A DNA stretch of 64,000 bases from Jiangella sp. DSM 45060. Its GTDB lineage: Bacteria; Actinomycetota; Actinomycetes; Jiangellales; Jiangellaceae. The position numbers were made by a program, and so were the translations under genes. The stretch's first letter is position 1. Every line of letters starts with the position of its first letter. Location: the NCBI RefSeq assembly GCF_900105175.1, contig NZ_LT629771.1, positions 3,472,001-3,536,000 of the forward strand. Reading direction: 5' to 3'. The notes beneath the pieces are model-generated. The model saw only the letters and a program-made list of their open reading frames with translations, was not told the DNA's origin and did not search any database. Shown here piece by piece: positions 1-64,000 of the stretch.

Positions 1-931
1 GGCCGAACGCGACGCGCTGGGCATCCCGAGCGTCGAGTCCACCACCGCGGTGCTGCGCGAGTTCGTCCGGCACGGCACGACGGGGGTGCGCACGCACGTC
101 GACGTCGATCTCGGCGTGGGCCTGCGCGGCATCGAGGTCGTCCGTGCGGCGGCGGCCGCGCTCGGCGACGCCGTCCAGGTCGACGTCGTGGCCTTCCCGC
201 AGGACGGCGTCATGCGGCGGCCGGGCGTCCTCGACCTGCTCGACCAGGCGGCCGCGGCCGGCGCCACCCACGTCGGCGGCATCGACCCGGCGTCGATCGA
301 CCGCGACCCGGTCCGTCAGCTCGACGGCCTGTTCGACATCGCCGAGCGGCACGGCGTCGGCATCGACCTCCATCTGCACGACGGCGGCGAGCTGGGCGCG
401 TTCCAGCTCGAGCTGATCGCCGAGCGGACCGTCCGCGCCGGTCTGCACGGCCGCGTCACCATCTCGCACGGCTTCGCCATCGGTGAGCTGCCGCCGGGGC
501 GCCAGACCGGCCTGCTCGACGTCCTCGCCGAGGCCGGCATCGGCTGGGCCACGGCCGCGCCGGTGCGCAGCGCGCCGCTGCCGTGGCGCGAGATGCGCGA
601 GCGCGGCATGCCCATCGGCCTCGGCACCGACGGCATCCGCGACCTCTGGTCCCCCTTCGGCGACGGCGACCTACTGCGCATCGCCCTGGGGTTCGCCCGG
701 CTGCACGCCCTGCGCACCGACCCCGACCTCGTCGACGTCGTGCGGCTGGCGACCTCGCACGCCGGCGGCTACCTCGGCCGTGCGGCCCACGACCTCTCCC
801 CCGGCGCCCGCGCCGACGTCGTGCTGCTCGACGCCGAGAACGTCCCGGACGCGCTGGTCCGCTGCCCGCCCCGCGCCCTCGTCGTCGCCGGCGGCCGCCT
901 GGTCCAGCGCGCCGGCGACGTCCTGGTCTAG
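1..931 (+). CDS. Cytosine deaminase-like amidohydrolase (5' end outside window)
   Basis: Partial metal-dependent hydrolase of the amidohydrolase superfamily; codons run from base 2 and the N-terminus with the first HxH metal pair lies upstream. Visible family marks are THVDVD, HLHDGG (metal histidine region), ISHGFA and GTDGIRDLWSPFGDGDLL (catalytic Asp region), followed by the C-terminal LSPGARADVVLLDAENV segment of the small beta domain. This order matches CodA-type deaminases that release ammonia from cytosine, isoguanine or related heterocycles. The substrate cannot be read from sequence, and hydrolysis of another cyclic amide is possible. The next gene (flavin oxidase) starts 95 bases downstream, so co-transcription is possible. 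Confidence 0.8.
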   Translation, partial: AERDALGIPSVESTTAVLREFVRHGTTGVRTHVDVDLGVGLRGIEVVRAAAAALGDAVQVDVVAFPQDGVMRRPGVLDLLDQAAAAGATHVGGIDPASIDRDPVRQLDGLFDIAERHGVGIDLHLHDGGELGAFQLELIAERTVRAGLHGRVTISHGFAIGELPPGRQTGLLDVLAEAGIGWATAAPVRSAPLPWREMRERGMPIGLGTDGIRDLWSPFGDGDLLRIALGFARLHALRTDPDLVDVVRLATSHAGGYLGRAAHDLSPGARADVVLLDAENVPDALVRCPPRALVVAGGRLVQRAGDVLV

Positions 932-1026
932 CATCGCCCGGGTCGCCCGCCGCTCCGGAAGTCACGCCACCTGGAGCACTCGGCGTGATGGTCCGTGAGC
1001 CTGAACCGGCCGCCAGGAGGCACGAC

Positions 1027-2058
1027 ATGACCGTCCCCGACCCGGCGACGAGCGGCGACGTCGTGGTGGTGGGCGCCGGGATCGTGGGCGCGTCGGTGGC
1101 CTACCACGCCGCCCGGGCCGGCGCCGCCGTGACGCTGGTCGACAGCGGCCGGCCGGGCGGCTGGGTGACGGCGGACTCGTTCGCCTGGATCGGATCGTCC
1201 GGCGTCCGCACCGGCCCGGCCGCCGCGCTGCGGATGACCGCGACGGAGGAGTACCGGCGGCTCGAGGCGGAGCTACCGGGGCTCCCGGTGACGTGGTCCG
1301 GCTCGCTGTCCTGGGGAACGACGGACGCGGCGCCGGAGGCCGGGCCCGGGCAGGAGATCGTCGACGCGGCCACGGTGTCGCGGCTCGAGCCCGCCCTGCG
1401 CAGGCCACCGGAGTGGGCCGTCTGGGCACCCGGTGACGGCGCCGTCGACCCGGTGGGCGTGGTCGAGCGGCTGGTCGCGGGCGCCCGCGACCACGGCGCG
1501 ACGGTCCGGACGGACACCCCGGTCACCGGCGTCCGCCGCGACGCCGCGGGCCGGGTCGCCGGGGTCGAGACCACCGCGGGGCCGGTCGCCGGTACGACGG
1601 TGGTGCTCGCGGCGGGCGTGGCCACGGCCGCGCTGGCCGCGCCGCTCGGGGTCCGCGTCCCGGTCGAACCGGCGCCGGCGACGCTGTTCCGGTTCCGCGC
1701 CCCGGCCGGCCTGGTCCGCACCGTGGTCAACACCCAGGACTTCGATCTCCGCCAGGTCGCCGCGGACCGGCTGGTCGCCGCCGCGGACTCGCCCGAACGG
1801 ACGCTCGCCGCCGTTCGGTCGACCTTCCGCGGCTCCGGGGACGTCGAGCTGCTCAGTGCCCGGGTCCGCCAACGCCCCATGCCGGCCGACGGCGAGCCGA
1901 TCGTCGGCCCGGTCGCCGGCGTGCCCGGCCTCTACGTGGCGGTGCTGCACGCCGCGGTCACGCTCGGCCCGGCCGTGGGCCGTCTGGTCGCACGGGAACT
2001 GGCCGGCGGCGCCGCCGTCGAGCCCATGCTGGCGGGCTGCCGCCTCGACCGGTTCTGA
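1027..2058 (+). CDS. FAD-dependent oxidoreductase, DAO family
   Basis: 343-aa flavoprotein of the D-amino-acid oxidase/glycine oxidase fold. Residues about 12-38 form the FAD Rossmann motif (VVVGAGIVGASVAYHAA, then VTLVD), and the C-terminal MPADGEPIVGPVAGVPGLYV stretch is the conserved second FAD-contact region. It probably oxidises an amine or amino acid. The ATG at 1027 is chosen because AGGAGG lies at 1016-1021, six bases upstream, and the Rossmann motif follows at once; the longer in-frame reading upstream is a shadow of the amidohydrolase. Substrate unknown. It ends against a hairpin and a convergent gene. Confidence 0.85.
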   Translation: MTVPDPATSGDVVVVGAGIVGASVAYHAARAGAAVTLVDSGRPGGWVTADSFAWIGSSGVRTGPAAALRMTATEEYRRLEAELPGLPVTWSGSLSWGTTDAAPEAGPGQEIVDAATVSRLEPALRRPPEWAVWAPGDGAVDPVGVVERLVAGARDHGATVRTDTPVTGVRRDAAGRVAGVETTAGPVAGTTVVLAAGVATAALAAPLGVRVPVEPAPATLFRFRAPAGLVRTVVNTQDFDLRQVAADRLVAAADSPERTLAAVRSTFRGSGDVELLSARVRQRPMPADGEPIVGPVAGVPGLYVAVLHAAVTLGPAVGRLVARELAGGAAVEPMLAGCRLDRF

Positions 2059-2059
2059 G

Positions 2060-2076
2060 CGCGGACGGCGTCCGCG
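2060..2076. terminator. Hairpin between convergent genes
   Basis: Starts two bases after the stop of the flavin oxidase: CGCGGAC, loop GGC, GTCCGCG, a perfect 7-bp GC stem. No T-run follows, as is common in high-GC actinomycetes. It sits between genes that run toward each other, so it could serve both strands. Confidence 0.45.
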
Positions 2077-2115
2077 GCGCGAGGTGCTCCAGCACGAGCG
2101 CCGGACCTTCGATCA

Positions 2116-3291
2116 TCAGCGCGGGAACGCCGCCGCCAGAGCTTGCAACAGCGCGGCGCCCCGGTCGGTGTCCGGGAGCAGGTAGGAGCCCTCGGTCCAC
2201 TCGTTCCACGCGTTGACCGTCACGATGGGCGGCGCGTCCGGCTGCGCCGCGAGCAGCTCCGTGGCGTCGGCGGCCGCCTTGGCGATCGACGCGGCCGAGC
2301 ACTCGAACACCGGGGTCCAGCCGTAGCCGGGGTTGTGCTCCCATGGTCCGTCCGCCGAGGTCCGCGGCGAGCTGTCCCAGCCGACGGAGATGTTGGGCAG
2401 GAACGGCACCGCCAGCTCGCCCGGGTACGCGCGGTAGTGGCCGAACGCCTCCTCCCTGACCCGGTCCCAGTCGCCCACCGGGAACGGGTGGGCGGCGAGG
2501 TCGACGTGGTGCATCCAGGTGTAGGAGCTGGTGGACGCCACCGGCAGGGCCCGCAGGATCTCCATCGGCCGGTCGATGGTCACGTGGTTGGGCAGGACGC
2601 CCGTCCCCCACACGACGACGTCGAGATGGACCCCCGGCAGCCCGGCGCGCCGGGCCTTGTCGTCGAGGGAGCGCAACGCGTCGGCGGCGGCGTCGGCCCC
2701 GCCCATGGCCGCGACGAACGTGCCCAGCTCGTAGACGGAGAAGAACGGCCGGCCGGCCACCGTGTAGTAGTCGGGCCGGGTGAAGTACGCCGCCACGAGG
2801 TGATCGGCCATCGCGTCGAAGGCGTCGCGGCCGACGGCCCCCGGCCGCAGCAGGCGGGGCCGGGTCCGCGACGTGGGCGCGGGCAGCGGGTACACGTCGA
2901 CCAGGTCGTGGTTCGCCCACATGAGCGCGAACCGGAACGGCGGGCCGCCCGGCGCCCGGCCGAGGAACCCGCGATCGAGGGCGTCCTGCAGGTAGGGCCC
3001 GTCGTCGTACCAGTAGAAGTCGAAGAGGAAGCCGTCGATGCCGTGCTCGCTCGCGAGACGCACCTCGGACTCCATGACGGCGGGATCGCTCTCGTCGCGG
3101 TGGCCGAGCAGCGGCACCCGCGGCTGGCGATGACCGGGAAAGCGGGGCACGGCCTTCTCGACCAGCTCCCACTCCGTGAAGCCCGGCGAGATCCACTCGG
3201 CATCGCGCGCGTCGGCGTGCCAGTGCGGGAAGTAGTAGGCCAGTACATCGGGTCGCACGAGGTCCCACTTTCTGGTGGCGTCGTCGGTCAC
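2116..3291 (-). CDS. GH99-like / WbsX-family glycan hydrolase
   Basis: 391-aa protein without signal peptide. It opens with VLAYYFPHWH, followed by DAEWISPGFTEWELV, HGIDGFLFDFYWYDDGPYLQ and, near the C-terminus, NAWNEWTEGSYLLPD. This motif order is that of the GH99-like domain (Glyco_tran_WbsX), a TIM-barrel family first seen in polysaccharide loci and related to endo-alpha-mannosidase-like GH99. I infer cleavage of an imported oligosaccharide in the cytoplasm. The GTG at 3291 overlaps the TGA of the upstream permease (GTGA), so it is the last gene of the CUT1 operon. The longer reading upstream has permease-antisense composition and is rejected. Confidence 0.8.
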   Translation of the reverse strand: MTDDATRKWDLVRPDVLAYYFPHWHADARDAEWISPGFTEWELVEKAVPRFPGHRQPRVPLLGHRDESDPAVMESEVRLASEHGIDGFLFDFYWYDDGPYLQDALDRGFLGRAPGGPPFRFALMWANHDLVDVYPLPAPTSRTRPRLLRPGAVGRDAFDAMADHLVAAYFTRPDYYTVAGRPFFSVYELGTFVAAMGGADAAADALRSLDDKARRAGLPGVHLDVVVWGTGVLPNHVTIDRPMEILRALPVASTSSYTWMHHVDLAAHPFPVGDWDRVREEAFGHYRAYPGELAVPFLPNISVGWDSSPRTSADGPWEHNPGYGWTPVFECSAASIAKAAADATELLAAQPDAPPIVTVNAWNEWTEGSYLLPDTDRGAALLQALAAAFPR

Positions 3292-4076
3292 TTGATGGCG
3301 CCCGCGAGGAACCCGGCGCGCACCTGGCGCTGGAACACCAGGTAGAGCGCCACGATCGGCAGGCTGATGAGCAGGTTGGCGGCGAACACCTTCGGCAGGT
3401 CGATGTGCCGTTCGCTCTGGAAGTACGTGGGGATCTGGGTCACGACCTGGGCGGAGGGCTCCTGGAGGAACAGCAGCGGCAGGAAGTACTCGTTCCACGC
3501 GGCGAGAAACGTGAAGATGACGATGACGGCCATGATCGGCCGGGCCAGCGGGACGACGATGCGCGCGAAGATCTGCCCGGCGCCGGCCCCGTCGAGCCGG
3601 GCGGCCTCGTGGATCTCGCCGGGGATCCCGGTCAGGTAGTTGCGCGCGACGAGCACGCCGAACGGGACGGCCAGCCCGCTCAGCGGGAGGATGACCGCGA
3701 TCGGCGTGTCGAACAGGCCGAGCCGCTGCACCGTCACGAACAGCGGCACCGTGAGCGCCATGCCGGGCAGCGCCAGCCCGGCGACGATCGCCAGTTGGCT
3801 GGTCCGCCCGAGGGCGGCCCGCAGCACGACCATGCCGTAGGCGGCGGCCATCGCGACCGCCGTGACGATGACGACGGTGCTGCCGGCGATGACGAGGCTG
3901 TTGACGAAGAAGCGCACGAACGGCGTGTCGGCGACCACCTCGACGTAGTTGCGCCAGCCCTCCCCCTGCAGCGACTCCCTGACCACGAGCAGCAGCGGGA
4001 GCGTGAACACCAGCAGCAGGACGACCACGAGGATCTGGCTGACGACCCGGCCGGTCGCCGATTGGTGACGGAACAT
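3288..4076 (-). CDS. Sugar ABC transporter permease, MalG type
   Basis: 262-aa inner-membrane permease of the CUT1 family. Predicted membrane segments start with ILVVVLLLVFTLPLLLVV, and the cytoplasmic EAA loop is seen as EIHEAARLDGAGAGQIFARIVVPLARP (split here by motif: EAARLDGAG). The C-terminus RQVRAGFLAGAIK is the usual MalG-type tail. It pairs with the MalF-like permease upstream; only two bases separate that stop from this ATG (4076). No ATPase is encoded in the operon, as is usual for actinomycete CUT1 systems, which share an MsiK-type ATPase encoded elsewhere. Confidence 0.9.
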   Translation of the reverse strand: MFRHQSATGRVVSQILVVVLLLVFTLPLLLVVRESLQGEGWRNYVEVVADTPFVRFFVNSLVIAGSTVVIVTAVAMAAAYGMVVLRAALGRTSQLAIVAGLALPGMALTVPLFVTVQRLGLFDTPIAVILPLSGLAVPFGVLVARNYLTGIPGEIHEAARLDGAGAGQIFARIVVPLARPIMAVIVIFTFLAAWNEYFLPLLFLQEPSAQVVTQIPTYFQSERHIDLPKVFAANLLISLPIVALYLVFQRQVRAGFLAGAIK

Positions 4077-4078
4077 GC

Positions 4079-5032
4079 TCAGACCTCCCGGAGCCGCGAG
4101 AGCCGGACCTGCAGCACCGCGAACACCAGCGCGATGGCCACCAGGACGAGGGACAGCGCGGCGCCGTAGCCGGCGTGGAAGCGCAGGATCGTCTGCTCGT
4201 AGACGTGCAGGGTGAGCAGTTCCGTCGACGTGCCCGGCCCGCCGGCCGTGGTCAGCATGACGAGGTCGAACGTCTTCAGTGAGCTGATCGCGGTGAGCAC
4301 GATGAGCACCAGGTGCGCGCCGCGCAGGTGCGGCAGGACCACCGCGGTGAACGTCCGCAGGTTGCCGGCGCCGTCGATCTGCGCCGCCTCCAGGGTCGCG
4401 GGGTCCACCTGGGCGATCGCCGCGTCGTAGATGACGAAGCTGTAGCCGGTGTACTGCCAGACGGTGATGACCACCAGCGTGGCCAGTGCGAACGTCGAGT
4501 CGGCCAGCCACGGCCGGGCGAGGTCGCCCAGGCCGGCCGCGCGGAGCAGCTCGTTCAGCGCGCCGTCCTGGTCGAGCAGGTAGCGGGCGGTCGTCCCGAT
4601 GATCGCCGGTGAGAGGACCACCGGCACGAAGATCAGGACGCGCAGCAGGTTCCGGCCACGTGCCTGGGTGCGCACCAGGACGGCGACCGCGAGACCCGCG
4701 CCGAGCTGCAGCACCGTGACGGCGACGGCGTAGGCGGCGGTGTTCCGCAGGGCGGCGAGGAACACGTCGTCGGAGACGATCGCGGAGAAGTTGTCCAAGC
4801 CGACCGGCTGCCGGGTGGGAGCGATGCCGTTCCAGTCGGTCGTGCTGATGACGGCGTTGTAGACGATGCCGACGTGGACGACGCCGACGACCAGCATCAA
4901 CGCCGGGAGCAGCCAGAGGAATCCGGCCAGGCGGGTGCGCCGGTCGTGGCGGCGGCGGGCCCGCGCCGGCGCGGGCGGGCCGGCCGGTGCCGGCCCGTCC
5001 GCCGCTCGCGCCAGCTGGGACGGGGCGGTCAA
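4079..5032 (-). CDS. Sugar ABC transporter permease, MalF type
   Basis: 317-aa CUT1 permease. The first membrane segment is FLWLLPALMLVVGVVHVGIV after a 45-residue basic, proline-rich N-terminus; the EAA loop is EAAQIDGAGNLRTF. The start is taken as TTG at 5032, because it overlaps the TGA of the binding-protein gene (TTGA), the same 4-base coupling used elsewhere in this operon. A later in-frame start near the RRR-HDRR basic stretch is an alternative. It forms a heterodimer channel with the next permease. Confidence 0.85.
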   Translation of the reverse strand: MTAPSQLARAADGPAPAGPPAPARARRRHDRRTRLAGFLWLLPALMLVVGVVHVGIVYNAVISTTDWNGIAPTRQPVGLDNFSAIVSDDVFLAALRNTAAYAVAVTVLQLGAGLAVAVLVRTQARGRNLLRVLIFVPVVLSPAIIGTTARYLLDQDGALNELLRAAGLGDLARPWLADSTFALATLVVITVWQYTGYSFVIYDAAIAQVDPATLEAAQIDGAGNLRTFTAVVLPHLRGAHLVLIVLTAISSLKTFDLVMLTTAGGPGTSTELLTLHVYEQTILRFHAGYGAALSLVLVAIALVFAVLQVRLSRLREV

Positions 5033-6357
5033 CGGTCGAGGCCCGCGGACACCTGCTCGACCTCGGCCAGGGCGCCCTCGATCGATCCCGGGTCGGCGAT
5101 GATGCTCGACAGCGCGTGCCCCAGTGCCGCCTCCAGGTCCGGGTACGGGATCTGCCGCGCCCCGACCAGGTCCGCCAGGCCCGCCTGTTGCTCCTCGATG
5201 TTCTGGACCTGCTCGGGCACCACGACGTCGGCGGTGCTGATGGCGACCTCGGTGTTCGCCGGGAAGTTGGCCAGCGACGCCTGGACGTCCTGGCCGCCGC
5301 CGTGGGTCAGGAACTCGACGAGGTCGTAGGCCTCGTCCGGATGCGCGCTCTGCGCCGACACCGCCCAGCCGTTGTCCGGGCCGCCGAACAGCGCCGTCGG
5401 GTCGTTGCCGCTCTGCGGCGCCGGGAACGGCGCGGCGTAGAACGGGCCGGACGGCTCGCCCGAGATGCCCTCGGCGGACAGCGCCAGCCCTTCGGACGTC
5501 ATGGTGCCCGCGGTGTTCCACGTGCCGAGCGCGATGAACGCCGCGTTGCCGGCGACGAACTCGTTGAACGCGTCGGGGTACTCGGCGCGCGACGCCGCGC
5601 CCTCGGCGATGATCCCGTTCTGGAACAGGGAGGCGAACTCGGTGGCGGCGGTCACGAACTCCGGCGCGTCCCACGCGACGTCGCCGGCGATGGCGTCGTA
5701 CACGATCCCCGGCGCGTCGGAGTTGATGACGGACAGGAAGACGTCGATGTTGACCCACGCGTCCTTGGCGCCGTGGGCCAGGCACTGACGGCCGGTGGCG
5801 ACGACGGCGGCGCAGGCCGTCTCCCACTCGTCGAAGGTGGTGGGCACCTCGACGCCGGCCTCGTCGAGGACCGCCTGGTCGTAGTACACGAGTCCGGCCG
5901 CGCTCATGATGCCGGGCAGGGCGGCCTGCTTGTCGTCGTAGGCGAGCTGCTCGAGGCCGGCCTCGTAGTAGGCGTCCCGCCACTGCTCGCCCAGGCTCTC
6001 CTCCAGGTGCGGGCGCAGGTCGGCCGCCAGCGGCTCGTAGTTCGTCAGCATGCCGCCGGGCTGCACCTGGAAGACGTCCGGGCCCTCGTTGCCGGTCAGG
6101 GCGGGGCGCAGCGCCTGGAGGTAGTCGTTGTAGGCGTAGGGGCGGAACTCGACCGTGACGCCGGGGTGCTCCTCCTCGAACGCCGCGATGGTCTCCTCCG
6201 CGGCCGCGATGTTCCAGCCGATCATCGTCAGCCGCACGTCGCCCGAGGCGTCGCCGGACGTGTCGCCGGACCCGCCACCGCCGCAGGCGGCGAGGCACAG
6301 CAGGGCGATCGCGGCCGCGGGTGCGGCGAGCCGCCGTTCGGCGTGGAGTGTTCTCAT
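5029..6357 (-). CDS. Extracellular sugar-binding lipoprotein (SBP family 1)
   Basis: 442-aa binding protein of the CUT1 importer. It has a signal peptide with lipobox LAAC (Cys at about residue 25) followed by a Gly/Ser-Asp linker, then the family-1 pattern VRLTMIGWNIAAAEETIAAFEEEHPGV... ending in EVEQVSAGLDR. It would capture an oligosaccharide outside the membrane. An AAGGAG ribosome site lies inside the end of the upstream hydrolase gene, and the ATG overlaps that gene's TGA (ATGA). The operon order hydrolase-SBP-MalF-MalG-hydrolase suggests that the secreted enzyme releases the ligand for this protein. Confidence 0.9.
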   Translation of the reverse strand: MRTLHAERRLAAPAAAIALLCLAACGGGGSGDTSGDASGDVRLTMIGWNIAAAEETIAAFEEEHPGVTVEFRPYAYNDYLQALRPALTGNEGPDVFQVQPGGMLTNYEPLAADLRPHLEESLGEQWRDAYYEAGLEQLAYDDKQAALPGIMSAAGLVYYDQAVLDEAGVEVPTTFDEWETACAAVVATGRQCLAHGAKDAWVNIDVFLSVINSDAPGIVYDAIAGDVAWDAPEFVTAATEFASLFQNGIIAEGAASRAEYPDAFNEFVAGNAAFIALGTWNTAGTMTSEGLALSAEGISGEPSGPFYAAPFPAPQSGNDPTALFGGPDNGWAVSAQSAHPDEAYDLVEFLTHGGGQDVQASLANFPANTEVAISTADVVVPEQVQNIEEQQAGLADLVGARQIPYPDLEAALGHALSSIIADPGSIEGALAEVEQVSAGLDR

Positions 6358-9300
6358 CGGTCGAGCTCCTTTGCTGAAGTGATCGTGGCCGGCCGCAGCT
6401 CGACCCGGTCGACGAGGAAGGTCCCGGTGCTGTCGCCCTCCTCCGGGTCGAGCCGGAGCTGCCGCAGCACGCCGGTCCAGCCGGCGACGCCGCTCAGGTC
6501 CAGCTCGTGGTCGACGTAGCCGGTCTCACCCGGCACGAGCGGGATGCGGATGCTGTTGGCCTCGCTGAAGTTCGGCTGGGCCTCGGTGGTGAAGTACAGG
6601 GTGCCGTGCGTCGCGCTGGTGTCGACGGCCATCCGGATCGACACCGTCGTGAGCTCGGTGAGGTCGAGCCAGAGGTCGGGCGCGGAGTAGAACTGCGGGT
6701 CCGGCCCGGTGATCGTCCCGCCCACGGCCCCGTCGTTCCACCCGAACCCGTCGATGTGGCCGGCCCCGCCCCACCCCTCGGCGGACTCGTCGAAGGTCCA
6801 GGTGCGCTTCGTGTTGAGCGAGGTCAGCACGAACGGCTCGACCCGGACGGTGTCGACCCGCAGGTGTTCGTCCGGCTCGGCGCCCACGACCTCGACGGCG
6901 AGGTGCTCCAGGACGCCCCGCCAGGCGGGCACCGCGTCCATGCCGACCTGGTAGGTCGTGAACGTCTCGTCGTGCGCGGTGAGTTCGAACGGGACGGTGT
7001 GCTCGGCGCCCTCGGGGTCGGCGCTCGTGCGGAACCGGAGCACGCCCTGGTGTGCGGATGAGGCGTTGCGCAGCCGCAGCGTCACGGTGTCGGCGTTGGC
7101 GAGGTCGGCTCGCAGCTCCGGCGAGCCGAGCACGTCGCCGTCGCCGTCGAGCGGGACGTCGGCGGAGCCGTCCGGTCGCCAGGTCGCGCCCGGCGCCGTC
7201 CACCCGTCGAGGTCGTCGGCGAAGTGGGCGGCGTACACCGCGTGGTCCGGCGCGAGCCGCACGTGGCCGAGCTCCATCCGGCCCGCGCCGGCGGAGACCT
7301 CGACGCCGATCTGGTGGACGGTGCCCGCCCAGTCCGGTGCGTCGGTCAGGTCGACGACGTAGGCGGTGTGGCCGCTGTTCGCGGCGATGCGGAACGGACG
7401 GCGGCCCTCGACGGTCCGGCCGTCGGGCGTGGTCGCCACGTAGCGCAGCTGGGCCTCGCGGGCGGCGGTGCGGTTCTCCAGGTCGACGAGGACGGAGCGG
7501 TACTCGCCGGCGTCGATCTCGAGGTCGCCGGGCGAGAGGAGGGCCGCGCCGGGTCCCGCGACGTCGCCGCCGATGGCGCCGTCGTCCGACCAGTGCGGGC
7601 CGTCGACCGGCCCGGCCCCGGTCCAGCCATCGGCGCCGTTGGCGAACTCCCACGCGGTGGCCGGCGGCGCCGGCGTGGTGTCGCGGGCCGACCGGACGGC
7701 GAGCTCGGCCACCTCCGGCCCGCCGCCGGTGGTGCCGGTGACGAGCAGCTGGACGACGTCGGCGCGGGTCATGCCGAGCTCGATGGTGGTGGCCTCGGAG
7801 AGCTCGCCGCCACGGTGGGCGGTGCGCCAGCCACGCGCGTCGTGCAGGCGTAGTTCGAACGACGTGATCGTGGTGCCGGCGGTCCGGGGCACCACGTCGA
7901 CCCGGTCGAACGGCACGGTGCGGCCGAAGGACAGGGCGACGTGGTCGCCGGAGGCCTGGGTGCCGCGCCAGTACGTGCCCACCCGGCCGTCGCCGACCTG
8001 CGCGGCGTTGGTCGCGAACCACTGCGCGGGGGCGAACGACGACGCGGTGGCGTACGCGCCGGCCAGGAGGTCGGCCGGGTCGCCGTCGCGTCCGGCCGCG
8101 CCGACGCCGTACTCGAAGTAGTCGTGGTAGTAGGTGCCGCTCTGGGCGAGGAACACCACCATGATCTCGTGCTGTCCCTCGGGCAGGCCGCGCAGCTCGA
8201 ACGCGGTGCGCCGCGGCTCGTCGCGCTCGCTGTAGAGGGAGACGACGCCCTGGGACAGCCCGTCCACGAACACCTCCGCCTCGGTGCCCTTCGGGCCGGC
8301 CGGAGCCACCCAGCGCACGGCGTTGCCCTCGAAGCCGGCCCTGATGAAGCTGCGGAAGAACGCGTCGCGGCGGCCGCCGGGGTTGTAGAGGTAGCTGTAC
8401 GTGCCGCCCGAGCTGTCCGGGTCGGCGGCCGTCACCCAGGTGCTCGCGGCCGGGGTGACGTGCGCCTCGTAGTCGGTGGTGTGGTCGTCGTCCTCGATCC
8501 GGTGCCAGCCCGGCGCCTGTTCCGGCAGCGGTTCCACCGCCGGCGGTCCGGCCTGCTCCCCCGCGCCGGGGTGGTCGCCGGTGTCGTAGAGGTAGCTGAA
8601 CCGGCCGTCCGGTGCGGCGTCGCCGGAGAGGTAGGCGTCCATGATGTCGTCGCTCTGCTGGTGGTCCCACCACTTGAAGGCCAGCCGCAGCGGCTCGTCC
8701 GTCCCGTCCAGTGCCTCCCGCGGCACGGCCACCATCAGCTCGTCCCTCGCGGTCCGGTACGGGACCGGCGCGTGGGCGTTCTCCCAGCCGTCGCCCGTGA
8801 AGCGCTCCAGCCGGGCGTCGTCGGCGCCGTGCCAGCGCACCCGCAGGTCGTAGCCGGACCAGCCGGTGGCGCCGTCGGCGTCGGAGTCGAGGTACAGGGT
8901 CATCCAGCCGTCGGCGGACACCTCGGTCAGCTGCTCCTGGGTGCGCGCGTAGAAGTAGACCTTCTCGTCGTCCCTGGTCACCTTCGCCGAGACGATGTCG
9001 TTGCGGCCGGTGCGGTTGACGTACGTCCGGGCGTCGACGCCCGGGTGGTCGCGCGGCGCGGTGTCGCCCTGGTAGTCGGCGTACTCGGGCGCCACGTCGC
9101 TCCACTGGCCGAACCCGCCGCGCAGGTCGATGGTGCGCTCGGCCCCGGTGCCGGCGGGTGGCGCCACCCCCTTGTACCGGCGGATGTTGTCGACCAGCTG
9201 CAGGTAGTAGTTGTCGCCGTAGCCGCCGGTCATCGGTGCGAGGTCGCGGCTCCACCGGGTGTTCACGACGTCGTAGAACACCAGCGGATCGGTGGGCCGC

Positions 9301-10442
9301 GCCGCCCAGTTGCCGGCGATCCACTCGTTCCACTCGAGCACGAGGATCGTCTCGGGGTCGGCCTCGATGGCGTGGTCCCACTGCTCCTGGAAGTTGTGCC
9401 CGGCGTTCTCCGCGCCGGGCGACTCGTCCTCGGCGCCGTCGTGGAAGCTGCGGCTGCGCGACGGCGGATCGTCCAGCCCGTACCACGCGGAGTAGCTGAA
9501 GATCGACGAGCTGCCGGAGTTCTGCGCCGGCGACACCGCCATCTGCTCGAGCTGTCCGTCGGCGTCGAGGTTGCCGCGCTGCGGGCGGTCGAAGCTGATC
9601 CAGTCCCACCCGCCGGCCGGCTGCTGCGGCTCGTTCGGCCACTGCGCGTAGCGGAAGGTGAAGAAGTCCTGAACCTCCGCGGACGGATCGGCGCCCATGA
9701 TCAGCGGCTTGCCGTCCCATCGGAACCAGGTGCTCGGATACCGGTGCGGCGCGTCGTCGGCGTAGAACGTCCGGTAGAGCTCGTCCATGTTCCGGGTCGA
9801 CTCGGTGTGCGTCATGAAGACCACCTGCGGCGCCCGCACGCCCTGGGCCTGGAGCTCGACGATCGTCCGCATCAGCAGGATCGCCTGCGGCTTGTAGAGC
9901 TCCCAGTTCGACGCGTCGAGGACGAGGTAGTCGACCTGCGCGGCGGCGAGCAGCTGCAGGTCGCGGCGGACCACCCACGCGTCGTCGCTGCGGAAGTAGC
10001 CGTAGAGCGGCTCGCCCCAGTAGGCGAAGTGGCCCGGCCCGGGGAAGGCGCCGCTGCCGGGCGTCTGCCACGCGAGCGGGTCCTCGGCCAGGGTGGCGTT
10101 GTTGTCGAAGACGTTCTTGTACTCGCGCATGTCGTTGGAGCCGTGCCAGAGCACGTAGAACACGCCCACCGTGCGGTCGTCGCGCGGCGCCGGCGCCGTG
10201 GTGTGGTCGGTGAGCTCGCGGCCCAGCGCGTCGGTCGCCACCAGCGGACCACCCGGCGCCATGACGTTCGGGGCCGTCGCAAGCGTCCCGCCGGCCGCCT
10301 CGCCGGCCGCCTCGCCGGCCGCCTCGCCGTCCTCCGGGCCGGCCGCGGCTCCCGGCCCGGAGAGCGCGAGCACGACGGCCGCCGCGGCGGCGACCACCGC
10401 CATCGGCCGGCGCCAGCGCATCGAGCGTGTGTCAGTGCTCAC
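6354..10442 (-). CDS. Large secreted modular GH99/GH71-like glycan hydrolase
   Basis: 1362-aa exported protein. GTG at 10442 is chosen because AAGGAGGT lies four bases upstream. Order: signal peptide (about 8-34), EAAG repeat linker (about 38-50), TIM-barrel catalytic region (about 90-450; VGVFYVLWHG, VDYLVLDASNWELY, LVLEWNEWIAGNW), a DOMON/CBM9-like beta domain (about 455-650), a beta-sandwich with GQHEIMVVF (about 665-800), an F5/8C-like domain (about 800-925), then three related modules of about 140 residues each (from about 930, 1070 and 1215). The WNEW motif is shared with the small hydrolase at the operon end. First gene of the operon and divergent from the AraC regulator. Exact GH family and glycan are unknown. 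Confidence 0.75.
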   Translation of the reverse strand: MSTDTRSMRWRRPMAVVAAAAAVVLALSGPGAAAGPEDGEAAGEAAGEAAGGTLATAPNVMAPGGPLVATDALGRELTDHTTAPAPRDDRTVGVFYVLWHGSNDMREYKNVFDNNATLAEDPLAWQTPGSGAFPGPGHFAYWGEPLYGYFRSDDAWVVRRDLQLLAAAQVDYLVLDASNWELYKPQAILLMRTIVELQAQGVRAPQVVFMTHTESTRNMDELYRTFYADDAPHRYPSTWFRWDGKPLIMGADPSAEVQDFFTFRYAQWPNEPQQPAGGWDWISFDRPQRGNLDADGQLEQMAVSPAQNSGSSSIFSYSAWYGLDDPPSRSRSFHDGAEDESPGAENAGHNFQEQWDHAIEADPETILVLEWNEWIAGNWAARPTDPLVFYDVVNTRWSRDLAPMTGGYGDNYYLQLVDNIRRYKGVAPPAGTGAERTIDLRGGFGQWSDVAPEYADYQGDTAPRDHPGVDARTYVNRTGRNDIVSAKVTRDDEKVYFYARTQEQLTEVSADGWMTLYLDSDADGATGWSGYDLRVRWHGADDARLERFTGDGWENAHAPVPYRTARDELMVAVPREALDGTDEPLRLAFKWWDHQQSDDIMDAYLSGDAAPDGRFSYLYDTGDHPGAGEQAGPPAVEPLPEQAPGWHRIEDDDHTTDYEAHVTPAASTWVTAADPDSSGGTYSYLYNPGGRRDAFFRSFIRAGFEGNAVRWVAPAGPKGTEAEVFVDGLSQGVVSLYSERDEPRRTAFELRGLPEGQHEIMVVFLAQSGTYYHDYFEYGVGAAGRDGDPADLLAGAYATASSFAPAQWFATNAAQVGDGRVGTYWRGTQASGDHVALSFGRTVPFDRVDVVPRTAGTTITSFELRLHDARGWRTAHRGGELSEATTIELGMTRADVVQLLVTGTTGGGPEVAELAVRSARDTTPAPPATAWEFANGADGWTGAGPVDGPHWSDDGAIGGDVAGPGAALLSPGDLEIDAGEYRSVLVDLENRTAAREAQLRYVATTPDGRTVEGRRPFRIAANSGHTAYVVDLTDAPDWAGTVHQIGVEVSAGAGRMELGHVRLAPDHAVYAAHFADDLDGWTAPGATWRPDGSADVPLDGDGDVLGSPELRADLANADTVTLRLRNASSAHQGVLRFRTSADPEGAEHTVPFELTAHDETFTTYQVGMDAVPAWRGVLEHLAVEVVGAEPDEHLRVDTVRVEPFVLTSLNTKRTWTFDESAEGWGGAGHIDGFGWNDGAVGGTITGPDPQFYSAPDLWLDLTELTTVSIRMAVDTSATHGTLYFTTEAQPNFSEANSIRIPLVPGETGYVDHELDLSGVAGWTGVLRQLRLDPEEGDSTGTFLVDRVELRPATITSAKELDR
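10293..10330. repeat. Three-copy 12-bp tandem repeat in the hydrolase leader
   Basis: About three copies of GGCCGCCTCGCC, read on the minus strand as EAAG repeats just after the signal peptide. It looks like a slippage-prone flexible linker. Confidence 0.7.
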
Positions 10443-10484
10443 CGTGACCTCCTTGTCGCGTCGGCTGCGGATCGACTTGCACGT

Positions 10485-10494
10485 ATTGCGCAAT
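10485..10494. promoter_or_regulatory. Perfect palindrome ATTGCGCAAT in the divergent promoter region
   Basis: ATTGCGCAAT is a perfect 10-bp dyad and an AT-rich island in a GC-rich region. It lies between the hydrolase operon start (10442) and the AraC gene (10566). It is a candidate operator, but AraC proteins usually bind direct repeats, so the binder is unknown. Confidence 0.4.
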
Positions 10495-10565
10495 CATTGT
10501 CCTGGCAGGAGGCCAGAGCTAGCATGATCTGGTCCTGAAGTAGCACGAAACGCTCAGGGGTGGCC

Positions 10566-11450
10566 ATGATCACGCGCTATCGACGCCGCGAGACGCTGCC
10601 GGCCGCGGGCCCGGCGATCGCCGCGGAGCTGATGGACGGCCTGGGCGAGGTCGGCCCGCACAGCCACGAGTTCATCGAGATCGTGGTGGTCGAGAGCGGC
10701 CGTGCCGACCACGAGACCCGCTCGTCACGGCGGTCGGTGCGGCGGGGCTACTGCGCGGTGCTGCGGCCCGGCGAGTGGCACAGCTGGCGCGAGTGCCAGG
10801 ACCTGCGCGTGTGGAACATCTACCTCGGCACCGAGGTGCTCCAGTCGGCCCTGAGCTGGCTGCGCGACACCCCGGAGTGCAGCAGCCTCATCAGCCCGCC
10901 CGCTCCCGGCCGGGTCACCGAGCGCGCCCTGGCCGGCCCGGCGCTCACCAGCGTCATCGACTGGCTCGCCGCCGTGCCGCCGCGGCACCCCTCCGACGGC
11001 ATCTCGTCGTCGGCCCAGCGGGTCGGCCTGCTGACCGCCGCCCTGGGCGAGATCGCCGCCGCACCGGAGCTGGACGAGCCCGCCGCGGGCCTGCGCCCGG
11101 CGCCGCACCTGCCGACGTCCATCGCCAGCACCCTGCGCCTGCTGGAGCACGACGTCGCCCACCCGTGGACGCTCGGTGAGCTCGCCGACCGCACCCACCT
11201 GTCACCGTCGCACCTGTCGAGGCTGTTCTCACAGGCCACCGGCATGGCGCCGATCGCGTACCTCGCCCGGCTCCGGGCCGAGCACGTCGCGGCCGACCTC
11301 ATCAACGGCGACGACCCCATCGCGGAGATCGGCGGGCGCTATGGCTGGCCCGACCCGAACTACCTCAGCCGCCGGTTCCGCCACGTGTTCGGCGTCTCGC
11401 CGCGGGCGTACCGCCGCCGCTACGGGCAGGCGGCGTCGCCACGGCCGTGA
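10566..11450 (+). CDS. AraC-family transcriptional regulator
   Basis: 294-aa regulator. The N-terminal half is a cupin sensor (GEVGPHSHEFIEIVVVESG, then LRPGEWHSW), and the C-terminal third has two helix-turn-helix motifs (WTLGELADRTHLSPSHLSRLFSQ and IAEIGGRYGWPDPNYLSRRF) ending FGVSPRAYRRRY. ATG at 10566 follows AGGGG by five bases; an in-frame GTG at 10560 is possible. Divergent from the glycan operon, which it most likely controls in response to a sugar bound by the cupin; this is inference from position. Confidence 0.88.
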   Translation: MITRYRRRETLPAAGPAIAAELMDGLGEVGPHSHEFIEIVVVESGRADHETRSSRRSVRRGYCAVLRPGEWHSWRECQDLRVWNIYLGTEVLQSALSWLRDTPECSSLISPPAPGRVTERALAGPALTSVIDWLAAVPPRHPSDGISSSAQRVGLLTAALGEIAAAPELDEPAAGLRPAPHLPTSIASTLRLLEHDVAHPWTLGELADRTHLSPSHLSRLFSQATGMAPIAYLARLRAEHVAADLINGDDPIAEIGGRYGWPDPNYLSRRFRHVFGVSPRAYRRRYGQAASPRP

Positions 11451-11474
11451 CCGGCCGTATACGCTCGGCGTTCG

Positions 11475-12065
11475 ATGAGCGACGACACCTCGGCGCCCCG
11501 CGTGCTCGACCGAATCGGCTGGCCGGTCCGCACCGACCGCCTCACGCTGCGCCCCGCCGGTCCCGACGACGCCGACGCCGTCTGGGAGTACCGCCGCCTG
11601 GAGCCGGTGGCCCGCTGGCTGACCGACCTCCCGGACGACGCCGCCGCTTTCCGGGCCCGGTTCGCCGAGCCCGGCCGGCTGGCCACGGCCGTGCTGGTCG
11701 AGCACGACGCGTCCGTCATCGGCGACCTCATGGTGCGGGTCGAGGACGCCTGGGCCCAGACCGAGGTGGCCGCGGCCGCCCGCGGCGTCCAGGCCGAGCT
11801 GGGCTGGGTCTTCGATCCCGCCGCCCAGGGCCACGGCTACGCCACCGAGGCCGTCCGCGAGCTGCTGCGGCTCTGCTTCGCGGAGCTGGGCCTGCGCCGC
11901 GTCACCGCGCTGTGCTTCGCCGACAACGAGCCGTCCTGGCGCCTGATGGAACGGGTCGGCATGCGCCGCGAGGCGTACAACGTCGCCGACTCGCTGCACC
12001 GCTCCGGCCAGTGGCTCGACGGCCTCGGCTACGCGCTGCTCGCCGAGGAGTGGAAGTCAGCCTGA
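11475..12065 (+). CDS. GNAT acetyltransferase, RimJ/RimL type
   Basis: 196-aa N-acetyltransferase. It begins RTDRLTLRPAGPDDADAVW, typical of the RimJ/RimL branch, and has the acetyl-CoA region ELGWVFDPAAQGHGYATEAVRELL followed by RVTALCFADNEPSWRLMERVGMRREA. It would acetylate a protein N-terminus or a small amine; substrate unknown. TACGCT at 11460-11465 could be a -10 box nine bases before the ATG, so the mRNA may be nearly leaderless. It overlaps the 3' end of the convergent soxR by nine bases. Confidence 0.88.
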   Translation: MSDDTSAPRVLDRIGWPVRTDRLTLRPAGPDDADAVWEYRRLEPVARWLTDLPDDAAAFRARFAEPGRLATAVLVEHDASVIGDLMVRVEDAWAQTEVAAAARGVQAELGWVFDPAAQGHGYATEAVRELLRLCFAELGLRRVTALCFADNEPSWRLMERVGMRREAYNVADSLHRSGQWLDGLGYALLAEEWKSA

Positions 12066-12524
12066 CCCGTCCGTCGTGACGCGGCGCGGCCCGGTGCCGT
12101 CCGCGCCGAACACGTCGTCGGGGTTGAGCAGGTAACACGCCTTCATCGACAGGCAGCCGCAGCCGATGCAGCCGGTGAGCTCGCGCTGCAGGTTCTCCAG
12201 CTCGCGCTTCTTCGCCTCGAGCTGGGCCTGCCAGCGCTTGGACAGCCGGTGCCAGTCGTGGGAGTCGGGCATGCGCTGCATCGGCAGCGTCGCGAAGACC
12301 TCGGCGACGTCCGCGAGCGAGATGCCCAGCCGCTTGGCCACCAGGATCAGCGAGATGCGCCGGATCATGAACCGCGGATAGCGACGCTGGTTCCCGGACG
12401 TGCGCGACGACTCGATCAGGCCGAGCTGCTCGTAGTAGTGCAGGGCCGAGACCGCCACGCCGGTGCGGCGCGACACCTCGCCCACCGTGAGCAGATCGTC
12501 GGGCTCCAGCGCGCTCACCTCCAT
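12057..12524 (-). CDS. soxR: SoxR redox-sensing MerR-family regulator
   Basis: 155-aa MerR-family activator. The winged helix is LLTVGEVSRRTGVAVSALHYYEQLGLI; then comes a dimerisation helix and the [2Fe-2S] motif C119-IG-C122-G-C124-LSMKA-C130, the CX2CXCX5C of SoxR. Oxidation of the cluster by redox-active compounds or NO switches target promoters on. The ATG at 12524 is chosen over an upstream in-frame start because it lies seven bases from the SoxR box and gives the family length. Divergent from the MFS transporter it is predicted to control. In actinomycetes SoxR mostly governs export of redox-active antibiotics rather than superoxide defence. Confidence 0.95.
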   Translation of the reverse strand: MEVSALEPDDLLTVGEVSRRTGVAVSALHYYEQLGLIESSRTSGNQRRYPRFMIRRISLILVAKRLGISLADVAEVFATLPMQRMPDSHDWHRLSKRWQAQLEAKKRELENLQRELTGCIGCGCLSMKACYLLNPDDVFGADGTGPRRVTTDGSG

Positions 12525-12526
12525 GG

Positions 12527-12557
12527 TTGACCTCAAGTTCCCTTGAGATTCTAGGTT
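12527..12557 (+). promoter_or_regulatory. MerR-type promoter of the MFS gene, 19-bp spacer
   Basis: TTGACC (12527-12532) and TAGGTT (12552-12557) are separated by 19 bp, the overlong spacer typical of promoters activated by MerR-family DNA distortion, with the SoxR box between them. The ATG is eight bases after the -10, and there is no ribosome site, so the transcript should be leaderless. Confidence 0.8.
12531..12548. promoter_or_regulatory. SoxR box
   Basis: CCTCAAGTTCCCTTGAGA is an almost perfect dyad: CTCAAG and CTTGAG arms around TTCC. It closely matches the classical SoxR operator CCTCAAGTTAACTTGAGG. It fills the spacer of the divergent MFS promoter. Confidence 0.9.
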
Positions 12558-12565
12558 TCCGGACC

Positions 12566-13975
12566 ATGACGACAACAGACGAGCGCCCGGCGAGCTTCCG
12601 CGAGCTGTTCGCCGCGGGCCGGGCCACGACCTCGCTGGTCCTGGCCGGCGGCATCGCCCTGCACGCCGTGAACATCTTCCTCACCACGAGCCTGTTGCCC
12701 ACCGCGATCGACGAGATCGGCGGCGAACGGCTCTACGCGTGGAGCACGACGGTGTTCATGATCGCCTCGGTGATCTCGTCGATGCTGGTGAGCCGGACGC
12801 TGGCCCGGCGCGGACCGGTCGCCGCCTACCTCATCGGGCTGGCACCGTTCGTGCTCGGCGCCGTCATCGCCGCCGTCAGCCCGTCGATGACGATGCTGCT
12901 GGCCGGCCGCGCCGTCCAGGGCTTCGGCGGCGGCATGCTGGCCGGGCTCGGCTACGCCGTCATCCAGGCGGCCTACCCCGAGCGGCTCTGGGCCCGGGCG
13001 ACGGCGCTGGTGTCGGCCATGTGGGGCGTCGGGACCCTGGCCGGCCCGGCCATGGGCGGCGCGTTCGCCCAGCTGGGCACCTGGCGCTGGGCGTTCGGCG
13101 TGCTGGCGCTCGCCGGCGTCGCGCTGGCCGTCCTGGTGCCGCGGGCGCTGCCGCGCTCGGACGGCCGGGCCGTCGCCGAGCCCGTCCCGTACGTCTCGCT
13201 CGTCCTGCTGACGACGGCGACCGCGCTGATCAGCGTCGCGAGCCTGCGCGACGACACCGTGCAGATGCTCGGCGTCGTCGCCGCCGCGGTGGTCGTGATC
13301 GGCGCGTTCGTGCACTGGGAGCGGCGCTCGCCGGTGCGGGTGCTGCCGCGCTCGACCTACGTGGCCGGGTCGCCGCTGAAGTGGCTGTACCTCAGCATCG
13401 CGATCCTCGCCGTCGGCACGGTGTCGGAGGCGTTCACGCCGCTGTTCGGCCAGCGCCTCGCCGGGCTGGAGCCGGTGGTCGCGGGGTTCCTCGGCGCGGC
13501 CGTGTCGCTCGGCTGGTCGGCCACCATGCTGGTCAGCTCCGGCGCCCGGCGGCCCGAGGCGGTGCGGCGGCTGCGCGTCGCCGGGCCGGGCGTCATGGCC
13601 CTCGGTCTCGCCGTCACCGGCGTGTTCCAGCGGGAGGACGCCGGCGCCTGGCTCGTGGTCGTGTGGGTGCTCGGGCTGGTCGTCGCGGGCGCCGGCATCG
13701 GCCTGGCGTTCCCGCACGTCGTCGTCGCGGTGATGGGTAGCTCGTCCGACCCGGCCGAGGCCGGCAAGGCCAGCGCCGGCGTCAACACCGTCGAGCTGAT
13801 CGGGCTGGCCATCGGGTCGGCCGTGGGCGGGCTGCTGCTCAATCTGGGCGCGCCGTCGATGCTGGTCTCGGCCCGGTACCTGCTGTTCGGGCTGGCCGCC
13901 GCGGGGGTCGTCGGCGTCGTGGTGGCGCTACGGGCGTCGGCCGTCAGCGCGGCGGCGACCTCTGCCGATGGGTGA
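12566..13975 (+). CDS. MFS multidrug transporter, SoxR-controlled
   Basis: 469-aa membrane protein with about 14 hydrophobic segments, first VLAGGIALHAVNIFLTTSLL. MFS marks include the loop LVSRTLARRGPVAAYLIG and the motif-C-like MWGVGTLAGPAMGGAFAQLGTWRWAF of drug exporters. It probably pumps out redox-active or toxic compounds. Start ATG 12566 fits the leaderless promoter; the longer reading upstream would pass through the operator. The SoxR box in its promoter is the strongest clue to function. Confidence 0.88.
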   Translation: MTTTDERPASFRELFAAGRATTSLVLAGGIALHAVNIFLTTSLLPTAIDEIGGERLYAWSTTVFMIASVISSMLVSRTLARRGPVAAYLIGLAPFVLGAVIAAVSPSMTMLLAGRAVQGFGGGMLAGLGYAVIQAAYPERLWARATALVSAMWGVGTLAGPAMGGAFAQLGTWRWAFGVLALAGVALAVLVPRALPRSDGRAVAEPVPYVSLVLLTTATALISVASLRDDTVQMLGVVAAAVVVIGAFVHWERRSPVRVLPRSTYVAGSPLKWLYLSIAILAVGTVSEAFTPLFGQRLAGLEPVVAGFLGAAVSLGWSATMLVSSGARRPEAVRRLRVAGPGVMALGLAVTGVFQREDAGAWLVVVWVLGLVVAGAGIGLAFPHVVVAVMGSSSDPAEAGKASAGVNTVELIGLAIGSAVGGLLLNLGAPSMLVSARYLLFGLAAAGVVGVVVALRASAVSAAATSADG

Positions 13976-14037
13976 GCCCGGCCGCCGCTGTCGTCGTCGC
14001 GGGTGTCACGCTGGTGGACCACTGGAGGAGGCCCGAC

Positions 14038-14562
14038 GTGACCGGCGACTTCGAGCTGACCGACGACGAACTGCGGGTGGTGGCCCGCTACGCGGCCGAG
14101 TCGGCGCAGGACGTGCTGCCCGTGTTCGAGCAGGCCTGCCCCGGCGACCCCCGGCCGCGCGCCGCCCTCGACGCCGCTTGGACGTTCGCCGGCGGTGCTC
14201 GCCGGACCAGGCTGCAGCGGGTCACGTCGCTCGACGCGCACCGGGCCGCGGCCGCGGCGCCCACCGAGGCCGCCCGCCTCGCCGCCCAGGCCGCCGGCGA
14301 CGCCGCGTCGGCCGCCTACCTGCACCCGATCGCCAAGGCGCACCAGGTCGGCCACATCCTGCGCGCCGCAGCCAACGCCGCCCGCATCGCCGAGCTCACC
14401 GCCGGCGACGACCCCCGCGCCGGCGACGCGTCCCTCGAGCTCGCCCGCCGGCGCGCCACCAACGTCCTCGTCGACGTCCTGCGCCGCTACCCGCCCGCGC
14501 CCGCCGGCAAGAGCCGTCCCGCCGCCCTCATGTCCGCCCTCGACGCCGCTTTGCGCGCCTAG
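14038..14562 (+). CDS. Putative immunity protein (Imm5-like)
   Basis: 174-aa soluble, alanine-rich helical protein. The pattern LTDDELRVVARYAAESAQDVLPVFEQACPGDPRPRAALDAAWTFA, then HPIAKAHQVGHILRAAANAAR, resembles the Imm5-like family linked to contact-dependent toxins in actinobacteria. No toxin gene is beside it, so it may be an orphan immunity gene or do something else. The GTG at 14038 has GGAGGAGG six bases upstream (14024-14031). It runs tail to tail with the PLP enzyme gene. Confidence 0.55.
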   Translation: MTGDFELTDDELRVVARYAAESAQDVLPVFEQACPGDPRPRAALDAAWTFAGGARRTRLQRVTSLDAHRAAAAAPTEAARLAAQAAGDAASAAYLHPIAKAHQVGHILRAAANAARIAELTAGDDPRAGDASLELARRRATNVLVDVLRRYPPAPAGKSRPAALMSALDAALRA

Positions 14563-15845
14563 GCGGTGATGCCGCGAGCGGTCAGCACGGCGGAGATCGA
14601 CGCCCAGTCGGCGGCGGTCGCGATGGGCTGGTAGCGCAGCGCGTTCTTGTCCTTGAAGCCGCTCGACGTGCAGATGCACACGACCGGCCCGTCGAACGTG
14701 GCGCCGGCGGCGAGGCGGCGGCGCAGGCCGGCCACGCCGATGACGCCGGAGAGCTCCTGCCACATGCCGAACCGGGCCAGCAGGTCCTGCGCGGCCAGCA
14801 TGCCCGCGTCGTCCACGCCGACGACGGAGCCGGTGGTGTAGGTCATGACGTGGGTCGCGCGGTAGCCGCCGGTGGTCGTGGCGACCGAGTAGGCGTCCGT
14901 CGGCGTGGCCTGCACCGTCACCGCCGGCAGCCCGGACCGCAGGGCCGACGCGATGACGTCGCGCCCGGCCACCTCGGCCGCGTGGATCGCCGGCACGCGA
15001 TCGGCCACGCCCAGCAGGCGCAGCTCCTCGAACCCCTTCCACACGCCGTAGAGCAGCTCCCCGTACCCGGCCGGGACGAACACGGCGGCGGGCACCCGGT
15101 GCCCCAGCTCGACGAAGAGCTCGTAGGCGATCGTCTTGTAGCCCTCGGGCCCGAACGGGTGGCCGGTGTGCGTGACGGTCTGGTTGCTGACCGGCTGGAA
15201 GCCGAGGCGGTCGACGATGTCCTTGACGACGCTCCAGCGGGCGTCGCGCGGCACCGACAGGACGGTGGCGCCGTACGCACCGACGAACGACTCGACTGCG
15301 GGCGGCCCGCCGGTCGACATGACGACGACGCACGGCAGGCCGACCGCCGCGGCCATGGCCGCCGCGGACGCGCCGTGGTTTCCCGACGACGCGACGACGA
15401 CGCCCGGCGCGCCGGACAGGGCGGCCGCGCTGACGGCGCACAGGTTGAGGCGGTCCTTGTGGCTCCACGTCGGGTTGCGGCTCTCGTCCTTGAGCAGCAC
15501 GGGCACGTCGGTGTCGAACAGCGCCGAGGCGTCGAGCAGGGATGTGCCGCCGATGCCGCGGACCAGGCCGGGGTGCAGCGGCGGCAGCAGCGGCGCCCAG
15601 GCGGACGCGTCGGCGGGCACGTCGTCGCGCGCGAAGAGCGCCGTGACGACGTCCGGCGCGAGCGCCGCGTAGTCGTAGGCCACCTCGAGCGGGTACGCCA
15701 TCGTCTCGGTGCTCGACCGCGGGCAGCCCGCGACCAGCGGCGGCCAGAGCGGGTACGTGAGGTCGTGGTCGTGGATCGCCCGCTGACCCGTCGCCACGGA
15801 GGGCGACAGGTCAGCGGCGGCGACCGCCGGTTCGCTCAGGCTCAT
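14559..15845 (-). CDS. PLP-dependent lyase, threonine synthase-like
   Basis: 428-aa fold-type II pyridoxal-phosphate enzyme. NPTWSHKDRLN carries the PLP lysine, ASSGNHGASAAAMAAAVGLPCVVVMSTGG is the substrate/phosphate loop, and SSGFKDKNALRY lies near the C-terminus. It resembles threonine synthase, cysteate synthase and diaminopropionate-type lyases. Because it is the last gene of an importer operon, I infer beta-elimination or replacement on an imported amino acid rather than threonine biosynthesis. ATG 15845 overlaps the TGA of the cupin gene (ATGA). Confidence 0.8.
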   Translation of the reverse strand: MSLSEPAVAAADLSPSVATGQRAIHDHDLTYPLWPPLVAGCPRSSTETMAYPLEVAYDYAALAPDVVTALFARDDVPADASAWAPLLPPLHPGLVRGIGGTSLLDASALFDTDVPVLLKDESRNPTWSHKDRLNLCAVSAAALSGAPGVVVASSGNHGASAAAMAAAVGLPCVVVMSTGGPPAVESFVGAYGATVLSVPRDARWSVVKDIVDRLGFQPVSNQTVTHTGHPFGPEGYKTIAYELFVELGHRVPAAVFVPAGYGELLYGVWKGFEELRLLGVADRVPAIHAAEVAGRDVIASALRSGLPAVTVQATPTDAYSVATTTGGYRATHVMTYTTGSVVGVDDAGMLAAQDLLARFGMWQELSGVIGVAGLRRRLAAGATFDGPVVCICTSSGFKDKNALRYQPIATAADWASISAVLTARGITA

Positions 15846-16189
15846 CGCTTGAGCGAGACGTAGAACGCGGTGACGGGGGCGTCGGCGGACGAGCCCCAGA
15901 TGGAGTGACGGACGCCGGCGGGGATCACGAACGCCGAGCCGCCCGTGATCGGGACCCGCTCGCCCGGCAGGCCGACCACGCCGGACCCGGAGATCACGTA
16001 GTAGTACTCCGGGTGCTCGTGCGCGCCGCCGAGCTGCTCGTCGGTCGGCGCCTCCGCGCGGTGCTTGTAGTCGATGAGCCCGCCGCGCGCGCCGTAGTCG
16101 ACGCCCAGCGTGTCGGCGTTGAGCAGCCGCCAGCTGGTGCGGGTCTCGTTGTCGTTGGTCTCGACGTCGTCGGGCGTGATGATCTGCAT
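15842..16189 (-). CDS. Small cupin protein
   Basis: 115-aa single-domain cupin. Motif 1 is GGAHEHPEYYYVISGSGVVGLPGE and motif 2 VIPAGVRHSIWGSS, giving three histidines and a glutamate for a metal site. It may be a small isomerase, dioxygenase or metabolite binder acting with the PLP enzyme. AAGGGA lies about nine bases before the ATG. It sits between the transporter ATPase gene (47-base gap) and the PLP enzyme gene (4-base overlap). Confidence 0.8.
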   Translation of the reverse strand: MQIITPDDVETNDNETRTSWRLLNADTLGVDYGARGGLIDYKHRAEAPTDEQLGGAHEHPEYYYVISGSGVVGLPGERVPITGGSAFVIPAGVRHSIWGSSADAPVTAFYVSLKR

Positions 16190-16236
16190 CGTGCTGTCCC
16201 TTCGGCTGTGGGGTGGGTGCGGTGACGGGTGCGGCG

Positions 16237-18012
16237 TCAGGCCCGGGCGGCTCCCTTCTCCGCCGCGACGGCGACGGGGTGCCAGCAGGCGGCGCCATGG
16301 CCCGGCGCCAGGTCGGTGAGCGGCGGGTCCTCGCCCGCGCAGGACGGCGACGCCTTCGGGCAGCGCGGATGGAACGCGCAGCCGGTCGGCCGGTGCCGCA
16401 GCGACGGCGGCTCGCCGTCCAGCAGGACGCGGGCCCGCGGCTGCCCGGGCACGCGCGAGGGGACGGCGCGCACCAGCGCCAGCGTGTAGGGGTGGCGCGG
16501 GGTGTCGAGGACGTCGCGCGCGGGTCCCTGCTCCACGATGCGGCCCAGGTACATGACGGCGACGCGGTCGCAGACCCGACGCAGCAGCGACACGTCGTGC
16601 GAGACCAGCAGGACGGCGACGTCCAGGCGCCGGGCGAGATCGCCGAGCAGCGCCACGACCCCGGCGGCGGTGTGCTCGTCCAGCATCGAGACGGGCTCGT
16701 CGGCGAGGATCACCCGCGGCTCGACGACCAGCGCGCGGGCGATCGCGACCCGCTGCCGTTCGCCGCCGCTGAGCTGGTACGGATACCGGTCGAGGTAGTC
16801 GGCCGCGGGGGTCAGGCCGGCGTCGTCCAGCGCCCGTGCGACGCGCCGGTCCCGCTCCTCGTCGTCCGCGGCGAGGCGCTGGGCGACGAGCGGCTCGGCG
16901 ACGGCGTCGCGCACCCGCAGGCGCGGGTTCAGCGAGTCGTACGGGTCCTGGAAGATCATCTGCACGTGCCGGCGCAGCGGCCGCCAGTCGGCGCGGTCGC
17001 CGGCGGCCAGCTCGTGCCCTGCTACGCGGATCGCGCCGTCGTCGACGGAGGTGAGGCCCACGAGCGTCGCGGCCAGCGAGCTCTTGCCGCAGCCGCTCTC
17101 CCCCGCCAGCCCGACGACCTCGCCGCGTCCCACGGTGAGCGAGACGTCGCGCAGCACGGTCAGCTCGCTGGACCGGCGCAGCGCCGCCAGCCCGCGCCCA
17201 CCGGCGAAGCTCACCGTCACCCCGGAGACCTCGAGCGCCGGCTCGCCGGCCGGCCGCGGCACGACCACCCCGGCGTCGGCCGGCCGGTTCAGCACCTGCG
17301 CCGGCGTGCCGGCCGCCTCGACCCGGCCGTGCTCCAGCGCGACGACGTGGTCGCACAGCTCGTTCGCGACCCCGAGGTCGTGCGTGACGACGAGCAGCGC
17401 CAGGCCGAGCTCCTCCTTGGCCCGCACCAGCAGCTCCAGCACGCGGTCCTGGACGATGACGTCCAGCCCGGTGGTCGGCTCGTCGGCGACCAGCACCGCC
17501 GGCTCCAGGACGGTGGCCATGGCGATCAGGGCGCGCTGACGCATGCCGCCGCTGAACTGGTGCGGGTACGACGACGCGCGGTCGGCGTGGATGCCGACCC
17601 GCTCCAGCGACTGGTGGGCCAGCGCCAGCGCCGCCTTCCGCCCGACGTCGCGGTGGGCGCGGACGACCTCGGCGATCTGCGCGTCCACTGCCATGACGGG
17701 GTCGAGCGCGCTCATCGCGGCCTGCGGGACCAGCGCGAGGTGCTCCCAGCGCAGCCGCCGCCGGTGCCGCTCCGGCATCGTCAGCAGGTCCTGGCCGTCG
17801 AAGCGGACCTCACCGGACACCGTCGCGGTGCGCGGGAGCAGCCCGAGGACGGCCTTGCCCGCCGTCGTCTTGCCGGAGCCGGACCGGCCGATCAGCCCGA
17901 CGGTGCGCCCGGGCGCGACCGTCAGGTCGAGGTGCTCCAGCGCCTGGCGGTCGCCGTGGGCGCCGCGGTAGGTGACGGCCAGCCCGCGGACGTCGAGACC
18001 GGGGCCCGTCAC
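16237..18012 (-). CDS. Dual ATP-binding protein of an oligopeptide-type ABC importer
   Basis: 591-aa protein with two complete ABC domains, equivalent to DppD fused to DppF. Domain 1 (about 1-265): Walker A GRSGSGKTT, signature FSGGMRQRA, Walker B VLVADEPTTGLD. Domain 2 (about 275-540): GESGCGKSS, LSGGERQRV, VILADEPVSMLD. The C-terminus TGCAFHPRCPKASPSC is the oligopeptide/dipeptide tail with paired cysteines. GTG 18012 overlaps the permease TGA (GTGA). It powers the two DppB/DppC-like permeases upstream. Confidence 0.93.
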   Translation of the reverse strand: MTGPGLDVRGLAVTYRGAHGDRQALEHLDLTVAPGRTVGLIGRSGSGKTTAGKAVLGLLPRTATVSGEVRFDGQDLLTMPERHRRRLRWEHLALVPQAAMSALDPVMAVDAQIAEVVRAHRDVGRKAALALAHQSLERVGIHADRASSYPHQFSGGMRQRALIAMATVLEPAVLVADEPTTGLDVIVQDRVLELLVRAKEELGLALLVVTHDLGVANELCDHVVALEHGRVEAAGTPAQVLNRPADAGVVVPRPAGEPALEVSGVTVSFAGGRGLAALRRSSELTVLRDVSLTVGRGEVVGLAGESGCGKSSLAATLVGLTSVDDGAIRVAGHELAAGDRADWRPLRRHVQMIFQDPYDSLNPRLRVRDAVAEPLVAQRLAADDEERDRRVARALDDAGLTPAADYLDRYPYQLSGGERQRVAIARALVVEPRVILADEPVSMLDEHTAAGVVALLGDLARRLDVAVLLVSHDVSLLRRVCDRVAVMYLGRIVEQGPARDVLDTPRHPYTLALVRAVPSRVPGQPRARVLLDGEPPSLRHRPTGCAFHPRCPKASPSCAGEDPPLTDLAPGHGAACWHPVAVAAEKGAARA

Positions 18013-18890
18013 GGCTGCCGGCTTTCCCAGCGGTGCGCCTGCGCCGACTCGTAGGCGCGGCCGAGCAGCGACATGCACAGGACGAACAGCATGATCGCGA
18101 GGCCCGGGAAGAACGCCCACCACCAGGTGGTGTTCAGCTCGGTCGAGGTGAACGCGTCGAACATGATCGTCCCCCAGGAGATGGAGTCGGGCGGGGCGAG
18201 GCCGAGGAAGCTCAGGCTGGCCTCGGCGATGACGGCCTCGGTGACGAGGAACAGGCCGTAGAGCATGGCCAGCGAGACGACGTTCGGCGCGATGTGGCGG
18301 TACAGCACCCGCCGCGGCCGGGCGCCGCCCACCACGGCGGCGCGGACGAACGGCCGTTGTTTCAGGCTCAGCACCTGGGCGCGCACCACGCGCGCCGTCG
18401 TCCGCCAGAACAGCGCCGCGATGGCCAGCAGCAGCACGACGTCGGACCGGCCGAGGATGCCGACCAGCACGATCGCGAACGGCAGGAACGGCAGCGCGTA
18501 GGCGCTGTCGGTGATGCGCATGAGCAGCGCGTCGGTGCGCCCGCCGGCGAACCCGGCGACGAGGCCGACGTTGACCCCGATGACGACCGTCACAAGGGCG
18601 CCGACGAAGCCCACGACCAGGGTGCGGCGGGTCCCCCAGATCACCTGGCTGAGCACGTCGCGCCCGTAGCTGGTGGTCCCGAACGGGTGTTCCAGGCTCG
18701 GCGGGATCGAGCGGGCCGGCTCGCCGTTGGCCAGCTGCAGGCGGGCGAACGGGTCGTACGGCGCGATCCACGGGCCGATCAGCGCCACCAGCACGAACAG
18801 CCCGAACCCGAGGAGCGCGAGCTTCGCGCCCGGGGTGCGCCAGACCCGCTGGGCCGCCTGCCAGCCGACGGTCGCGATGGTCGCGCTCAT
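18009..18890 (-). CDS. Peptide-type ABC permease, DppC-like
   Basis: 293-aa membrane protein. It has an N-terminal membrane helix (KLALLGFGLFVLVALIGPWIAPYDPF), the periplasmic HPFGTTSYGRDVLSQVIWG segment typical of DppC/OppC, and the EAA-like loop VRAAVVGGARPRRVLYRHIAPN followed by EASLSFLGLAPP. ATG 18890 overlaps the TGA of the DppB-like gene. Partner of that permease in one import channel. Confidence 0.92.
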   Translation of the reverse strand: MSATIATVGWQAAQRVWRTPGAKLALLGFGLFVLVALIGPWIAPYDPFARLQLANGEPARSIPPSLEHPFGTTSYGRDVLSQVIWGTRRTLVVGFVGALVTVVIGVNVGLVAGFAGGRTDALLMRITDSAYALPFLPFAIVLVGILGRSDVVLLLAIAALFWRTTARVVRAQVLSLKQRPFVRAAVVGGARPRRVLYRHIAPNVVSLAMLYGLFLVTEAVIAEASLSFLGLAPPDSISWGTIMFDAFTSTELNTTWWWAFFPGLAIMLFVLCMSLLGRAYESAQAHRWESRQP

Positions 18891-19924
18891 GCCAGCCTCA
18901 CCCTCGGGTCGAGGTAGGCGTAGGCGACGTCGATGACCGCGTTCACGACGATGACCGTCACCGCCGTCAGCAGGAAGATCCCCTGCATCATCGGGTAGTC
19001 GTAGTTGTTGACGGCCTCCACGACGCCGCGGCCCATGCCGGGCCACGAGAACACCGTCTCGACGATCACCTGGCCGCCGATGATGTTGTCGACGAGCGCC
19101 GGCGCCAGCGTCACCACCGGCAGCGCCGCGTTGCGGGCGCCGTGCCGGTAGACGATGCGCCGCCGCGGCAGCCCCTGCGCCCGGCCCAGCTCGATGAACT
19201 CCTGGTCGAGCACCTCCTTCATCGACGTGCGCATGGTCAGCGTCGGCTCGACCAGGTAGTAGAGCACCAGGATGGTCAGCGGCAGCGCGAGATGGTGCAG
19301 GAAGTCCAGCGACAGGAACCGGGTGAGGCCGTCACCGCCCTCGCCCGGCGAGAACATGCCCAGCGACGGCACCCAGCCCAGCGTCAGCCCGAACAGCGTC
19401 AGCGCCAGCGTCGACACCCAGAAGATCGGTGAGGCCTTGATGACGAACGCGGAGGTGCGCACGCCCTCGTCGAACCGGCGGCCGGACGTCGCGGCGAACG
19501 CGCCGAGCCCGATGCCGATCGCGACGGCCAGCAGCACCGCCGGCACCACCAGCACCGCGGAGTTGACCAGCCGGTCGCCCAGCACGTCCACCACCGGCAC
19601 CTTGTACTGGAAGGACGTGCCGAGGTCGCCCTGCAGCAGCGCCAGGCAGTACGACAGGAACTGCTGCGGCAGCGGCTGGTCCAGGCCGTACCGCTCACGC
19701 AGCTGGTCGGCGACGGCCGGGTCCATGTCCGGCCCGACGACCGCGGCGGCCGGGTCGCCAGGGACGGCGCGGAAGAGCAGGAACGTCAGCGGCACCAGCA
19801 CCGCCAGCGTGACCAGCATCTGCAGCAGCCGGCTCAGCAGGAACCGGGCCAGCGGGCGGCCGCCGCGTCGCCGTCGCGGAGCCGGTGGATCCGCGGTGAC
19901 CCGCGGGGTGGTGTCGGTCGCCAT
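18887..19924 (-). CDS. Peptide-type ABC permease, DppB-like
   Basis: 345-aa membrane protein. After a basic N-terminus comes FLLSRLLQMLVTLAVLVPLTFLLF, then RAVPGDPAAAVVG, and the DppB marks GDLGTSFQYKVPVVDVLGDR and FSWPGMGRGVVEAVNNYDYPMMQG. The ATG at 19924 is 16 bases after the binding-protein stop. Second gene of the importer operon. Confidence 0.92.
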   Translation of the reverse strand: MATDTTPRVTADPPAPRRRRGGRPLARFLLSRLLQMLVTLAVLVPLTFLLFRAVPGDPAAAVVGPDMDPAVADQLRERYGLDQPLPQQFLSYCLALLQGDLGTSFQYKVPVVDVLGDRLVNSAVLVVPAVLLAVAIGIGLGAFAATSGRRFDEGVRTSAFVIKASPIFWVSTLALTLFGLTLGWVPSLGMFSPGEGGDGLTRFLSLDFLHHLALPLTILVLYYLVEPTLTMRTSMKEVLDQEFIELGRAQGLPRRRIVYRHGARNAALPVVTLAPALVDNIIGGQVIVETVFSWPGMGRGVVEAVNNYDYPMMQGIFLLTAVTVIVVNAVIDVAYAYLDPRVRLA

Positions 19925-19940
19925 GGCTTCGCACCTCCGC

Positions 19941-21599
19941 TCAGGAGCCGGTCTCGGGGTAGTAGAGCCGGCCGTCGGGCCCGAACGCGTAGCCCGCGTC
20001 GGCCAGCGCCTCCATCGCCGCGCCCGCGTCGTACTCGAACGGCGCGAGGCCGGGGTCGTGCCACTGCTCCAGGCTCGGCGCGATCACCGAGCCGCCGGGC
20101 TCGGCCGCGCCCTCCATGACGACGTCGACGAGGTCGTCGTACGGGACCAGCGAGCGCAGCGCCACCCGGAAGGCGCGGTCGTCGAACGGCGCCCGGGACG
20201 TGTTGAGGTGCAGGCCGCGCCAGCCGTGGCTCTGGGTCTCGACGACGGTGACGCCGTCGGTCTCCTTGAGCGACTGGTACTGCGTGGCCGGCTGCACGTC
20301 GTCGTAGAGGTCGATCTCGCCCGACGTCAGCGCGCTGATGCCGGCCTCGAAGCTGCCGAGGATGGCGAGCTCCAGCCGGTCGACCACCGGTGCGTCGTAG
20401 TGGTCCGGCCGGGCCGCGAAGCTCAGCGACTCGCCGATGCGGCGCTGCTCCAGCACGAACGGGCCGGACCCGACCGGCGCGTCGTTCGTGAACGTCGTCG
20501 GATCGGCCACCGCCGACCACGCGTGCCGGGGCAGGATCGGCAATTGCGTGAGCGTCACGTCGGTGAAGGCCGCGGCCGGCGCCGCCAGCGTGATCGTCAC
20601 CGTCTGCCCGTCCGCCACCACGCCGCTCACCCCGGACAGCCCGGCCGCGTAGAGCGGCGCGGCGGTGTCGCGCAGGTACTCGACGGTGAAGGCGAGGTCC
20701 GCGCCGGTGACCGGGGCGCCGTCGCTGAACGTCATCCCGTCGCGCAGCGTCAGCGTGACCTCGGTGCCGGACACCTCGACGCTCTCGGCGGCCCGCTCGA
20801 CGGTCTCGCCGTCCGCGTCGATCGCCAGCGGCGTGTCGTAGACCAGCGACAGCGGGATCTGGCTCTCCAGGGTGTCGACCAGCACCGGGTTGAGGGTCGG
20901 CGGGTCGAAGACGGTGCCGACGACCAGCGTGTCGCGGTCGTCCAGCGGGGTCGCCGAGGTCGCGTTCCAGACGTTGAAGAGCGGGTAGCCGACGGCCGCC
21001 TCGATGCCCTCCCACCGGTCGGACCGGTACGCCGCGCCGACCACCGGGTAGATCAGTGGCACCACCGGCACCTCGTCGTAGAGGATGCGCTGCGCCTCCT
21101 CGACGGCGGCGCGCCTGGTCTCGGCGTCGCCGGCCTGGTTCTGCTCGAGGTACGCGGCGTCGTAGCCGGGGTCGACGAACATCGAGACGTTCGACCCGGC
21201 GTCGGTCGCGCCGTCCGACTGGAACCGGCTCAGCAGGTTGTCCGGGTCGAGGCGCTCCGGCGTCGGCCCGTACGACACGACGAACGCGTCGTAGTCCTTC
21301 CCGGTGAACGTCCGCGCGTTCAGCTGCGCGTCGTCGACGGGGAGCAGTTCGGCGTCGATGCCGGCCTCCTGCCAGGCCTCGACGATCATCCGCGACAGCT
21401 CGAACCGCGACGGGTCGTTGGCCGCCGTCTTCGTCAGCAGCTGGATCGTGGGGACGGGTTCGCGGCCCGCGGCGTCGTCGATGGTCGGCGCGTCGGCCGG
21501 CCCGCGGTCGTCCACCGGCACGCTGGTGCAGGCCGCGACGGCCAGCGCCGAGCAGAGCAGGAGTGAGCAGGAGGTGAGGCTGGTGTAGCGACCACGCAT
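19941..21599 (-). CDS. Peptide-type substrate-binding lipoprotein, apparently circularly permuted
   Basis: 552-aa lipoprotein with lipobox VAAC (Cys24) in the SBP_bac_5 (DppA/OppA) family, but the segments are in swapped order. Residues about 50-212 (TIQLLTKTAANDPSRFELSR, KDYDAFVVSYGP, AQRILYDEVPVVPLIYPVV) are what normally forms the C-terminal part. Residues about 222-552 (DTLVVGTVFDPPTLNPVL, GMTFSDGAPVTGADLAFTVE, VGSGPFVL, AFRVALRSLVPYDDLV, ALADAGYAFGPDGRLYYP) are the normal N-terminal and middle parts. The end of the protein is where the usual sequence would continue into its beginning. ATG 21599 has AGGGAGA five bases upstream. Ligand unknown; the operon suggests a peptide or amino-acid derivative. 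Confidence 0.8.
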   Translation of the reverse strand: MRGRYTSLTSCSLLLCSALAVAACTSVPVDDRGPADAPTIDDAAGREPVPTIQLLTKTAANDPSRFELSRMIVEAWQEAGIDAELLPVDDAQLNARTFTGKDYDAFVVSYGPTPERLDPDNLLSRFQSDGATDAGSNVSMFVDPGYDAAYLEQNQAGDAETRRAAVEEAQRILYDEVPVVPLIYPVVGAAYRSDRWEGIEAAVGYPLFNVWNATSATPLDDRDTLVVGTVFDPPTLNPVLVDTLESQIPLSLVYDTPLAIDADGETVERAAESVEVSGTEVTLTLRDGMTFSDGAPVTGADLAFTVEYLRDTAAPLYAAGLSGVSGVVADGQTVTITLAAPAAAFTDVTLTQLPILPRHAWSAVADPTTFTNDAPVGSGPFVLEQRRIGESLSFAARPDHYDAPVVDRLELAILGSFEAGISALTSGEIDLYDDVQPATQYQSLKETDGVTVVETQSHGWRGLHLNTSRAPFDDRAFRVALRSLVPYDDLVDVVMEGAAEPGGSVIAPSLEQWHDPGLAPFEYDAGAAMEALADAGYAFGPDGRLYYPETGS

Positions 21600-21681
21600 G
21601 ATGGTCTCCCTGGGAACGAAGCGTTCTTCCGGGTGAATGGTTGAGCCGGCCCACCGCCCCCGTGGGCGCCGGCCCCTGGCG

Positions 21682-22773
21682 TCACGACCTCCGGTCGGTG
21701 CTGCCGAAGATCCAGTCCTCGATCGAGCGGATGAGCTCCGCCGTCGCCTCGGCGCGCAGCGAGTAGCGCGTCCCCACCCGGTCGCGCTCCTGCCGCACCA
21801 GGCCCGCCGCCCGCAGCCGGTGCACGTGGTGATGCACCGTCGGCTGCCCGAGCCGCAGCTGCGCCGCCAGCTCGGCGGCGTACATGGGCCGCTCCGCCAG
21901 CATGCGCAGCAGTGCGAGCCGGTTCGGATCAGACATGGCCTTGAGCGCCGTGACGAGGTCCTGGCGGATCGGCACCGGGTCGTACCCGTCGAAGAAGGCG
22001 CTCGGCACGCCGTACACGACCAGCGCCGCACGCGCGGCCTGGTCGACGCGCGCGGACATGTAGGGGTGCGCGAAGACCGACGGCGCCAGCGTCACCGACC
22101 GCAGGTCCAGGTCCTCGCCGAGGGTGTAGCCGCCCGTCAGCTGCTCGATCACCGTCGGCGCCGGCACCACGTCGAGCATCGCCCGCGCGGCGCCCGCGGC
22201 CTCGTCGAGCAGCACCGTGAGGTCGTCGGCCTGCTCGGCGAACACCCGGTCGAGATAGCTGCCCAGCACGGCGACCAGCTCGGCCTGGACGACGTCCGGC
22301 TCGCGGAGCACGCGCCGGCACCGGGCCGCCCAGCCGGGCAGCAGTCCGGCCACCGCCGTCGCCGCCCGCTTCGGTGCGCCGTCCAGCACCTCGCGGTAGG
22401 CCGCGAGCCGCTGCGCGTCGGCCTCGCCGTCGTCGAGCATGAGCATGGCGAGGTCCGCGGCCGGCAGGGCCGCGACGGCGTCGATCAGGTCGCGCGGCCC
22501 CGCACCGAGCGGGAGGTCCGCGATGAGGCGGATGGCCCCGTACCCCAGCGCGGTGTCGAACCCCTGGAACAGGAACCTAGCCGCCTCGGTGTGCTCGTCG
22601 CCCAGCCGTTCCAGCTGCTCCGACGTCCACCGGCGGGACCGCGTGAAGGTGCGCGGGTTGTGCAGCGCCCGCAGGCTGACCACGAAGTCGTAGCAGACCG
22701 AGGCGTCGACCCGCACGTCGCCGACGAACCCGCGGTCCACGGCCTGCGCGTCGGTGCCTTTGATCAACTTCAT
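21682..22773 (-). CDS. ArsR-type regulator with large N-terminal domain
   Basis: 363-aa protein. The C-terminal quarter is a winged helix: TALKAMSDPNRLALLRMLAERPMYAAELAAQLRLGQPTVHHHVHRLRAAGLVRQ. The N-terminal 260 residues are a helical region of the DUF5937 type often fused to ArsR domains in actinomycetes, and no metal-site motif is seen. ATG 22773 is taken; TTG 22782 and GTG 22779 are alternatives. It lies 82 bases upstream of the binding-protein gene on the same strand and probably senses the importer's substrate or a related signal. Confidence 0.7.
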   Translation of the reverse strand: MKLIKGTDAQAVDRGFVGDVRVDASVCYDFVVSLRALHNPRTFTRSRRWTSEQLERLGDEHTEAARFLFQGFDTALGYGAIRLIADLPLGAGPRDLIDAVAALPAADLAMLMLDDGEADAQRLAAYREVLDGAPKRAATAVAGLLPGWAARCRRVLREPDVVQAELVAVLGSYLDRVFAEQADDLTVLLDEAAGAARAMLDVVPAPTVIEQLTGGYTLGEDLDLRSVTLAPSVFAHPYMSARVDQAARAALVVYGVPSAFFDGYDPVPIRQDLVTALKAMSDPNRLALLRMLAERPMYAAELAAQLRLGQPTVHHHVHRLRAAGLVRQERDRVGTRYSLRAEATAELIRSIEDWIFGSTDRRS

Positions 22774-22780
22774 GGTCACC

Positions 22781-22819
22781 AATCGGTAGAAATTCGATGG
22801 TGGTCGAAAAACTATCGAT
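22781..22819. promoter_or_regulatory. AT-rich promoter/operator region of the ArsR-type gene
   Basis: An AT-rich island with several ATCG/CGAT elements (ATCGGTAGAAATTCGAT, then TATCGATG) lies directly upstream of the ArsR-type start and between divergent genes. The arms are only four bases long, so an autoregulatory operator is a guess. Confidence 0.3.
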
Positions 22820-22881
22820 GCCGACGAATGCCGTCAAGGGGTCCGGCGCGACCGATTCGGGCGATGACCGATACTGAGGCC

Positions 22882-23631
22882 ATGCGGCTGGTCTCCATCG
22901 GCGACAGCTTCACCGAGGGCGTGGGCGACGAACTCCCCGACGGCACGCCCCGCGGGTGGGCCGATCTGCTGGCGAGCGGGCTGGCCCGCGACCGGGGCGA
23001 GCCGGTCGAGTACGCCAACCTCGCCATCCGCGGCCGGTTGGCCGGGCAGATCGTCGACGAACAGCTCGAGCCGGCGCTGGCGCTGGAGCCGACGGCGCTC
23101 ACCTTCAACGGCGGCGGCAACGACCTCATGCGCCCGCGGGCCGACCTCGACCGGCTCCGCGCGCTCACCGAGCACGTCATCCTGCGCTGCCTCGAGACCG
23201 GTGTGCGGCCGATCATCCTCAGCGGCGGCAACCCCAGCGGCGGGCTGCCGATGGGCCGGCGCATGCAGCGCCTCGGCGACCTGTTGACCGTCGTGGCGCG
23301 GGAGCTGACCGACCGGTACGACGTCACGTTCGCGGACAACTGGAGCGACGCGGAGCTGGCCCGCGCCGGCTACTGGTCCGACGACCGGCTGCACCTCAAC
23401 ACCGCCGGCCACCACCGGGTCGCGGCCCGCGTGCTGTCGACGCTGGGCGCGTCGTATCCGCCGGAGTGGATGGCGCCCGCCGGCGCGGTCCGCGCCGCGC
23501 CGGGCCTCGCCGAGAACGTCCGGTACTACCGCCGGTACGTGGCGCCGTGGGTGCGCCGCCGGCTGACCGGCCGCTCGTCCGGCGACGACCGCACCGCCAA
23601 GTACCTCGACTGGACCGTCGTCGGGCCCTAG
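22882..23631 (+). CDS. SGNH/GDSL-family hydrolase
   Basis: 249-aa cytoplasmic esterase-like enzyme. Block I is LVSIGDSFTEGVGDELPDG with the catalytic serine; the oxyanion residues lie in ANLAIRGRL and FNGGGNDLM; the Asp-His pair is WSDDRLHLNTAGH. It hydrolyses an ester or removes an acyl group from an unknown substrate. GATACT (22870-22875) lies six bases before ATG 22882, which suggests a leaderless mRNA; an in-frame ATG at 22864 would place this box inside the gene. Divergent from the ArsR-type gene. Confidence 0.85.
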   Translation: MRLVSIGDSFTEGVGDELPDGTPRGWADLLASGLARDRGEPVEYANLAIRGRLAGQIVDEQLEPALALEPTALTFNGGGNDLMRPRADLDRLRALTEHVILRCLETGVRPIILSGGNPSGGLPMGRRMQRLGDLLTVVARELTDRYDVTFADNWSDAELARAGYWSDDRLHLNTAGHHRVAARVLSTLGASYPPEWMAPAGAVRAAPGLAENVRYYRRYVAPWVRRRLTGRSSGDDRTAKYLDWTVVGP

Positions 23632-23667
23632 CTTGCCCGCCGCCCGCCGGGAGTGCTGTTCCGGTGC

Positions 23668-23704
23668 GGTGACCTCAGCGCCAACTATTGGCACGAGTGT
23701 CACC
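23668..23704. repeat. Nested, exactly symmetric dyad between convergent genes
   Basis: GGTGAC, six bases, GCCAA, CTA, TTGGC, six bases, GTCACC. Both stems are perfect and concentric. It lies in the 160-base gap between the SGNH gene and the convergent methyltransferase gene; nothing else is recognised there. It may be a two-sided terminator or a protein-binding site. Confidence 0.6.
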
Positions 23705-23791
23705 CCGCCGAGCGCATACCCATTCGGCCGCGACCTGCAGACCTTCGTCACCGGCCTGGGCGGCACCAATCCGTCACGCACCCCCTGGCGG

Positions 23792-24556
23792 TCAGCGCCG
23801 GGCGCGGACGATCCACGCGCGGGCGTCGAACAGCACGCCGTCGGGGGTCGCGTGGGCGGCGACGTGGTCGCGCAGCCGTTCGAGGGCGCGGGCCTGCTCG
23901 TCGCCGTCGCCGCCCAGCCGGGCCAGCTCCGCCCGCGGCTCGGTCAGCTGCAGCACCGCGGCCAGCGCCGCGTCGGCGTCGGCGCCGTACCAGACCGGGC
24001 GCGCCACCTCGGTCAGCTCGACGGCGCCGAAGCCGGCCGCCGTCAGCAGCGCCCGCGTCGCCTCCGGCGCGGCCAGCGAGAACGCGCCGTCGTCGGGCCG
24101 CTCCCGCACCTCCCCCGCGACGGCGTCGAGCAGCGGGCCCGCCCACGCGTTGGCGGCACGGCCCTGCCAGACGATCATCGCCAGCCGCCCGCCGGGGCGC
24201 GTCGCGCGGGCCAGGTTGGCGAACGCCGCCGCCGGGTCGGCGAAGAACATCGTCCCGAACCGGCTCATCACCAGGTCGAAGCCCGCGTCGGCGAACGCGT
24301 GCGTCTGCGCGTCGGCCACCTCGAACGCGACGTTGCGCAGCCCCTCGGCGGCGGCCCGCCCACGCGCCGCGTCGATGCGCGTCGCCGACACGTCCACGCC
24401 GAGCACCGTCCCGTCGACCGCCACCGCCGCCGCGTCGCACGTCGTCCGGCCCGACCCGCACCCGACGTCGAGCACGTGGTCGGCGCCGCGCAGGCCGAGC
24501 GCGGCACGGTAGGGCGGGTCGAGGTAGCGCATCTCCGCGTCGTAGTCGAAGGCCAC
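23792..24556 (-). CDS. SAM-dependent methyltransferase, class I
   Basis: 254-aa Rossmann-fold methyltransferase. Motif I is VLDVGCGSGRTT, the acidic residue after strand 2 is in GVDVSATRIDAAR, and VADAQTHAFADAGFDLVMSRFGTMFFADP and ATRPGGRLAMIVWQ complete the core. It resembles UbiE/COQ5-type small-molecule methyltransferases. Substrate unknown. GTG 24556 has TACGGT (24569-24564 on the minus strand) seven bases upstream and no ribosome site, so the message is probably leaderless. Divergent from the alarmone synthetase. Confidence 0.85.
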   Translation of the reverse strand: MAFDYDAEMRYLDPPYRAALGLRGADHVLDVGCGSGRTTCDAAAVAVDGTVLGVDVSATRIDAARGRAAAEGLRNVAFEVADAQTHAFADAGFDLVMSRFGTMFFADPAAAFANLARATRPGGRLAMIVWQGRAANAWAGPLLDAVAGEVRERPDDGAFSLAAPEATRALLTAAGFGAVELTEVARPVWYGADADAALAAVLQLTEPRAELARLGGDGDEQARALERLRDHVAAHATPDGVLFDARAWIVRARR

Positions 24557-24563
24557 GGCTCAG

Positions 24564-24592
24564 ACCGTAGCGGCTCGCCCCTCGCATACGAT
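24564..24592. promoter_or_regulatory. Back-to-back leaderless promoters
   Basis: Minus-strand TACGGT (24569-24564) ends seven bases before the methyltransferase GTG. Plus-strand TACGAT (24587-24592) ends eight bases before the alarmone synthetase ATG. Both are TANNNT -10 boxes placed so that transcription should begin at or next to the start codon. -35 elements are not clear. Confidence 0.55.
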
Positions 24593-24600
24593 CGAATGCG

Positions 24601-25377
24601 ATGGACGAACCAGCCCTCCCGGCCCCCGACGACACCGCCGTGCTGCCCGCGAACGTCGTCGCCGAGTTCCGGCAACTGCGCGACGAGTTCTCGCGGTTCA
24701 TGCTCTCCTACAAGTTCGGCATGGACGAGATCACCACGAAAGTGCGCATCCTCCAGGAGGAGTTCCGCACCGTCCACGTCTACAACCCCATCGAGCACGT
24801 CTCGGCGCGGCTGAAGACGCCCGAGGGGGTGCTGGAGAAGGCGCGGCGCAAGGGCTGCGAGCCGACGTTCGAGCAGCTGCGCGAACAGATCACCGACATC
24901 GCCGGCGTCCGCGTCACCTGCTCGTTCGTCTCCGACGCGTACCGGGTGTTCGACCTGCTGACCAGTCAGCACGACATCGACGTCGTCACGGTGAAGGACT
25001 ACATCCGCAACCCCAAGCCCAACGGCTATCGCAGCCTGCACGCCATCGTCGAGGTGCCGGTGTTCCTGTCCGACGGGCCGACGCCGGTGCCCGTCGAGGT
25101 GCAGTTCCGCACCATCGCCATGGACTTCTGGGCCAGCCTCGAGCACAAGATCTACTACAAGTACGACAAGCAGGTGCCCGACGCGCTGCTGCTCAGCCTG
25201 CACGAGGCCGCCACCACCGCGGCCAAGCTCGACGAAGACATGGAGCGCCTGCACCGCGAGGTCCACGGCGACGACCGCCAGCAGCCGCCGCTCGAGTCGT
25301 CGCCGGGCGGGCTGGAGCTGTCCGAGCGGGTCGTGGTGCAGCTGCTGCAGCAGCGCGCCGCCCTCCCCGAGCCGTAA
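24601..25377 (+). CDS. Small alarmone synthetase (RelA/SpoT synthetase domain)
   Basis: 258-aa protein with only a (p)ppGpp synthetase domain, no hydrolase, TGS or ACT domain, so it is of the RelQ/RelP (YjbM/YwaC) class. Marks: HVSARLKTPEGVLEKARRKG, ITDIAGVRVTCSFVSDAYRVFDLL, VKDYIRNPKPNGYRSLHAIVEV, VEVQFRTIAMDFWASLEHKIYYK. It makes ppGpp/pppGpp from ATP and GDP/GTP, probably in response to its own transcription under stress. The start is fixed by the TACGAT leaderless promoter. The last 30 residues are variable. Confidence 0.92.
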   Translation: MDEPALPAPDDTAVLPANVVAEFRQLRDEFSRFMLSYKFGMDEITTKVRILQEEFRTVHVYNPIEHVSARLKTPEGVLEKARRKGCEPTFEQLREQITDIAGVRVTCSFVSDAYRVFDLLTSQHDIDVVTVKDYIRNPKPNGYRSLHAIVEVPVFLSDGPTPVPVEVQFRTIAMDFWASLEHKIYYKYDKQVPDALLLSLHEAATTAAKLDEDMERLHREVHGDDRQQPPLESSPGGLELSERVVVQLLQQRAALPEP

Positions 25378-25389
25378 GGGGATACCCCT
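25377..25389. repeat. AGGGG-ATA-CCCCT dyad after the alarmone synthetase gene
   Basis: Perfect 5-bp arms overlapping the TAA stop of the alarmone gene. It is either a weak terminator stem or an operator for the small gene that starts at 25477. The sequence recalls CsoR-like metal operators only loosely. Confidence 0.35.
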
Positions 25390-25476
25390 GGGCCCAAGGT
25401 CCTTCCGGCCGAGCACCAACGCCTCTGGGGCGGCCGCCGCCGCTCTCGTAGCGTCGGAGGTGTCAGGAGGTATCCC

Positions 25477-25878
25477 ATGCGCGTCCTGTTGTCCGCCACC
25501 ACCCCCAGCGGCGACGCGGCCGACGTCGGCGACCGGCTGCGCCGCGCCGGGCACACCGTCTACGGCTGCCGCGGCGGCGAGCGCTGCACCCTCGCGATGG
25601 GCGGCACCTGCCCGCTGGCCGACCACCTGGCCGACGTGCACGTGCACGTCCGCGAGCGCCCGGGCCCGCCGTCCGGCCGCGACCGTCCGTTCCTGTGCGC
25701 CGTGCTGGCCGGGACGCCGCTCGTGCTGTGCGGCCCGCCGTCGCCCGAGGGCCCGTGGTCGCGCGCCGACGTCGTCTGCTCCCCCGCGGGCGTCGTCGAG
25801 GCGCTCGAGCGCGCCGTCCGGCGCCGTGTCGAGCGTGCGGGCGCCGGCGGCAGGTGGGACCAGCCGCGCTCTGCTTGA
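25477..25878 (+). CDS. Small protein of unknown function with conserved-looking cysteines
   Basis: 133-aa protein I cannot assign. It opens MRVLLSATTPSGDAADVGDRLRRAGHTVYGC, like the first beta-alpha unit of a receiver or glycosyltransferase fold, then has a Cys-rich piece CRGGERCTLAMGGTCPLADH and a middle strand ADVHVHVRERPG; the C-terminus is basic. Similar short proteins occur near stress genes in actinobacteria, but I know no function. AGGAGG at 25465-25470, six bases before the ATG, makes the start firm. Confidence 0.65.
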   Translation: MRVLLSATTPSGDAADVGDRLRRAGHTVYGCRGGERCTLAMGGTCPLADHLADVHVHVRERPGPPSGRDRPFLCAVLAGTPLVLCGPPSPEGPWSRADVVCSPAGVVEALERAVRRRVERAGAGGRWDQPRSA

Positions 25879-25880
25879 CG

Positions 25881-25895
25881 CCTGCCCCCGGCAGG
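25881..25895 (+). terminator. Short GC hairpin after the small gene
   Basis: CCTGCC, CCC, GGCAGG, a perfect 6-bp stem just after the stop of the 133-aa gene. No T-run. The rest of the 207-base gap holds a CCCGGG repeat pair at about 26047-26063 and then the iron box. Confidence 0.4.
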
Positions 25896-26074
25896 GGCCG
25901 CCTGAAACCCGGTCTCCCGCTCTTACCTCGCGGCTCGGCCGGCGCTCGCCTCTACCAGGATGACGCAGCAGGCGCCGCAAGTGTGACGGCGCTCACCCTC
26001 GGCGACCAGATCCGGGCTGCCGTCGCCTGAACTCTCGATCTCGAGGCCCCGGGACCGGCCCGGGAGACCGTCGA

Positions 26075-26093
26075 TAAGCTTAGCCGTGCCTAA
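26075..26093 (+). promoter_or_regulatory. Iron box (IdeR/DmdR-like) over a leaderless promoter
   Basis: TAAGCTTAGCCGTGCCTAA agrees with the IdeR/DmdR consensus TTAGGTTAGGCTAACCTAA at about 13 of 19 positions and has the CTTAG/CTAAG dyad. Its first six bases, TAAGCT, can act as a -10 box five bases before GTG 26086. Iron-loaded repressor would block transcription. Confidence 0.6.
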
Positions 26094-26948
26094 GTCCCTG
26101 ATGATCTCCCGCCGGTCCGCGCTGACAGTCCTGGGCGCGGGCGCGGCGCTCGCCGTCCTGCCGGGGTGCGGTGGCGGCTCGTCCCGCGAGGAGTCCGGCG
26201 AGACCCGCACCGTCACCGGCGCGCTCGGGACCATCGAGGTCCCCGTGTCGCCGCGGCGGGTGGTGTCCGTCGGCCAGTACCGCGACACCGACGCGGCCGT
26301 CGCGCTCGGCGTGGTGCCGCTGCTCACCTCATCCTCGCCACCGACCGCCAGCGGCTGGCCGACGAGTACGAGCAGCTCAGCCAGATCGCACCGACGCTGT
26401 CGTGGGCCGAGGGCTACAACCAGGACGACTGGACCACCACGACGACGCGGGTCGGTGAGGCGCTGGGGCGGGCCGACGAGGCGCAGGCGCAGCTCACCCG
26501 GACGAACGACGCCATCGCCGCCGCGATCGACGCGCACCCGCAGCTGGCCGGGCTGACCTTCACGCTCGGCCCGGTGACCGCCGACGGCGCCGTCAACACC
26601 ATCAACAGCACCGCCGACGCGTCGGCGGAGTTCCTCGCCCAGCTCGGCATGGAGCTCTCCCCCACCGTCACCAGCCTGCCCAGCTCCGGCATCCCCGGCC
26701 GGGCGGTGATCAGCCCGGAGGAGCTGGAGCTGCTCGACGCCGACGTGCTGCTGCTGACCTTCAACACGCCCGAGGCGCGGACGACGCTGGAGGCGAACGA
26801 GCTGTTCCAGCGGGTGCCCGCGGTGCGCGACGGCCGCTACGTCGCCCTCGACCTGCCGATCGCGCTGGCCATCGGCTTCCCGTCGGCGCTGAGCATCCGC
26901 TACGGCCTGGAGCAGGTGCTGCCCGAGGTGGCCGCCGCGCTCGCCTGA
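26086..26948 (+). pseudogene. Siderophore-binding lipoprotein, broken by internal deletion and frameshift
   Basis: Remnant of a FecB/FepB-like iron-siderophore binding protein. The first frame gives a Tat/lipoprotein leader (ISRRSALTVLGAGAALAVLPGC) and TVTGALGTIEVPVSPRRVVSVGQYRDTDAAVALGVVPL, then stops making sense at about 26322. Another frame resumes at about 26326 with HLILATDRQRLADEYEQLSQIAPTLSW and runs intact to EQVLPEVAAALA. Comparing with the family, about 40-50 residues between strand 2 and the LIL motif are missing, together with the frame change, so this is more than a one-base read error. The iron box upstream agrees with the original function. Confidence 0.8.
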
Positions 26949-26962
26949 CGACGGCGGCGCGG

Positions 26963-28678
26963 TCAGCGCTCGCCGGCCTGACGCAGCAGCCAGGCGTCGG
27001 CGTCGTCCAGGGCGTGCCGGGTGGACTCGCCGAGGACGTCGGTGGCGGCGACGGCGCGGACCGGGCCGTCGAGGTCGACGCCGGCCCGGCGGGCCTGGTC
27101 GAGCAGGTGCGGGTCGAGGCCGGACAGGTACAGCCGCCCGCCGGCGTCGGACAGCCGCCGCGCGTAGCCGGCCACGACGCGGTAGAAGGTGGCGCCGAGC
27201 GCGGTACGTCCGCGCAGCCTGATCACGACGGCGCTCCCGTGCGCGCCGGCGGGGTCGGGCAGCCGCGCCTGCAGCGTCCGCGCGCCCGCGTAGAGCAGGC
27301 TCCCGTACACGTCCAGCGCGACGACGACACCGGCGTCCAGCCGCCGCGGCGCGGGCCGCTCGCGGAACCGCCCGTCCGGCCGCGGCTCCAGCTGGACGAC
27401 CTTGAGGTCCATCGCCTCCTGGTTCAGCTGCAGCAGCAGCGACAGCGCGACGCCGATCCCGACCGCGGCCGCCACCGGCAGCACCAGCGTCGCCGCGAAC
27501 GTCGTCACCAGCGCGATCTGAGACGTCGCGCCGGTGCGCCAGATCGCCGCGACGACGCCCGGCCGGATCGACGTGATCGCCGCGTAGATGAGCACCGCCG
27601 CCAGCACCGGCGTCGGCACGAGCCCGACCAGCCCGCCGAACAGCAGCACGATCGGCAGCAGCAGTGCGCCGGACAGGATCGCCGCCCACCGGGTGCGTGC
27701 GCCCATCGCGACGTTGAGCGCCGTTCCGCTGACGGAGCCGCCGACCGGCTGGCCGCGGAACAGCCCCGCGGCGACGTTGGCCACCCCCTGGGCGACGAAG
27801 TCGCGGCCGGTGTCGGACGGCGTGCCGTCCGGGTTGGGCGCCGCCTCGCTGACCCCGGCGCCCTGCACGAGGACGATGACGGCGACCGCCGCGGCGCCCA
27901 CGACCAGCTCGAACGTGAACATCCCGAGGTCGGGCAGCACCGGCAGTGGCAGCTCCCGCGGGATGTCCCCGGCGTCGCGCACCTGCTCGACGCTGTCCAG
28001 CCCGAACACGACCACCACCAGCGTCGGGACGACCAGCGCCGCGAGCGCGCCGAACGTGCTCCAGCTGCTGTTCATCAGCCCGAACAGGATGCCCAGCGTG
28101 GCCAGGCCGATCCCGAGCGACGCGACGTCGATCCGGCTCGGGTGGGTGATCAGGTCGAACGCCTTCGCGACGTTCGTCGAGCCGCTGACGTCGGCGCCGG
28201 CGAACCCGGACAGCTGGCCGAAGATGATGCTGGCGGCGACCCCGGTGAGGAACCCCGTCATCACCGAATGCGACACGAACCGGGCGTACCGGCCCAGCCG
28301 CAGCAGCCCGGCCGCGATCATCAGCACCCCGGCGATCATCGTCAGCAGGAACAGCGCCGCCGGCCGATCCGCCGGGTCGACGCCGTCCAGGGCCGACGCC
28401 GCCGCGAGCGCCGCCGCCGTCGTCGTCGCGACCACCATCATCCGGGTGCTGGTGGCCAGCCCGCCGGCGACCGGGCCGACGATGCTCGCGTACAGGCCGA
28501 ACACCGGGTTCACCCCGATCAGCGCCGCCGACGCCATGCCGTCGGGGACGCTGCCGACCGCACTCGGGACCGCCGCGACGGCGTCCGCGCGCAGGTGCCG
28601 GCGGCTCGGCCGGACCGAGCGGAGCCAGCCGTGCAGCGCCGTCGCCGCCCGCGCTGCACGCTCCCGCGAACCGGCCAT
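26963..28678 (-). CDS. SulP-family anion transporter with STAS domain
   Basis: 571-aa membrane protein. About 11-12 hydrophobic segments follow the SulP opening LRADAVAAVPSAVGSVPDGMASAALIGVNPVFGLYASIVGPV, with FVSHSVMTGFLTGVAASIIFGQL and PVGGSVSGTALNVAMGARTRWA further on. The C-terminal 130 residues form a STAS domain (VVALDVYGSLLYAGA, SAVVIRLRGRTALGATFYRVV, GRLYLSGLDPHLLDQARRAGV). Likely sulfate, bicarbonate or other anion uptake. ATG 28678 is preceded by GGTGGGG; a longer in-frame start is possible. Divergent from the GAP-family gene. Confidence 0.9.
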   Translation of the reverse strand: MAGSRERAARAATALHGWLRSVRPSRRHLRADAVAAVPSAVGSVPDGMASAALIGVNPVFGLYASIVGPVAGGLATSTRMMVVATTTAAALAAASALDGVDPADRPAALFLLTMIAGVLMIAAGLLRLGRYARFVSHSVMTGFLTGVAASIIFGQLSGFAGADVSGSTNVAKAFDLITHPSRIDVASLGIGLATLGILFGLMNSSWSTFGALAALVVPTLVVVVFGLDSVEQVRDAGDIPRELPLPVLPDLGMFTFELVVGAAAVAVIVLVQGAGVSEAAPNPDGTPSDTGRDFVAQGVANVAAGLFRGQPVGGSVSGTALNVAMGARTRWAAILSGALLLPIVLLFGGLVGLVPTPVLAAVLIYAAITSIRPGVVAAIWRTGATSQIALVTTFAATLVLPVAAAVGIGVALSLLLQLNQEAMDLKVVQLEPRPDGRFRERPAPRRLDAGVVVALDVYGSLLYAGARTLQARLPDPAGAHGSAVVIRLRGRTALGATFYRVVAGYARRLSDAGGRLYLSGLDPHLLDQARRAGVDLDGPVRAVAATDVLGESTRHALDDADAWLLRQAGER

Positions 28679-28842
28679 GCCCCACCGTGCGCCACGGCGC
28701 GCCGGACGGTCCTCACCCCGACGGGGTGAGGGCGTCACCGTCACCGGCCGCCACGATGACGTCATGGCGACGCAGGCGGACCGGGACAGGCCGACCGGCT
28801 GGGTTCACGGCGGCGAGGCGGCGGCGGTCTAGGAGTGCGACC

Positions 28843-29499
28843 ATGGGCGGCCTCGTCCTCGAGCTGATCCCGTCGATGATCGGCCTGATGGCCACGCCGA
28901 TCGCGATCGCCGGTGCGATCCTGCTGCTGGGCACCGCCCGGCCGTTCGCCAACGCGCTCGCGTTCATGGCCGCGTTCCTGCTCGCCTACTCGGTCATCGC
29001 CGCGATCGTCGTCGGGTTCGCGACGGCGTCGGCGGAGCCGCTGCTGTCGGTGCGGGCCAAGGCCGACATCGAGATCGGCATCGGCGCGCTGCTCCTGCTG
29101 CTCGCGGTGCCGCTGATCGTCAAGCGGCGCGACCGGCGCCGCGCCCGCCGGGCGAAGAAGGGCCTCGCCGCCCGGCTGCACGACGCCACCCCGCCGTTCG
29201 CGTTCGGTGCGGGGCTCACGCTGGCCGTCCTCAACCCGAACGTGCCGATCCTGGTCGCCGGGCTCGCGGTGGTGGCCGCGTCCGACACCGGCCACGTCGT
29301 GGGCGCCGTCCTGCTGGTCGTCGCCGCCGTCTCCGGCCTGCTGATCCCGATCCTGTGGCGCTGGCTCGCGCCCGCCAGCGCGCCCCGGGTGCTCGCCCGC
29401 GTCACGGCGTGGATCACCGCGCACGACCGCGCCATCAACATCACCATCCTGCTGGTGTTCGGGACGACGTTCCTGGTGAAGGGCCTGGCCGGGCTCTGA
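28843..29499 (+). CDS. GAP-family (sulfolipid-addressing-like) membrane protein
   Basis: 218-aa protein with about six membrane segments: LIPSMIGLMATPIAIAGAILLLG, FMAAFLLAYSVIAAIVVGFA, IGIGALLLLLAVPLIV, and more. The central basic loop KRRDRRRARRAKKGL and then FAFGAGLTLAVLNPNVPIL fit the GAP/SfLAP family related to LysE exporters, named for mycobacterial lipid export. Cargo unknown. The start has AGGAG (28831-28835) seven bases upstream. It is convergent with the metallophore-binding protein gene, 17 bases away. Confidence 0.75.
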   Translation: MGGLVLELIPSMIGLMATPIAIAGAILLLGTARPFANALAFMAAFLLAYSVIAAIVVGFATASAEPLLSVRAKADIEIGIGALLLLLAVPLIVKRRDRRRARRAKKGLAARLHDATPPFAFGAGLTLAVLNPNVPILVAGLAVVAASDTGHVVGAVLLVVAAVSGLLIPILWRWLAPASAPRVLARVTAWITAHDRAINITILLVFGTTFLVKGLAGL

Positions 29500-29516
29500 C
29501 GCGGGCGGCGCGGCCG

Positions 29517-30506
29517 TCAGCGCGGCAGCGTGCGCAGGTAGTCGGCGAAGCCCTCCAGGCCGTCGACGTTGCGCGGCCCGCTGATGCCCTCGTTGTAGTC
29601 GAGCACGTAGAACCGGTCGGCGACGACGGCCGGCAGCGAGCTGGTGATCGGCGAGGTCTTCAGGAAGTCGATCTTCTCCTGGGCCGGCTGGTCGCCGTAG
29701 TCGAGGATGATGATCACCTCGGGGGCCGACTGGACGACGGCCTCCCAGCTGACCTGCGTCCACCGCGCGTCGAGATCGGCGAACACGTTGCGGCCGCCGG
29801 CGAACTCGATGATCTCGTTCGGCGGCACCTGGTTGCCCGCGGTGAACGGCTGGTCGGTGCCCGAGTCGTACAGGAACACCGGCACCGGCTCGCCCTCGGG
29901 CGCGTTCGCCCGCACGGCGTCGACCCGGCCGCGGTACTCCGCGACCAGCTCGTCCGCCCGGTCCTCGACGCCGAAGATCGCGCCGAGCCGCTCGAGGTCG
30001 GTGAAGAGCGCCTCGAACGGCTCGACGTCCTCCGGGAAGCCCGGGTAGGTGAAGCACGACTCCGTGTGCATGAAGCTCTGGATGCCGAGCCCGTCGAGGA
30101 TCTCCGGGGTGATGCCGCGCTGGTCGCTGAAGCCGGAGTTCCAGCCGGCCACGACGAGGTCCGCGTCGGCGTCGACGACCAGCTCGCGGTTGAGCAGGTC
30201 GTCGCTGAGGAACTCGACTGCGGCGTAGTCGTCCGCCCACGGCGACTCCTCGACCGGCGGGTTGGCCGGCGGCATCACGTAGCCGTGCACGTGATCGGCG
30301 AGACCCAGCGCGAACAGCTTGTCGGCGCTGCCGGCCTCGTAGACGACGGCGCGCTGCGGCGTCGTGTACTCGACCGGCTCGCCGCAGCGGTCCACCGTCA
30401 CCGTCCGGTCGCCGGCGGACGGCTCCACCTCGGCGCCGCACGCGGCCAGCGTCAGGGCGCCGGCGGCGAGCGCGAGCAGGGGTCGTCGTCGGTGCGGGGT
30501 GGTCAT
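29517..30506 (-). CDS. Metallophore/metal-chelate binding lipoprotein, FecB-like
   Basis: 329-aa lipoprotein (lipobox LAAC) of the cluster A-II (FecB/BtuF/FepB) fold. The family-type start VTVDRCGEPVEYTTPQRAVVYEAGSADKLFALGL is followed by LVVDADADLVVAGWNSGFS, WEAVVQSAPEVIIILDYGD and DFLKTSPITSSLPAVVADRFYVL. Usual ligands are Fe-siderophores, cobalamin or heme; a related actinobacterial group was proposed to bind F420-0. Here it ends a Zur-box operon, so a zinc chelate is the favoured reading. GAGGGAAC precedes ATG 30506, which overlaps the ATPase stop (ATGA). Confidence 0.85.
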   Translation of the reverse strand: MTTPHRRRPLLALAAGALTLAACGAEVEPSAGDRTVTVDRCGEPVEYTTPQRAVVYEAGSADKLFALGLADHVHGYVMPPANPPVEESPWADDYAAVEFLSDDLLNRELVVDADADLVVAGWNSGFSDQRGITPEILDGLGIQSFMHTESCFTYPGFPEDVEPFEALFTDLERLGAIFGVEDRADELVAEYRGRVDAVRANAPEGEPVPVFLYDSGTDQPFTAGNQVPPNEIIEFAGGRNVFADLDARWTQVSWEAVVQSAPEVIIILDYGDQPAQEKIDFLKTSPITSSLPAVVADRFYVLDYNEGISGPRNVDGLEGFADYLRTLPR

Positions 30507-31294
30507 GTCGGTGTTCCCTCCGGTGTCGTGGCGGTGACGGTGTAGAGCAGTTGCGGCGCGCCGGTCAGCGGGTGCGCGACGACGGTCGCGGCCACGCCGA
30601 ACACGTCCCGGATTAGCGCCTCGCTCAGCACGTCGGCCGGTGCGCCCACGGCGACCAGCCGGCCACCGTCGAGCACGCCGATGCGGTCGCACACGGCCGC
30701 GGCGAGGTTGAGGTCGTGCAGGACGACGAGCACGGTCAGGCCGGCGCCGCGGAGCAGGGCCAGCAGCCCGAGCTGGTGCCTGACGTCCAGGTGGTTCGTG
30801 GGCTCGTCCAGCACCAGCACCCGCGGCTCCTGCACCAGCGCCCGCGCGACGAGCACGCGCTGGCGCTCGCCGCCGGAGAGCGAGAGCACGCCCCGTCCGG
30901 CGAGGTGCAGCAGGTCCAGGCGGCGCATGGCGTCGTCGCACAGCTGCCGTTCGCGGGCGGTGAGCGGCTCGTTGCCGCGCTGGTGCGGCGCCCGGCCGAG
31001 CGCGACCACCTCCTCGACGGTGAAGTCGAGGTCACTGCCGCCCTGCTGGGTCAGCGCGGCGACACGGCGGGCGCCGTCGCGGCGGCTCAGCGTGGCGAGG
31101 TCGTCGCCGCCGATGCGCACGGCGCCGCCGGACGGGCGCAGCGCGCGGTACACGCAGCGCAGGGTCGTGGACTTGCCACTGCCGTTCGGGCCGATCAGCC
31201 CGACGACAGCCCCGTCGGCGACGTCCAGGCTGAGGTCGCGCACCAGCTCGGCGCCGTCGATGGTGACGGTGAGGCCCTCCAGTCGCAGGTCCAC
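30503..31294 (-). CDS. Metallophore ABC importer ATPase, FecE-like
   Basis: 263-aa ATPase. Walker A GPNGSGKSTT, signature LSGGERQRV, Walker B VLVLDEPTNHLD and switch VLHDLNLA, with the FecE-type DFTVEEVVALGRAPH Q-loop region after LTQQGGS. The C-terminal extension ends LTGAPQLLYTVTA. It energises the FecCD-like permease gene just upstream, one base apart. GTG start at 31294. Confidence 0.92.
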   Translation of the reverse strand: MDLRLEGLTVTIDGAELVRDLSLDVADGAVVGLIGPNGSGKSTTLRCVYRALRPSGGAVRIGGDDLATLSRRDGARRVAALTQQGGSDLDFTVEEVVALGRAPHQRGNEPLTARERQLCDDAMRRLDLLHLAGRGVLSLSGGERQRVLVARALVQEPRVLVLDEPTNHLDVRHQLGLLALLRGAGLTVLVVLHDLNLAAAVCDRIGVLDGGRLVAVGAPADVLSEALIRDVFGVAATVVAHPLTGAPQLLYTVTATTPEGTPT

Positions 31295-31295
31295 G

Positions 31296-32381
31296 TCACC
31301 GTCCCCCGAACAGGTAGCCGCGGCGGCGCAGCAGCGCCACGAACACCGGGACGCCGGCCAGCGCGGTGATCGCGCCCAGCGGCAGCTCCCGCGGCGCCAC
31401 CACCGTCCGCGCCGCGACGTCGACCCAGACCATGAAGATCGCCCCGGCCAGCGGCGCGACCGCCAGCACCCGGGCGTGTCCCGCGCCGACGACCATGCGC
31501 ACGAGGTGCGGCAGGATCAGGCCGACGAAGCCGATGGCGCCGCTCACCGCGACCATCGCCCCCGTCACCACCGACGACAGCAGGAACAGCCCGCGCCGCA
31601 CCCGGCCCGCGTCGATGCCGAGGCTGGCCGCGGTCTCGTCGCCGAGCGCGAGCACGTCCAGCCGCCGCCCGGACCGTCGCAGCGCCACCACCGCGACGCC
31701 CACCGCGGCCGCCACCACCGGCAGCGACCCCCACGTGGCCGCGCCGAAACTGCCCATCGTCCAGAACAGGACCGTGCTGGTGGCCTCGCCGTCCGGGGCG
31801 AAGTAGACGATCACGCTCATCAGGGCCTGGAAGCCGAACGACATCGCGACGCCCGTCAGCACCAGCCGCAGCGGGCTCATCCCGCCCCGTCCGGACGCCG
31901 CCGCATAGACGACGACGGAGGCCAGCAGCGCGCCCGCGAACGCCCCGGCCGACACCGCGTAGATGCCGAGCGCGGCCAGCCCGCCGGTCACGATGACGCT
32001 CACCGCGCCGACCGACGCCCCCGACGAGACGCCCAGCACGAACGGGTCGGCCAGCGCGTTGCGCACCATCGCCTGCACGGCCACCCCCACCACCGCCAGC
32101 CCAGCGCCGACGACCGCCGCCAGCAGCACCCGCGGGGTCCGGATCTGCCACACGATCTGATACGCCGTCGCCTCGTCGGCGCCGATCGAGCCGCCCGTCA
32201 GCGCCGCCCACAGGTACCGCGCGCTGTCTCCCGGCGCGATGCTCGCGGCGCCGATGCCGATCGCCACCAGCACCGTCCCCAGCAGCACCACCGTCAGCCC
32301 GGCGACGGGGAGCAGCAGGCCCATCCGCCGTGGGCCCGCCCCCCGGGTCGCAGCGGCGGGAGGCGCCTGGACCGCCGTCAC
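31296..32381 (-). CDS. Metallophore ABC importer permease, FecCD family
   Basis: 361-aa permease with about ten membrane helices. FecCD marks: RTPRVLLAAVVGAGLAVVGVAVQAMVRNALADPFVLGVSSGAS, then GAIGFVGLILPHLVRMVVG and the C-terminal FVALLRRRGYLFG. One gene serves both halves as a homodimer. GTG 32381 overlaps the methyltransferase TGA (GTGA). Belongs to the Zur-box operon. Confidence 0.93.
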   Translation of the reverse strand: MTAVQAPPAAATRGAGPRRMGLLLPVAGLTVVLLGTVLVAIGIGAASIAPGDSARYLWAALTGGSIGADEATAYQIVWQIRTPRVLLAAVVGAGLAVVGVAVQAMVRNALADPFVLGVSSGASVGAVSVIVTGGLAALGIYAVSAGAFAGALLASVVVYAAASGRGGMSPLRLVLTGVAMSFGFQALMSVIVYFAPDGEATSTVLFWTMGSFGAATWGSLPVVAAAVGVAVVALRRSGRRLDVLALGDETAASLGIDAGRVRRGLFLLSSVVTGAMVAVSGAIGFVGLILPHLVRMVVGAGHARVLAVAPLAGAIFMVWVDVAARTVVAPRELPLGAITALAGVPVFVALLRRRGYLFGGR

Positions 32382-33082
32382 GCGGCCGCCCGCCGGACCA
32401 GGGCGGCGCCGTCGCCGGCGGGCTCCAGCACGAGCGCGGCCGGCAGGTCGGCGGCGACGTCCTGGGCCGTGACGACTCGCCAGTCGCTGGCGAACCGGTA
32501 CGAGCGGACCAGCCGGTCGCCGTCGCGGACCTCGTACAGGCTCGCGGGCTCGCGCCCGCCGGCCGCGGCCAGGTGGCGGACCCGGTACTCGTGGTCGCCC
32601 AGCCGCCGGGTCTGGACCATCTCGGCCGGCCCGGTCTCCGCACGCTGCGTCGTGACCAGCCCGAAGCCGTCGCCGGCCAGCCGCTCACCGGCCCAGGCGA
32701 ACAGCGCCCGCCGGTCGGTCCGGCCGAGGTGGCCGAGCACGTGCGCGCAGACGAACCCGTCGAGCCGCTCGGGCAGCAGCCCGAGGTCGCCCGGCGCCGC
32801 GCCCGCGACGACGGTGACCCGTTCGGCCAGCGCGGCGTCGTCGGCCACCCGTGCGGTCAGCACCGCCCGCATCACCAGGGCCGGCTCGAGCGCCACGATG
32901 CGCGCCCGCGTCTCCCCCGCGATCGTCCGGGTGCCGACACCGGTCCCGGCGCCGATCTCGGCGACGACCGCGTCGCTGCCGAGGTGGGCGAACGCGGCGC
33001 GGACGTACGGGCGCAGCCGTTCCCAGGGCTCGGCCATGAACAGGTCGTGGAACTCGGCCAGGCGTTCATAGGTCTCGGTCAT
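32378..33082 (-). CDS. SAM-dependent methyltransferase within the zinc operon
   Basis: 234-aa class I methyltransferase. VVAEIGAGTGVGTRTIA is motif I, ALEPALVMRAVL the post-II acidic region, DGFVCAHVLGHL motif II. It starts seven bases after the S14 gene and overlaps the permease gene, so it is firmly in the operon. It may modify a metallophore or a translation component; neither is proven. In some actinobacteria a methyltransferase gene accompanies such import cassettes. Confidence 0.8.
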   Translation of the reverse strand: MTETYERLAEFHDLFMAEPWERLRPYVRAAFAHLGSDAVVAEIGAGTGVGTRTIAGETRARIVALEPALVMRAVLTARVADDAALAERVTVVAGAAPGDLGLLPERLDGFVCAHVLGHLGRTDRRALFAWAGERLAGDGFGLVTTQRAETGPAEMVQTRRLGDHEYRVRHLAAAGGREPASLYEVRDGDRLVRSYRFASDWRVVTAQDVAADLPAALVLEPAGDGAALVRRAAA

Positions 33083-33089
33083 CGCCGCC

Positions 33090-33395
33090 CTACCAGCTGG
33101 ACTTCGTCACGCCGGGCAGCAGGCCCTGGTGGGCCATGGCCCGCAGCCGGATCCGGGACAGGCCGAACGCGCGGTGGACGCCGCGCGGGCGGCCGTCGAC
33201 CTGGTCGCGGTTGCGCAGCCGGGTGGCGCTGGCATCGCGGGGCTGCCGGGCCAGCGCGCGCCGTGCGGCCGTGCGCTCGTCGTCGCTGCTGGTGGGGTCG
33301 GCGAGGACGCGCTTCAACGCGGCCCGGCGCTCGGCATGGTGGGCGACGATCTCGCGGCGGCGGGCGTCCTTGACGATCTTGCTGCGCTTGGCCAT
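33090..33395 (-). CDS. rpsN2: Ribosomal protein S14, zinc-free paralogue
   Basis: 101-aa S14 ([29 protein letters not shown]...). This is the long form that lacks the CxxC-CxxC zinc ribbon of the short actinobacterial S14; no cysteine is present at all. Such paralogues replace the zinc-binding S14 during zinc shortage and release zinc for other uses. The gene follows the L28 gene with no gap and belongs to the Zur-box operon. Confidence 0.95.
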
Positions 33396-33632
33396 CTAGA
33401 GCCGCTCCCCGCGGGCCAGCAGCTCCGCCACGACGGCGTCGATGCCGCGCTTGTCGATGGTCCTGATGCCGCGCGCCGAGACGGTGATCCTGACCGTGCG
33501 GCCCAGCGACGGGACCCAGTAGCGCCTGCGCTGGAGGTTGGGGTCGAACCGGCGTTTCGTGCGGCGGTGGGAGTGCGAGATCGCGTGGCCGAAACCCGGC
33601 GTGGCGCCGGTGACCTGGCAGCGTGCGGACAT
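33396..33632 (-). CDS. rpmB2: Ribosomal protein L28, zinc-free paralogue
   Basis: 78-aa L28. [34 protein letters not shown] is the family N-terminus, but CQVTG replaces the CxxCG zinc knuckle of the C+ form, and no other cysteine occurs. It is therefore the zinc-independent copy typical of Zur regulons. Its TAG abuts the S14 ATG. It lies 31 bases after the COG0523 gene. Confidence 0.95.
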
Positions 33633-33663
33633 GGTGGTGCCTTCCTGTGGAGAAGTGGCGTTC

Positions 33664-34809
33664 TCAGAGCGAGCTGTGGATATCGCCCAGCCAGGCCTCG
33701 AACCCGTCGCCCGCGGCCTCCCAGTACGCCCCGCGGCGCCGCAGTTCGGCGTCGTCGAGCAGGCACCGCTGGAACGCCGCGGCCAGCTCGCCGCGGCCGT
33801 CGTCCATGCCGGTGACGACGATGCGGGTGAAGGGGCGCCGCCGGCCCCACGGCTCGGCGACGCCGATGCTCAGCTGGCCGCCGGCGCCGTCCCATGCGCA
33901 CGCGACGCCCGATCGGGTCGGCAGCCAGAAGCAGCCGCGGGATCGACGCGGGCCGCCGCCGAGGTCGGCGATGCCGGCGTACAAGCGGTCCGGATGGAAG
34001 GGGCGGTCGGAGCGCAGGTCCAGCCGCCAGACGTGCCCGCCGGCGTACGCCGGCAGCGGACCGGGCCGCACCTGCGCCACCCACGCCTCGGCGGCCGCGT
34101 GGTCGTGGAGGCCGGCCAGCAGCCGGCCCGCGTCCACCCCGCCGTCGCCGGCCCTGCCGGCCTCGTCGCCCGCGCCGGCCTCGCCGGCCGAGCCGGCCGA
34201 GCCGGCCGAGCCGGCCGAGCCGGAGACGAGCGCGCCGGGGCGGGCCAGGGTCCGGATCAGCTCCAGTTCGGCGGTGCCGGCCGTTCCGGCGATGGTGACG
34301 GCGTCGGCGTACTCGACCTGGGCGGCGCCGACCTCGGCCACGCCGCGGCGATCGTCGGCGGAGGTGTGCACGCCGCGTTCGCACAGCAGCTCGTCGCCGA
34401 GGAGGTCGTCCGCCAGCCGATCGCCGTCGATCGCGCAGACGACGCCGGCGATGCGCACGTGCCGCAGCCGCGCATCGCGGGCGGCGACGCGGCAGACCTG
34501 CTGCGCCTCGGCGCCGGCCGGCAACTGCGCGACGACGGCGCCCCAGCGTTCGGCCGCGGCCAGCCGGACCAGCGTCGGCACGATGTCCTCGCGGATGGCA
34601 CAGCTGACGCACGCGTGCTCGAGGTCGATCCGCTCGTCCTCGACCACGCCGGACACGTCGCTCACCGTCCGCAGCAACACGCTCCGGCCGACGTCGATGC
34701 GGTGATGTACGACAACGGCATCGGGCAGATCCCACTGCAACGCGATGGTCGCCGCCGCCATCGCCTCGGGCGCGACGCCGGTCACCAGAACGACGGGTGT
34801 GGTGCGCAT
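33664..34809 (-). CDS. COG0523/CobW-like protein without a P-loop
   Basis: 381-aa member of the COG0523 family, which includes zinc chaperones such as YciC/ZagA. The N-terminus [20 protein letters not shown] stands where the family has a GxxxxGKT Walker A, so nucleotide binding looks lost. The metal motif is [16 protein letters not shown] (Cys67, Cys70; the usual CxCC is CVSC). A CobW_C-like domain covers about 240-381 ([18 protein letters not shown]). A Ser-Ala-Gly repeat lies in the linker. ATG 34809 has AAAGAG seven bases upstream. First gene of the zinc operon. Confidence 0.85.
34183..34223. repeat. 9-bp tandem repeat GCCGGCCGA, 4.5 copies
   Basis: Units start at 34183, 34192, 34201 and 34210, with a partial unit at 34219. 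It lies inside the COG0523 gene and encodes a Ser-Ala-Gly linker. In frame (9 bp), so copy-number change would alter only linker length. Confidence 0.9.
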
Positions 34810-34821
34810 GCTCAACTCTTT

Positions 34822-34844
34822 CTAACGAGAATCAACCTCATTAG
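34822..34844. promoter_or_regulatory. Zur box
   Basis: A 23-bp dyad with arms CTAACGAG and CTCATTAG (7 of 8 pairs) around AATCAAC. Read on the minus strand it matches the actinobacterial Zur consensus TAATGAAAATGATTTTCATTA at about 16 of 21 positions. TAGGGT (34856-34851, minus strand) is a good -10 box just upstream, so the site overlaps the transcription start. Zinc-loaded Zur would repress the whole seven-gene operon. Confidence 0.85.
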
Positions 34845-35012
34845 TGCGTCACCCTAGCACCACCCACGTCCCCTCGTTGCGGGCCGACGCCGCGATCGCC
34901 TCGGTGGCCAGAGGCGCGGATGCACCCGGAACCAGAACTCGTCGATGAGGCCGAGACGGGTCGGGGTGTGCGCGATGATCTCCCCATGCCGGCGACGCGA
35001 GGAACCGCGGTC

Positions 35013-35843
35013 ATGCGGCCGCAGCTGCCGAGCGCCAGGCGCGCTGCCGCGGCGCTGCTGGCGGCGGCCGCGCTGCTGACCGGCTGTGGCGACGACGGCG
35101 CCGTCGACGGCGTGCGGCTGCCGCCCGAGGGCGCCCGCGTCGACTACCAGCTGGGCGGCCCGTATCCGCCGTCCGACGGGGTGGAGGTGGTGATCCGCGA
35201 CGTCACCGCCGAGCCGGTGCCGGACCGCTACGGCATCTGCTACGTCAACGCGTTCCAGACCCAGCCCGGCACGCTGGAGCAGTGGCGGCGAGAGCACGAC
35301 GACCTGCTGCTGCGCGACGACGACGGCGAACTGGTCACCGACCCGGACTGGCCGGACGAGGCGCTGCTCGACACGTCCACCGAGGCGAACCGGGAGGCGC
35401 TGGCCGGGGTCGTCGGCGCGGACCTCGAGCGGTGCGCGCGGGCCGGCTTCGCCGCCGTCGAACCGGACAACCTCGATTCGTGGACCCGTTCCCACGGCCT
35501 GCTCGACGACGCCGACAACCTGGCGTTCGCCGCGCTGCTGGCCGAGCGGGCGCACGAGCTCGGCCTGGCCATCGCGCAGAAGAACGCCCCGGAACTGGGC
35601 GCCGCCGGCCGCGACACCGCGCACCTCGACTTCGCCATCGCCGAGGAGTGCGAGGTCCACGACGAGTGCGCCGCCTACGCCGACGTTTACGGGCGGCACG
35701 TCATCGAGATCGAGTACGCCGACAACGGCCGCGACGCGTTCGCCGCCGCCTGCGCCGACCGCGGCGAGGAGATCTCGGTGCTGCTGCGCGACCGCGACGT
35801 CCTCCCGGCCGGCGCGGACGGCTACGTGGCGCAGTGGTGCTAG
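35013..35843 (+). CDS. GH114-like endo-alpha-1,4-polygalactosaminidase lipoprotein
   Basis: 276-aa lipoprotein (AAALLTGC lipobox). The TIM-barrel pattern VDYQLGGPYPPSDGVEVVIRDVTAEPV, RYGICYVNAFQTQPG, GFAAVEPDNLDSW, LGLAIAQKNAPEL and ISVLLRDRDV matches the TM1410/GH114 family, which cleaves galactosaminoglycan-type exopolymers. The catalytic acidic pair is probably in AVEPDNLD and FAIAEECE. ATG 35013 is preferred because GAGGA lies nine bases upstream; ATG 34986 is an alternative. It stands alone, with a hairpin after the stop. Confidence 0.8.
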   Translation: MRPQLPSARRAAAALLAAAALLTGCGDDGAVDGVRLPPEGARVDYQLGGPYPPSDGVEVVIRDVTAEPVPDRYGICYVNAFQTQPGTLEQWRREHDDLLLRDDDGELVTDPDWPDEALLDTSTEANREALAGVVGADLERCARAGFAAVEPDNLDSWTRSHGLLDDADNLAFAALLAERAHELGLAIAQKNAPELGAAGRDTAHLDFAIAEECEVHDECAAYADVYGRHVIEIEYADNGRDAFAAACADRGEEISVLLRDRDVLPAGADGYVAQWC

Positions 35844-35881
35844 CGCTCATCGGCGCACCGGGCCGCGCGGGCCGACGAGCG
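35844..35881. terminator. Hairpin after the GH114-like gene
   Basis: CGCTCATCGGC and GCCGACGAGCG pair with one mismatch around a 16-base loop, directly after the TAG. It lies between convergent genes and may stop transcription from both. Confidence 0.5.
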
Positions 35882-35889
35882 GAGGCGAG

Positions 35890-36900
35890 TCAGGCCAGGC
35901 GGGGGTCGACGTGGACCTTGGGGGCGGGTCCGGTGGGGAGCGTCCCGGCCAGGACGGCGGCGACGTCGGACAGGCCGACCGTGGCGCCGACCAGCGGGCG
36001 CGGGTCGACCGCGCCGCTCGCGTACGCCTCGATCGTCGCGGCCAGGCCGGGCGACGCGGAGAGGATGCCGGCCGCGGTGACGTCGGCGAGCACCAGCTGA
36101 CGGGTGTCGAGCCGGCTCGGCGTGGCGGACAGCCCGATGTAGACGACCCGCCCGCCGGGCTCGACCAGCTCGACGGCGCGCGCGGGCAGATGGGCGGCGT
36201 TGGTGGCGTCGACGACGGCGTCGAACGGCAGGTCCGGCAGTTCGTCCTCGGTCCACGCGTGCTCGAACCCCAGCGACCGGGCGAACTCCAGCGACGCCTC
36301 GGTGCGGCCCATCAGATGCACCTCGGCGCCGTCGGCGCGGGCGAACATCGCCGCCATCAGCCCGATGGTGCCGGGCCCGAACACCAGCACCCGGTCGCCC
36401 GGGCCGGCGCCGGTGGCCCGGGCCGCCCGCAGCGCGTTGCCGCCCGGCTCGACCAGCGCGCCCAGAACGGCGTCGACGGAGCCGGGCAGCGCGTGCAGCG
36501 ACGACGCCGGGACGGCCAGCTGCTCGGCCAGCGCGCCGGGCCGGCCGTCGCGCACGCCGACCTCCTGCCGCGCCTCGCACACGTGCTGCCGTCCGCGGCG
36601 GCAGCGCCGGCAGGTCCCGTCGCCGATCATGGTGTCGCCCATGACCCGCCGCCCCAGCCACGCGGGGTCCACGCCGGACCCGACGGACGCGACGACGCCG
36701 GCCCACTCGTGACCGGGCCGCAGCGGGTACGTCGTGTGCCCGGAGCGCAGGTAGGCCATGTCGCCGCTGAAGAACTCGGCGTCGGTGCCGCAGACGCCGG
36801 CCCGCTCGACGTCGACGACGACCTCGCCGGGCGCCGCGACGGGGCGCGGCACGTCCTGCACCCCGCCCGCGCCGGGTCCGGTCAGCACGAAGGCTCTCAT
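35890..36900 (-). CDS. Zinc-type alcohol/polyol dehydrogenase
   Basis: 336-aa medium-chain dehydrogenase. The catalytic zinc residues are in AGVCGTDAEFF and GHEWAGVV; the four structural cysteines are reduced to CRRCRRGRQHVC, so the lobe zinc site is atypical. The NAD motif is VFGPGTIGLMAAMFA. It resembles threonine/sorbitol or galactitol dehydrogenases. With IlvD/EDD and SDR genes nearby it probably oxidises a sugar or sugar alcohol to feed a sugar-acid route. ATG 36900 overlaps the IclR gene TGA. Confidence 0.85.
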   Translation of the reverse strand: MRAFVLTGPGAGGVQDVPRPVAAPGEVVVDVERAGVCGTDAEFFSGDMAYLRSGHTTYPLRPGHEWAGVVASVGSGVDPAWLGRRVMGDTMIGDGTCRRCRRGRQHVCEARQEVGVRDGRPGALAEQLAVPASSLHALPGSVDAVLGALVEPGGNALRAARATGAGPGDRVLVFGPGTIGLMAAMFARADGAEVHLMGRTEASLEFARSLGFEHAWTEDELPDLPFDAVVDATNAAHLPARAVELVEPGGRVVYIGLSATPSRLDTRQLVLADVTAAGILSASPGLAATIEAYASGAVDPRPLVGATVGLSDVAAVLAGTLPTGPAPKVHVDPRLA

Positions 36901-37718
36901 CGGCGCTCCCCCAGCCGGCCGAGCACGCCACGGATCTCGTCGACGGCGTCGACGAGCACGGCCAGCGGCGTGCGGAAGGTCAGCGCGCTGACGCTGATCG
37001 CGCCCGACGGCGCGCCCGACGGCGCACCCGACGGCACGCCCGGCGCCAGCGCGTACACCGGCAGCGCCAGGCAGGCGACGCCGGTCTCGTTCTCCTCGTC
37101 GTCCAGGGCGTAGCCGCGCTGACGGACGGCCGCCAGCTCGGCGGCCAGGTCACCGGCGGTGACGCGGGTGCGCGGCGTCCGCCGCGGCAGCGGCCCGGCG
37201 CCCACCCACGCGGCCACCGCGGCCGGCGTCGGCAGCGAGTACGCCAGCAGCAGCTTCCCGACCCCGGTCGAGTGGGCCGGGTTGCGCCCGCCGACGACCG
37301 ACGTCAGCCGGGCGGCGCCGCTCGGCGGGTCGACCTTGGCGCGGTACACGACCTCGCGGCCGTCGAGCACCGCGTAGTGGGTGGTCTCACCGAACCGGGC
37401 CGCCAGCGTCTCGAGCACCGGCAGCAGCCGGACGTGCTCGGGCCGGGCCTCGTGGTGCGCGAACGCCAGCCGCAGGAACTCGTCACCCAGCACGTAGTGG
37501 CCGCGGGCGTCCTGACCGGCGAACCCGGCCCGGCGCAGCGACCGCAGCGCGCGGTGCACCGTCGGCTTGGGGCTGCCGACGACGCGGGTCAGCTCGTCCA
37601 GCCCGACTCCGCCCGGGTGGGAGGCCAGCTCCTTGAGCACGGCGAGCACGCGGTCGGAGCCGACCACCCGGTCGCCCTCTTGACCGGGACGGTCGTCGCC
37701 CGCCACGATGTCTCGCAC
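36897..37718 (-). CDS. IclR-family regulator
   Basis: 273-aa regulator. The N-terminal winged helix is RVLAVLKELASHPGGVGLDELTRVVGSPKPTVHRALRSLRRAGF; the effector domain includes ETTHYAVLDGREVVYRAKVDP and STGVGKLLLAY. A Pro-Ser-Gly-Ala repeat sits before the final helix. It is divergent from the dehydratase gene and translationally coupled to the dehydrogenase gene, so it should control both sides in response to a sugar-acid intermediate. GTG 37718 follows TACTAT by seven bases (leaderless). Confidence 0.88.
   Translation of the reverse strand: MRDIVAGDDRPGQEGDRVVGSDRVLAVLKELASHPGGVGLDELTRVVGSPKPTVHRALRSLRRAGFAGQDARGHYVLGDEFLRLAFAHHEARPEHVRLLPVLETLAARFGETTHYAVLDGREVVYRAKVDPPSGAARLTSVVGGRNPAHSTGVGKLLLAYSLPTPAAVAAWVGAGPLPRRTPRTRVTAGDLAAELAAVRQRGYALDDEENETGVACLALPVYALAPGVPSGAPSGAPSGAISVSALTFRTPLAVLVDAVDEIRGVLGRLGERR
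37009..37044. repeat. 12-bp tandem repeat in the IclR gene
   Basis: Three imperfect units of GGCGCGCCCGAC (third unit GGCACGCCCGGC) encode repeated Pro-Ser-Gly-Ala. In frame; probably a loop insertion. Confidence 0.75.
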
Positions 37719-37725
37719 GTTCCAG

Positions 37726-37749
37726 ATAGTAGATTGACGTGTCGATAAT
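37726..37749. promoter_or_regulatory. Divergent promoter region, IclR / dehydratase
   Basis: Minus-strand TACTAT (37731-37726) ends seven bases before the IclR GTG. Plus-strand GATAAT (37744-37749) serves the dehydratase gene, which has GGAAGAGAG as ribosome site. The 46-base gap leaves room for one shared IclR operator; no clear dyad is visible. Confidence 0.5.
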
Positions 37750-37764
37750 CGGAAGAGAGCGGCC

Positions 37765-39480
37765 GTGACCGAGCTCCGCAGCGCCCAGTGGTACGGCGGC
37801 GACGGCCGCGACGCCTACATCCACCGCGCCTGGATGCGCCGCGGCCTGCCCGACGACGCGTTCACCGGCCGGCCGCAGATCGCCATCGCCAACACCGCGT
37901 CCGACCTGACGCCGTGCAACCGGCACCTGGACGAGGTGGCGCGGTCGGTGCGCGACGGCGTCCACGAGGCCGGCGGCATCGCGCTGGAGCTGCCCGCGCT
38001 GTCGCTGGGCGAGACGCAGTTACGGCCCACCGCCATGCTGTGGCGCAACCTCGCCGCCATGGCCACCGAGGAGATGCTGCGCGGCAACCCGGTCGACGGC
38101 GTCGTGCTGCTCGGCGGCTGCGACAAGACCATCCCGGCGCTGCTCATGGCGGCCGCGTCGGTCGACCTGCCGGCCGTCGTCGTGCCCGGCGGGCCGATGC
38201 TCACCGGCACCTTCCGCGGCGTCCCGCTGGGCTGCGGCACCGACGTCTGGCGGCTGTCCGAGGAGGTCCGCGCCGGGACGCTCTCGCGCGACGACTTCAC
38301 CCGCTCCGAGTCGGCGATGATCCGCAGCAAGGGCCACTGCAACACCATGGGCACCGCGTCGACGATGGGCCTGCTGGCCGAGGCGCTGGGCATGGTCGTC
38401 CCGGGTGTCGCGGGCACCCCGGCGCCGGACAGCCGGCTGTTGGCCGCCGCGCACGGCACCGGCCGGCTGGCCGTCGAGCTGGTCGCCGCGGACCGCCGAC
38501 CGAGCACCGTCCTGACCAGGGCGTCGTTCCACAACGCCATCGTGACGCTGGCGGCCATCGGCGGCTCGACCAACGCCGTCGTGCACCTGCTCGCCATCGC
38601 CGGGCGCCTGGGCATCGAGCTCACGCTGGACGACGTCGACCGCATCGGCTCGCGCGTCCCCGTGCTGGTCGACCTGCTGCCGGCCGGCCGGTTCCTGATG
38701 GACGACCTGCACCGCGCCGGGGGGCTGCCGGCCGTGCTGCGCGAGGTGCGCGACCTGCTCGACCCCACAGCGCTGACGGTGACCGGCCGGCCGCTGGTCG
38801 AGTACCTCGACGACGCCGAGATCTTCGACGCCGAGGTCATCCGGCCGCGGTCGGCGCCGCTGGTCGAGGAGGGCGGCATCGCGGTGCTGCGCGGCAACCT
38901 GGCGCCCCGCGGCGCTGTCATCAAGCCCGCCGCCGCGTCACCGGGGCTGCTGCGCCATCGAGGCCCGGCGGTGGTGTTCGACAGCATCGAGGACCTGCAC
39001 GCCCGCATCGACGACCCGGACCTCGATGTGACGGCCGACTCCGTCCTGGTGCTGCGCGGCTGCGGCCCGAAGGGCTACCCCGGCATGCCGGAGGTGTCGA
39101 ACCTGCCGCTGCCGGCGAAGCTGCTGGGCCAGGGCGTGCGCGACATGGTCCGGGTGTGCGACGGCCGGATGAGCGGCACCGCCTACGGCACGGTCGTGCT
39201 GCACGTCGCGCCGGAGGCGGCCGACGGCGGGCCGCTCGCGCTGGTGCGCACCGGCGACGTCGTCAGCCTGGACGTCGCCGCGCGGCGCATCGACGTCGAG
39301 GTGGACGACGACGAGCTGGCCGCGCGCTCCCCCAGCCGGGCCACCGTCGACGGCTACGCCCGCCCGGCCCGCGGCTGGGAACGGCTCTACGTCGACCACG
39401 TGCTCCAGGCCGACACCGGCGCCGACCTCGACTTCCTGCTCGGCTCCAGCGGATCGGAGGTCAGCCGTGAATCGCACTGA
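37765..39480 (+). CDS. IlvD/EDD-family sugar-acid dehydratase
   Basis: 571-aa [2Fe-2S] dehydratase. Cluster and active-site residues: Cys51 (SDLTPCNRHL), Cys119 with Lys121 (LLGGCDKTIP), Cys192 (SKGHCNTMGTAST). The C-terminal beta-barrel holds GPKGYPGMPEV and CDGRMSGTAYG. Length and context favour a pentonate/hexonate dehydratase (arabonate, xylonate, fuconate type), forming a 2-keto-3-deoxy acid, rather than dihydroxyacid dehydratase of branched-chain synthesis. GTG start. Overlaps the SDR gene by 14 bases. Confidence 0.9.
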   Translation: MTELRSAQWYGGDGRDAYIHRAWMRRGLPDDAFTGRPQIAIANTASDLTPCNRHLDEVARSVRDGVHEAGGIALELPALSLGETQLRPTAMLWRNLAAMATEEMLRGNPVDGVVLLGGCDKTIPALLMAAASVDLPAVVVPGGPMLTGTFRGVPLGCGTDVWRLSEEVRAGTLSRDDFTRSESAMIRSKGHCNTMGTASTMGLLAEALGMVVPGVAGTPAPDSRLLAAAHGTGRLAVELVAADRRPSTVLTRASFHNAIVTLAAIGGSTNAVVHLLAIAGRLGIELTLDDVDRIGSRVPVLVDLLPAGRFLMDDLHRAGGLPAVLREVRDLLDPTALTVTGRPLVEYLDDAEIFDAEVIRPRSAPLVEEGGIAVLRGNLAPRGAVIKPAAASPGLLRHRGPAVVFDSIEDLHARIDDPDLDVTADSVLVLRGCGPKGYPGMPEVSNLPLPAKLLGQGVRDMVRVCDGRMSGTAYGTVVLHVAPEAADGGPLALVRTGDVVSLDVAARRIDVEVDDDELAARSPSRATVDGYARPARGWERLYVDHVLQADTGADLDFLLGSSGSEVSRESH

Positions 39481-40141
39481 CACCAGGACGGCGCTCGTCA
39501 CCGGCGGCGGCAGCGGGCTCGGCGCGGCCGCCGCCGAACGCCTGCGCGCCGACGGTTACACCGTCACCACCCTCGACCTGCACGGCGCCGACGTCGTCGC
39601 GGACATCACCGACGAGGCGGCGCTGGCGCGCATCGGCCCGGTCGACGTGCTGGTCAACTCGGCCGGCGTCGTCGGCCCGAACCGGCCACTGCACGAGACG
39701 ACGGCGGACGAGTGGCGCCGCGTCTTCGAGGTCAACGTCGTCGGCACCGTCAACACCATGCGCGCGTTCGTCCCGGGCATGCGCGAGCGCGGCTGGGGCC
39801 GCGTCGTCAACCTCGCCAGCATGGCCGGCAAGGACGGCAACCCGAACCTGTCCGTCTATTCGGCGTCGAAGGCCGCCGTCATCGGGCTCACGAAATCCGC
39901 CGGCAAGGAGCTCGCCACCAGCGGCGTCCTCGTCAACGCCATCGCGCCGGCCGTCATCGCCACACCGATGAACGACGCCACCGAGCCCGGCGTGCTCGAG
40001 CACATCACCAGCCTCATCCCGATGAAGCGGGTCGGCCGGCCCGAGGAGGTGGCCGAGCTGATCGCGTTCCTGTGCTCGGACCGGGTCAGCTTCTCCACCG
40101 GCGCCGTCTACGACATCAGCGGCGGCCGGGCGACCTACTGA
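39467..40141 (+). CDS. Short-chain dehydrogenase/reductase
   Basis: 224-aa classical SDR. NAD motif TGGGSGLGAAAAERL, acidic DLHGADVVADI (NAD preference), NSAGVVG, catalytic YSASK. The start overlaps the dehydratase end by 14 bases, so translation is coupled. It likely oxidises the 2-keto-3-deoxy acid made by the dehydratase, as in non-phosphorylating fucose/rhamnose routes; this is inference. Confidence 0.88.
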   Translation: MNRTDTRTALVTGGGSGLGAAAAERLRADGYTVTTLDLHGADVVADITDEAALARIGPVDVLVNSAGVVGPNRPLHETTADEWRRVFEVNVVGTVNTMRAFVPGMRERGWGRVVNLASMAGKDGNPNLSVYSASKAAVIGLTKSAGKELATSGVLVNAIAPAVIATPMNDATEPGVLEHITSLIPMKRVGRPEEVAELIAFLCSDRVSFSTGAVYDISGGRATY

Positions 40142-40437
40142 GCGACGGCCGCGGGCTCGCGCACGACGCGGCGCTCGAACCAGACCGTCATGAACGGCGG
40201 GATGGCCGAGGCCAGGCCGAGCATCGTCGTGGTGAAGGACCAGCGTTCCGCGCGCCACGCGGCGATGACGGTGACGAGGTAGACGATGAAGACGCCGCCG
40301 TGGATGGGGCCGAAGATCTGCACCCCGATCTCGTTCTCGACCACGACGTACTTGAAGAACATCCCGATCAGCAGGCCGGCCCAGGAGATCCCCTCGGCGA
40401 CGGCGGCGATGCGGAACCAGCGAAGCGCAGCACTCAC
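40135..40437 (-). CDS. DUF3817 small membrane protein
   Basis: 100-aa protein with three membrane segments (RIAAVAEGISWAGLLIGMFFKYV, GPIHGGVFIVYLVTVIAAW, SFTTTMLGLASAIPPFMTVWFE). GPIHG is the hallmark of DUF3817, unknown function, common in actinobacteria. The GTG at 40437 has TAGGGT (40449-40444) six bases upstream and no ribosome site, so it is probably leaderless. It overlaps the SDR gene tail by seven bases. Confidence 0.9.
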   Translation of the reverse strand: MSAALRWFRIAAVAEGISWAGLLIGMFFKYVVVENEIGVQIFGPIHGGVFIVYLVTVIAAWRAERWSFTTTMLGLASAIPPFMTVWFERRVVREPAAVAQ

Positions 40438-40499
40438 CCCGACACCCTACGGGCCGGACGGGACCGCCGCGGAGGCGGCCCCGCCCGGCCCGGCGATCG

Positions 40500-41819
40500 T
40501 CAGGACCCGGTGGCCTCGGCGAACGTGAGGCGGTGGATCGCGCCGGTGCCGGGCGCGACGGTGTCGGTGACGAAGTAGACCTCGCCGTCTGCGTCCGTCC
40601 CGAACGAGGTGATCCGCGGCGGCAGCTGGCCCACCGCGTCGCTGGCGACGTGCCGGCCGCGCCGCTGCTCCTGGACGGCGAACGCCTGGCCGGTGCAGTA
40701 GTCGGCCGCGACGTAGGTGCCGTCGGCGAGGTCCTCGAACTCGTCGCCGCGGTAGACGACGCCGCCCATCACGGCGCACCGGTCGTTGCCGGCCAGACCG
40801 TAGGAGTAGACCGGGTCGGTGTACTGGGCGCGCGGGTTGCAGCGGATGTCGAGGAACGGGTCGGGGCCCTCCCCGGCGCTCGCGGGCTGACGGTGCAGGT
40901 CGTCGCCCTCGCGGCAGGACCAGCCGAAGTTCCAGCCGTCGCGCGGCTGGTCGTCGTCGTCCAGGGAGACGTGGTTGATCTCCTCCCAGCGGTTCTGGCC
41001 GACGTCGCCGATCCAGATCGACTCGGTCCGCTCGTCGATGGAGAACCGCCACGGGTTGCGCAGGCCGTACGCCCAGATCTCCGGCCGGCCGGCGGCGCTG
41101 CGGGCGAACGGGTTGTCGTTCGGGATGCAGTAGAGCCGGCCGTCGCACTCGCGCATGACGTCGATCCGGACGATCTTGCCGAGCAGCGTGCTGAGGTTCT
41201 GCGCGCCGTACAGCGGGTCGTCCGCGCTGCCGCCGTCGCCGGTGCTCCAGTACAGGTAGCCGTCGGGGCCGAACATCAGGTCGCCGCCGTTGTGGTTGCC
41301 GTTGAGGTTGTGCTGCTGACGGAGCACCCGCTCCTCCGTGGCCGGGTCGATGGTCGTCTGTCCCGCGCTGTCGAGCTGGAACCGCGAGACGGTGAGCGCG
41401 CCGTTCTCGACGCCCGTGCCGAGGGCGGTGTACGAGACGAACAGCGTGTGGGTGCGGGCGAAGTCCGGCGACGGCGCCACGCCGAGCAGGCCGCGCTCGT
41501 TGCCGGCGGTGCTGACGCGGCCGGTGAGGTCGAGCAGCGGCTGCGGGTCCAGGACGCCGGTGTCCGGGTGGAACACCAGCACCCGGCCGGCCTTGTCGAC
41601 GACGAACAGCCGGCCGCTGCCGTCGTCGGGCGTGCCGATGGCGGCGAGCCGCAGCCCGGTCGTCGCGACGACCTCGCTGCCGACCTGGAGCTCGGAGACG
41701 GGAAGCGGGCGGTCGTCGCGGCCGGCCTGCGCGGCCGCGGACGTCGCCACGGCGGCGACCAGCAACAGCGGGAGCAGCAGCGCGAGGCGAAGCCTGCGGG
41801 GGACGGGGGTGGCGGGCAT
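40500..41819 (-). CDS. Secreted PQQ-type aldose sugar dehydrogenase-like protein
   Basis: 439-aa exported beta-propeller (signal RRLRLALLLPLLLVAAVATSAAAQA). GSGRLFVVDKAGRVLVF, GNERGLLGVAPSPDFA, HNGGDLMFGPDGYLYWSTGDGG, LGKIVRIDV and EIWAYGLRNPWRFSID match the soluble glucose/sorbosone dehydrogenase family. It would oxidise sugars outside the cell with PQQ as cofactor; whether this host makes PQQ is unknown. AAGGGAG lies seven bases before ATG 41819. Divergent from the sigma factor gene. Confidence 0.88.
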   Translation of the reverse strand: MPATPVPRRLRLALLLPLLLVAAVATSAAAQAGRDDRPLPVSELQVGSEVVATTGLRLAAIGTPDDGSGRLFVVDKAGRVLVFHPDTGVLDPQPLLDLTGRVSTAGNERGLLGVAPSPDFARTHTLFVSYTALGTGVENGALTVSRFQLDSAGQTTIDPATEERVLRQQHNLNGNHNGGDLMFGPDGYLYWSTGDGGSADDPLYGAQNLSTLLGKIVRIDVMRECDGRLYCIPNDNPFARSAAGRPEIWAYGLRNPWRFSIDERTESIWIGDVGQNRWEEINHVSLDDDDQPRDGWNFGWSCREGDDLHRQPASAGEGPDPFLDIRCNPRAQYTDPVYSYGLAGNDRCAVMGGVVYRGDEFEDLADGTYVAADYCTGQAFAVQEQRRGRHVASDAVGQLPPRITSFGTDADGEVYFVTDTVAPGTGAIHRLTFAEATGS

Positions 41820-41902
41820 GGCATCTCCCTTTGACGATGGGTCGATCGCTAGGGCGGCCGGTAATACGTGACACAGCGCCGGAAGGATTGCCTTCCCGCG
41901 AT

Positions 41903-41930
41903 GCAACTTCCGCCCGCCCGCTCGCGTCTT
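41903..41930 (+). promoter_or_regulatory. ECF-type promoter of the sigma factor gene
   Basis: GCAACT (41903-41908), 16 bp, CGTCTT (41925-41930) has the AAC/CGTC pattern of SigE-like ECF promoters. Transcription would start near 41936, at an in-frame GTG and 18 bases before ATG 41954. It suggests that the sigma factor activates its own gene. Confidence 0.65.
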
Positions 41931-41953
41931 GCGTAGTGACCGAGGGGGTGGGG

Positions 41954-42490
41954 ATGGACGTCGACGCCGAGGCGGCCGCTATCGCGCTGGACCGCGACAG
42001 CGCGTTCGAGCAGTACGTCGAGGTGCGCCAAGTGCGGCTGCTGCGCCTCGCGTACCTGCTCACGGGCGATCAGCACGCCGCCGAGGATCTGCTGCAGACG
42101 ACGCTGGCCAAGCTGTACCTGGCGTGGAACCGGGTCGAGCGCGCAGGCTCCGTCGACGCGTACACCCGGCGCATCATGCTCAACGAGCGCTCCAGCCGGT
42201 GGCGGCGGGCGGCGCAGCGGTTCGAGCGGTCCACCGACGCCGTCCCGGAGCGGCCGGTCCTCGACGACTTCGACCACACGCTCGCCGAGCGCGACGCGCT
42301 GTGGTCGGTCGTGCGGGAGCTGGCGCCGCGGCAGCGCGCCACCGTCGTCCTCCGCTTCTACGAGGACCTCGGCGAACAGGAGATCGCCGACCTGCTCGGC
42401 TGCTCGGTCGGCACCGTGAAGTCGCAGACCAGCCGGGCGCTGGCGACCTTGCGCACCCGGCTGGCGGAACGGAAGGGGGACGAGCGGTGA
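41954..42490 (+). CDS. ECF sigma factor, SigE-like actinobacterial family
   Basis: 178-aa sigma factor. Region 2 is LLRLAYLLTGDQHAAEDLLQTTLAKLYLAWNRV and region 4 LAPRQRATVVLRFYEDLGEQEIADLLGCSVGTVKSQTSRALATLR, matching the streptomycete SigE-family group. ATG 41954 has a GAGG-rich ribosome site eight bases upstream; GTG 41936 is an alternative exactly at the predicted transcription start. The stop overlaps the next gene (GTGA), which should encode its anti-sigma partner. Confidence 0.9.
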   Translation: MDVDAEAAAIALDRDSAFEQYVEVRQVRLLRLAYLLTGDQHAAEDLLQTTLAKLYLAWNRVERAGSVDAYTRRIMLNERSSRWRRAAQRFERSTDAVPERPVLDDFDHTLAERDALWSVVRELAPRQRATVVLRFYEDLGEQEIADLLGCSVGTVKSQTSRALATLRTRLAERKGDER

Positions 42491-43701
42491 ACGAGTTCGA
42501 CGATCTCGAGAGCGCCTTGGCCGCGGAGTTGCGCCGCCGCTCCGGCGACGTCCTGGCGACGCCGGGCCTGGCCGGCCGCGCCCGTCGCCGTGCCCGTGTC
42601 GTCCGCCGGCGTCGCGTGGCCGCCGCCGGCGCTGTCGCCGCCGCCGTCCTGGCCGTCGCGGTCCCGACGGCGCTCTCGCTGCGCAGCGTCCCGCAGACGG
42701 CTCCCCCGGCCGATTCCCCGACGACGCCGTCGGAAGTGCACGAGACGGAGACACCGGAGCGCGGCGGCACGACGGCTCTGGCACTGGACGGCCTTCCCGG
42801 CGGGCCGGAGCCCTCGATCGGCTGGTTCGAAGGCCCCGACTACCACGGCGCCGACGGCCGTTCGGCGCAGTTCCCGAGCATGTGGATGGACACCCTGGAG
42901 CTCGGCGACCGGTTCATGGCGAGTACCGGCGACGAGGTCAGCCGGCTCGCCGCGGACGGCGAGGTGCTCGCCACCTTCACCGGCGCGGGCCCGGTCCTGT
43001 CCGCGGACGGCCGCCTGGTCGCCTACTTCAACCGGGACGAGGACGTCGTGCGGGCCGAACCGGCCGACGGAGGCGAGGCCGAACCTGGGCGCGACGTGCC
43101 GGAGGACCGGTGGCTCGAACCAGTCGGCTTCCTGGGCGATCACCGGCTCGTGTCGAACCTCCGGGACGCCACCGGGGCGCCGGCCGGGTTCAGGATCGAC
43201 GACTTCGGAGCACCTGACGGCGGTGCGGCGACCGCGCCGTGGGACCTCGTCAGCGTCAGCGCCGTGTCGGAGGCGGCCGGACTCGTGACCGGGCCGACAA
43301 CGGAGCTCACCGAGGACGGCGGCTGCTGGGCCGTCTACGAGACGGACGCGTCGACGCCGTTGTGGACGACGTGCGCCTACTCGTTCCTCCGCTTCAGCCC
43401 GGACGGGCGTCACCTCGTCGGGACGGCCGGCCACCCGCACGCCGAAGCCTTCACCACCACCGTCCTGGTCGACGCCCTCACCGGCGCGGTCGTGCACCAA
43501 TACACCGGCCGGCACATCTACGAGGCGATGTTCGAGGACGAGGGCCATCTGATCCTCAGCGTGGCGCTCGAGGACGGCGACTCGCGCGAGGCGGCCCTGC
43601 TCCGCTGCGACTTCACCGGTTCCTGCGAGCGGACCACACCGATCGTCCACGTCTCCCTGCAGGGTGGGTACACGTATGGGCTGGCACTGCCGCGCTGGTG
43701 A
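42487..43701 (+). CDS. Probable membrane anti-sigma/sensor protein
   Basis: 404-aa single-pass membrane protein. About 35 N-terminal cytoplasmic residues lead to a basic stretch and helix VAAAGAVAAAVLAVAVPTALSL; the outside part has repeats such as LSADGRLVAYFNRD and FSPDGRHLVGTA, suggesting a beta-propeller. It overlaps the sigma gene by four bases. No zinc anti-sigma motif HxxxCxxC is seen. A sensor that holds the sigma factor is likely, but unproven. Confidence 0.65.
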   Translation: MNEFDDLESALAAELRRRSGDVLATPGLAGRARRRARVVRRRRVAAAGAVAAAVLAVAVPTALSLRSVPQTAPPADSPTTPSEVHETETPERGGTTALALDGLPGGPEPSIGWFEGPDYHGADGRSAQFPSMWMDTLELGDRFMASTGDEVSRLAADGEVLATFTGAGPVLSADGRLVAYFNRDEDVVRAEPADGGEAEPGRDVPEDRWLEPVGFLGDHRLVSNLRDATGAPAGFRIDDFGAPDGGAATAPWDLVSVSAVSEAAGLVTGPTTELTEDGGCWAVYETDASTPLWTTCAYSFLRFSPDGRHLVGTAGHPHAEAFTTTVLVDALTGAVVHQYTGRHIYEAMFEDEGHLILSVALEDGDSREAALLRCDFTGSCERTTPIVHVSLQGGYTYGLALPRW

Positions 43702-43736
43702 CGCCGGGATTCCTGCACGCGGCGGGCCGGCCGGGC

Positions 43737-43742
43737 GATAAT
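43737..43742 (+). promoter_or_regulatory. -10 box GATAAT of the DyP gene (leaderless)
   Basis: GATAAT ends six bases before GTG 43749, without a ribosome site. It gives the peroxidase-encapsulin pair its own promoter, separate from the sigma/anti-sigma pair. Confidence 0.65.
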
Positions 43743-43748
43743 GCGACG

Positions 43749-44744
43749 GTGACCGACGCCGCGACGCCGCAGGCTGTGCTGGGCCAGTTGACCGAGGCCG
43801 CGATCTTCCTCGTCGTCACGGTCGACGATGGCGGCGAGGACGTCGCGCGCGACCTGCTGGCCGACCTGTCCGGGCTGACCCGCGCCGTCGGCTTCCGCGC
43901 CCCCGACGACGGCCTGACCTGCGTCGCCGGCATCGGAGCCGCCGCCTGGCCGCGGGTCGTCGGCGGCGAGCCGCCGTCCGGGCTGCACCCGTTCCAGGAG
44001 ATCGCCGGCCGCACGCACACCGCACCCGCCACCCCCGGCGACCTGCTGTTCCACCTGCGCGCCCGGCGTATGGACCTCTGCTTCGAGCTGGCGACGCTGA
44101 TCACCGGCCGACTGGCCGGCGCGGCCACCGTCGTCGACGAGGTGCACGGGTTCCGCTACTTCGACCAGCGCGACCTCCTCGGCTTCGTCGACGGGACGGA
44201 GAACCCGACCGGCGCGGCCGCCGCTGCCGCCGTCCTCTCCGGCGAGCCGGGGTTCGAGGGCGGCAGCTACGTCGTCGTGCAGAAGTACGTGCACGACATG
44301 GACGCGTGGAACGCGCTGCCGGTCGAGGAGCAGGAGCGGGTCATCGGCCGCCGCAAGCTCTCCGACGTCGAGCTGTCCGACGCCGAGCAGCCGGCCAACT
44401 CGCACGTCGCGCTCACCACGATCACCGACGACGACGGCGAGGAGCGCGAGATCCTGCGCGACAACATGCCGTTCGGCCGCGCCGGCGCCGGCGAGTTCGG
44501 CACCTACTTCATCGGTTACGCCGCGCACCCTGACGTCATCGAGGAGATGCTGGTCAACATGTTCGTCGGCCGGCCGCCGGGCAACCACGACCGCATACTC
44601 GACTTCTCCGTCGCGGTCACCGGCGCGCTGTTCGCCGTCCCCACGGTCGATGCCCTGGACGGCCTCGCCGACCCACCGAGCCCGACGCCCGCGACCGACG
44701 GCAGTCTGAACGTCGGCAGTCTCAGGAGGAGCGACGCCTCATGA
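43749..44744 (+). CDS. DyP-type heme peroxidase, encapsulin cargo
   Basis: 331-aa dye-decolorising peroxidase. The GxxDG motif is GFVDGTENP with Asp148; the heme ligand is His219 (PANSHVAL) and the distal Arg is Arg237 (ILRDNMPFG). It uses peroxide to oxidise unknown substrates. The last 15 residues, DGSLNVGSLRRSDAS after a Pro/Thr linker, fit the encapsulin-targeting peptide pattern (SLxIGSLKR-like). The next gene encodes the shell and overlaps by four bases (ATGA). GTG start from the leaderless promoter. Confidence 0.95.
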   Translation: MTDAATPQAVLGQLTEAAIFLVVTVDDGGEDVARDLLADLSGLTRAVGFRAPDDGLTCVAGIGAAAWPRVVGGEPPSGLHPFQEIAGRTHTAPATPGDLLFHLRARRMDLCFELATLITGRLAGAATVVDEVHGFRYFDQRDLLGFVDGTENPTGAAAAAAVLSGEPGFEGGSYVVVQKYVHDMDAWNALPVEEQERVIGRRKLSDVELSDAEQPANSHVALTTITDDDGEEREILRDNMPFGRAGAGEFGTYFIGYAAHPDVIEEMLVNMFVGRPPGNHDRILDFSVAVTGALFAVPTVDALDGLADPPSPTPATDGSLNVGSLRRSDAS

Positions 44745-45541
44745 ACAACCTGCACCGCGAACTCGCGCCCGTCTCGGCGGCCGCCTGGGCCGACATCGAG
44801 GCCGAGGCGCGCCGCACCTTCGTCCAGTACGTCGCCGCCCGCCGCGTCGTCGACGTCATCGGCCCGGGCGACGACGTCCTGCACGGCGTCGGCACCGGGC
44901 ACCTGCGAACGCTCGACGCGCCCGGCGACGGCGTGCTGGCGCGCAGCCGCGAGGTGAAGCCGGTCGTCGAGCTGCGCGTCCCCTTCACCGTCGACCGCCA
45001 GGCCGTCGACGACGTCGAACGCGGCGCCAAGGACGCCGACTGGCAGCCGGTGAAGGACGCGGCGAAGCAGATCGCGTACGCCGAGGACCGCGCCATCGTG
45101 GCCGGCTTCGCGGCGGCCGGCATCGAGGGCATCGTCGCCGGCACCACCAACACCCCGATCGCCCTCCCCGGCGACGTCCGCGACCTCCCCGACGTCGCGG
45201 CGCACGCCCTCACCACGCTCCGCCTCGCCGGCGTCGGCGGCCCGTACAGCCTGCTGCTGTCGGCGGACGTGTACACGGCGGTCGAGGAGACCACCGACCA
45301 CGGCTACCCCATCCGCGAGCACGTCGCCCGCGTCCTGCACGACGGCGAGATCGTCTTCGCCCCCGCCATCGACGGCGGCCTGCTGCTCTCGGCCCGCGGC
45401 GGCGACTACGAGCTGCACCTCGCCCAGGACCTCTCCATCGGCTACCTGTCCCACGACGCCCACACGGTGACGCTGTACTTCGAGGAGGCCTTCACCTTCC
45501 TCGTCCAGACCGGCGAATCCGGCGTCGCACTGGAGAGTTAG
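44741..45541 (+). CDS. Encapsulin nanocompartment shell protein (family 1)
   Basis: 266-aa HK97-fold shell protein. MNNLHRELAPVSAAAWADIEAEARRTF, then GPGDDVLHGVGTG, VPFTVDRQAVDDVERGA, AKQIAYAEDRAIVAGF and the C-terminal AQDLSIGYLSHDAHTVTLYFEEAFTF are characteristic. It self-assembles into a capsid enclosing the DyP enzyme made by the preceding gene. The length equals that of the T=1 encapsulins of Thermotoga/Brevibacterium type. Confidence 0.95.
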   Translation: MNNLHRELAPVSAAAWADIEAEARRTFVQYVAARRVVDVIGPGDDVLHGVGTGHLRTLDAPGDGVLARSREVKPVVELRVPFTVDRQAVDDVERGAKDADWQPVKDAAKQIAYAEDRAIVAGFAAAGIEGIVAGTTNTPIALPGDVRDLPDVAAHALTTLRLAGVGGPYSLLLSADVYTAVEETTDHGYPIREHVARVLHDGEIVFAPAIDGGLLLSARGGDYELHLAQDLSIGYLSHDAHTVTLYFEEAFTFLVQTGESGVALES

Positions 45542-45595
45542 AGCGGTTTGTCCACAGCCTGGCCTTCAACCGCGCGATGGTGCCGGATGGGCGCC

Positions 45596-45601
45596 TAGAC
45601 T
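45596..45601 (+). promoter_or_regulatory. -10 box TAGACT of the antitoxin gene (leaderless)
   Basis: TAGACT ends six bases before ATG 45608; no ribosome site is present. The 66-base gap after the encapsulin gene holds nothing else. Confidence 0.6.
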
Positions 45602-45607
45602 GACCCC

Positions 45608-45841
45608 ATGACGGGCCGAGCCGAAGAACTGCTGCGCGCGGCGCTGGCGCTGCCCCGCACCGACCGCGCCGACGTCGCGGCCGAACTGCTGGCGAGCCTC
45701 GATGAGTCCGGCGACACGGATCGCCAGGCCGTAGAAGCAGCTTGGGCTCGCGAGATCGAACGGCGCGCACGTCGCGTGCTCGCAGGCGAGTCCAGTGCCG
45801 AGGACTGGGGCGCCGTCCGCGCTCGCCTCAGCGACCGTTGA
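45608..45841 (+). CDS. Addiction-module antitoxin component
   Basis: 77-aa protein, EELLRAALALPRTDRADVAAELLASLDESGD then VEAAWAREIERRARRVLAGESSAEDWGAVRARL, the pattern of the putative addiction module component family (Unstab_antitox). It should bind and neutralise the RelE/ParE-like toxin encoded next and may repress the pair. Its TGA overlaps the toxin TTG start (TTGA). Confidence 0.85.
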   Translation: MTGRAEELLRAALALPRTDRADVAAELLASLDESGDTDRQAVEAAWAREIERRARRVLAGESSAEDWGAVRARLSDR

Positions 45842-46383
45842 CCCGCAAGACCCGGATCGAGCCCGAGGCATCGGCCGAGCTCGAAGGAGCGATCCGCTGG
45901 TACGAACGACATCGCCACGGGTTGGGCGCTGATTTCCTCGCGGCCGTCGACAGCACCATCTCCCACATCAGCCGATGGCCTGAGGCCGGAGGCGCAGTGC
46001 CAGGCGTCATGGCCGACGTCCCGGCGCGCAGGGCACCGGTGCCGCGGTTCCCCTACACGGTGGTCTACCTCGTGGTCGACGACGCGATCTGTGTCGTCGC
46101 CATCGCGCACGAAAGGCGCAGGCCAGGCTACTGGCAGCGCGACCGGCCCGAGGCATGGACCAGGAATCGAGATGGACGTCGCAAGTGTCATCCGGCGGGG
46201 AGGGCACCCCGGCCCTGTACCCCCGTGACCAGGTGGTGCATCGTCGGGGTATGGAGCACAGCCACCACGACGCGCACCACCATGCGCCCGCCGCCGAGCC
46301 GTTCCCGACCGACCCGGCCGGGCTGCCCGAGGCCACCGCGCCCACCGCGCTCGAGCCCGGCGACGGCGACACCGTCGCGCTGA
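45838..46383 (+). CDS. RelE/ParE-like toxin with run-on C-terminus
   Basis: 181-aa reading from a TTG coupled to the antitoxin stop. The first 105 residues are a normal toxin: RIEPEASAELEGAIRWYERHRHGLGADFLAAVDSTI, PVPRFPYTVVYLVVDDAICVVAIAHERRRPGYW. Family members stop about here. This frame has no stop and continues through 75 residues of Arg/Pro/Thr-rich sequence, overlapping the multicopper oxidase gene by 133 bases. The tail looks like out-of-frame reading, so the original stop was probably lost through a small change near 46150. Confidence 0.7.
   Translation: MTRKTRIEPEASAELEGAIRWYERHRHGLGADFLAAVDSTISHISRWPEAGGAVPGVMADVPARRAPVPRFPYTVVYLVVDDAICVVAIAHERRRPGYWQRDRPEAWTRNRDGRRKCHPAGRAPRPCTPVTRWCIVGVWSTATTTRTTMRPPPSRSRPTRPGCPRPPRPPRSSPATATPSR
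46218..46251. promoter_or_regulatory. TACCCC/GGGGTA dyad upstream of the copper oxidase
   Basis: TACCCC (46218-46223) and GGGGTA (46246-46251) are inverted repeats ending on the first base of the oxidase ATG. Such G/C-run dyads recall copper-sensing CsoR sites, but the 22-base spacing is too long for a firm call. Confidence 0.25.
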
Positions 46384-47789
46384 CCATCGCGCCGGTGGCG
46401 AAGCGGCTGGACGGCGCCACCGTGCGCATGCTCGCCTACAACGGCTCGGTCCCCGGCCCCGCGCTGACCGTCCGCCAGGGCAGCGAGCTCACCGTCGACG
46501 TCACGAACGAGGGCGACCTGGAGACGACGGTGCACTGGCACGGCCTGCGGCTGGACAACAGCAGCGACGGCGTGCCGGGCGACACGCAGGCGCCGATCGC
46601 CGTCGGCGGGCGGCACACGTACCGGCTGCGCTTCCCCGACCCCGGCCTGTACTGGTACCACCCGCACCTGCGCGAGGACTACACCCAGGAGCTCGGCCTC
46701 TACGGCACCATCCTGGTCCGCCCCGCCGACGCCGGCTACTGGCCGCCCGCGCACCGCGACGTCGTCCTGACGCTGGACGACCTGCTGGTCGAGGACGGCC
46801 GCATCGCGCCGTTCAGCCCGGCCGAGACGACGCACGCGGCCATGGGCCGGTTCGGCAACGTGTACCTCACCGGTGGCGACCCCGCCCCGCGGCTGACGGC
46901 GGACGCCGGCGAGGTGGTGCGGTTCTGGCTGGTCGACACCGCCAACACGCGGACGTTCGACGTGCGGGTGCCGGGCGCGCCGATGAAGCTGGTCGGCGGC
47001 GACTCCGGCCGCGTCGAGCACGACGAGTTCGTCGACGGCGTGGTGGTCGCGCCGTCCGAGCGGGCCGTCGTCGACGTGCTGTTCCCGGCGCCGGGCGAGT
47101 ACGCGCTGGAGCACCACACCCCCGTCGGCACGCACCGGCTGGCGACGGTGACCGTCGGCGCAACCCCGGCCACGCCCGACCTCACCGCGGCGTTCGAGAC
47201 CCTCGGCGGCGCGCCCGACCTCGCCGCCGAGCGCGCCGGGCTCGGCCCGTGGCTCGCGGCCGAGCCCGACGAGGTGCTGTCGTTCGTCGCCGAGCTGAGC
47301 ATGGGTCACGGCGACCACGGCGGCCACCACGAGCACCACGCGTACCACGGCCACGACGGGCCCAGCGCGACCGCCGGCGGCATCGAGTGGGAGGACGAGA
47401 TGGCGGAGATGAACCGCGCCTCGACCTCCGCCACCGTCGCCTGGCGCATCGTCGACCCCGCCACCGGCGAGGAACCGGTCTGGCGCTTCACCGTCGGCCA
47501 GCGGGTGAAGATCAGGCTGGTCAACGAGCTGGAGTCGGACCACCCGATGCAGCACCCGTTCCACCTGCACGGCGCCGGCCGGTTCCTCGTCCTGGCCCGC
47601 GACGGCGCCACCGAGGCGAACCTGGTGTGGAAGGACACCGTGCTGGTCCGCACCGGCGAGACCGTCGACCTGCTGTTCGACGTGACGAACCCGGGCCGCT
47701 GGATGGCGCACTGCCACATCGCCGAGCACCACGAGAGCGGCATGATGTTCGGCTTCACCGTCGACGAGGCGGCTACCGCGGCACCGTGA
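46251..47789 (+). CDS. Multicopper oxidase (laccase-like)
   Basis: 512-aa oxidase with all copper ligands: His95/His97 (HWHG), His137/His139 (YWYHPHLRED), the HPFHLHG motif, and His487-Cys488-His489 with His493 and Met498 (type 1 site). A His-rich loop near residue 345-365 (GHGDHGGHHEHHAYHGHDG) resembles copper-uptake loops. It oxidises Cu(I), phenols or metals with O2. No signal peptide follows ATG 46251; a start at 46155 would add 32 residues without a leader. Thus a cytoplasmic or unusually exported enzyme. The 3' end overlaps a convergent gene by 17 bases. Confidence 0.92.
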   Translation: MEHSHHDAHHHAPAAEPFPTDPAGLPEATAPTALEPGDGDTVALTIAPVAKRLDGATVRMLAYNGSVPGPALTVRQGSELTVDVTNEGDLETTVHWHGLRLDNSSDGVPGDTQAPIAVGGRHTYRLRFPDPGLYWYHPHLREDYTQELGLYGTILVRPADAGYWPPAHRDVVLTLDDLLVEDGRIAPFSPAETTHAAMGRFGNVYLTGGDPAPRLTADAGEVVRFWLVDTANTRTFDVRVPGAPMKLVGGDSGRVEHDEFVDGVVVAPSERAVVDVLFPAPGEYALEHHTPVGTHRLATVTVGATPATPDLTAAFETLGGAPDLAAERAGLGPWLAAEPDEVLSFVAELSMGHGDHGGHHEHHAYHGHDGPSATAGGIEWEDEMAEMNRASTSATVAWRIVDPATGEEPVWRFTVGQRVKIRLVNELESDHPMQHPFHLHGAGRFLVLARDGATEANLVWKDTVLVRTGETVDLLFDVTNPGRWMAHCHIAEHHESGMMFGFTVDEAATAAP

Positions 47790-48678
47790 ACACGTCGACC
47801 AGCGCGCCGGACTGGTCGATCGCCCGCCCGACCAGGCGGTCGGCGTAGACCAGCAGGTCGACGTAGTGGAGGGTGGACGAGCTGACGGCGGTGAAGTCGG
47901 CGTGGCCGGTGGGCCGCAGCTTCGCACCCGCCCCCGACACCACGTAGACGACGCCGTCGAGCACGTCCGAGCGCTGGTAGTCGTGGTCGTGGCCGGCCAG
48001 CACCAGCGGCACGTCGTACTCGTCGAACAGCGGCACCCAGTCGGCCCGCACCCGCGGGTCCGACCCGTGCTGCCCGGCCGAGTACGGCGGCCGGTGCAGC
48101 GCGACGACGGTCCACGTGCCGGCCGGCTGCGGCGCCGCCAGCCGCTCCTTCAGCCACGCCGTCTGCTCGGCGTCGCCGGTGCGCTCGGTGTCGAGGACGA
48201 GCACCCGCGCCGGCCCGACCCGCTGCTCGTACCAGGTGGCGTCGCGGCCGAGCGCCGCCATGATCCGGTCCTGCTCGCCGCTCTCGTAGTCGTGGTTGCC
48301 GAGCACCGGCAGCAGCGGCACGCCGTCGTCGAGCAGCGGCGCGAACGGCTCGGTGACGGCGTCGTCGACCCGCGAGGCGTCGCCGTCCTCGTAGACGAGG
48401 TCCCCCAGCAGCAGCACCGCGTCGTAGCCGCCACCGCCGCGCTCCGCCTGCGTCACCATCTCCGCGACGGTGGCCCGCTCGGCCGCGTCGCCGGTCCCGG
48501 TGTCGCCGGCGACGGCGATGCGTGCCAGCGGGTCGTCGGTCGCCGGCGGCGCAGGCTCGCCCGCCACCGCGGCCGGCGCCGGGTCGGACGGCGGCCCCAG
48601 CACCAGCCGCACCCCGACGACGCCCGCCACCACCAGCACCGTGGCGACGACGGCGTGACCCAGCAGGGTGCGGCGCAC
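47773..48678 (-). CDS. Secreted/membrane-anchored metallophosphoesterase
   Basis: 301-aa protein with an N-terminal membrane anchor (LLGHAVVATVLVVAGVVGVRLVL) and calcineurin-like motifs: AVAGDTGTGD, VLLLGDLVYEDGD, PVLGNHDYESGE, ALHRPPYS, LVLAGHDHDYQR. This is the purple-acid-phosphatase-like branch, with a two-metal centre acting outside the membrane. Substrate unknown. GTG 48678 is chosen because it directly precedes the anchor; the longer upstream frame runs into the hairpin region. Confidence 0.85.
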   Translation of the reverse strand: MRRTLLGHAVVATVLVVAGVVGVRLVLGPPSDPAPAAVAGEPAPPATDDPLARIAVAGDTGTGDAAERATVAEMVTQAERGGGGYDAVLLLGDLVYEDGDASRVDDAVTEPFAPLLDDGVPLLPVLGNHDYESGEQDRIMAALGRDATWYEQRVGPARVLVLDTERTGDAEQTAWLKERLAAPQPAGTWTVVALHRPPYSAGQHGSDPRVRADWVPLFDEYDVPLVLAGHDHDYQRSDVLDGVVYVVSGAGAKLRPTGHADFTAVSSSTLHYVDLLVYADRLVGRAIDQSGALVDVFTVPR

Positions 48679-48723
48679 CCGCCCACCGTACGCGCGCCGG
48701 GCGGCTGCGGGACGAAGGAAGCG

Positions 48724-48771
48724 ATGGCTGGCGGTTCGCTGGGGCCAGGACGCCACCGAACCGCCAGCCAT
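48724..48771. repeat. Perfect 15-bp inverted repeat with inner palindrome
   Basis: ATGGCTGGCGGTTCG (48724-48738) and its exact complement at 48757-48771 surround an 18-base loop that itself contains CTGGGGCCAG. It lies between the phosphoesterase start and the LacI-controlled promoter. It may insulate the two promoters as a terminator, or be a leftover of a mobile element. Confidence 0.8.
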
Positions 48772-48841
48772 CCGGCGAGCGCCGCCCGAGCGAGACGGGA
48801 AAGCGCTCGCCGCCCTGACCTGGGTATGACGCGACGAGGTG

Positions 48842-48870
48842 TTGACAGGACGGAAACCGGTGTCCATCAT
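48842..48870 (+). promoter_or_regulatory. Sigma-70-type promoter TTGACA-N17-CATCAT
   Basis: Consensus -35 TTGACA at 48842-48847, 17 bp, -10 CATCAT at 48865-48870. It lies 63 bases before the ATG of the binding-protein gene and is the only strong promoter seen for the long operon that follows. Confidence 0.7.
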
Positions 48871-48888
48871 CTCCGGATACCGGTTTCC
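48852..48888. promoter_or_regulatory. Two LacI-family operators
   Basis: GGAAACCGGTGTCC (48852-48865) and GGATACCGGTTTCC (48875-48888) are 14-bp dyads with central CCGG, each differing from GGAAACCGGTTTCC at one base. Centres are 23 bp apart, about two helix turns. Site 1 lies in the promoter spacer and site 2 at the transcription start. The LacI protein encoded at 58045 is the likely binder. Confidence 0.8.
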
Positions 48889-48932
48889 ATCCGTCTCCAG
48901 CCACACCGCAACATGTCGCCAAGGGAGGCCAC

Positions 48933-50405
48933 ATGCGCGAGAAGGGCCGACGCACCACCCGGGCCACGGCCCGAGCCAGCACCCGCGCCATCAAGCGGGC
49001 CCGAGCCCGCGAACGAACCCCCGCCCCGTCCCCGGCCAGGACCCGGGCCCGCACCGCGGCCGCTGCCGTCGCGGCGTCGACGCTGGCGCTGGCGCTCGTC
49101 CTGGCCGGCTGCGGCGGCGACTCCACCGCGGCCGACGGCCGGGTCGAGATCACCGTCTGGCACACCGAGTCGACGCCGACGACGGTGGCGGCGCTGGACG
49201 AGATCATCGCCGACTACGAGGCCGCGAACCCGGGCGTCACCGTCAACCAGGAGTCGGTCGGCTGGGGCGACCTGCAGGTGAAGTTCCAGGCGGCGCTGGC
49301 CGCCGGCGACCTGCCGGAGATCACCCAGGTCGAGCCGATGTTCGTCCGCACGCTCTACTCGCAGGACCTGCTGGTGCCGCTGGACGACGTGGTCGACTCG
49401 CTCGGCGACGACTACCTGCCGCAACTGCGCGACATGTTCGCGCTGCCCGACGGCCACGACTACGGGGTGGTGCACGCGTGGGGCACCGACTCCGTCGTCT
49501 ACCGCGCCGACCTGTACGCGAACGCGCCCGGCGCCGGCACGCCCGAGGACCTGAAGACCTGGGACGACTCGGTCGAGCAGTGGAAGGCCGTGTCGGAGGC
49601 GAACGACGACGCGTACGGGCTGATGCTGGCCGGCGACGCCGCGCACAACGTGAACGAGGAGGTGTACCTCTGGCTCGGCTCCAACGGCGGGCACCTGTTC
49701 GACGAGAACGGGCACGTCACCATCGACACGCCGCAGATGCGTGAGGTGCTGGAGTACTGGGTCGAGCTGCGCGACAGCGGGGCGCTCTCGCCGGCGTGGT
49801 CGTCGCAGACCTACGCGGACAGCCTCAGCTCGCTGGCGCTGGGCGAGGCGGCCACGATCTTCTCCTTCGGCCGTGCCACGTACACGTTCGAGGACCAGGC
49901 ACCCGAGCTCGTGCCGGGCGAGGACATCAAGGTCGCGCCGAACCGGCCGGTCGGGCCGTCCGGCGACGACTGGATCACCCAGCTCGACGCGGAGCCGTGG
50001 GTGGTCTTCAAGGACTCCCCCGACGCCGAGGCGGCCGCGGACTTCCTGGAGTTCTTCTTCGAGCGGCAGAACTACCTGCGCTGGATCGGCAGCGTCCCCA
50101 CCCAGCTGCTGCCGGTGCGCGCGTCGACGTTCGACGACGCCGACTACCGGGCGCTGCCGGAGGTCCGGACGTGGGAGTTCTGGATCGACCAGCAGCGCCA
50201 GATGCTCGAGTCCGGCCAGGCCTACCCGCTCATGGTGACGCAGTGGTCGGACCTGGAACTGCCGTACGTGAGCGACCTCTACGGCTCGGAGATCCTCGTC
50301 GACATGGTCATGGACGTCGTCGAGAACGGCAAGGACATCGACGAGGCGATGGACGACGCCCAGGCCCGGGCCGACGAGCTGCTCTCCCCGCTCTACGACG
50401 ACTGA
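48933..50405 (+). CDS. CUT1-type substrate-binding lipoprotein with long basic leader
   Basis: 490-aa family-1 binding protein. An unusually long n-region of about 38 residues rich in Arg, Thr and Ala precedes the hydrophobic core AAAAVAASTLALALVLAGC (lipobox LAGC, Cys about 58). Mature part: VEITVWHTESTPTTVAALDEIIADYEAANPGV, GWGDLQVKFQAALAAGDLPEI, HAWGTDSVVYRADLY. GGGAGG lies six bases before the ATG. First gene of the LacI-controlled operon. The ligand need not be a sugar, given the CoA enzymes encoded downstream. Confidence 0.9.
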   Translation: MREKGRRTTRATARASTRAIKRARARERTPAPSPARTRARTAAAAVAASTLALALVLAGCGGDSTAADGRVEITVWHTESTPTTVAALDEIIADYEAANPGVTVNQESVGWGDLQVKFQAALAAGDLPEITQVEPMFVRTLYSQDLLVPLDDVVDSLGDDYLPQLRDMFALPDGHDYGVVHAWGTDSVVYRADLYANAPGAGTPEDLKTWDDSVEQWKAVSEANDDAYGLMLAGDAAHNVNEEVYLWLGSNGGHLFDENGHVTIDTPQMREVLEYWVELRDSGALSPAWSSQTYADSLSSLALGEAATIFSFGRATYTFEDQAPELVPGEDIKVAPNRPVGPSGDDWITQLDAEPWVVFKDSPDAEAAADFLEFFFERQNYLRWIGSVPTQLLPVRASTFDDADYRALPEVRTWEFWIDQQRQMLESGQAYPLMVTQWSDLELPYVSDLYGSEILVDMVMDVVENGKDIDEAMDDAQARADELLSPLYDD

Positions 50406-50425
50406 CCAGCGCGAAGGGAACGACG

Positions 50426-51364
50426 ATGTCTCTGACGCGAACGACGACGGCCGCGCCGCCCGGCGCCCGCACGGAAGGTCCACGCCCACGACGGCGCATG
50501 CCCGGCTGGTTCTGGGGCGCGCTGCTGCTGTCCCCCGCGTTCCTGCTGGTGGCCGGCGTCATCGCGACGCCGATCGCCTACCTGGTGCGGCTCAGTTTCA
50601 CCGACGCGCACGCCTACCTGCCGAAGTTCGGCTCGGTCGGGTTCGACAACTACGTGGCGCTGCTGCGCGCGCCGCATTTCTGGGACAGCGTCCGCACGAC
50701 GGTCTGGTACGCGGGCCTGACGGTGGGCCTGCAACTGGTGCTCGGCGTGCTCATCGCGCTGCTGCTGCACCAGCGCTTCCGCGGCCGCGGCGTCGTGCGG
50801 CTGGTCGCGCTGGCGCCGTACATGGTGCCGTCGATCGTGGTGGCGCTGGTGTTCCGCTGGCTGCTCGACCCCACGACGGGCGCCTATTCGTGGCTCGTCG
50901 ACAAGGTCTGGCCCGGGTCGGAGCCGCCGAACCTGCTCAGCCCGAACCACATCTTCTGGTCGCTGGTCGCGGTGTCGGTGTGGATGTTCACCCCGTTCAT
51001 CGTCATCAGCGTGCTGGCCCGGCTGCAGACGGTCGACCCGTCGGTCGTGGAGGCGGCGACGGTGGACGGCGCGGGCGCGTGGCGGCGGTTCTGGCACATC
51101 GTGCTGCCGGAGCTGAAGCCGGTGCTCTACACGCTGATCCTGCTGCGCTTCATGTTCATGTTCACCAAGTTCGACGTGGTGTACCTCTTCGCCGGGACGG
51201 GGACCGAAGTGCGCACGCTGCCCGTCCTCACTTTCCAGCGCATCTTCGGCGAGGCCCGGCTGGGTTCCGGCGCCGCCGTCGCGATGGTGCTGTTCGTGCT
51301 GCTGATGATCTTCACGACGGTCTACCTGCGCACGCTCTACCGCGAGCGGGAGGAGACGGCATGA
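50426..51364 (+). CDS. CUT1 permease, MalF-like
   Basis: 312-aa permease. First membrane segment WFWGALLLSPAFLLVAGVIATPIAYLV; EAA loop EAATVDGAGAWRRFWHIVLP. GAAGGGAA lies five bases before ATG 50426. The stop overlaps the next permease (ATGA). No ATPase is encoded in the operon; a shared one must serve. Confidence 0.92.
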   Translation: MSLTRTTTAAPPGARTEGPRPRRRMPGWFWGALLLSPAFLLVAGVIATPIAYLVRLSFTDAHAYLPKFGSVGFDNYVALLRAPHFWDSVRTTVWYAGLTVGLQLVLGVLIALLLHQRFRGRGVVRLVALAPYMVPSIVVALVFRWLLDPTTGAYSWLVDKVWPGSEPPNLLSPNHIFWSLVAVSVWMFTPFIVISVLARLQTVDPSVVEAATVDGAGAWRRFWHIVLPELKPVLYTLILLRFMFMFTKFDVVYLFAGTGTEVRTLPVLTFQRIFGEARLGSGAAVAMVLFVLLMIFTTVYLRTLYREREETA

Positions 51365-52200
51365 CCACCGCCCTGCACCGGCTGAGCCGGGTCCGCTGGT
51401 ACCTCGTGATCGGCGTCGTCCTGCTGGTCGCGATCAACGGGTTCCCGTTCTACTGGATGGCGCTGACCTCGGTGAAGCCGGGGACGGAGCTGTTCTCGTA
51501 CCCGCCGAAGTTCCTGACGACGGCGCCGGACCTCGGCGGCTTCCAGCGGCTGTTCGAGACCACGAACTTCCTGACGTACGCGAAGAACAGCCTGATCATC
51601 GCGACCGGCGCGACGGTGCTGTCGGTGGTGGTGTCGGCGCTGGCGGCGTACGGGCTGACGCGGTTCCCGTTCCCCGGCAGTCGCGCGTTCAGCACGGCGA
51701 TCCTCTACGCGTACACGTTCGCGCCGATCGTCATCGTCGTGCCGCTGTACGGGATGTTCCGCGAGGCCGGGCTGATCAACAGCCACTTCGGCATGATCCT
51801 CGCTTACGCCTCGTTCGGCGTGCCGTTCAGCCTGTGGCTGCTGCAGCCGTTCTTCCGGGCGATCCCGGCGGAGCTGGAGGAGGCGGCGTTCGTCGACGGC
51901 GCCAACCGGGTGAAGAGCGCGTGGTACGTCGTGTTCCCGCAGGCGCTGCCCGGGCTGATCGCGGTGTCGGTGTTCACGTTCCTGCTGGCCTGGGAGGACT
52001 ACCTGTTCGCCCGGGTGCTGATCACGCAGGACGACCTGAAGACGCTGCCGATCGCGCTGCACGACCTCTACAACGCCAGCCTGCAGGACTGGCCGCTGCT
52101 GATGGCGGCCGCCGTCCTCATCAACCTACCCGTCCTCATCGCGTTCCTGTTCGTCCAGAAGTACCTGGTCGCGGGCTGGGGCGCGGGAGCCATCAAGTAG
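51361..52200 (+). CDS. CUT1 permease, MalG-like
   Basis: 279-aa permease. First segment WYLVIGVVLLVAINGFPFYWMAL; EAA loop EEAAFVDGANRVKSAWYVVFP; tail FVQKYLVAGWGAGAIK. Start coupled to the preceding permease; an enoyl-CoA hydratase gene follows after 21 bases, so import and CoA catabolism share one transcript. Confidence 0.92.
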   Translation: MTTALHRLSRVRWYLVIGVVLLVAINGFPFYWMALTSVKPGTELFSYPPKFLTTAPDLGGFQRLFETTNFLTYAKNSLIIATGATVLSVVVSALAAYGLTRFPFPGSRAFSTAILYAYTFAPIVIVVPLYGMFREAGLINSHFGMILAYASFGVPFSLWLLQPFFRAIPAELEEAAFVDGANRVKSAWYVVFPQALPGLIAVSVFTFLLAWEDYLFARVLITQDDLKTLPIALHDLYNASLQDWPLLMAAAVLINLPVLIAFLFVQKYLVAGWGAGAIK

Positions 52201-52221
52201 ATCGCAGCGGAGAGGGGACGC

Positions 52222-52995
52222 ATGTACGTCGGTTACGAGGTCCGTGAGGGGACCGCCTGGATCCGGATCGAGCGCCCGGAGAAGCTCAACGCGCTCGACC
52301 TGTCCGGCTGGCACGCCATCACCGCGCACCTGGCGCGGGCGGCGGACGAGGCGCCCGGCCCGGTGGTGCTGACGGGGACGGGGCGGGCGTTCTGCGCCGG
52401 CGACGACATCGCCACCTTCCAGGAGCACGCCACCCCCGAGCAGGGCATGGACTTCTTCATCGGCGGGCTGTACGCGACCATCGAGGCGATCGTCACGCAC
52501 CCGTACCCGGTGATCGCCGCGGTCAACGGCATCGCGTTCGGCGGCGGTTGCGAACTGGTGCTGGTCAGCGACCTCGCCATCGCCGCCGACGGCGCGACGT
52601 TCAGCCTGCCGGAGGGCCGCATCGGCGCCTGGCCGACGGTCGCCGTCGGGGTGGCGGCGCACGTCAGCGGGCGCAAGCTCGCGGGCGAGCTGTCCTACGA
52701 GATGCCGGTGCTGGACGCCACCGAGGCGCGGCGGTTCGGCCTGGTCAACCGGGTCGTCCCGGCGGACGGGCTGGAGGACGAGGTGCGCGCCACCGTCGCG
52801 CGCATCGGGGCCGCGTCGCCGCACGCGCTGCGTCAGACCAAGCGGTTCCTCACCGAGGAGCTGATCAGCGCCGGGCTGCCGAAGGTGCGCCGGGCGCTGA
52901 CGGCGCTGGTCGAGGAGACGCTGCCCACGCACGACCTCCAGGAGGGCACCGCCGCCTTCCTGGAGAAGCGCGCGCCGGTCTTCGACGGGAAGTGA
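52222..52995 (+). CDS. Enoyl-CoA hydratase/isomerase family protein
   Basis: 257-aa crotonase-fold enzyme. GRAFCAGDDIATF and NGIAFGGGCELVLVSDLAIAADGATFSLPEGRIGAWP form the oxyanion hole and active-site region; the Glu seen in SLPEGRIG corresponds to one catalytic glutamate. It would hydrate or isomerise an unsaturated acyl-CoA. AGAGGGG lies a few bases before the ATG. First CoA-acting enzyme of the operon. Confidence 0.9.
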   Translation: MYVGYEVREGTAWIRIERPEKLNALDLSGWHAITAHLARAADEAPGPVVLTGTGRAFCAGDDIATFQEHATPEQGMDFFIGGLYATIEAIVTHPYPVIAAVNGIAFGGGCELVLVSDLAIAADGATFSLPEGRIGAWPTVAVGVAAHVSGRKLAGELSYEMPVLDATEARRFGLVNRVVPADGLEDEVRATVARIGAASPHALRQTKRFLTEELISAGLPKVRRALTALVEETLPTHDLQEGTAAFLEKRAPVFDGK

Positions 52996-52999
52996 GCCC

Positions 53000-54187
53000 A
53001 TGACGACCCTCCCCCTGGACGGCGTCCGCGTCCTCGACTTCGCCCACATGATGCAGGGCCCGTGGGCCGCCGAGATGCTCGGCGACCTCGGCGCCGACGT
53101 GATCAAGGTCGAGGTCGTGGGCACCGGCGAACGCGGCCGGCAGTCCGGCACCACGTTCCTCAACGGCGTCAGCGCGCAGTTCCTCGCGATGAACCGCAAC
53201 AAGCGCTCGCTCGCCGTCGACCTCAAGCACCCGGACGGGCTGCGCGTCGCCGAGGCGCTGGTCGGCACCGCCGACGTGCTGATCCAGAACTTCCGGCCGG
53301 GCGTCATGGAGCGGCTCGGCCTCGGCTGGTCCCGCGCAAGGGAGCTCAACCCCCGCCTGGTGTACTGCACGGCCAGCGGGTACGGCGCCGGCGTGCCGGA
53401 CCCGCGCAAGCCCGGCCAGGACCTGCTCGCCCAAGCCCGTACCGGCGCGCTCTGGCTGACCGGCACCGCCGACGACGCGCCCACTCCGGCCGGCCCGTTC
53501 GTCGCCGACGTCCACGCGGCGACGATGCTGGCCCTCGGCGCGACGGCGGCGCTGCTGGAACGCGCCCGGACCGGCCGCGGCCGCCTCGTCGAGGTCGACC
53601 TCGTCGGCGCGATGCTGCACCAGACCGTCCAGGAGGTGGTGTCGACGCTGAACTCCGGCGAGCCGCCGCGCCGCCCGGCCGCGGTGCCGGGCAGCGCGTT
53701 TCTCGAGGCGCCCTACGGCGTGCACGCGGCCGCCGACGGCTACGTCGCGATCTCGCTGACGACGATGGAGGCGCTGGCCGCGGGCCTCGGCGCGCCCGAG
53801 ATCCTCGAGAAGTTCCCGGACAAGCAGGCCGCGACGGACCGCCGCGACGAGCTGAACGCGCTGGTCGGCGCCCTGGTCGCTACGCGGCCGGCGCAGGAGG
53901 TGCTGGACGCGCTGGACGCGGCCGGCGTCTGGTGCGCGCCGGTCAACGACCACCGGGCGATGACCACCGACCCGTACGTGCGCTGGGACCGGCGCCGGCT
54001 CGAGGTCGAGCACCCGGTCGCCGGCACGATCGAGCTGGCCGGCAATCCGATCACGCTGGACGGCGAGCAGCTGCCGGCCCGGCGGCCCGCTCCGCTGCTC
54101 GGCGAGCACACCGCCGAGCTGCTGGCCGAGTTGGGCCTGGACGCCGGCGCGCTGGTCGCCGGCGGTGTCGTGGAGGTGCCCCGATGA
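53000..54187 (+). CDS. Class III (CaiB/BaiF) CoA-transferase
   Basis: 395-aa family III CoA-transferase. LDGVRVLDFAHMMQGPWAAEMLGDLGADVIKVE is the standard opening; NRNKRSLAVDLKHPDG, ADVLIQNFRPGVMERLGL and YGAGVPDPRKPGQD follow. The catalytic Asp is most likely in GPFVADVHAAT. It moves CoA from one acid to another, giving an energy-neutral activation of the imported or intermediate acid. Starts four bases after the hydratase gene. Confidence 0.9.
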   Translation: MTTLPLDGVRVLDFAHMMQGPWAAEMLGDLGADVIKVEVVGTGERGRQSGTTFLNGVSAQFLAMNRNKRSLAVDLKHPDGLRVAEALVGTADVLIQNFRPGVMERLGLGWSRARELNPRLVYCTASGYGAGVPDPRKPGQDLLAQARTGALWLTGTADDAPTPAGPFVADVHAATMLALGATAALLERARTGRGRLVEVDLVGAMLHQTVQEVVSTLNSGEPPRRPAAVPGSAFLEAPYGVHAAADGYVAISLTTMEALAAGLGAPEILEKFPDKQAATDRRDELNALVGALVATRPAQEVLDALDAAGVWCAPVNDHRAMTTDPYVRWDRRRLEVEHPVAGTIELAGNPITLDGEQLPARRPAPLLGEHTAELLAELGLDAGALVAGGVVEVPR

Positions 54188-54618
54188 CCGTCCCGTGGCT
54201 GCCGCCGGTCGGCGCGAGCAGCGTCTTCCGCAAGACCGTCACCGAGTCCGACGTCGGCCTGTTCGCCGGCATCACCGGCGACTTCGCGCCGCAGCACGTC
54301 GACGACGAGTACATGCGCTCGCGGCCGCAGGGCCGCCGCATCGCGCACGGCGTGCTGACGCTGGGGCTGACGTCGACGGCGTCGGCCCGGCTGTGCGAGG
54401 CGCACGGCGTGACGGCGGTGTCGTACGGCTACGACCGGGTCCGCTTCCTCCGTCCCGTCTACCTGGGCGAGACCGTCACCGTCGACTACGTGATCGAGCG
54501 CGTCGACGAGGCCGCCCGCAAGGCGTTCGCGGCGATGACCGCGACCGCCCAGGACGGCGAGCGCTGCCTCGTCGGCACCCACGTCCTCTACTGCTACCCG
54601 CCGGAAGGAGCCGCGTGA
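54184..54618 (+). CDS. MaoC-like (R)-specific hydratase
   Basis: 144-aa hot-dog fold protein. DVGLFAGITGDFAPQHVDDEYM matches the hydratase motif with Asp and His catalytic residues, and GRRIAHGVLTLGL completes the active site. It hydrates enoyl-CoA or related thioesters. Both ends overlap neighbours (ATGA before, TGATG after). Confidence 0.88.
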   Translation: MTVPWLPPVGASSVFRKTVTESDVGLFAGITGDFAPQHVDDEYMRSRPQGRRIAHGVLTLGLTSTASARLCEAHGVTAVSYGYDRVRFLRPVYLGETVTVDYVIERVDEAARKAFAAMTATAQDGERCLVGTHVLYCYPPEGAA

Positions 54619-55772
54619 TGCTGGCCGAGGTCGATCGGTTCGTCGAGACGCGGGTCGCGCCGGCCGCCCGGGCCATCGACGCCGAGGCCGCGTTCTTCCC
54701 GGACCTGCTCGCCGACGCCGCGGCGCTGGGGCTGCAGGGCCTCGTCCACTCCCCCGGCGGCGGGCTGGAGGTGGAGCGCATGGACCTCGCCCGCGAGGTG
54801 ACCGAGCGCATCGCGGCGGCCAGCCCGGCGGTCGCGCTCGGCGTCGCGGGGGCGCGGCTGTCGGCGTACCTGCTGGCCAAGTACGCGCCGCCGCATCTGC
54901 GCGAACGCTGGGTGGCGCCGATCCTGGCGGCGCGGGCGTATGGGTCGTTCGCGATCACCGAGCCCGAGGCCGGCACCGACATCCGCGCGCTCACCACCGT
55001 CGCGGTCCCCGACGGCGAGCACTACCGGCTCACCGGGCACAAGTGCTGGGTCGGGTTCGCGCCGGTCGCCGACGTCGCGATCGTGCTGGCCAAGGTCGGC
55101 GGCACCGAGCGGGAGGCGCCGATGGCCGCGCTGGTCGTCGACATGGCCTCCGCCGGCGCCTCCGGGCGGCCCGGCCCGGAGCTGTCCGGGTTCCGCGGCA
55201 TGCCCAACGGCGAGCTGCGGTTCGACGGCGTCATAGTGCCGCGCGGCGACCGGCTCGACGTCGAGGGGTTCGCCGGGATGATGGACGGCCTCAACATGGC
55301 CCGCATCGACGCCGCCGCGTACGCGTGCGGGCTGCTGCGCGCGTCGCTGCTGGCCAGCCTGGCGCGGGCGAACGCGCGGCAGGCGTTCGGGCGGCCGATC
55401 GGTGACCTGCAGGTCGTCCAGCGCAAGCTCGGCCGCATGGCCGCCGACTACCGCGCGGCGCGCGAGCTGACCCGGCGCGCCGCCGAGTCGTTCGCCCGCG
55501 GTGGCGGCGGCGACCAGGACGTCGTCTCGATGGCCAAGATGTTCGCCTCCGACGCCGCCCGGCGGCACACCGACGAGGCGATGCAGCTGCACGGCGCACT
55601 CGGCGTCGTCGTCGACGAGGAGGTCAACCGCATGCACCGCGACGCCAAGGTGACGCAGATCTTCGACGGCACCAGCGAGATCCACGAGACCATGCTCGGG
55701 CGGCGGGCGCTGCGGATGCTGGCCCGCGGCGAACCGCTCACCGCGTTCCTGGACGGCGAGGCGGTCGCATGA
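54618..55772 (+). CDS. Acyl-CoA dehydrogenase
   Basis: 384-aa flavin dehydrogenase. YGSFAITEPEAGTDIRALTT and GHKCWVGFAPVADVAIVLAKV are the FAD/substrate segments; RQAFGRPIGDLQVVQRKLGRMAADYRAAR and AMQLHGALGVVVDEEVNRMHRDAKVTQIFDGTSEI form the C-terminal domain. The catalytic glutamate is expected in the last segment (FDGTSEIHE). The ATG overlaps the MaoC stop by one base, with GGAAGGAG seven bases upstream. Confidence 0.92.
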   Translation: MLAEVDRFVETRVAPAARAIDAEAAFFPDLLADAAALGLQGLVHSPGGGLEVERMDLAREVTERIAAASPAVALGVAGARLSAYLLAKYAPPHLRERWVAPILAARAYGSFAITEPEAGTDIRALTTVAVPDGEHYRLTGHKCWVGFAPVADVAIVLAKVGGTEREAPMAALVVDMASAGASGRPGPELSGFRGMPNGELRFDGVIVPRGDRLDVEGFAGMMDGLNMARIDAAAYACGLLRASLLASLARANARQAFGRPIGDLQVVQRKLGRMAADYRAARELTRRAAESFARGGGGDQDVVSMAKMFASDAARRHTDEAMQLHGALGVVVDEEVNRMHRDAKVTQIFDGTSEIHETMLGRRALRMLARGEPLTAFLDGEAVA

Positions 55773-56518
55773 GCGGGCCACTGACCGGCGAGGTCGCGCT
55801 GGTGACGGGAGCGACCGGCGCGCTGGGCGCGGCGATCTGCCGCGACCTCGCCCGGGCCGGCGCCGACGTCGCCGTCCACCACCTCGACGAGCCGGACGCC
55901 GCCCGCGCGCTGGCGGACGAGCTGGCGGCGTTCGGGGTCCGGACGACAACGGTGGCGGCGGATGTGACGTCGTGGGACCAGACCGGCGCGGCGGTGTCGG
56001 CCGTCGGGCACGCGCTCGGCACCATCACCGTCCTGGTGAACAACGCCGGGTTCATGGAGCCGGTGCGCATCGTCGACTCGTCGCTGGCGGACTGGCGGCG
56101 CACGCTGGGCGTCGACCTCGACGGCGTCTTCGTCGTCACCCGGCACGTGCTGCCCGGCATGCTGGAGACGCACGGCCGCATCGTCAACGTGTCGTCGCAG
56201 CTGGCCTTCAAGGGCGCCGTCGACTACGTCGCGTACGCCACCGCGAAGGCCGGCGTTCTCGGCTTCACCAAGGCGCTGGCCAGGGAGGTCGGGCCGCGAG
56301 TGCGTGTCAACGCCATCGCGCCGGGGCCGATCGACACCCCGATGGTGCGCCCGTACGCGACGCCGGAGTGGGTCGAGGCTCGCACGCGCGACTCCGTCAC
56401 CGCCCGGCTCGGGACGCCGGAGGAGGTCGGGCCGGCGGTCGTGTTCCTGGCCGGGCCGGGCGCGGAGCTGATGCACGGGCAGACGCTGCACCTCAACGGC
56501 GGCGGGGTGATGGCGTGA
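55769..56518 (+). CDS. SDR, 3-oxoacyl/3-hydroxyacyl reductase-like
   Basis: 249-aa classical SDR. VTGATGALGAAICRDLARAG, NNAGFMEPVRI, NVSSQLAFKGAVDYVAYATAK (Ser-Tyr-Lys) and NAIAPGPIDTPMV give a FabG/HSD-like enzyme. In this operon it could oxidise a 3-hydroxyacyl-CoA. Translation is coupled on both sides. Confidence 0.9.
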   Translation: MSGPLTGEVALVTGATGALGAAICRDLARAGADVAVHHLDEPDAARALADELAAFGVRTTTVAADVTSWDQTGAAVSAVGHALGTITVLVNNAGFMEPVRIVDSSLADWRRTLGVDLDGVFVVTRHVLPGMLETHGRIVNVSSQLAFKGAVDYVAYATAKAGVLGFTKALAREVGPRVRVNAIAPGPIDTPMVRPYATPEWVEARTRDSVTARLGTPEEVGPAVVFLAGPGAELMHGQTLHLNGGGVMA

Positions 56519-58035
56519 GCGTCCGGTTCCTGACGGCGGAGGCGGCGGCCGAGCTCGTCCAGGACGGGCAGACGCTGGCGGTCGGCGGGTCCGGCGGCGG
56601 GCTGCTGGAACCGGACGCGCTGCTGGCCGCGCTCGGACGGCGGTTCCGCGAGACCGGGACGCCGCGCGGGCTGGACCTCGTCCACACCACCGGCATCGGC
56701 GACCGCGAGGGCGGCGGGATGGACCACCTCGCCCAGCGCGGGCTGGTGCGCTCCGTCGTCGCCGGGAACTGGGGTATGGCACCGGCGATGAGCGCGATGG
56801 CCGTCGCCGGCGAGTTCGAGGCGTACAACTTCCCGCAGGGCGTCATGAGCCAGCTGTTCCGCGAGATCGCCGCGGGCCGGCCCGGCGTCGTCACGCACGT
56901 CGGGCTGGGCACGTTCTGCGACCCGCGGGTCGAGGCCGGCCGGCTCAACGACGTCAGCCCGCAGACCCGGGTCGAGGTGGTCGAGCTGGCCGGGCGGGAG
57001 TGGCTGTTCTACCCCGCGTTCGACCTCGACGTGTGCTTCATCCGCGGCACCACCGCCGACGAGCGCGGCAACCTGTCCTTCGAGCAGGAGGGCGCGCGGC
57101 TGGAGATGCTGGCCATCGCGCAGGCCACCCGCAACCGCGGCGGACTGGTGATCGCGCAGGTCAAGCGGGTGGCGAAGGCCGGGACGCTGGACCCGCGGCT
57201 GGTCGTCGTCCCCGGCATCTGCGTCGACGTCGTCGTCCACCACCCCGCCCAGAAGCAGGTGGTGACGCACGAGTACGAGCCGGCGTTCTCCGGCGAGCTG
57301 CGCGCCGCCGCGTCGGCGCTGCCGCCGTTCCCGCTGGACGCGCGGAAGGTGGTGGCGCGGCGGGCGCTGTCGGAGGTCGTGCCGGGCGACGTCGTCAACC
57401 TCGGGGTCGGGATCGCCGACGGCATCGCGTCGGTGGCCGCCGAGGAGGGCCGGCTGGACGAGTTCACGACGACGATCGAGCAGGGCGCCGTGGGCGGCAT
57501 CCCGGCGCGCGGCGTCATCTTCGGCGTCGCGACGAACCCGGAGGCGATTTTGGACCAGGCGGCCCAGTTCGACTTCTACGACGGTGGCGGGCTGGACATC
57601 GCGTTCCTCGGGTTCGCGCAGGTCGACGCGCAGGGGAACGTCAACGTGTCCAAGTTCGGGTCGCGGGTCGTCGGGACCGGCGGGTTCGTCGACATCAGCC
57701 AGAACGCCGGCACCGTCGTGTTCTGCGGGACGTTCACCGCCGGCGGCCTGGACGTCCGGGTCGGCGGCGGTGAGCTGCGGGTGCGGGCCGAGGGCGCGCA
57801 CGCGAAGTTCGTCCCCGCCGTCGGGCAGGTGACGTTCAGCGCACGCGAGTCGGTGGCCCGCGGGCAGCGGGTCCGCTACGTCACCGAGCGGGCCGTGTTC
57901 GACCTGACGGCACGCGGGCTGCGGCTGCTGGAGGTGGCGCCCGGGGTGGACGTGCGCCGCGACGTCCTCGACCTGATCCCGTTCGACGTGCTCGTCGAGG
58001 ACGTCCGGACGATGGACCCCGGGTACTTTCAGTAG
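56515..58035 (+). CDS. Class I acyl-CoA:acetate/propionate CoA-transferase
   Basis: 506-aa fused alpha-beta CoA-transferase of the YdiF/Pct type. The glycine-rich TLAVGGSGGGLLEPDALLAALGRRF lies at the start; the covalent CoA-thioester Glu322 is in TTIEQGAVGGIP. It exchanges CoA between short-chain acids, so the operon holds two unrelated CoA-transferases. GTG 56515 overlaps the SDR stop. Confidence 0.9.
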   Translation: MSVRFLTAEAAAELVQDGQTLAVGGSGGGLLEPDALLAALGRRFRETGTPRGLDLVHTTGIGDREGGGMDHLAQRGLVRSVVAGNWGMAPAMSAMAVAGEFEAYNFPQGVMSQLFREIAAGRPGVVTHVGLGTFCDPRVEAGRLNDVSPQTRVEVVELAGREWLFYPAFDLDVCFIRGTTADERGNLSFEQEGARLEMLAIAQATRNRGGLVIAQVKRVAKAGTLDPRLVVVPGICVDVVVHHPAQKQVVTHEYEPAFSGELRAAASALPPFPLDARKVVARRALSEVVPGDVVNLGVGIADGIASVAAEEGRLDEFTTTIEQGAVGGIPARGVIFGVATNPEAILDQAAQFDFYDGGGLDIAFLGFAQVDAQGNVNVSKFGSRVVGTGGFVDISQNAGTVVFCGTFTAGGLDVRVGGGELRVRAEGAHAKFVPAVGQVTFSARESVARGQRVRYVTERAVFDLTARGLRLLEVAPGVDVRRDVLDLIPFDVLVEDVRTMDPGYFQ

Positions 58036-58044
58036 GTGCAGACG

Positions 58045-59076
58045 ATGGAGCCCGGGGACGGTCACCACAAGCGGCCGACCATCACGGACGTCGCCGAGCG
58101 GGCGGGCGTCACGAAGGCGACCGTCTCGAAGTACCTCAACCGGGCGCACGGCTATGCCATGGCGGCGGCGACGCGCGAGCGGATCCGCGCGGCCATCCAG
58201 GAGCTCGACTTCCAGCCCAGCCCGCTGGCCCGCGGCCTCTCCCGCAGCGCGACGTCGACCATCGGGCTGGTGGTGGCCGACATCCGCAGCCAGTTCTACC
58301 CCGACCTCGTCGCCAGCATCCAGACCGCGGCCGAGGCGGCCGGCTATACCCTCGTCCTCGGCAGCTCCGGCGACGACCCAGGCCGCGAGCTCGACATCAT
58401 CCGCTCCATGGCGCACCGCCGCGTCGACGGCGTCGTGCTCGTCGCCGTCCGGTCCGAGAGCGACCACATCGACTACCTGCGCCGGCGCGGCATCCAGATC
58501 GTGCTGGCCAGCCGCGACCTCCCCGAGCTCGTCGCCGACACCGTCGTCGTCGACAGCCTGGCCGGCGGGCGTGCGGCCACACGGCACCTGCGCTCGCTCG
58601 GCCACCGGCGGCTCGCGCACGTCGCCGGCGAGGCCACCGTCAAGCCGTTCGCCGACCGCGCCCGCGGCTTCGCGCTGGAGACCGCCGACCTCCCGGACCT
58701 CCCCGTCGAGGTCGCGACGTCCACCATCGAGGGCGGCCGGGCGGCGGCACGTGCCCTGCTCGATGTCGCCTCGCCGCCCACGGGCATCTTCTTCGCCAGC
58801 GACACCATGGCCCTCGGCGGCCTCATGGCCTGCGCCGACCTCGGCCTGCGCGTCCCGGACGACGTCTCCGTGGCCGGCTTCGACAACGTGACGGTGGGCC
58901 AGCTGCCCGGCATCGGCCTCACCACCGTCGACTCCGACGCCGCCCGGGTCGGCGAGCGGGCCACCGAGCTGCTGCTCGAGCGCATCCTCGCCCCCGCCGG
59001 CGCCGCCACCGACCCCGTCCTCGTCACCCGCCCCGCCGAGCTCGTCGTCCGCACCTCCACCGCCCCGCCGCGCTGA
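58045..59076 (+). CDS. LacI-family regulator of the importer/CoA operon
   Basis: 343-aa repressor. HTH TITDVAERAGVTKATVSKYLN, hinge PSPLARGLSRSATSTIGLVV, then a periplasmic-binding-protein-like effector domain (GIFFASDTMALGGLMACADLGLRVPDDVSVAGFDN). ATG 58045 has AGTAGGTG six bases upstream; GTG 58036 directly after the TAG is an alternative. As the last gene of the operon it would be induced with it. The two CCGG-centred operators at 48852-48888 are its probable targets. Confidence 0.9.
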   Translation: MEPGDGHHKRPTITDVAERAGVTKATVSKYLNRAHGYAMAAATRERIRAAIQELDFQPSPLARGLSRSATSTIGLVVADIRSQFYPDLVASIQTAAEAAGYTLVLGSSGDDPGRELDIIRSMAHRRVDGVVLVAVRSESDHIDYLRRRGIQIVLASRDLPELVADTVVVDSLAGGRAATRHLRSLGHRRLAHVAGEATVKPFADRARGFALETADLPDLPVEVATSTIEGGRAAARALLDVASPPTGIFFASDTMALGGLMACADLGLRVPDDVSVAGFDNVTVGQLPGIGLTTVDSDAARVGERATELLLERILAPAGAATDPVLVTRPAELVVRTSTAPPR

Positions 59077-59165
59077 GCCTGTTCCGCCCATCACATCGGG
59101 GTCCGAAACTGTCACGAAACCACCCCCCTGCTCCGTCGTCCAGATGAGAGCACGAGGAGGCAGCG

Positions 59166-60488
59166 ATGCGCAGGATCCTGATCGTCGGCGGCGGGTACGC
59201 CGGGTTCTACACCGCGTGGCGGCTGGAGAAGAAGCTCCGCCCGCACGAGGCGGACGTCACGCTCGTCGACCCGCGGCCGTACATGACCTACCAGCCGTTC
59301 CTGCCCGAGGTGACCGCCGGATCGGTCGAGGCCAGGCACGTCGCGGTGTCGCTGCGGCGGCACCTGCGCCGCACCCGCCTGATCGCCGGCAGCGTCGTCG
59401 ACATCGACCACGCCCACCGGACGGCGACCGTCGAGACGGCGGCCGGGCCGGTGCGGAAGCTGGACTACGACGTCGTCGTGGTGACGGCGGGCGCCGTCAC
59501 GCGGACGTTCCCGATCCCGGGCGTCGCCGACGAGGCGATCGGCCTCAAGCACGTCGAGGAGGCGGTCGCGATCCGCGACCGGCTGCTGACGGCGTTCGAG
59601 CGGGCCGCCGCGCTGCCTCCGGGCCCGGAACGGCGCAAGCTGCTGACGGTGACGGTGGTCGGCGGCGGCTTCACCGGCGTCGAGGGGTTCGGCGAGCTGC
59701 TGTCGCTGGGCACCGCGCTGCTGAAGCACTACCCGGAGCTCGACGCCGGCGACCTCGCGTTCCACCTGGTCGAGGTACGCGACCGCATCCTGCCGGAGGT
59801 CACCGACAAGCCCGGCGCCTGGGTCGTCCGGCACCTGGAGAAGCGCGGCGGGCACGTCCACCTGGGCACCAAGCTGGTGTCGGCGCGCGACGGGCACATC
59901 GTGCTGTCGGACGGCTCGGAGTACGACAACGAGCTGCTGATCTGGACCGCCGGCAACCAGAGCAACCCGGTCGTCGCGCGGCACACGGACCTGCCGGTGG
60001 ACGAGCAGGGGCTGTTCCGGGTCCGCGCCGACCTGCGCATCGGCACCGACGACGCGCCGGTGCCGGACGCCTGGGCGGCCGGCGACAACGCGGCCGTCCC
60101 GGACCTGACGTCGGACCTGCCCGGCGCGCACGTCGTGCCCAACGCGCAGAACGCCGTGCGCCAGGGCAAGCGGCTGGCCAAGAACATCGTCGCCGACCTG
60201 CGCGGACGCCGGACCAAGCCGTACGTGCACCACAGCCTCGGCACCATCGCCACGCTCGGCCTGGGCCAGGGCATCTTCCAGTACCGCCGCATCGTCATCA
60301 CCGGGCTGCTGGCCTGGCTGATGCACCGCGGCTACCACGTGCTGGCGGTGCCGACGTGGGAGCGCAAGGTCCGCGTCTTCCTCGTCTGGGCGGCGGCGCT
60401 GTTCTACGGCCGCGACGTCGTGTCGCTGCAGTCGGTGCAGCACCCGCGCGACGCCTTCGTGGCGGCGACGCGCGACCGCGACCGGTAG
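59166..60488 (+). CDS. Type II NADH dehydrogenase-like flavoprotein
   Basis: 440-aa NAD(P)H:quinone oxidoreductase-like protein. FAD motif RILIVGGGYAGFYTAWRLEKKL, NADH motif VTVVGGGFTGVEGFGELL, FAD-binding AAGDNAAVPDL, and a C-terminal membrane-associating region (IVITGLLAWLMHRGYHVLAV, VFLVWAAALFYGRDVV). It would pass electrons from NADH to menaquinone without proton pumping. AGGAGG precedes the ATG. A second such gene faces it at 61499. Confidence 0.9.
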   Translation: MRRILIVGGGYAGFYTAWRLEKKLRPHEADVTLVDPRPYMTYQPFLPEVTAGSVEARHVAVSLRRHLRRTRLIAGSVVDIDHAHRTATVETAAGPVRKLDYDVVVVTAGAVTRTFPIPGVADEAIGLKHVEEAVAIRDRLLTAFERAAALPPGPERRKLLTVTVVGGGFTGVEGFGELLSLGTALLKHYPELDAGDLAFHLVEVRDRILPEVTDKPGAWVVRHLEKRGGHVHLGTKLVSARDGHIVLSDGSEYDNELLIWTAGNQSNPVVARHTDLPVDEQGLFRVRADLRIGTDDAPVPDAWAAGDNAAVPDLTSDLPGAHVVPNAQNAVRQGKRLAKNIVADLRGRRTKPYVHHSLGTIATLGLGQGIFQYRRIVITGLLAWLMHRGYHVLAVPTWERKVRVFLVWAAALFYGRDVVSLQSVQHPRDAFVAATRDRDR

Positions 60489-60589
60489 GAGGTCATCCGG
60501 AACGGACGAGGCACCGGCCCTGGCACCGCGAGAAGGTGGAGGCAGGGCGCCCGCGGCCGGTGTCGGATTCGCCGGGACTCCCGCCTCGC

Positions 60590-60632
60590 ACGCGATGCCG
60601 GGTCGGTGCCGTGCACCGACCCGGCATCGCGT
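60590..60632. repeat. Perfect 20-bp inverted repeat with 3-base loop
   Basis: Arms 60590-60609 and 60613-60632 are exact complements around CGT, a 43-base near-palindrome containing GGTCGGTGC and GCACCGACC. It lies about 100 bases after the NDH-2 stop in a stretch without an intact gene (60489-60881). It could be a strong terminator or a relic of a mobile element; no T-run follows. Confidence 0.85.
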
Positions 60633-60673
60633 CGGGCACCGCCGACCTGCGACGCGATCTCGGCGGCGCGATC

Positions 60674-60851
60674 ATGCAGTCGATCCTCGACGCCCTGCTC
60701 ACCGCCGGCTACGCCTCCGCCGTCTCGGCCGCGATCGCCGCCGCGCCGAACCGGGTCGGCGCTGGTCCACCTGCTGTACCCGGCCAAGGAGGACGAGGTC
60801 CGGCTGCTGACCGAGTGCCACGCCGCCGACACCCGCGTCGTCGACCCGTGA
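60674..60851 (+). pseudogene. Frame-broken small gene remnant, unknown
   Basis: One frame gives MQSILDALLTAGYASAVSAA from 60674; at about 60760 the protein-like sequence passes to another frame (ALVHLLYPAKEDEVRLLTEC, then HAADTRVVDP and a stop). The two parts look like one short protein split by an indel. I do not recognise the family. Confidence 0.35.
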
Positions 60852-60881
60852 TCGCGCGGTGTGTCCGGTAGGTTGCCCGCC

Positions 60882-61423
60882 GTGAGCCAGGCCGAACCCG
60901 CCAGCTGGCCACCCGCCCCCATCAGGACCGCGCGACTCCTGCTCCGCGAGCCGGAGGGGCGGGACCGCCCGGCGATCATCGAGCTCTTCACCTCGCCCGA
61001 GGTGGGCACGTACATCGGCGGCCCTCGGCCGCGGGACGAGTTCGAGCGGGCGCTGCCCGAGGAGCCCGATCGGCGACCTGGCCTCTTCGTCGTCGATCTC
61101 GACGGAGTCGTGATCGGCATCGTCACGATCGAACGCGCGGCGGGGAGAGTCTCCCGCGGCAGGTCGCCGGACAGGTCGAGCTCGGCTACCTGTTCCTGCC
61201 CGCGGCGTGGGGACACGGATACGCCGCCGAGGCGTGCGCGGCGGCGCTCGACCGGTTCGCCGGCGCACATCCCGGCGAGCCGGTGGTGCTGTCCACCCAG
61301 ACCGCCAACGACCGCTCGATGCGCCTGGCGGCGAGGCTGGGCTTCACGGAGGTGGAGCGGTACGAGGCGTACGGCGCCGAGCAGTGGTGTGGCGTGTGGT
61401 TCCCGGCCCGGTCGTCCGGCTGA
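60882..61423 (+). pseudogene. GNAT acetyltransferase, frameshifted
   Basis: First frame: IRTARLLLREPEGRDRPAIIELFTSPEVGTYIGGP to VVDLDGVVIGIVTIERA. From about 61160 another frame continues with VELGYLFLPAAWGHGYAAEA, LSTQTANDRSMRLAARLGFT and EVERYEAYGAEQWCGVWFP. Together they form a complete RimJ/RimL-like acetyltransferase of about 180 residues; the change lies between about 61137 and 61160. It is a real disruption or a sequencing slip. TAGGTT at 60869-60874, seven bases before GTG 60882, is an intact leaderless promoter. Confidence 0.8.
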
Positions 61424-61488
61424 GCCGCCGGCGCGAGGACGCGGCCGGCGCCGGATCCCACGATGATGACGTCGTACTCGTCGGCCAT
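61424..61488 (-). pseudogene. GMC oxidoreductase 5' stub
   Basis: MADEYDVIIVGSGAG at 61488-61444 is the start and dinucleotide-binding motif of a GMC-type (choline/glucose dehydrogenase-like) flavoprotein, but similarity ends after about 15-18 codons and the frame then runs antisense through the GNAT remnant. GAGAGGG overlaps the stop of the preceding NDH-2 gene and would be a working ribosome site. Only the beginning of a lost third gene of that operon remains. Confidence 0.65.
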
Positions 61489-61498
61489 GACGGCCCTC

Positions 61499-62779
61499 TC
61501 AGTCCAGCGCGATGTGCGGCCGGTCCGCTTCGTCGTCACCCCAGGCGATGCGCTGCGGCGTCGACGAGGTCTCGATGGTGGCTGTGCGGTCGCGGTCGAA
61601 GTAGTCCCAGGCCCACGTCACGAACGCGTCGGTCTGGCTGTGCACGCCGCTCATCAGCATCATGTGCACGCCGAGCCACGCCGCGAACGCGACCGGTCCC
61701 TCGACCTGGTGGCGGTGCCGCCCGACCTCGGCGACGGCGGCGTTGCGGCCGATCATCGCCATGATGCCCTTGTCCTTGTAGCGGAACGGGCGGCCCGGCT
61801 CGCGCCGCAGGTCGCGCAGGATGTTCTCCGCGGCCCACTTCCCGGACTGCTGCGCGACGGAGCCCAGCTGCGGCCACGTCCCCGACTCCCCCGACGGGAT
61901 GTTCGCGGCGTCGCCGACGGCGTAGGCGTCCGGGTAGCCCGCCAGGGTGAGGTCCGGCCGGACGTCGAGGCGCGCGCCGCGGCCCGGCTCCGGCCCAGCG
62001 CTCGCGGCGACGGACGAGCCCAGCTCGCCGCCGCCCCACACCACCGTCCGGGCCGGGATGCTGCCGCCGTCGTCGAGCTCGACGCGGTCCGGGTGGACGG
62101 CCGCGACGCCGGTGCACAGCCGCACCTCGGCGCCCGCCTCCCGCAGCTTGCGGGCGGTGTACTCCTGCGCGTGCGCGGAGAACTCGCCGAGCAGCGCGTC
62201 GCCGCGGTCGACGATGGTGATACGGCCGGGCCGGCCCAGCCGCCCGGACGCGTGCAGGGCACCCAGCAGCTCGGCGAGGGCGCCGGTGGTCTCGACGCCG
62301 GTCGGTCCGCCGCCGACGACCACGACGTCGAGGGTTCCGGGCGCCGCGTCGCGCAGCAAGTCCTGCAGGTGCCGCCGCAGCCGCTCCGCGTCGGCGACGG
62401 AGTACAGCGGGAACGCGTGCTCGGCGCCCGGGACGCCGAAGAAGTTCGGCCGGGCGCCCGCGGCCACGACGACGTGCGACCCGGTGAGGGTCCGGCCGTC
62501 GGTCAGGACGAGGCCGTGGTCGGCCAGCCACACCTCGGCGACCTCCGCGGTCACGACGTCGACCGTCGCGTGCTCCCGGAAGATGGCCCGGTGCGGCCGG
62601 GCGACGTCCTCGGCCGGCAGCTGCGAGCTGGCCACCTGGTACAACAGCGGCTGGAACTGGTGGTAGTCGTTGCGGTCGACCAGCGTCACGCCGACGCCGT
62701 CCTCGGCCAGCCGGCGGGCACAGGCGACGCCGGCCAGCCCGCCGCCGAGGACGAGCACGCGGTCCGCGCTCCCGCTCAC
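61499..62779 (-). CDS. Second type II NADH dehydrogenase-like flavoprotein
   Basis: 426-aa oxidoreductase. RVLVLGGGLAGVACARRLAEDGVGVTLVD (FAD), DYHQFQPLLYQVAS (typical NDH-2 block), VVVVGGGPTGVETTGALAEL (NADH), YAVGDAANIP. The C-terminal block KGIMAMIGRNAAVAEVG and AAWLGVHMMLMSGV is the quinone/membrane part. It is a closer NDH-2 match than the one at 59166. GTG 62779 overlaps the GH15 stop (GTGA). Confidence 0.92.
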   Translation of the reverse strand: MSGSADRVLVLGGGLAGVACARRLAEDGVGVTLVDRNDYHQFQPLLYQVASSQLPAEDVARPHRAIFREHATVDVVTAEVAEVWLADHGLVLTDGRTLTGSHVVVAAGARPNFFGVPGAEHAFPLYSVADAERLRRHLQDLLRDAAPGTLDVVVVGGGPTGVETTGALAELLGALHASGRLGRPGRITIVDRGDALLGEFSAHAQEYTARKLREAGAEVRLCTGVAAVHPDRVELDDGGSIPARTVVWGGGELGSSVAASAGPEPGRGARLDVRPDLTLAGYPDAYAVGDAANIPSGESGTWPQLGSVAQQSGKWAAENILRDLRREPGRPFRYKDKGIMAMIGRNAAVAEVGRHRHQVEGPVAFAAWLGVHMMLMSGVHSQTDAFVTWAWDYFDRDRTATIETSSTPQRIAWGDDEADRPHIALD

Positions 62780-64000
62780 AGCGACAGCTCCGCGAGCCGC
62801 TCGTGCAGGACGAGCCGGCCGGCGGCCTGGATCAGCGCGAGGTGCGAGAACGCCTGCGGGGTGTTGCCGAGATGACGGGCCCGGTCCACGTCGAACTCCT
62901 CCGCGTACAGGCCGAGCGGCGAGGCGACCGCGAGCAGCCGCTCCATCAGGGCGGTCGCCCGCTCCATCTCGCCCACGGCCGCGAGGGCGGACACCAGCCA
63001 GAACGAGCAGATGAGGAAGGTCCCCTCCTTGCCGGCCAGGCCGTCGTCGGTCTCGTCGGTGCGGTAGCGCAGCACGAAGCCGTTCTCGGTGAGCTCCTCG
63101 TCGATGGCGTCGATGGTGGCCCGGATCCGCTCGTCGTCGTCGGGCAGGAACCCGAACAGCGGCGCGAGCAGGGTCGACGCGTCCAGGGCGTCGGTGTCGT
63201 AGTGCTGGCGCAGCACGCCGCGGTCGCTGACGCCGTGCTCGAGGATGTCCTGACGGATCTCCTCGGCCGCCGCGGCCCACGCCTGCTGCCGCTCGGGGTC
63301 GTCGCGGATCGCGGCCAGCTGGGCGGCGCGGTCCAGCGCGACCCAGCACATGAGCTTGGACGACACGTAGTGCTGCGGCTTGCCGCGGGCCTCCCAGATG
63401 CCCTGGTCCGGGTCGCGCCAGACCGCGGCGGCCGCCTCCGCCTGCGTCTTCACCAGCGGCCACAGCCGCCGCGGCAGGTGCCGGCTGCGGCGGGTGTGCA
63501 GCAGCAGCGCGTCGAGGACCGCGCCGTACACGTCGTTCTGACGCTGGTCGAACGCGCCGTTGCCGATCCGCACCGGCCGCGCGCCCTCGTAGCCGGACAG
63601 CTCGTCGCGCGTGGACTCGGTGAGGTCGCGCCGGCCGTCGACGCCGTACATGATCTGCAGGCTGCCGTCCTCCCGCGGCTCGACGTCCGCGACGAACTGC
63701 ATGAACTCCTCGGCCTCCCAGTCCAGGTTGAGGAAGTGCAGCGCCTGCAGGGTGAACGTGGTGTCGCGCATCCACGTGTAGCGGTAGTCCCAGTTGCGCT
63801 CGCCGCCCGGCGTCTCCGGCAGCGACGTCGTCAGCGCGGCCACCGTCGCGCCGGTCGGCATGTAGGTCAGGCCCTTGATGGTCAGGGCGGACCGTTCGAT
63901 GGGATGGCGCAGCGGGTGGTCGGGGATGCGGGCCCGGGCCAGCCAGTCGCGCCAGAAGCCGATGGTTCGGCCGACCCGTTCCCACGCGTCGTCGACGTCG
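62776..64000 (-). CDS. GH15 glucoamylase/trehalase-like hydrolase (5' end outside window)
   Basis: The visible 408 residues run from DVDDAWERVGRTIGFWRDWL to the C-terminus. TYMPTGATVAALTTSLPETPGGERNWDYRYTWMRDTTF is the GH15 catalytic-barrel signature, with RNWDYRYTWMRD typical of bacterial glucoamylase- and trehalase-type members. The second acid region lies near GLYAEEFD, then GNTPQAFSHLALI. It probably hydrolyses trehalose or maltodextrins in the cytoplasm. The N-terminal beta domain is cut off by the window edge. Coupled to the NDH-2 gene. Confidence 0.92.
   Translation of the reverse strand, partial: DVDDAWERVGRTIGFWRDWLARARIPDHPLRHPIERSALTIKGLTYMPTGATVAALTTSLPETPGGERNWDYRYTWMRDTTFTLQALHFLNLDWEAEEFMQFVADVEPREDGSLQIMYGVDGRRDLTESTRDELSGYEGARPVRIGNGAFDQRQNDVYGAVLDALLLHTRRSRHLPRRLWPLVKTQAEAAAAVWRDPDQGIWEARGKPQHYVSSKLMCWVALDRAAQLAAIRDDPERQQAWAAAAEEIRQDILEHGVSDRGVLRQHYDTDALDASTLLAPLFGFLPDDDERIRATIDAIDEELTENGFVLRYRTDETDDGLAGKEGTFLICSFWLVSALAAVGEMERATALMERLLAVASPLGLYAEEFDVDRARHLGNTPQAFSHLALIQAAGRLVLHERLAELSL

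Follow-up and report, generated by a model that had tools for sequence, protein, structure and literature searches.

A circularly permuted cluster C substrate-binding protein in Jiangella sp. DSM 45060 and an apparent clade of homologues with the same segment order

Among natural ABC transporter binding proteins, the only circularly permuted example that we recognized in the literature searched, most of it outside subscription journals, is TpMglB-2 (Tp0684) of Treponema pallidum. In the parts of its report used here, the term 'Cluster Bc / Type Ic' was coined for this protein, ligand binding was shown, homologues with the same layout were described, and tethering was put forward as a possible reason for the permutation (PMC4990184). 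The same search, again mostly outside subscription journals, yielded neither a publication on a permuted cluster C protein nor a solved structure of one, and in the portion of PMC9732360 used here the word 'permuted' refers to a GFP.

Here we describe a permuted substrate-binding protein (SBP) of cluster C from Jiangella sp. DSM 45060, encoded in the window, by which we mean the whole 64,000-nucleotide stretch of DNA that was analyzed (Table 1). We consider it very probable that this protein is a lipid-anchored importer SBP that was permuted once, long ago, and that it belongs to a separate clade present in Actinobacteria, Alphaproteobacteria and haloarchaea. Beyond the single gene, it is this permuted clade that holds the main interest, as it appears to be old, widespread and undescribed.

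Segment order and predicted fold of the Jiangella protein

A sequence-only reading of the window had described a single uninterrupted gene in which the segments of an SBP_bac_5 protein are swapped, and both parts of that description were borne out. The frame runs through 552 codons without interruption, and when the genome was searched with PF00496, profile positions 266–365 were found upstream of positions 4–285 within this one frame. In the comparison that this reading had proposed, the native order matches PF00496 in two stretches (199.5 bits against a curated cut-off of 32.4), whereas residues 222–552 followed by residues 50–212 match it in one stretch that spans profile positions 4–365 of 368 (209.8 bits). 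The protein departs from the collinear order of the family profile and is read as one stretch only after rearrangement. We assign it to cluster C because it matches PF00496, and we file it as a permuted subclass rather than a classical member because its segment order differs.

Table 1. Features of the permuted SBP gene and its neighbors; coordinates are positions in the window
Feature	Coordinates	Strand	Basis
Permuted SBP_bac_5 / cluster C substrate-binding lipoprotein gene, 552 aa	19941..21599	−	Frame, PF00496
Signal peptide, residues 1–23	21531..21599	−	Sequence
Putative lipobox Cys24	codon 21528–21530	−	Sequence motif
Residues 50–212, usual C-terminal segment, here first	20964..21452	−	PF00496, PDB sequence matches
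Residues 213–221, linker between old C-terminus and old N-terminus	20937..20963	−	W211–L225 span
Residues 222–552, usual N-terminal two thirds, here last	19944..20936	−	PF00496, PDB sequences, model
DppB-type permease, 345 aa	18887..19924	−	PF00528, PF19300
DppC-type permease, 293 aa	18009..18890	−	PF00528, PF12911
Fused DppD-DppF dual ATPase, 591 aa	16237..18012	−	Two ABC_tran stretches and oligo_HPY
Small cupin, 115 aa	15842..16189	−	PF07883
PLP-dependent enzyme, threonine-synthase-like, 428 aa	14559..15845	−	PF00291
ArsR-type regulator, 363 aa, just upstream of the SBP gene, same strand	21682..22773	−	PF12840, PF01022

The 7.49 Mb genome holds 43 PF00496 places, two of which are the reversed stretches of this gene. 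The remaining 41 comprise 39 single stretches in normal order and two that belong to one frame-split gene, also in normal order. As a separate observation, that gene (L074; C1 4685046–4686316) carries profile positions 1–52 and 62–350 in different frames and reads as a frameshifted or misread SBP_bac_5 gene.

The swapped order was also seen in phmmer searches of the PDB. Query residues 219–547 aligned with residues 14–346 of Lmo0135 (5isu) and query residues 60–207, weakly, with residues 348–489 (16.0 bits), and for HbpA2 (3tpa) query residues 329–544 aligned with 137–354 and query residues 63–187 with 366–486 (31.2 bits). A profile built from 18 permuted proteins matched 112 PDB sequences at E ≤ 1e-10, with the N-type segment as the top-scoring stretch in every one of the best 60 of these 112. 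In the three PDB alignments inspected (AppA, Lmo0135 and DppA) the N-type segment precedes the C-type segment along the chain, and none of the solved chains among the matches listed for this profile has the permuted order. We thus confirm that residues ∼50–212 are the C-terminal third, and residues ∼222–552 the N-terminal two thirds, of an SBP_bac_5 protein. The lipobox noted in the sequence-only reading is plausible as well, since VAAC, ending at Cys24, is what we take to be such a motif.

To describe the protein at the structural scale, we used an AlphaFold2 model built on 74 alignment rows, namely 8 permuted proteins and, cut from collinear relatives, 24 N-pieces and 42 C-pieces. This model is good (pLDDT 90.5, pTM 0.88), with low confidence at residues 1–30 and middling confidence near residues 31–40 and 201–210, and the collinear pieces in its alignment carry knowledge of the normal fold. 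With the 8 permuted sequences only, the model was poor (pLDDT 53.8). The pieces derive from 55 profile matches, from which seven duplicate loci and the frame-split L074 were set aside and the remaining 47 collinear proteins were each cut in two; five of the 47, being near-duplicate or weak matches, were omitted, leaving 42 piece pairs to align. All 42 C-pieces were misplaced in the first joint alignment; after trials of subsets with MAFFT, every C-piece was kept and the N-pieces were reduced from 42 to 24.

Model residues 217–550 superpose on the N-terminal part (the chain up to about residues 325–400) of the 50 solved chains listed, DppA included. VIA-align to AppA gave Z 25.4 and rmsd 4.0 over 329 aligned residues, placing model residues 217–550 on chain residues 18–357, and against this same part of the model AppA, NikZ, DppA and OppA gave Z values of 22–25. 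The rows listed by VIA-align and by Foldseek were cluster C proteins, and cluster B proteins were absent among these listed fold matches. Judged by its pTM, the confident model is predicted to be one compact protein, as the sequence-only reading had expected of a structure prediction. Within it residues 217–550 have the predicted cluster C fold, and residues 50–212 are assigned by sequence to the other third of AppA- and DppA-type chains. That the gene might instead encode two unrelated domains was rejected in view of the homologues, the rearranged PF00496 match and the confident model.

In three-dimensional space the two segments would fold into an ordinary two-lobed protein, in which a short linker would connect the former ends, in lobe I, and a loop of lobe II would hold the new ends. 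This placement of the old and new ends follows what we take to be the OppA domain limits. Since the new ends would be in lobe II, the lipid anchor would hang from lobe II and not from lobe I.

Homologues, breakpoints and origin of the permutation

The same order recurs in related genomes, where the sequence-only reading had suggested that homologues be sought, and in unrelated ones. Proteins of J. muralis and J. asiatica are 95% and 83% identical to the window protein, respectively. Within Jiangella's family the permuted order is present in 5 of 22 genomes, four of them Jiangella (the source genome included) and the fifth matching Phytoactinopolyspora alkaliphila, with a protein that is 41% identical. 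One of the four Jiangella genomes carries a second permuted copy, 40% identical to the window protein. Nonomuraea sp. G32 has a permuted protein that is 51% identical, and one further genome among the 341 searched of its family has the permuted order. In a sample of the actinobacterial phylum, full-length matches were found in at least 3 of 296 genomes, the window's included, which is a lower bound given a threshold of E ≤ 1e-70 and scoring of the best four candidates per genome. The actinobacterial total is made up of four Jiangella, Phytoactinopolyspora, Nonomuraea and three other actinobacterial genomes.

Plasmids extend this distribution. By tblastn, at least 80% of the query is covered at a single place in 46 of 72,556 plasmid records. 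In 45 of these the match is one piece in permuted order, and by genus name the 46 belong to haloarchaea and alphaproteobacteria. All 13 plasmid proteins fetched match the permuted profile as one domain, a result that confirms order and not frequency because they were chosen by their permuted tblastn match. The plasmid records examined name the permuted members only 'ABC transporter substrate-binding protein'. Matches also occurred in 13 phage records, none of which covers 80% of the query. From these comparisons, this looks like an old permuted subfamily common to Archaea and Bacteria rather than one rearranged gene.

In the tree made from both segments, the permuted proteins group as one clade. 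Scored with the profile of permuted proteins, 23 of 88 proteins matched end to end in permuted order and 65 were collinear, two of the latter being assigned by eye. In the combined-segment tree one branch splits the 23 from the 65 (99/99, and 100% of 200 bootstrap trees), in an alignment made on the profile of permuted proteins only and with collinear rows chosen for their similarity to permuted proteins, mostly from Actinobacteria. Quick trees of single segments need two changes, with starred branches forcing only one; many branches in the trees are long, and long-branch joins were flagged. At position 116, 21 of the 23 permuted rows have a letter, which is Arg in 20, and none of the 17 collinear rows with a letter at this position (of 65, the other 48 being gapped) has Arg. 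This Arg, which directly precedes a conserved xDP motif, is possibly a signature of the clade.

The breakpoints lie where they had been claimed to lie, before PTIQLLT, giving a new start at about residue 50, and after ALADAGY..GRLYYPETGS, giving the new C-terminus, so that the cut falls in the loop that links the AxAGY helix to the following strand. The old ends meet near residues 213–221, and the W211–L225 span across them measures 14–16 residues in all 23 permuted proteins. Compared with the join from the permuted C-terminus to residue 50, the segment spacing is 1 to 5 residues shorter in 27 of 47 collinear relatives, 7 to 23 residues shorter in 17 and 1 to 4 residues longer in 3. Because of this spacing in the collinear relatives, we regard the cut as almost exact and any loss of sequence as slight. 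The tree split and the constant span across the old ends are consistent with one old origin. On balance, it is probable that a single ancient permutation founded a group, here called 'cluster Cc', spanning Archaea and Bacteria and marked by an N-terminus, and an anchor where there is one, in the opposite lobe, a near-fixed linker and a clade-specific Arg.

How the permutation arose can be read in several ways. The tandem duplication followed by loss of the outer halves that had been proposed from the sequence is possible, though unproven. The C-terminal piece of one SBP gene could also have been fused to the N-terminal piece of a different paralogue, giving a product that would work alike. For the cluster B case, the parts of the TpMglB-2 report used here do raise acquisition from a different gene (PMC4990184), and the window's genome has 43 PF00496 places. 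Moreover, decayed SBP_bac_5 and Opp/Dpp-type ATPase fragments lie directly upstream of the permuted operon in Nonomuraea sp. G32 (L043, about 6612–7560). We nonetheless regard such a fusion as unlikely, as the cut is almost exact when judged by the spacing in collinear relatives, a precision that fusing unlike genes need not give. The segment trees do not decide on it because the nearest relatives of the window protein in them are permuted proteins only. As for the Nonomuraea SBP remnant, it was rejected as an ancestral tandem copy, since its short pieces of 32–43% identity look like those of a different paralogue.

Several independent permutations at one loop in different phyla would fit a cut that falls in a loop and the two changes needed in segment-only trees. 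This is quite improbable when set against the single branch of the combined tree (99/99, all 200 bootstrap trees), the W211–L225 span that hardly varies among the 23 proteins, the shared Arg116, and the match of all 23 to one profile from end to end. An unusual order might even suggest a dead gene or an assembly artefact, a reading that we give next to no weight: the frame is open and has a signal peptide, the transporter genes are retained beside it, and the same order is found in other assemblies at 97, 95, 83, 51, 48, 41 and 40% identity. These homologues refute it.

Transporter genes, substrate and anchor

In the window, two BPD_transp_1 permease genes and the fused Opp/Dpp ATPase gene adjoin the permuted SBP gene; they lie downstream of it on its strand, as do the cupin and PLP-enzyme genes. 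Relatives of DppB, DppC and the ATPase are found near the permuted SBP in 18 of the 19 loci that exceed 10 kb and reach past the SBP, in keeping with the earlier view that an intact operon speaks for a working protein. Gene order varies, with the ATPase gene ahead of the permeases in L087 and L092 and a transposase between in L086. The exception is a Halopenitus persicus plasmid (L093) with insertion sequences after the permuted SBP; no permease match was found in its 15.4 kb stretch, and its SBP reads as an orphan or part of a decaying system. J. asiatica is outside the 19, as its contig stops at the SBP and a DppB relative opens another contig. DppB matches at E ≤ 1e-75 occur in 5 of the 393 genomes searched at class level, and these are exactly the genomes that show a full-length permuted SBP, with only the best few candidates per genome scored in this comparison.

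Next to the transporter, the cupin and PLP-enzyme genes also follow directly in two Jiangella relatives and in Nonomuraea sp. G32. In locus L073 relatives of the two were looked for and not found, and in L036 and L037 a PLP-enzyme relative lies further off (39–42% identity). The PLP enzyme matches NCBIfam threonine synthase models below cut-off. Convergent with its gene, on the plus strand, lies a gene for an Imm5-like putative immunity protein (13972–14562).

In all likelihood the Jiangella protein is a functional receptor of an importer, and its putative solute is small and resembles an amino acid or a peptide. It would capture this solute, shut around it and pass it on to DppB-DppC in a step driven by the fused ATPase, and the cupin and PLP enzyme would process what is imported. 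Genes for M20, M28 or M81 peptidases, creatininase, D-aminoacylase, dipeptide epimerase or hydantoinase lie nearby in 6 of 11 annotated plasmid loci, counted for permuted loci only; an S9 peptidase gene also stands beside the SBP in the one collinear locus fetched, from Halorussus. We infer from these neighbors that small amide- or peptide-like solutes are taken up.

There is also some chance, clearly the lesser one, that the protein senses rather than imports, or that the clade binds a non-peptide solute such as an opine, a metal chelate or a sugar. Cluster C ligands are diverse, with NikA, AgaA, AccA and chitin-oligosaccharide binders among the PDB matches; no NCBIfam equivalog reaches its cut-off for this SBP, and peptidase or amidohydrolase genes are absent near 5 of the 11 annotated plasmid loci. 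Against this reading stand the permease and ATPase genes in 18 of the 19 long loci and the peptidase or amidohydrolase-type genes near the other six plasmid loci. In DppA, Asp408 binds the amino group of the ligand. In an alignment read by hand it corresponds to residue 115. Of the 21 permuted rows with a letter at this position, 13 carry an acidic residue, too weak a pattern for naming the substrate.

A plausible lipobox Cys is present in all 7 haloarchaeal and all 10 actinobacterial members (two of the ten by eye), and a lipobox is absent in all 6 alphaproteobacterial members. These last members make tethering an unlikely general explanation of the permutation in this clade.

A permuted Opp/Dpp clade offers a natural test of whether capture and delivery depend on chain order, end placement and membrane anchoring. 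It is also a reminder that profile matches in two reversed pieces can conceal real, intact proteins, and permuted SBPs could serve as sensor scaffolds with their ends in the other lobe.

Relation to known binding proteins

The cluster C proteins DppA, OppA, AppA and Lmo0135 (CtaP) resemble the Jiangella protein in both segments by homology, in the predicted fold of residues 217–550 and in the kind of operon. Unlike these proteins, which are collinear, the Jiangella protein has the C-terminal third first, its old ends joined and its new termini placed in the loop that follows the AxAGY helix. TpMglB-2, as described in the parts of its report used here, differs in another respect, as it is a sugar binder of cluster B, whereas the Jiangella protein falls in cluster C by PF00496. 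Tethering, suggested for TpMglB-2, is in turn an unlikely general reason for the permutation in the Jiangella clade, given its alphaproteobacterial members. What the two have in common, on the same portions of that report, is that both are naturally permuted substrate-binding proteins with homologues of the same layout.
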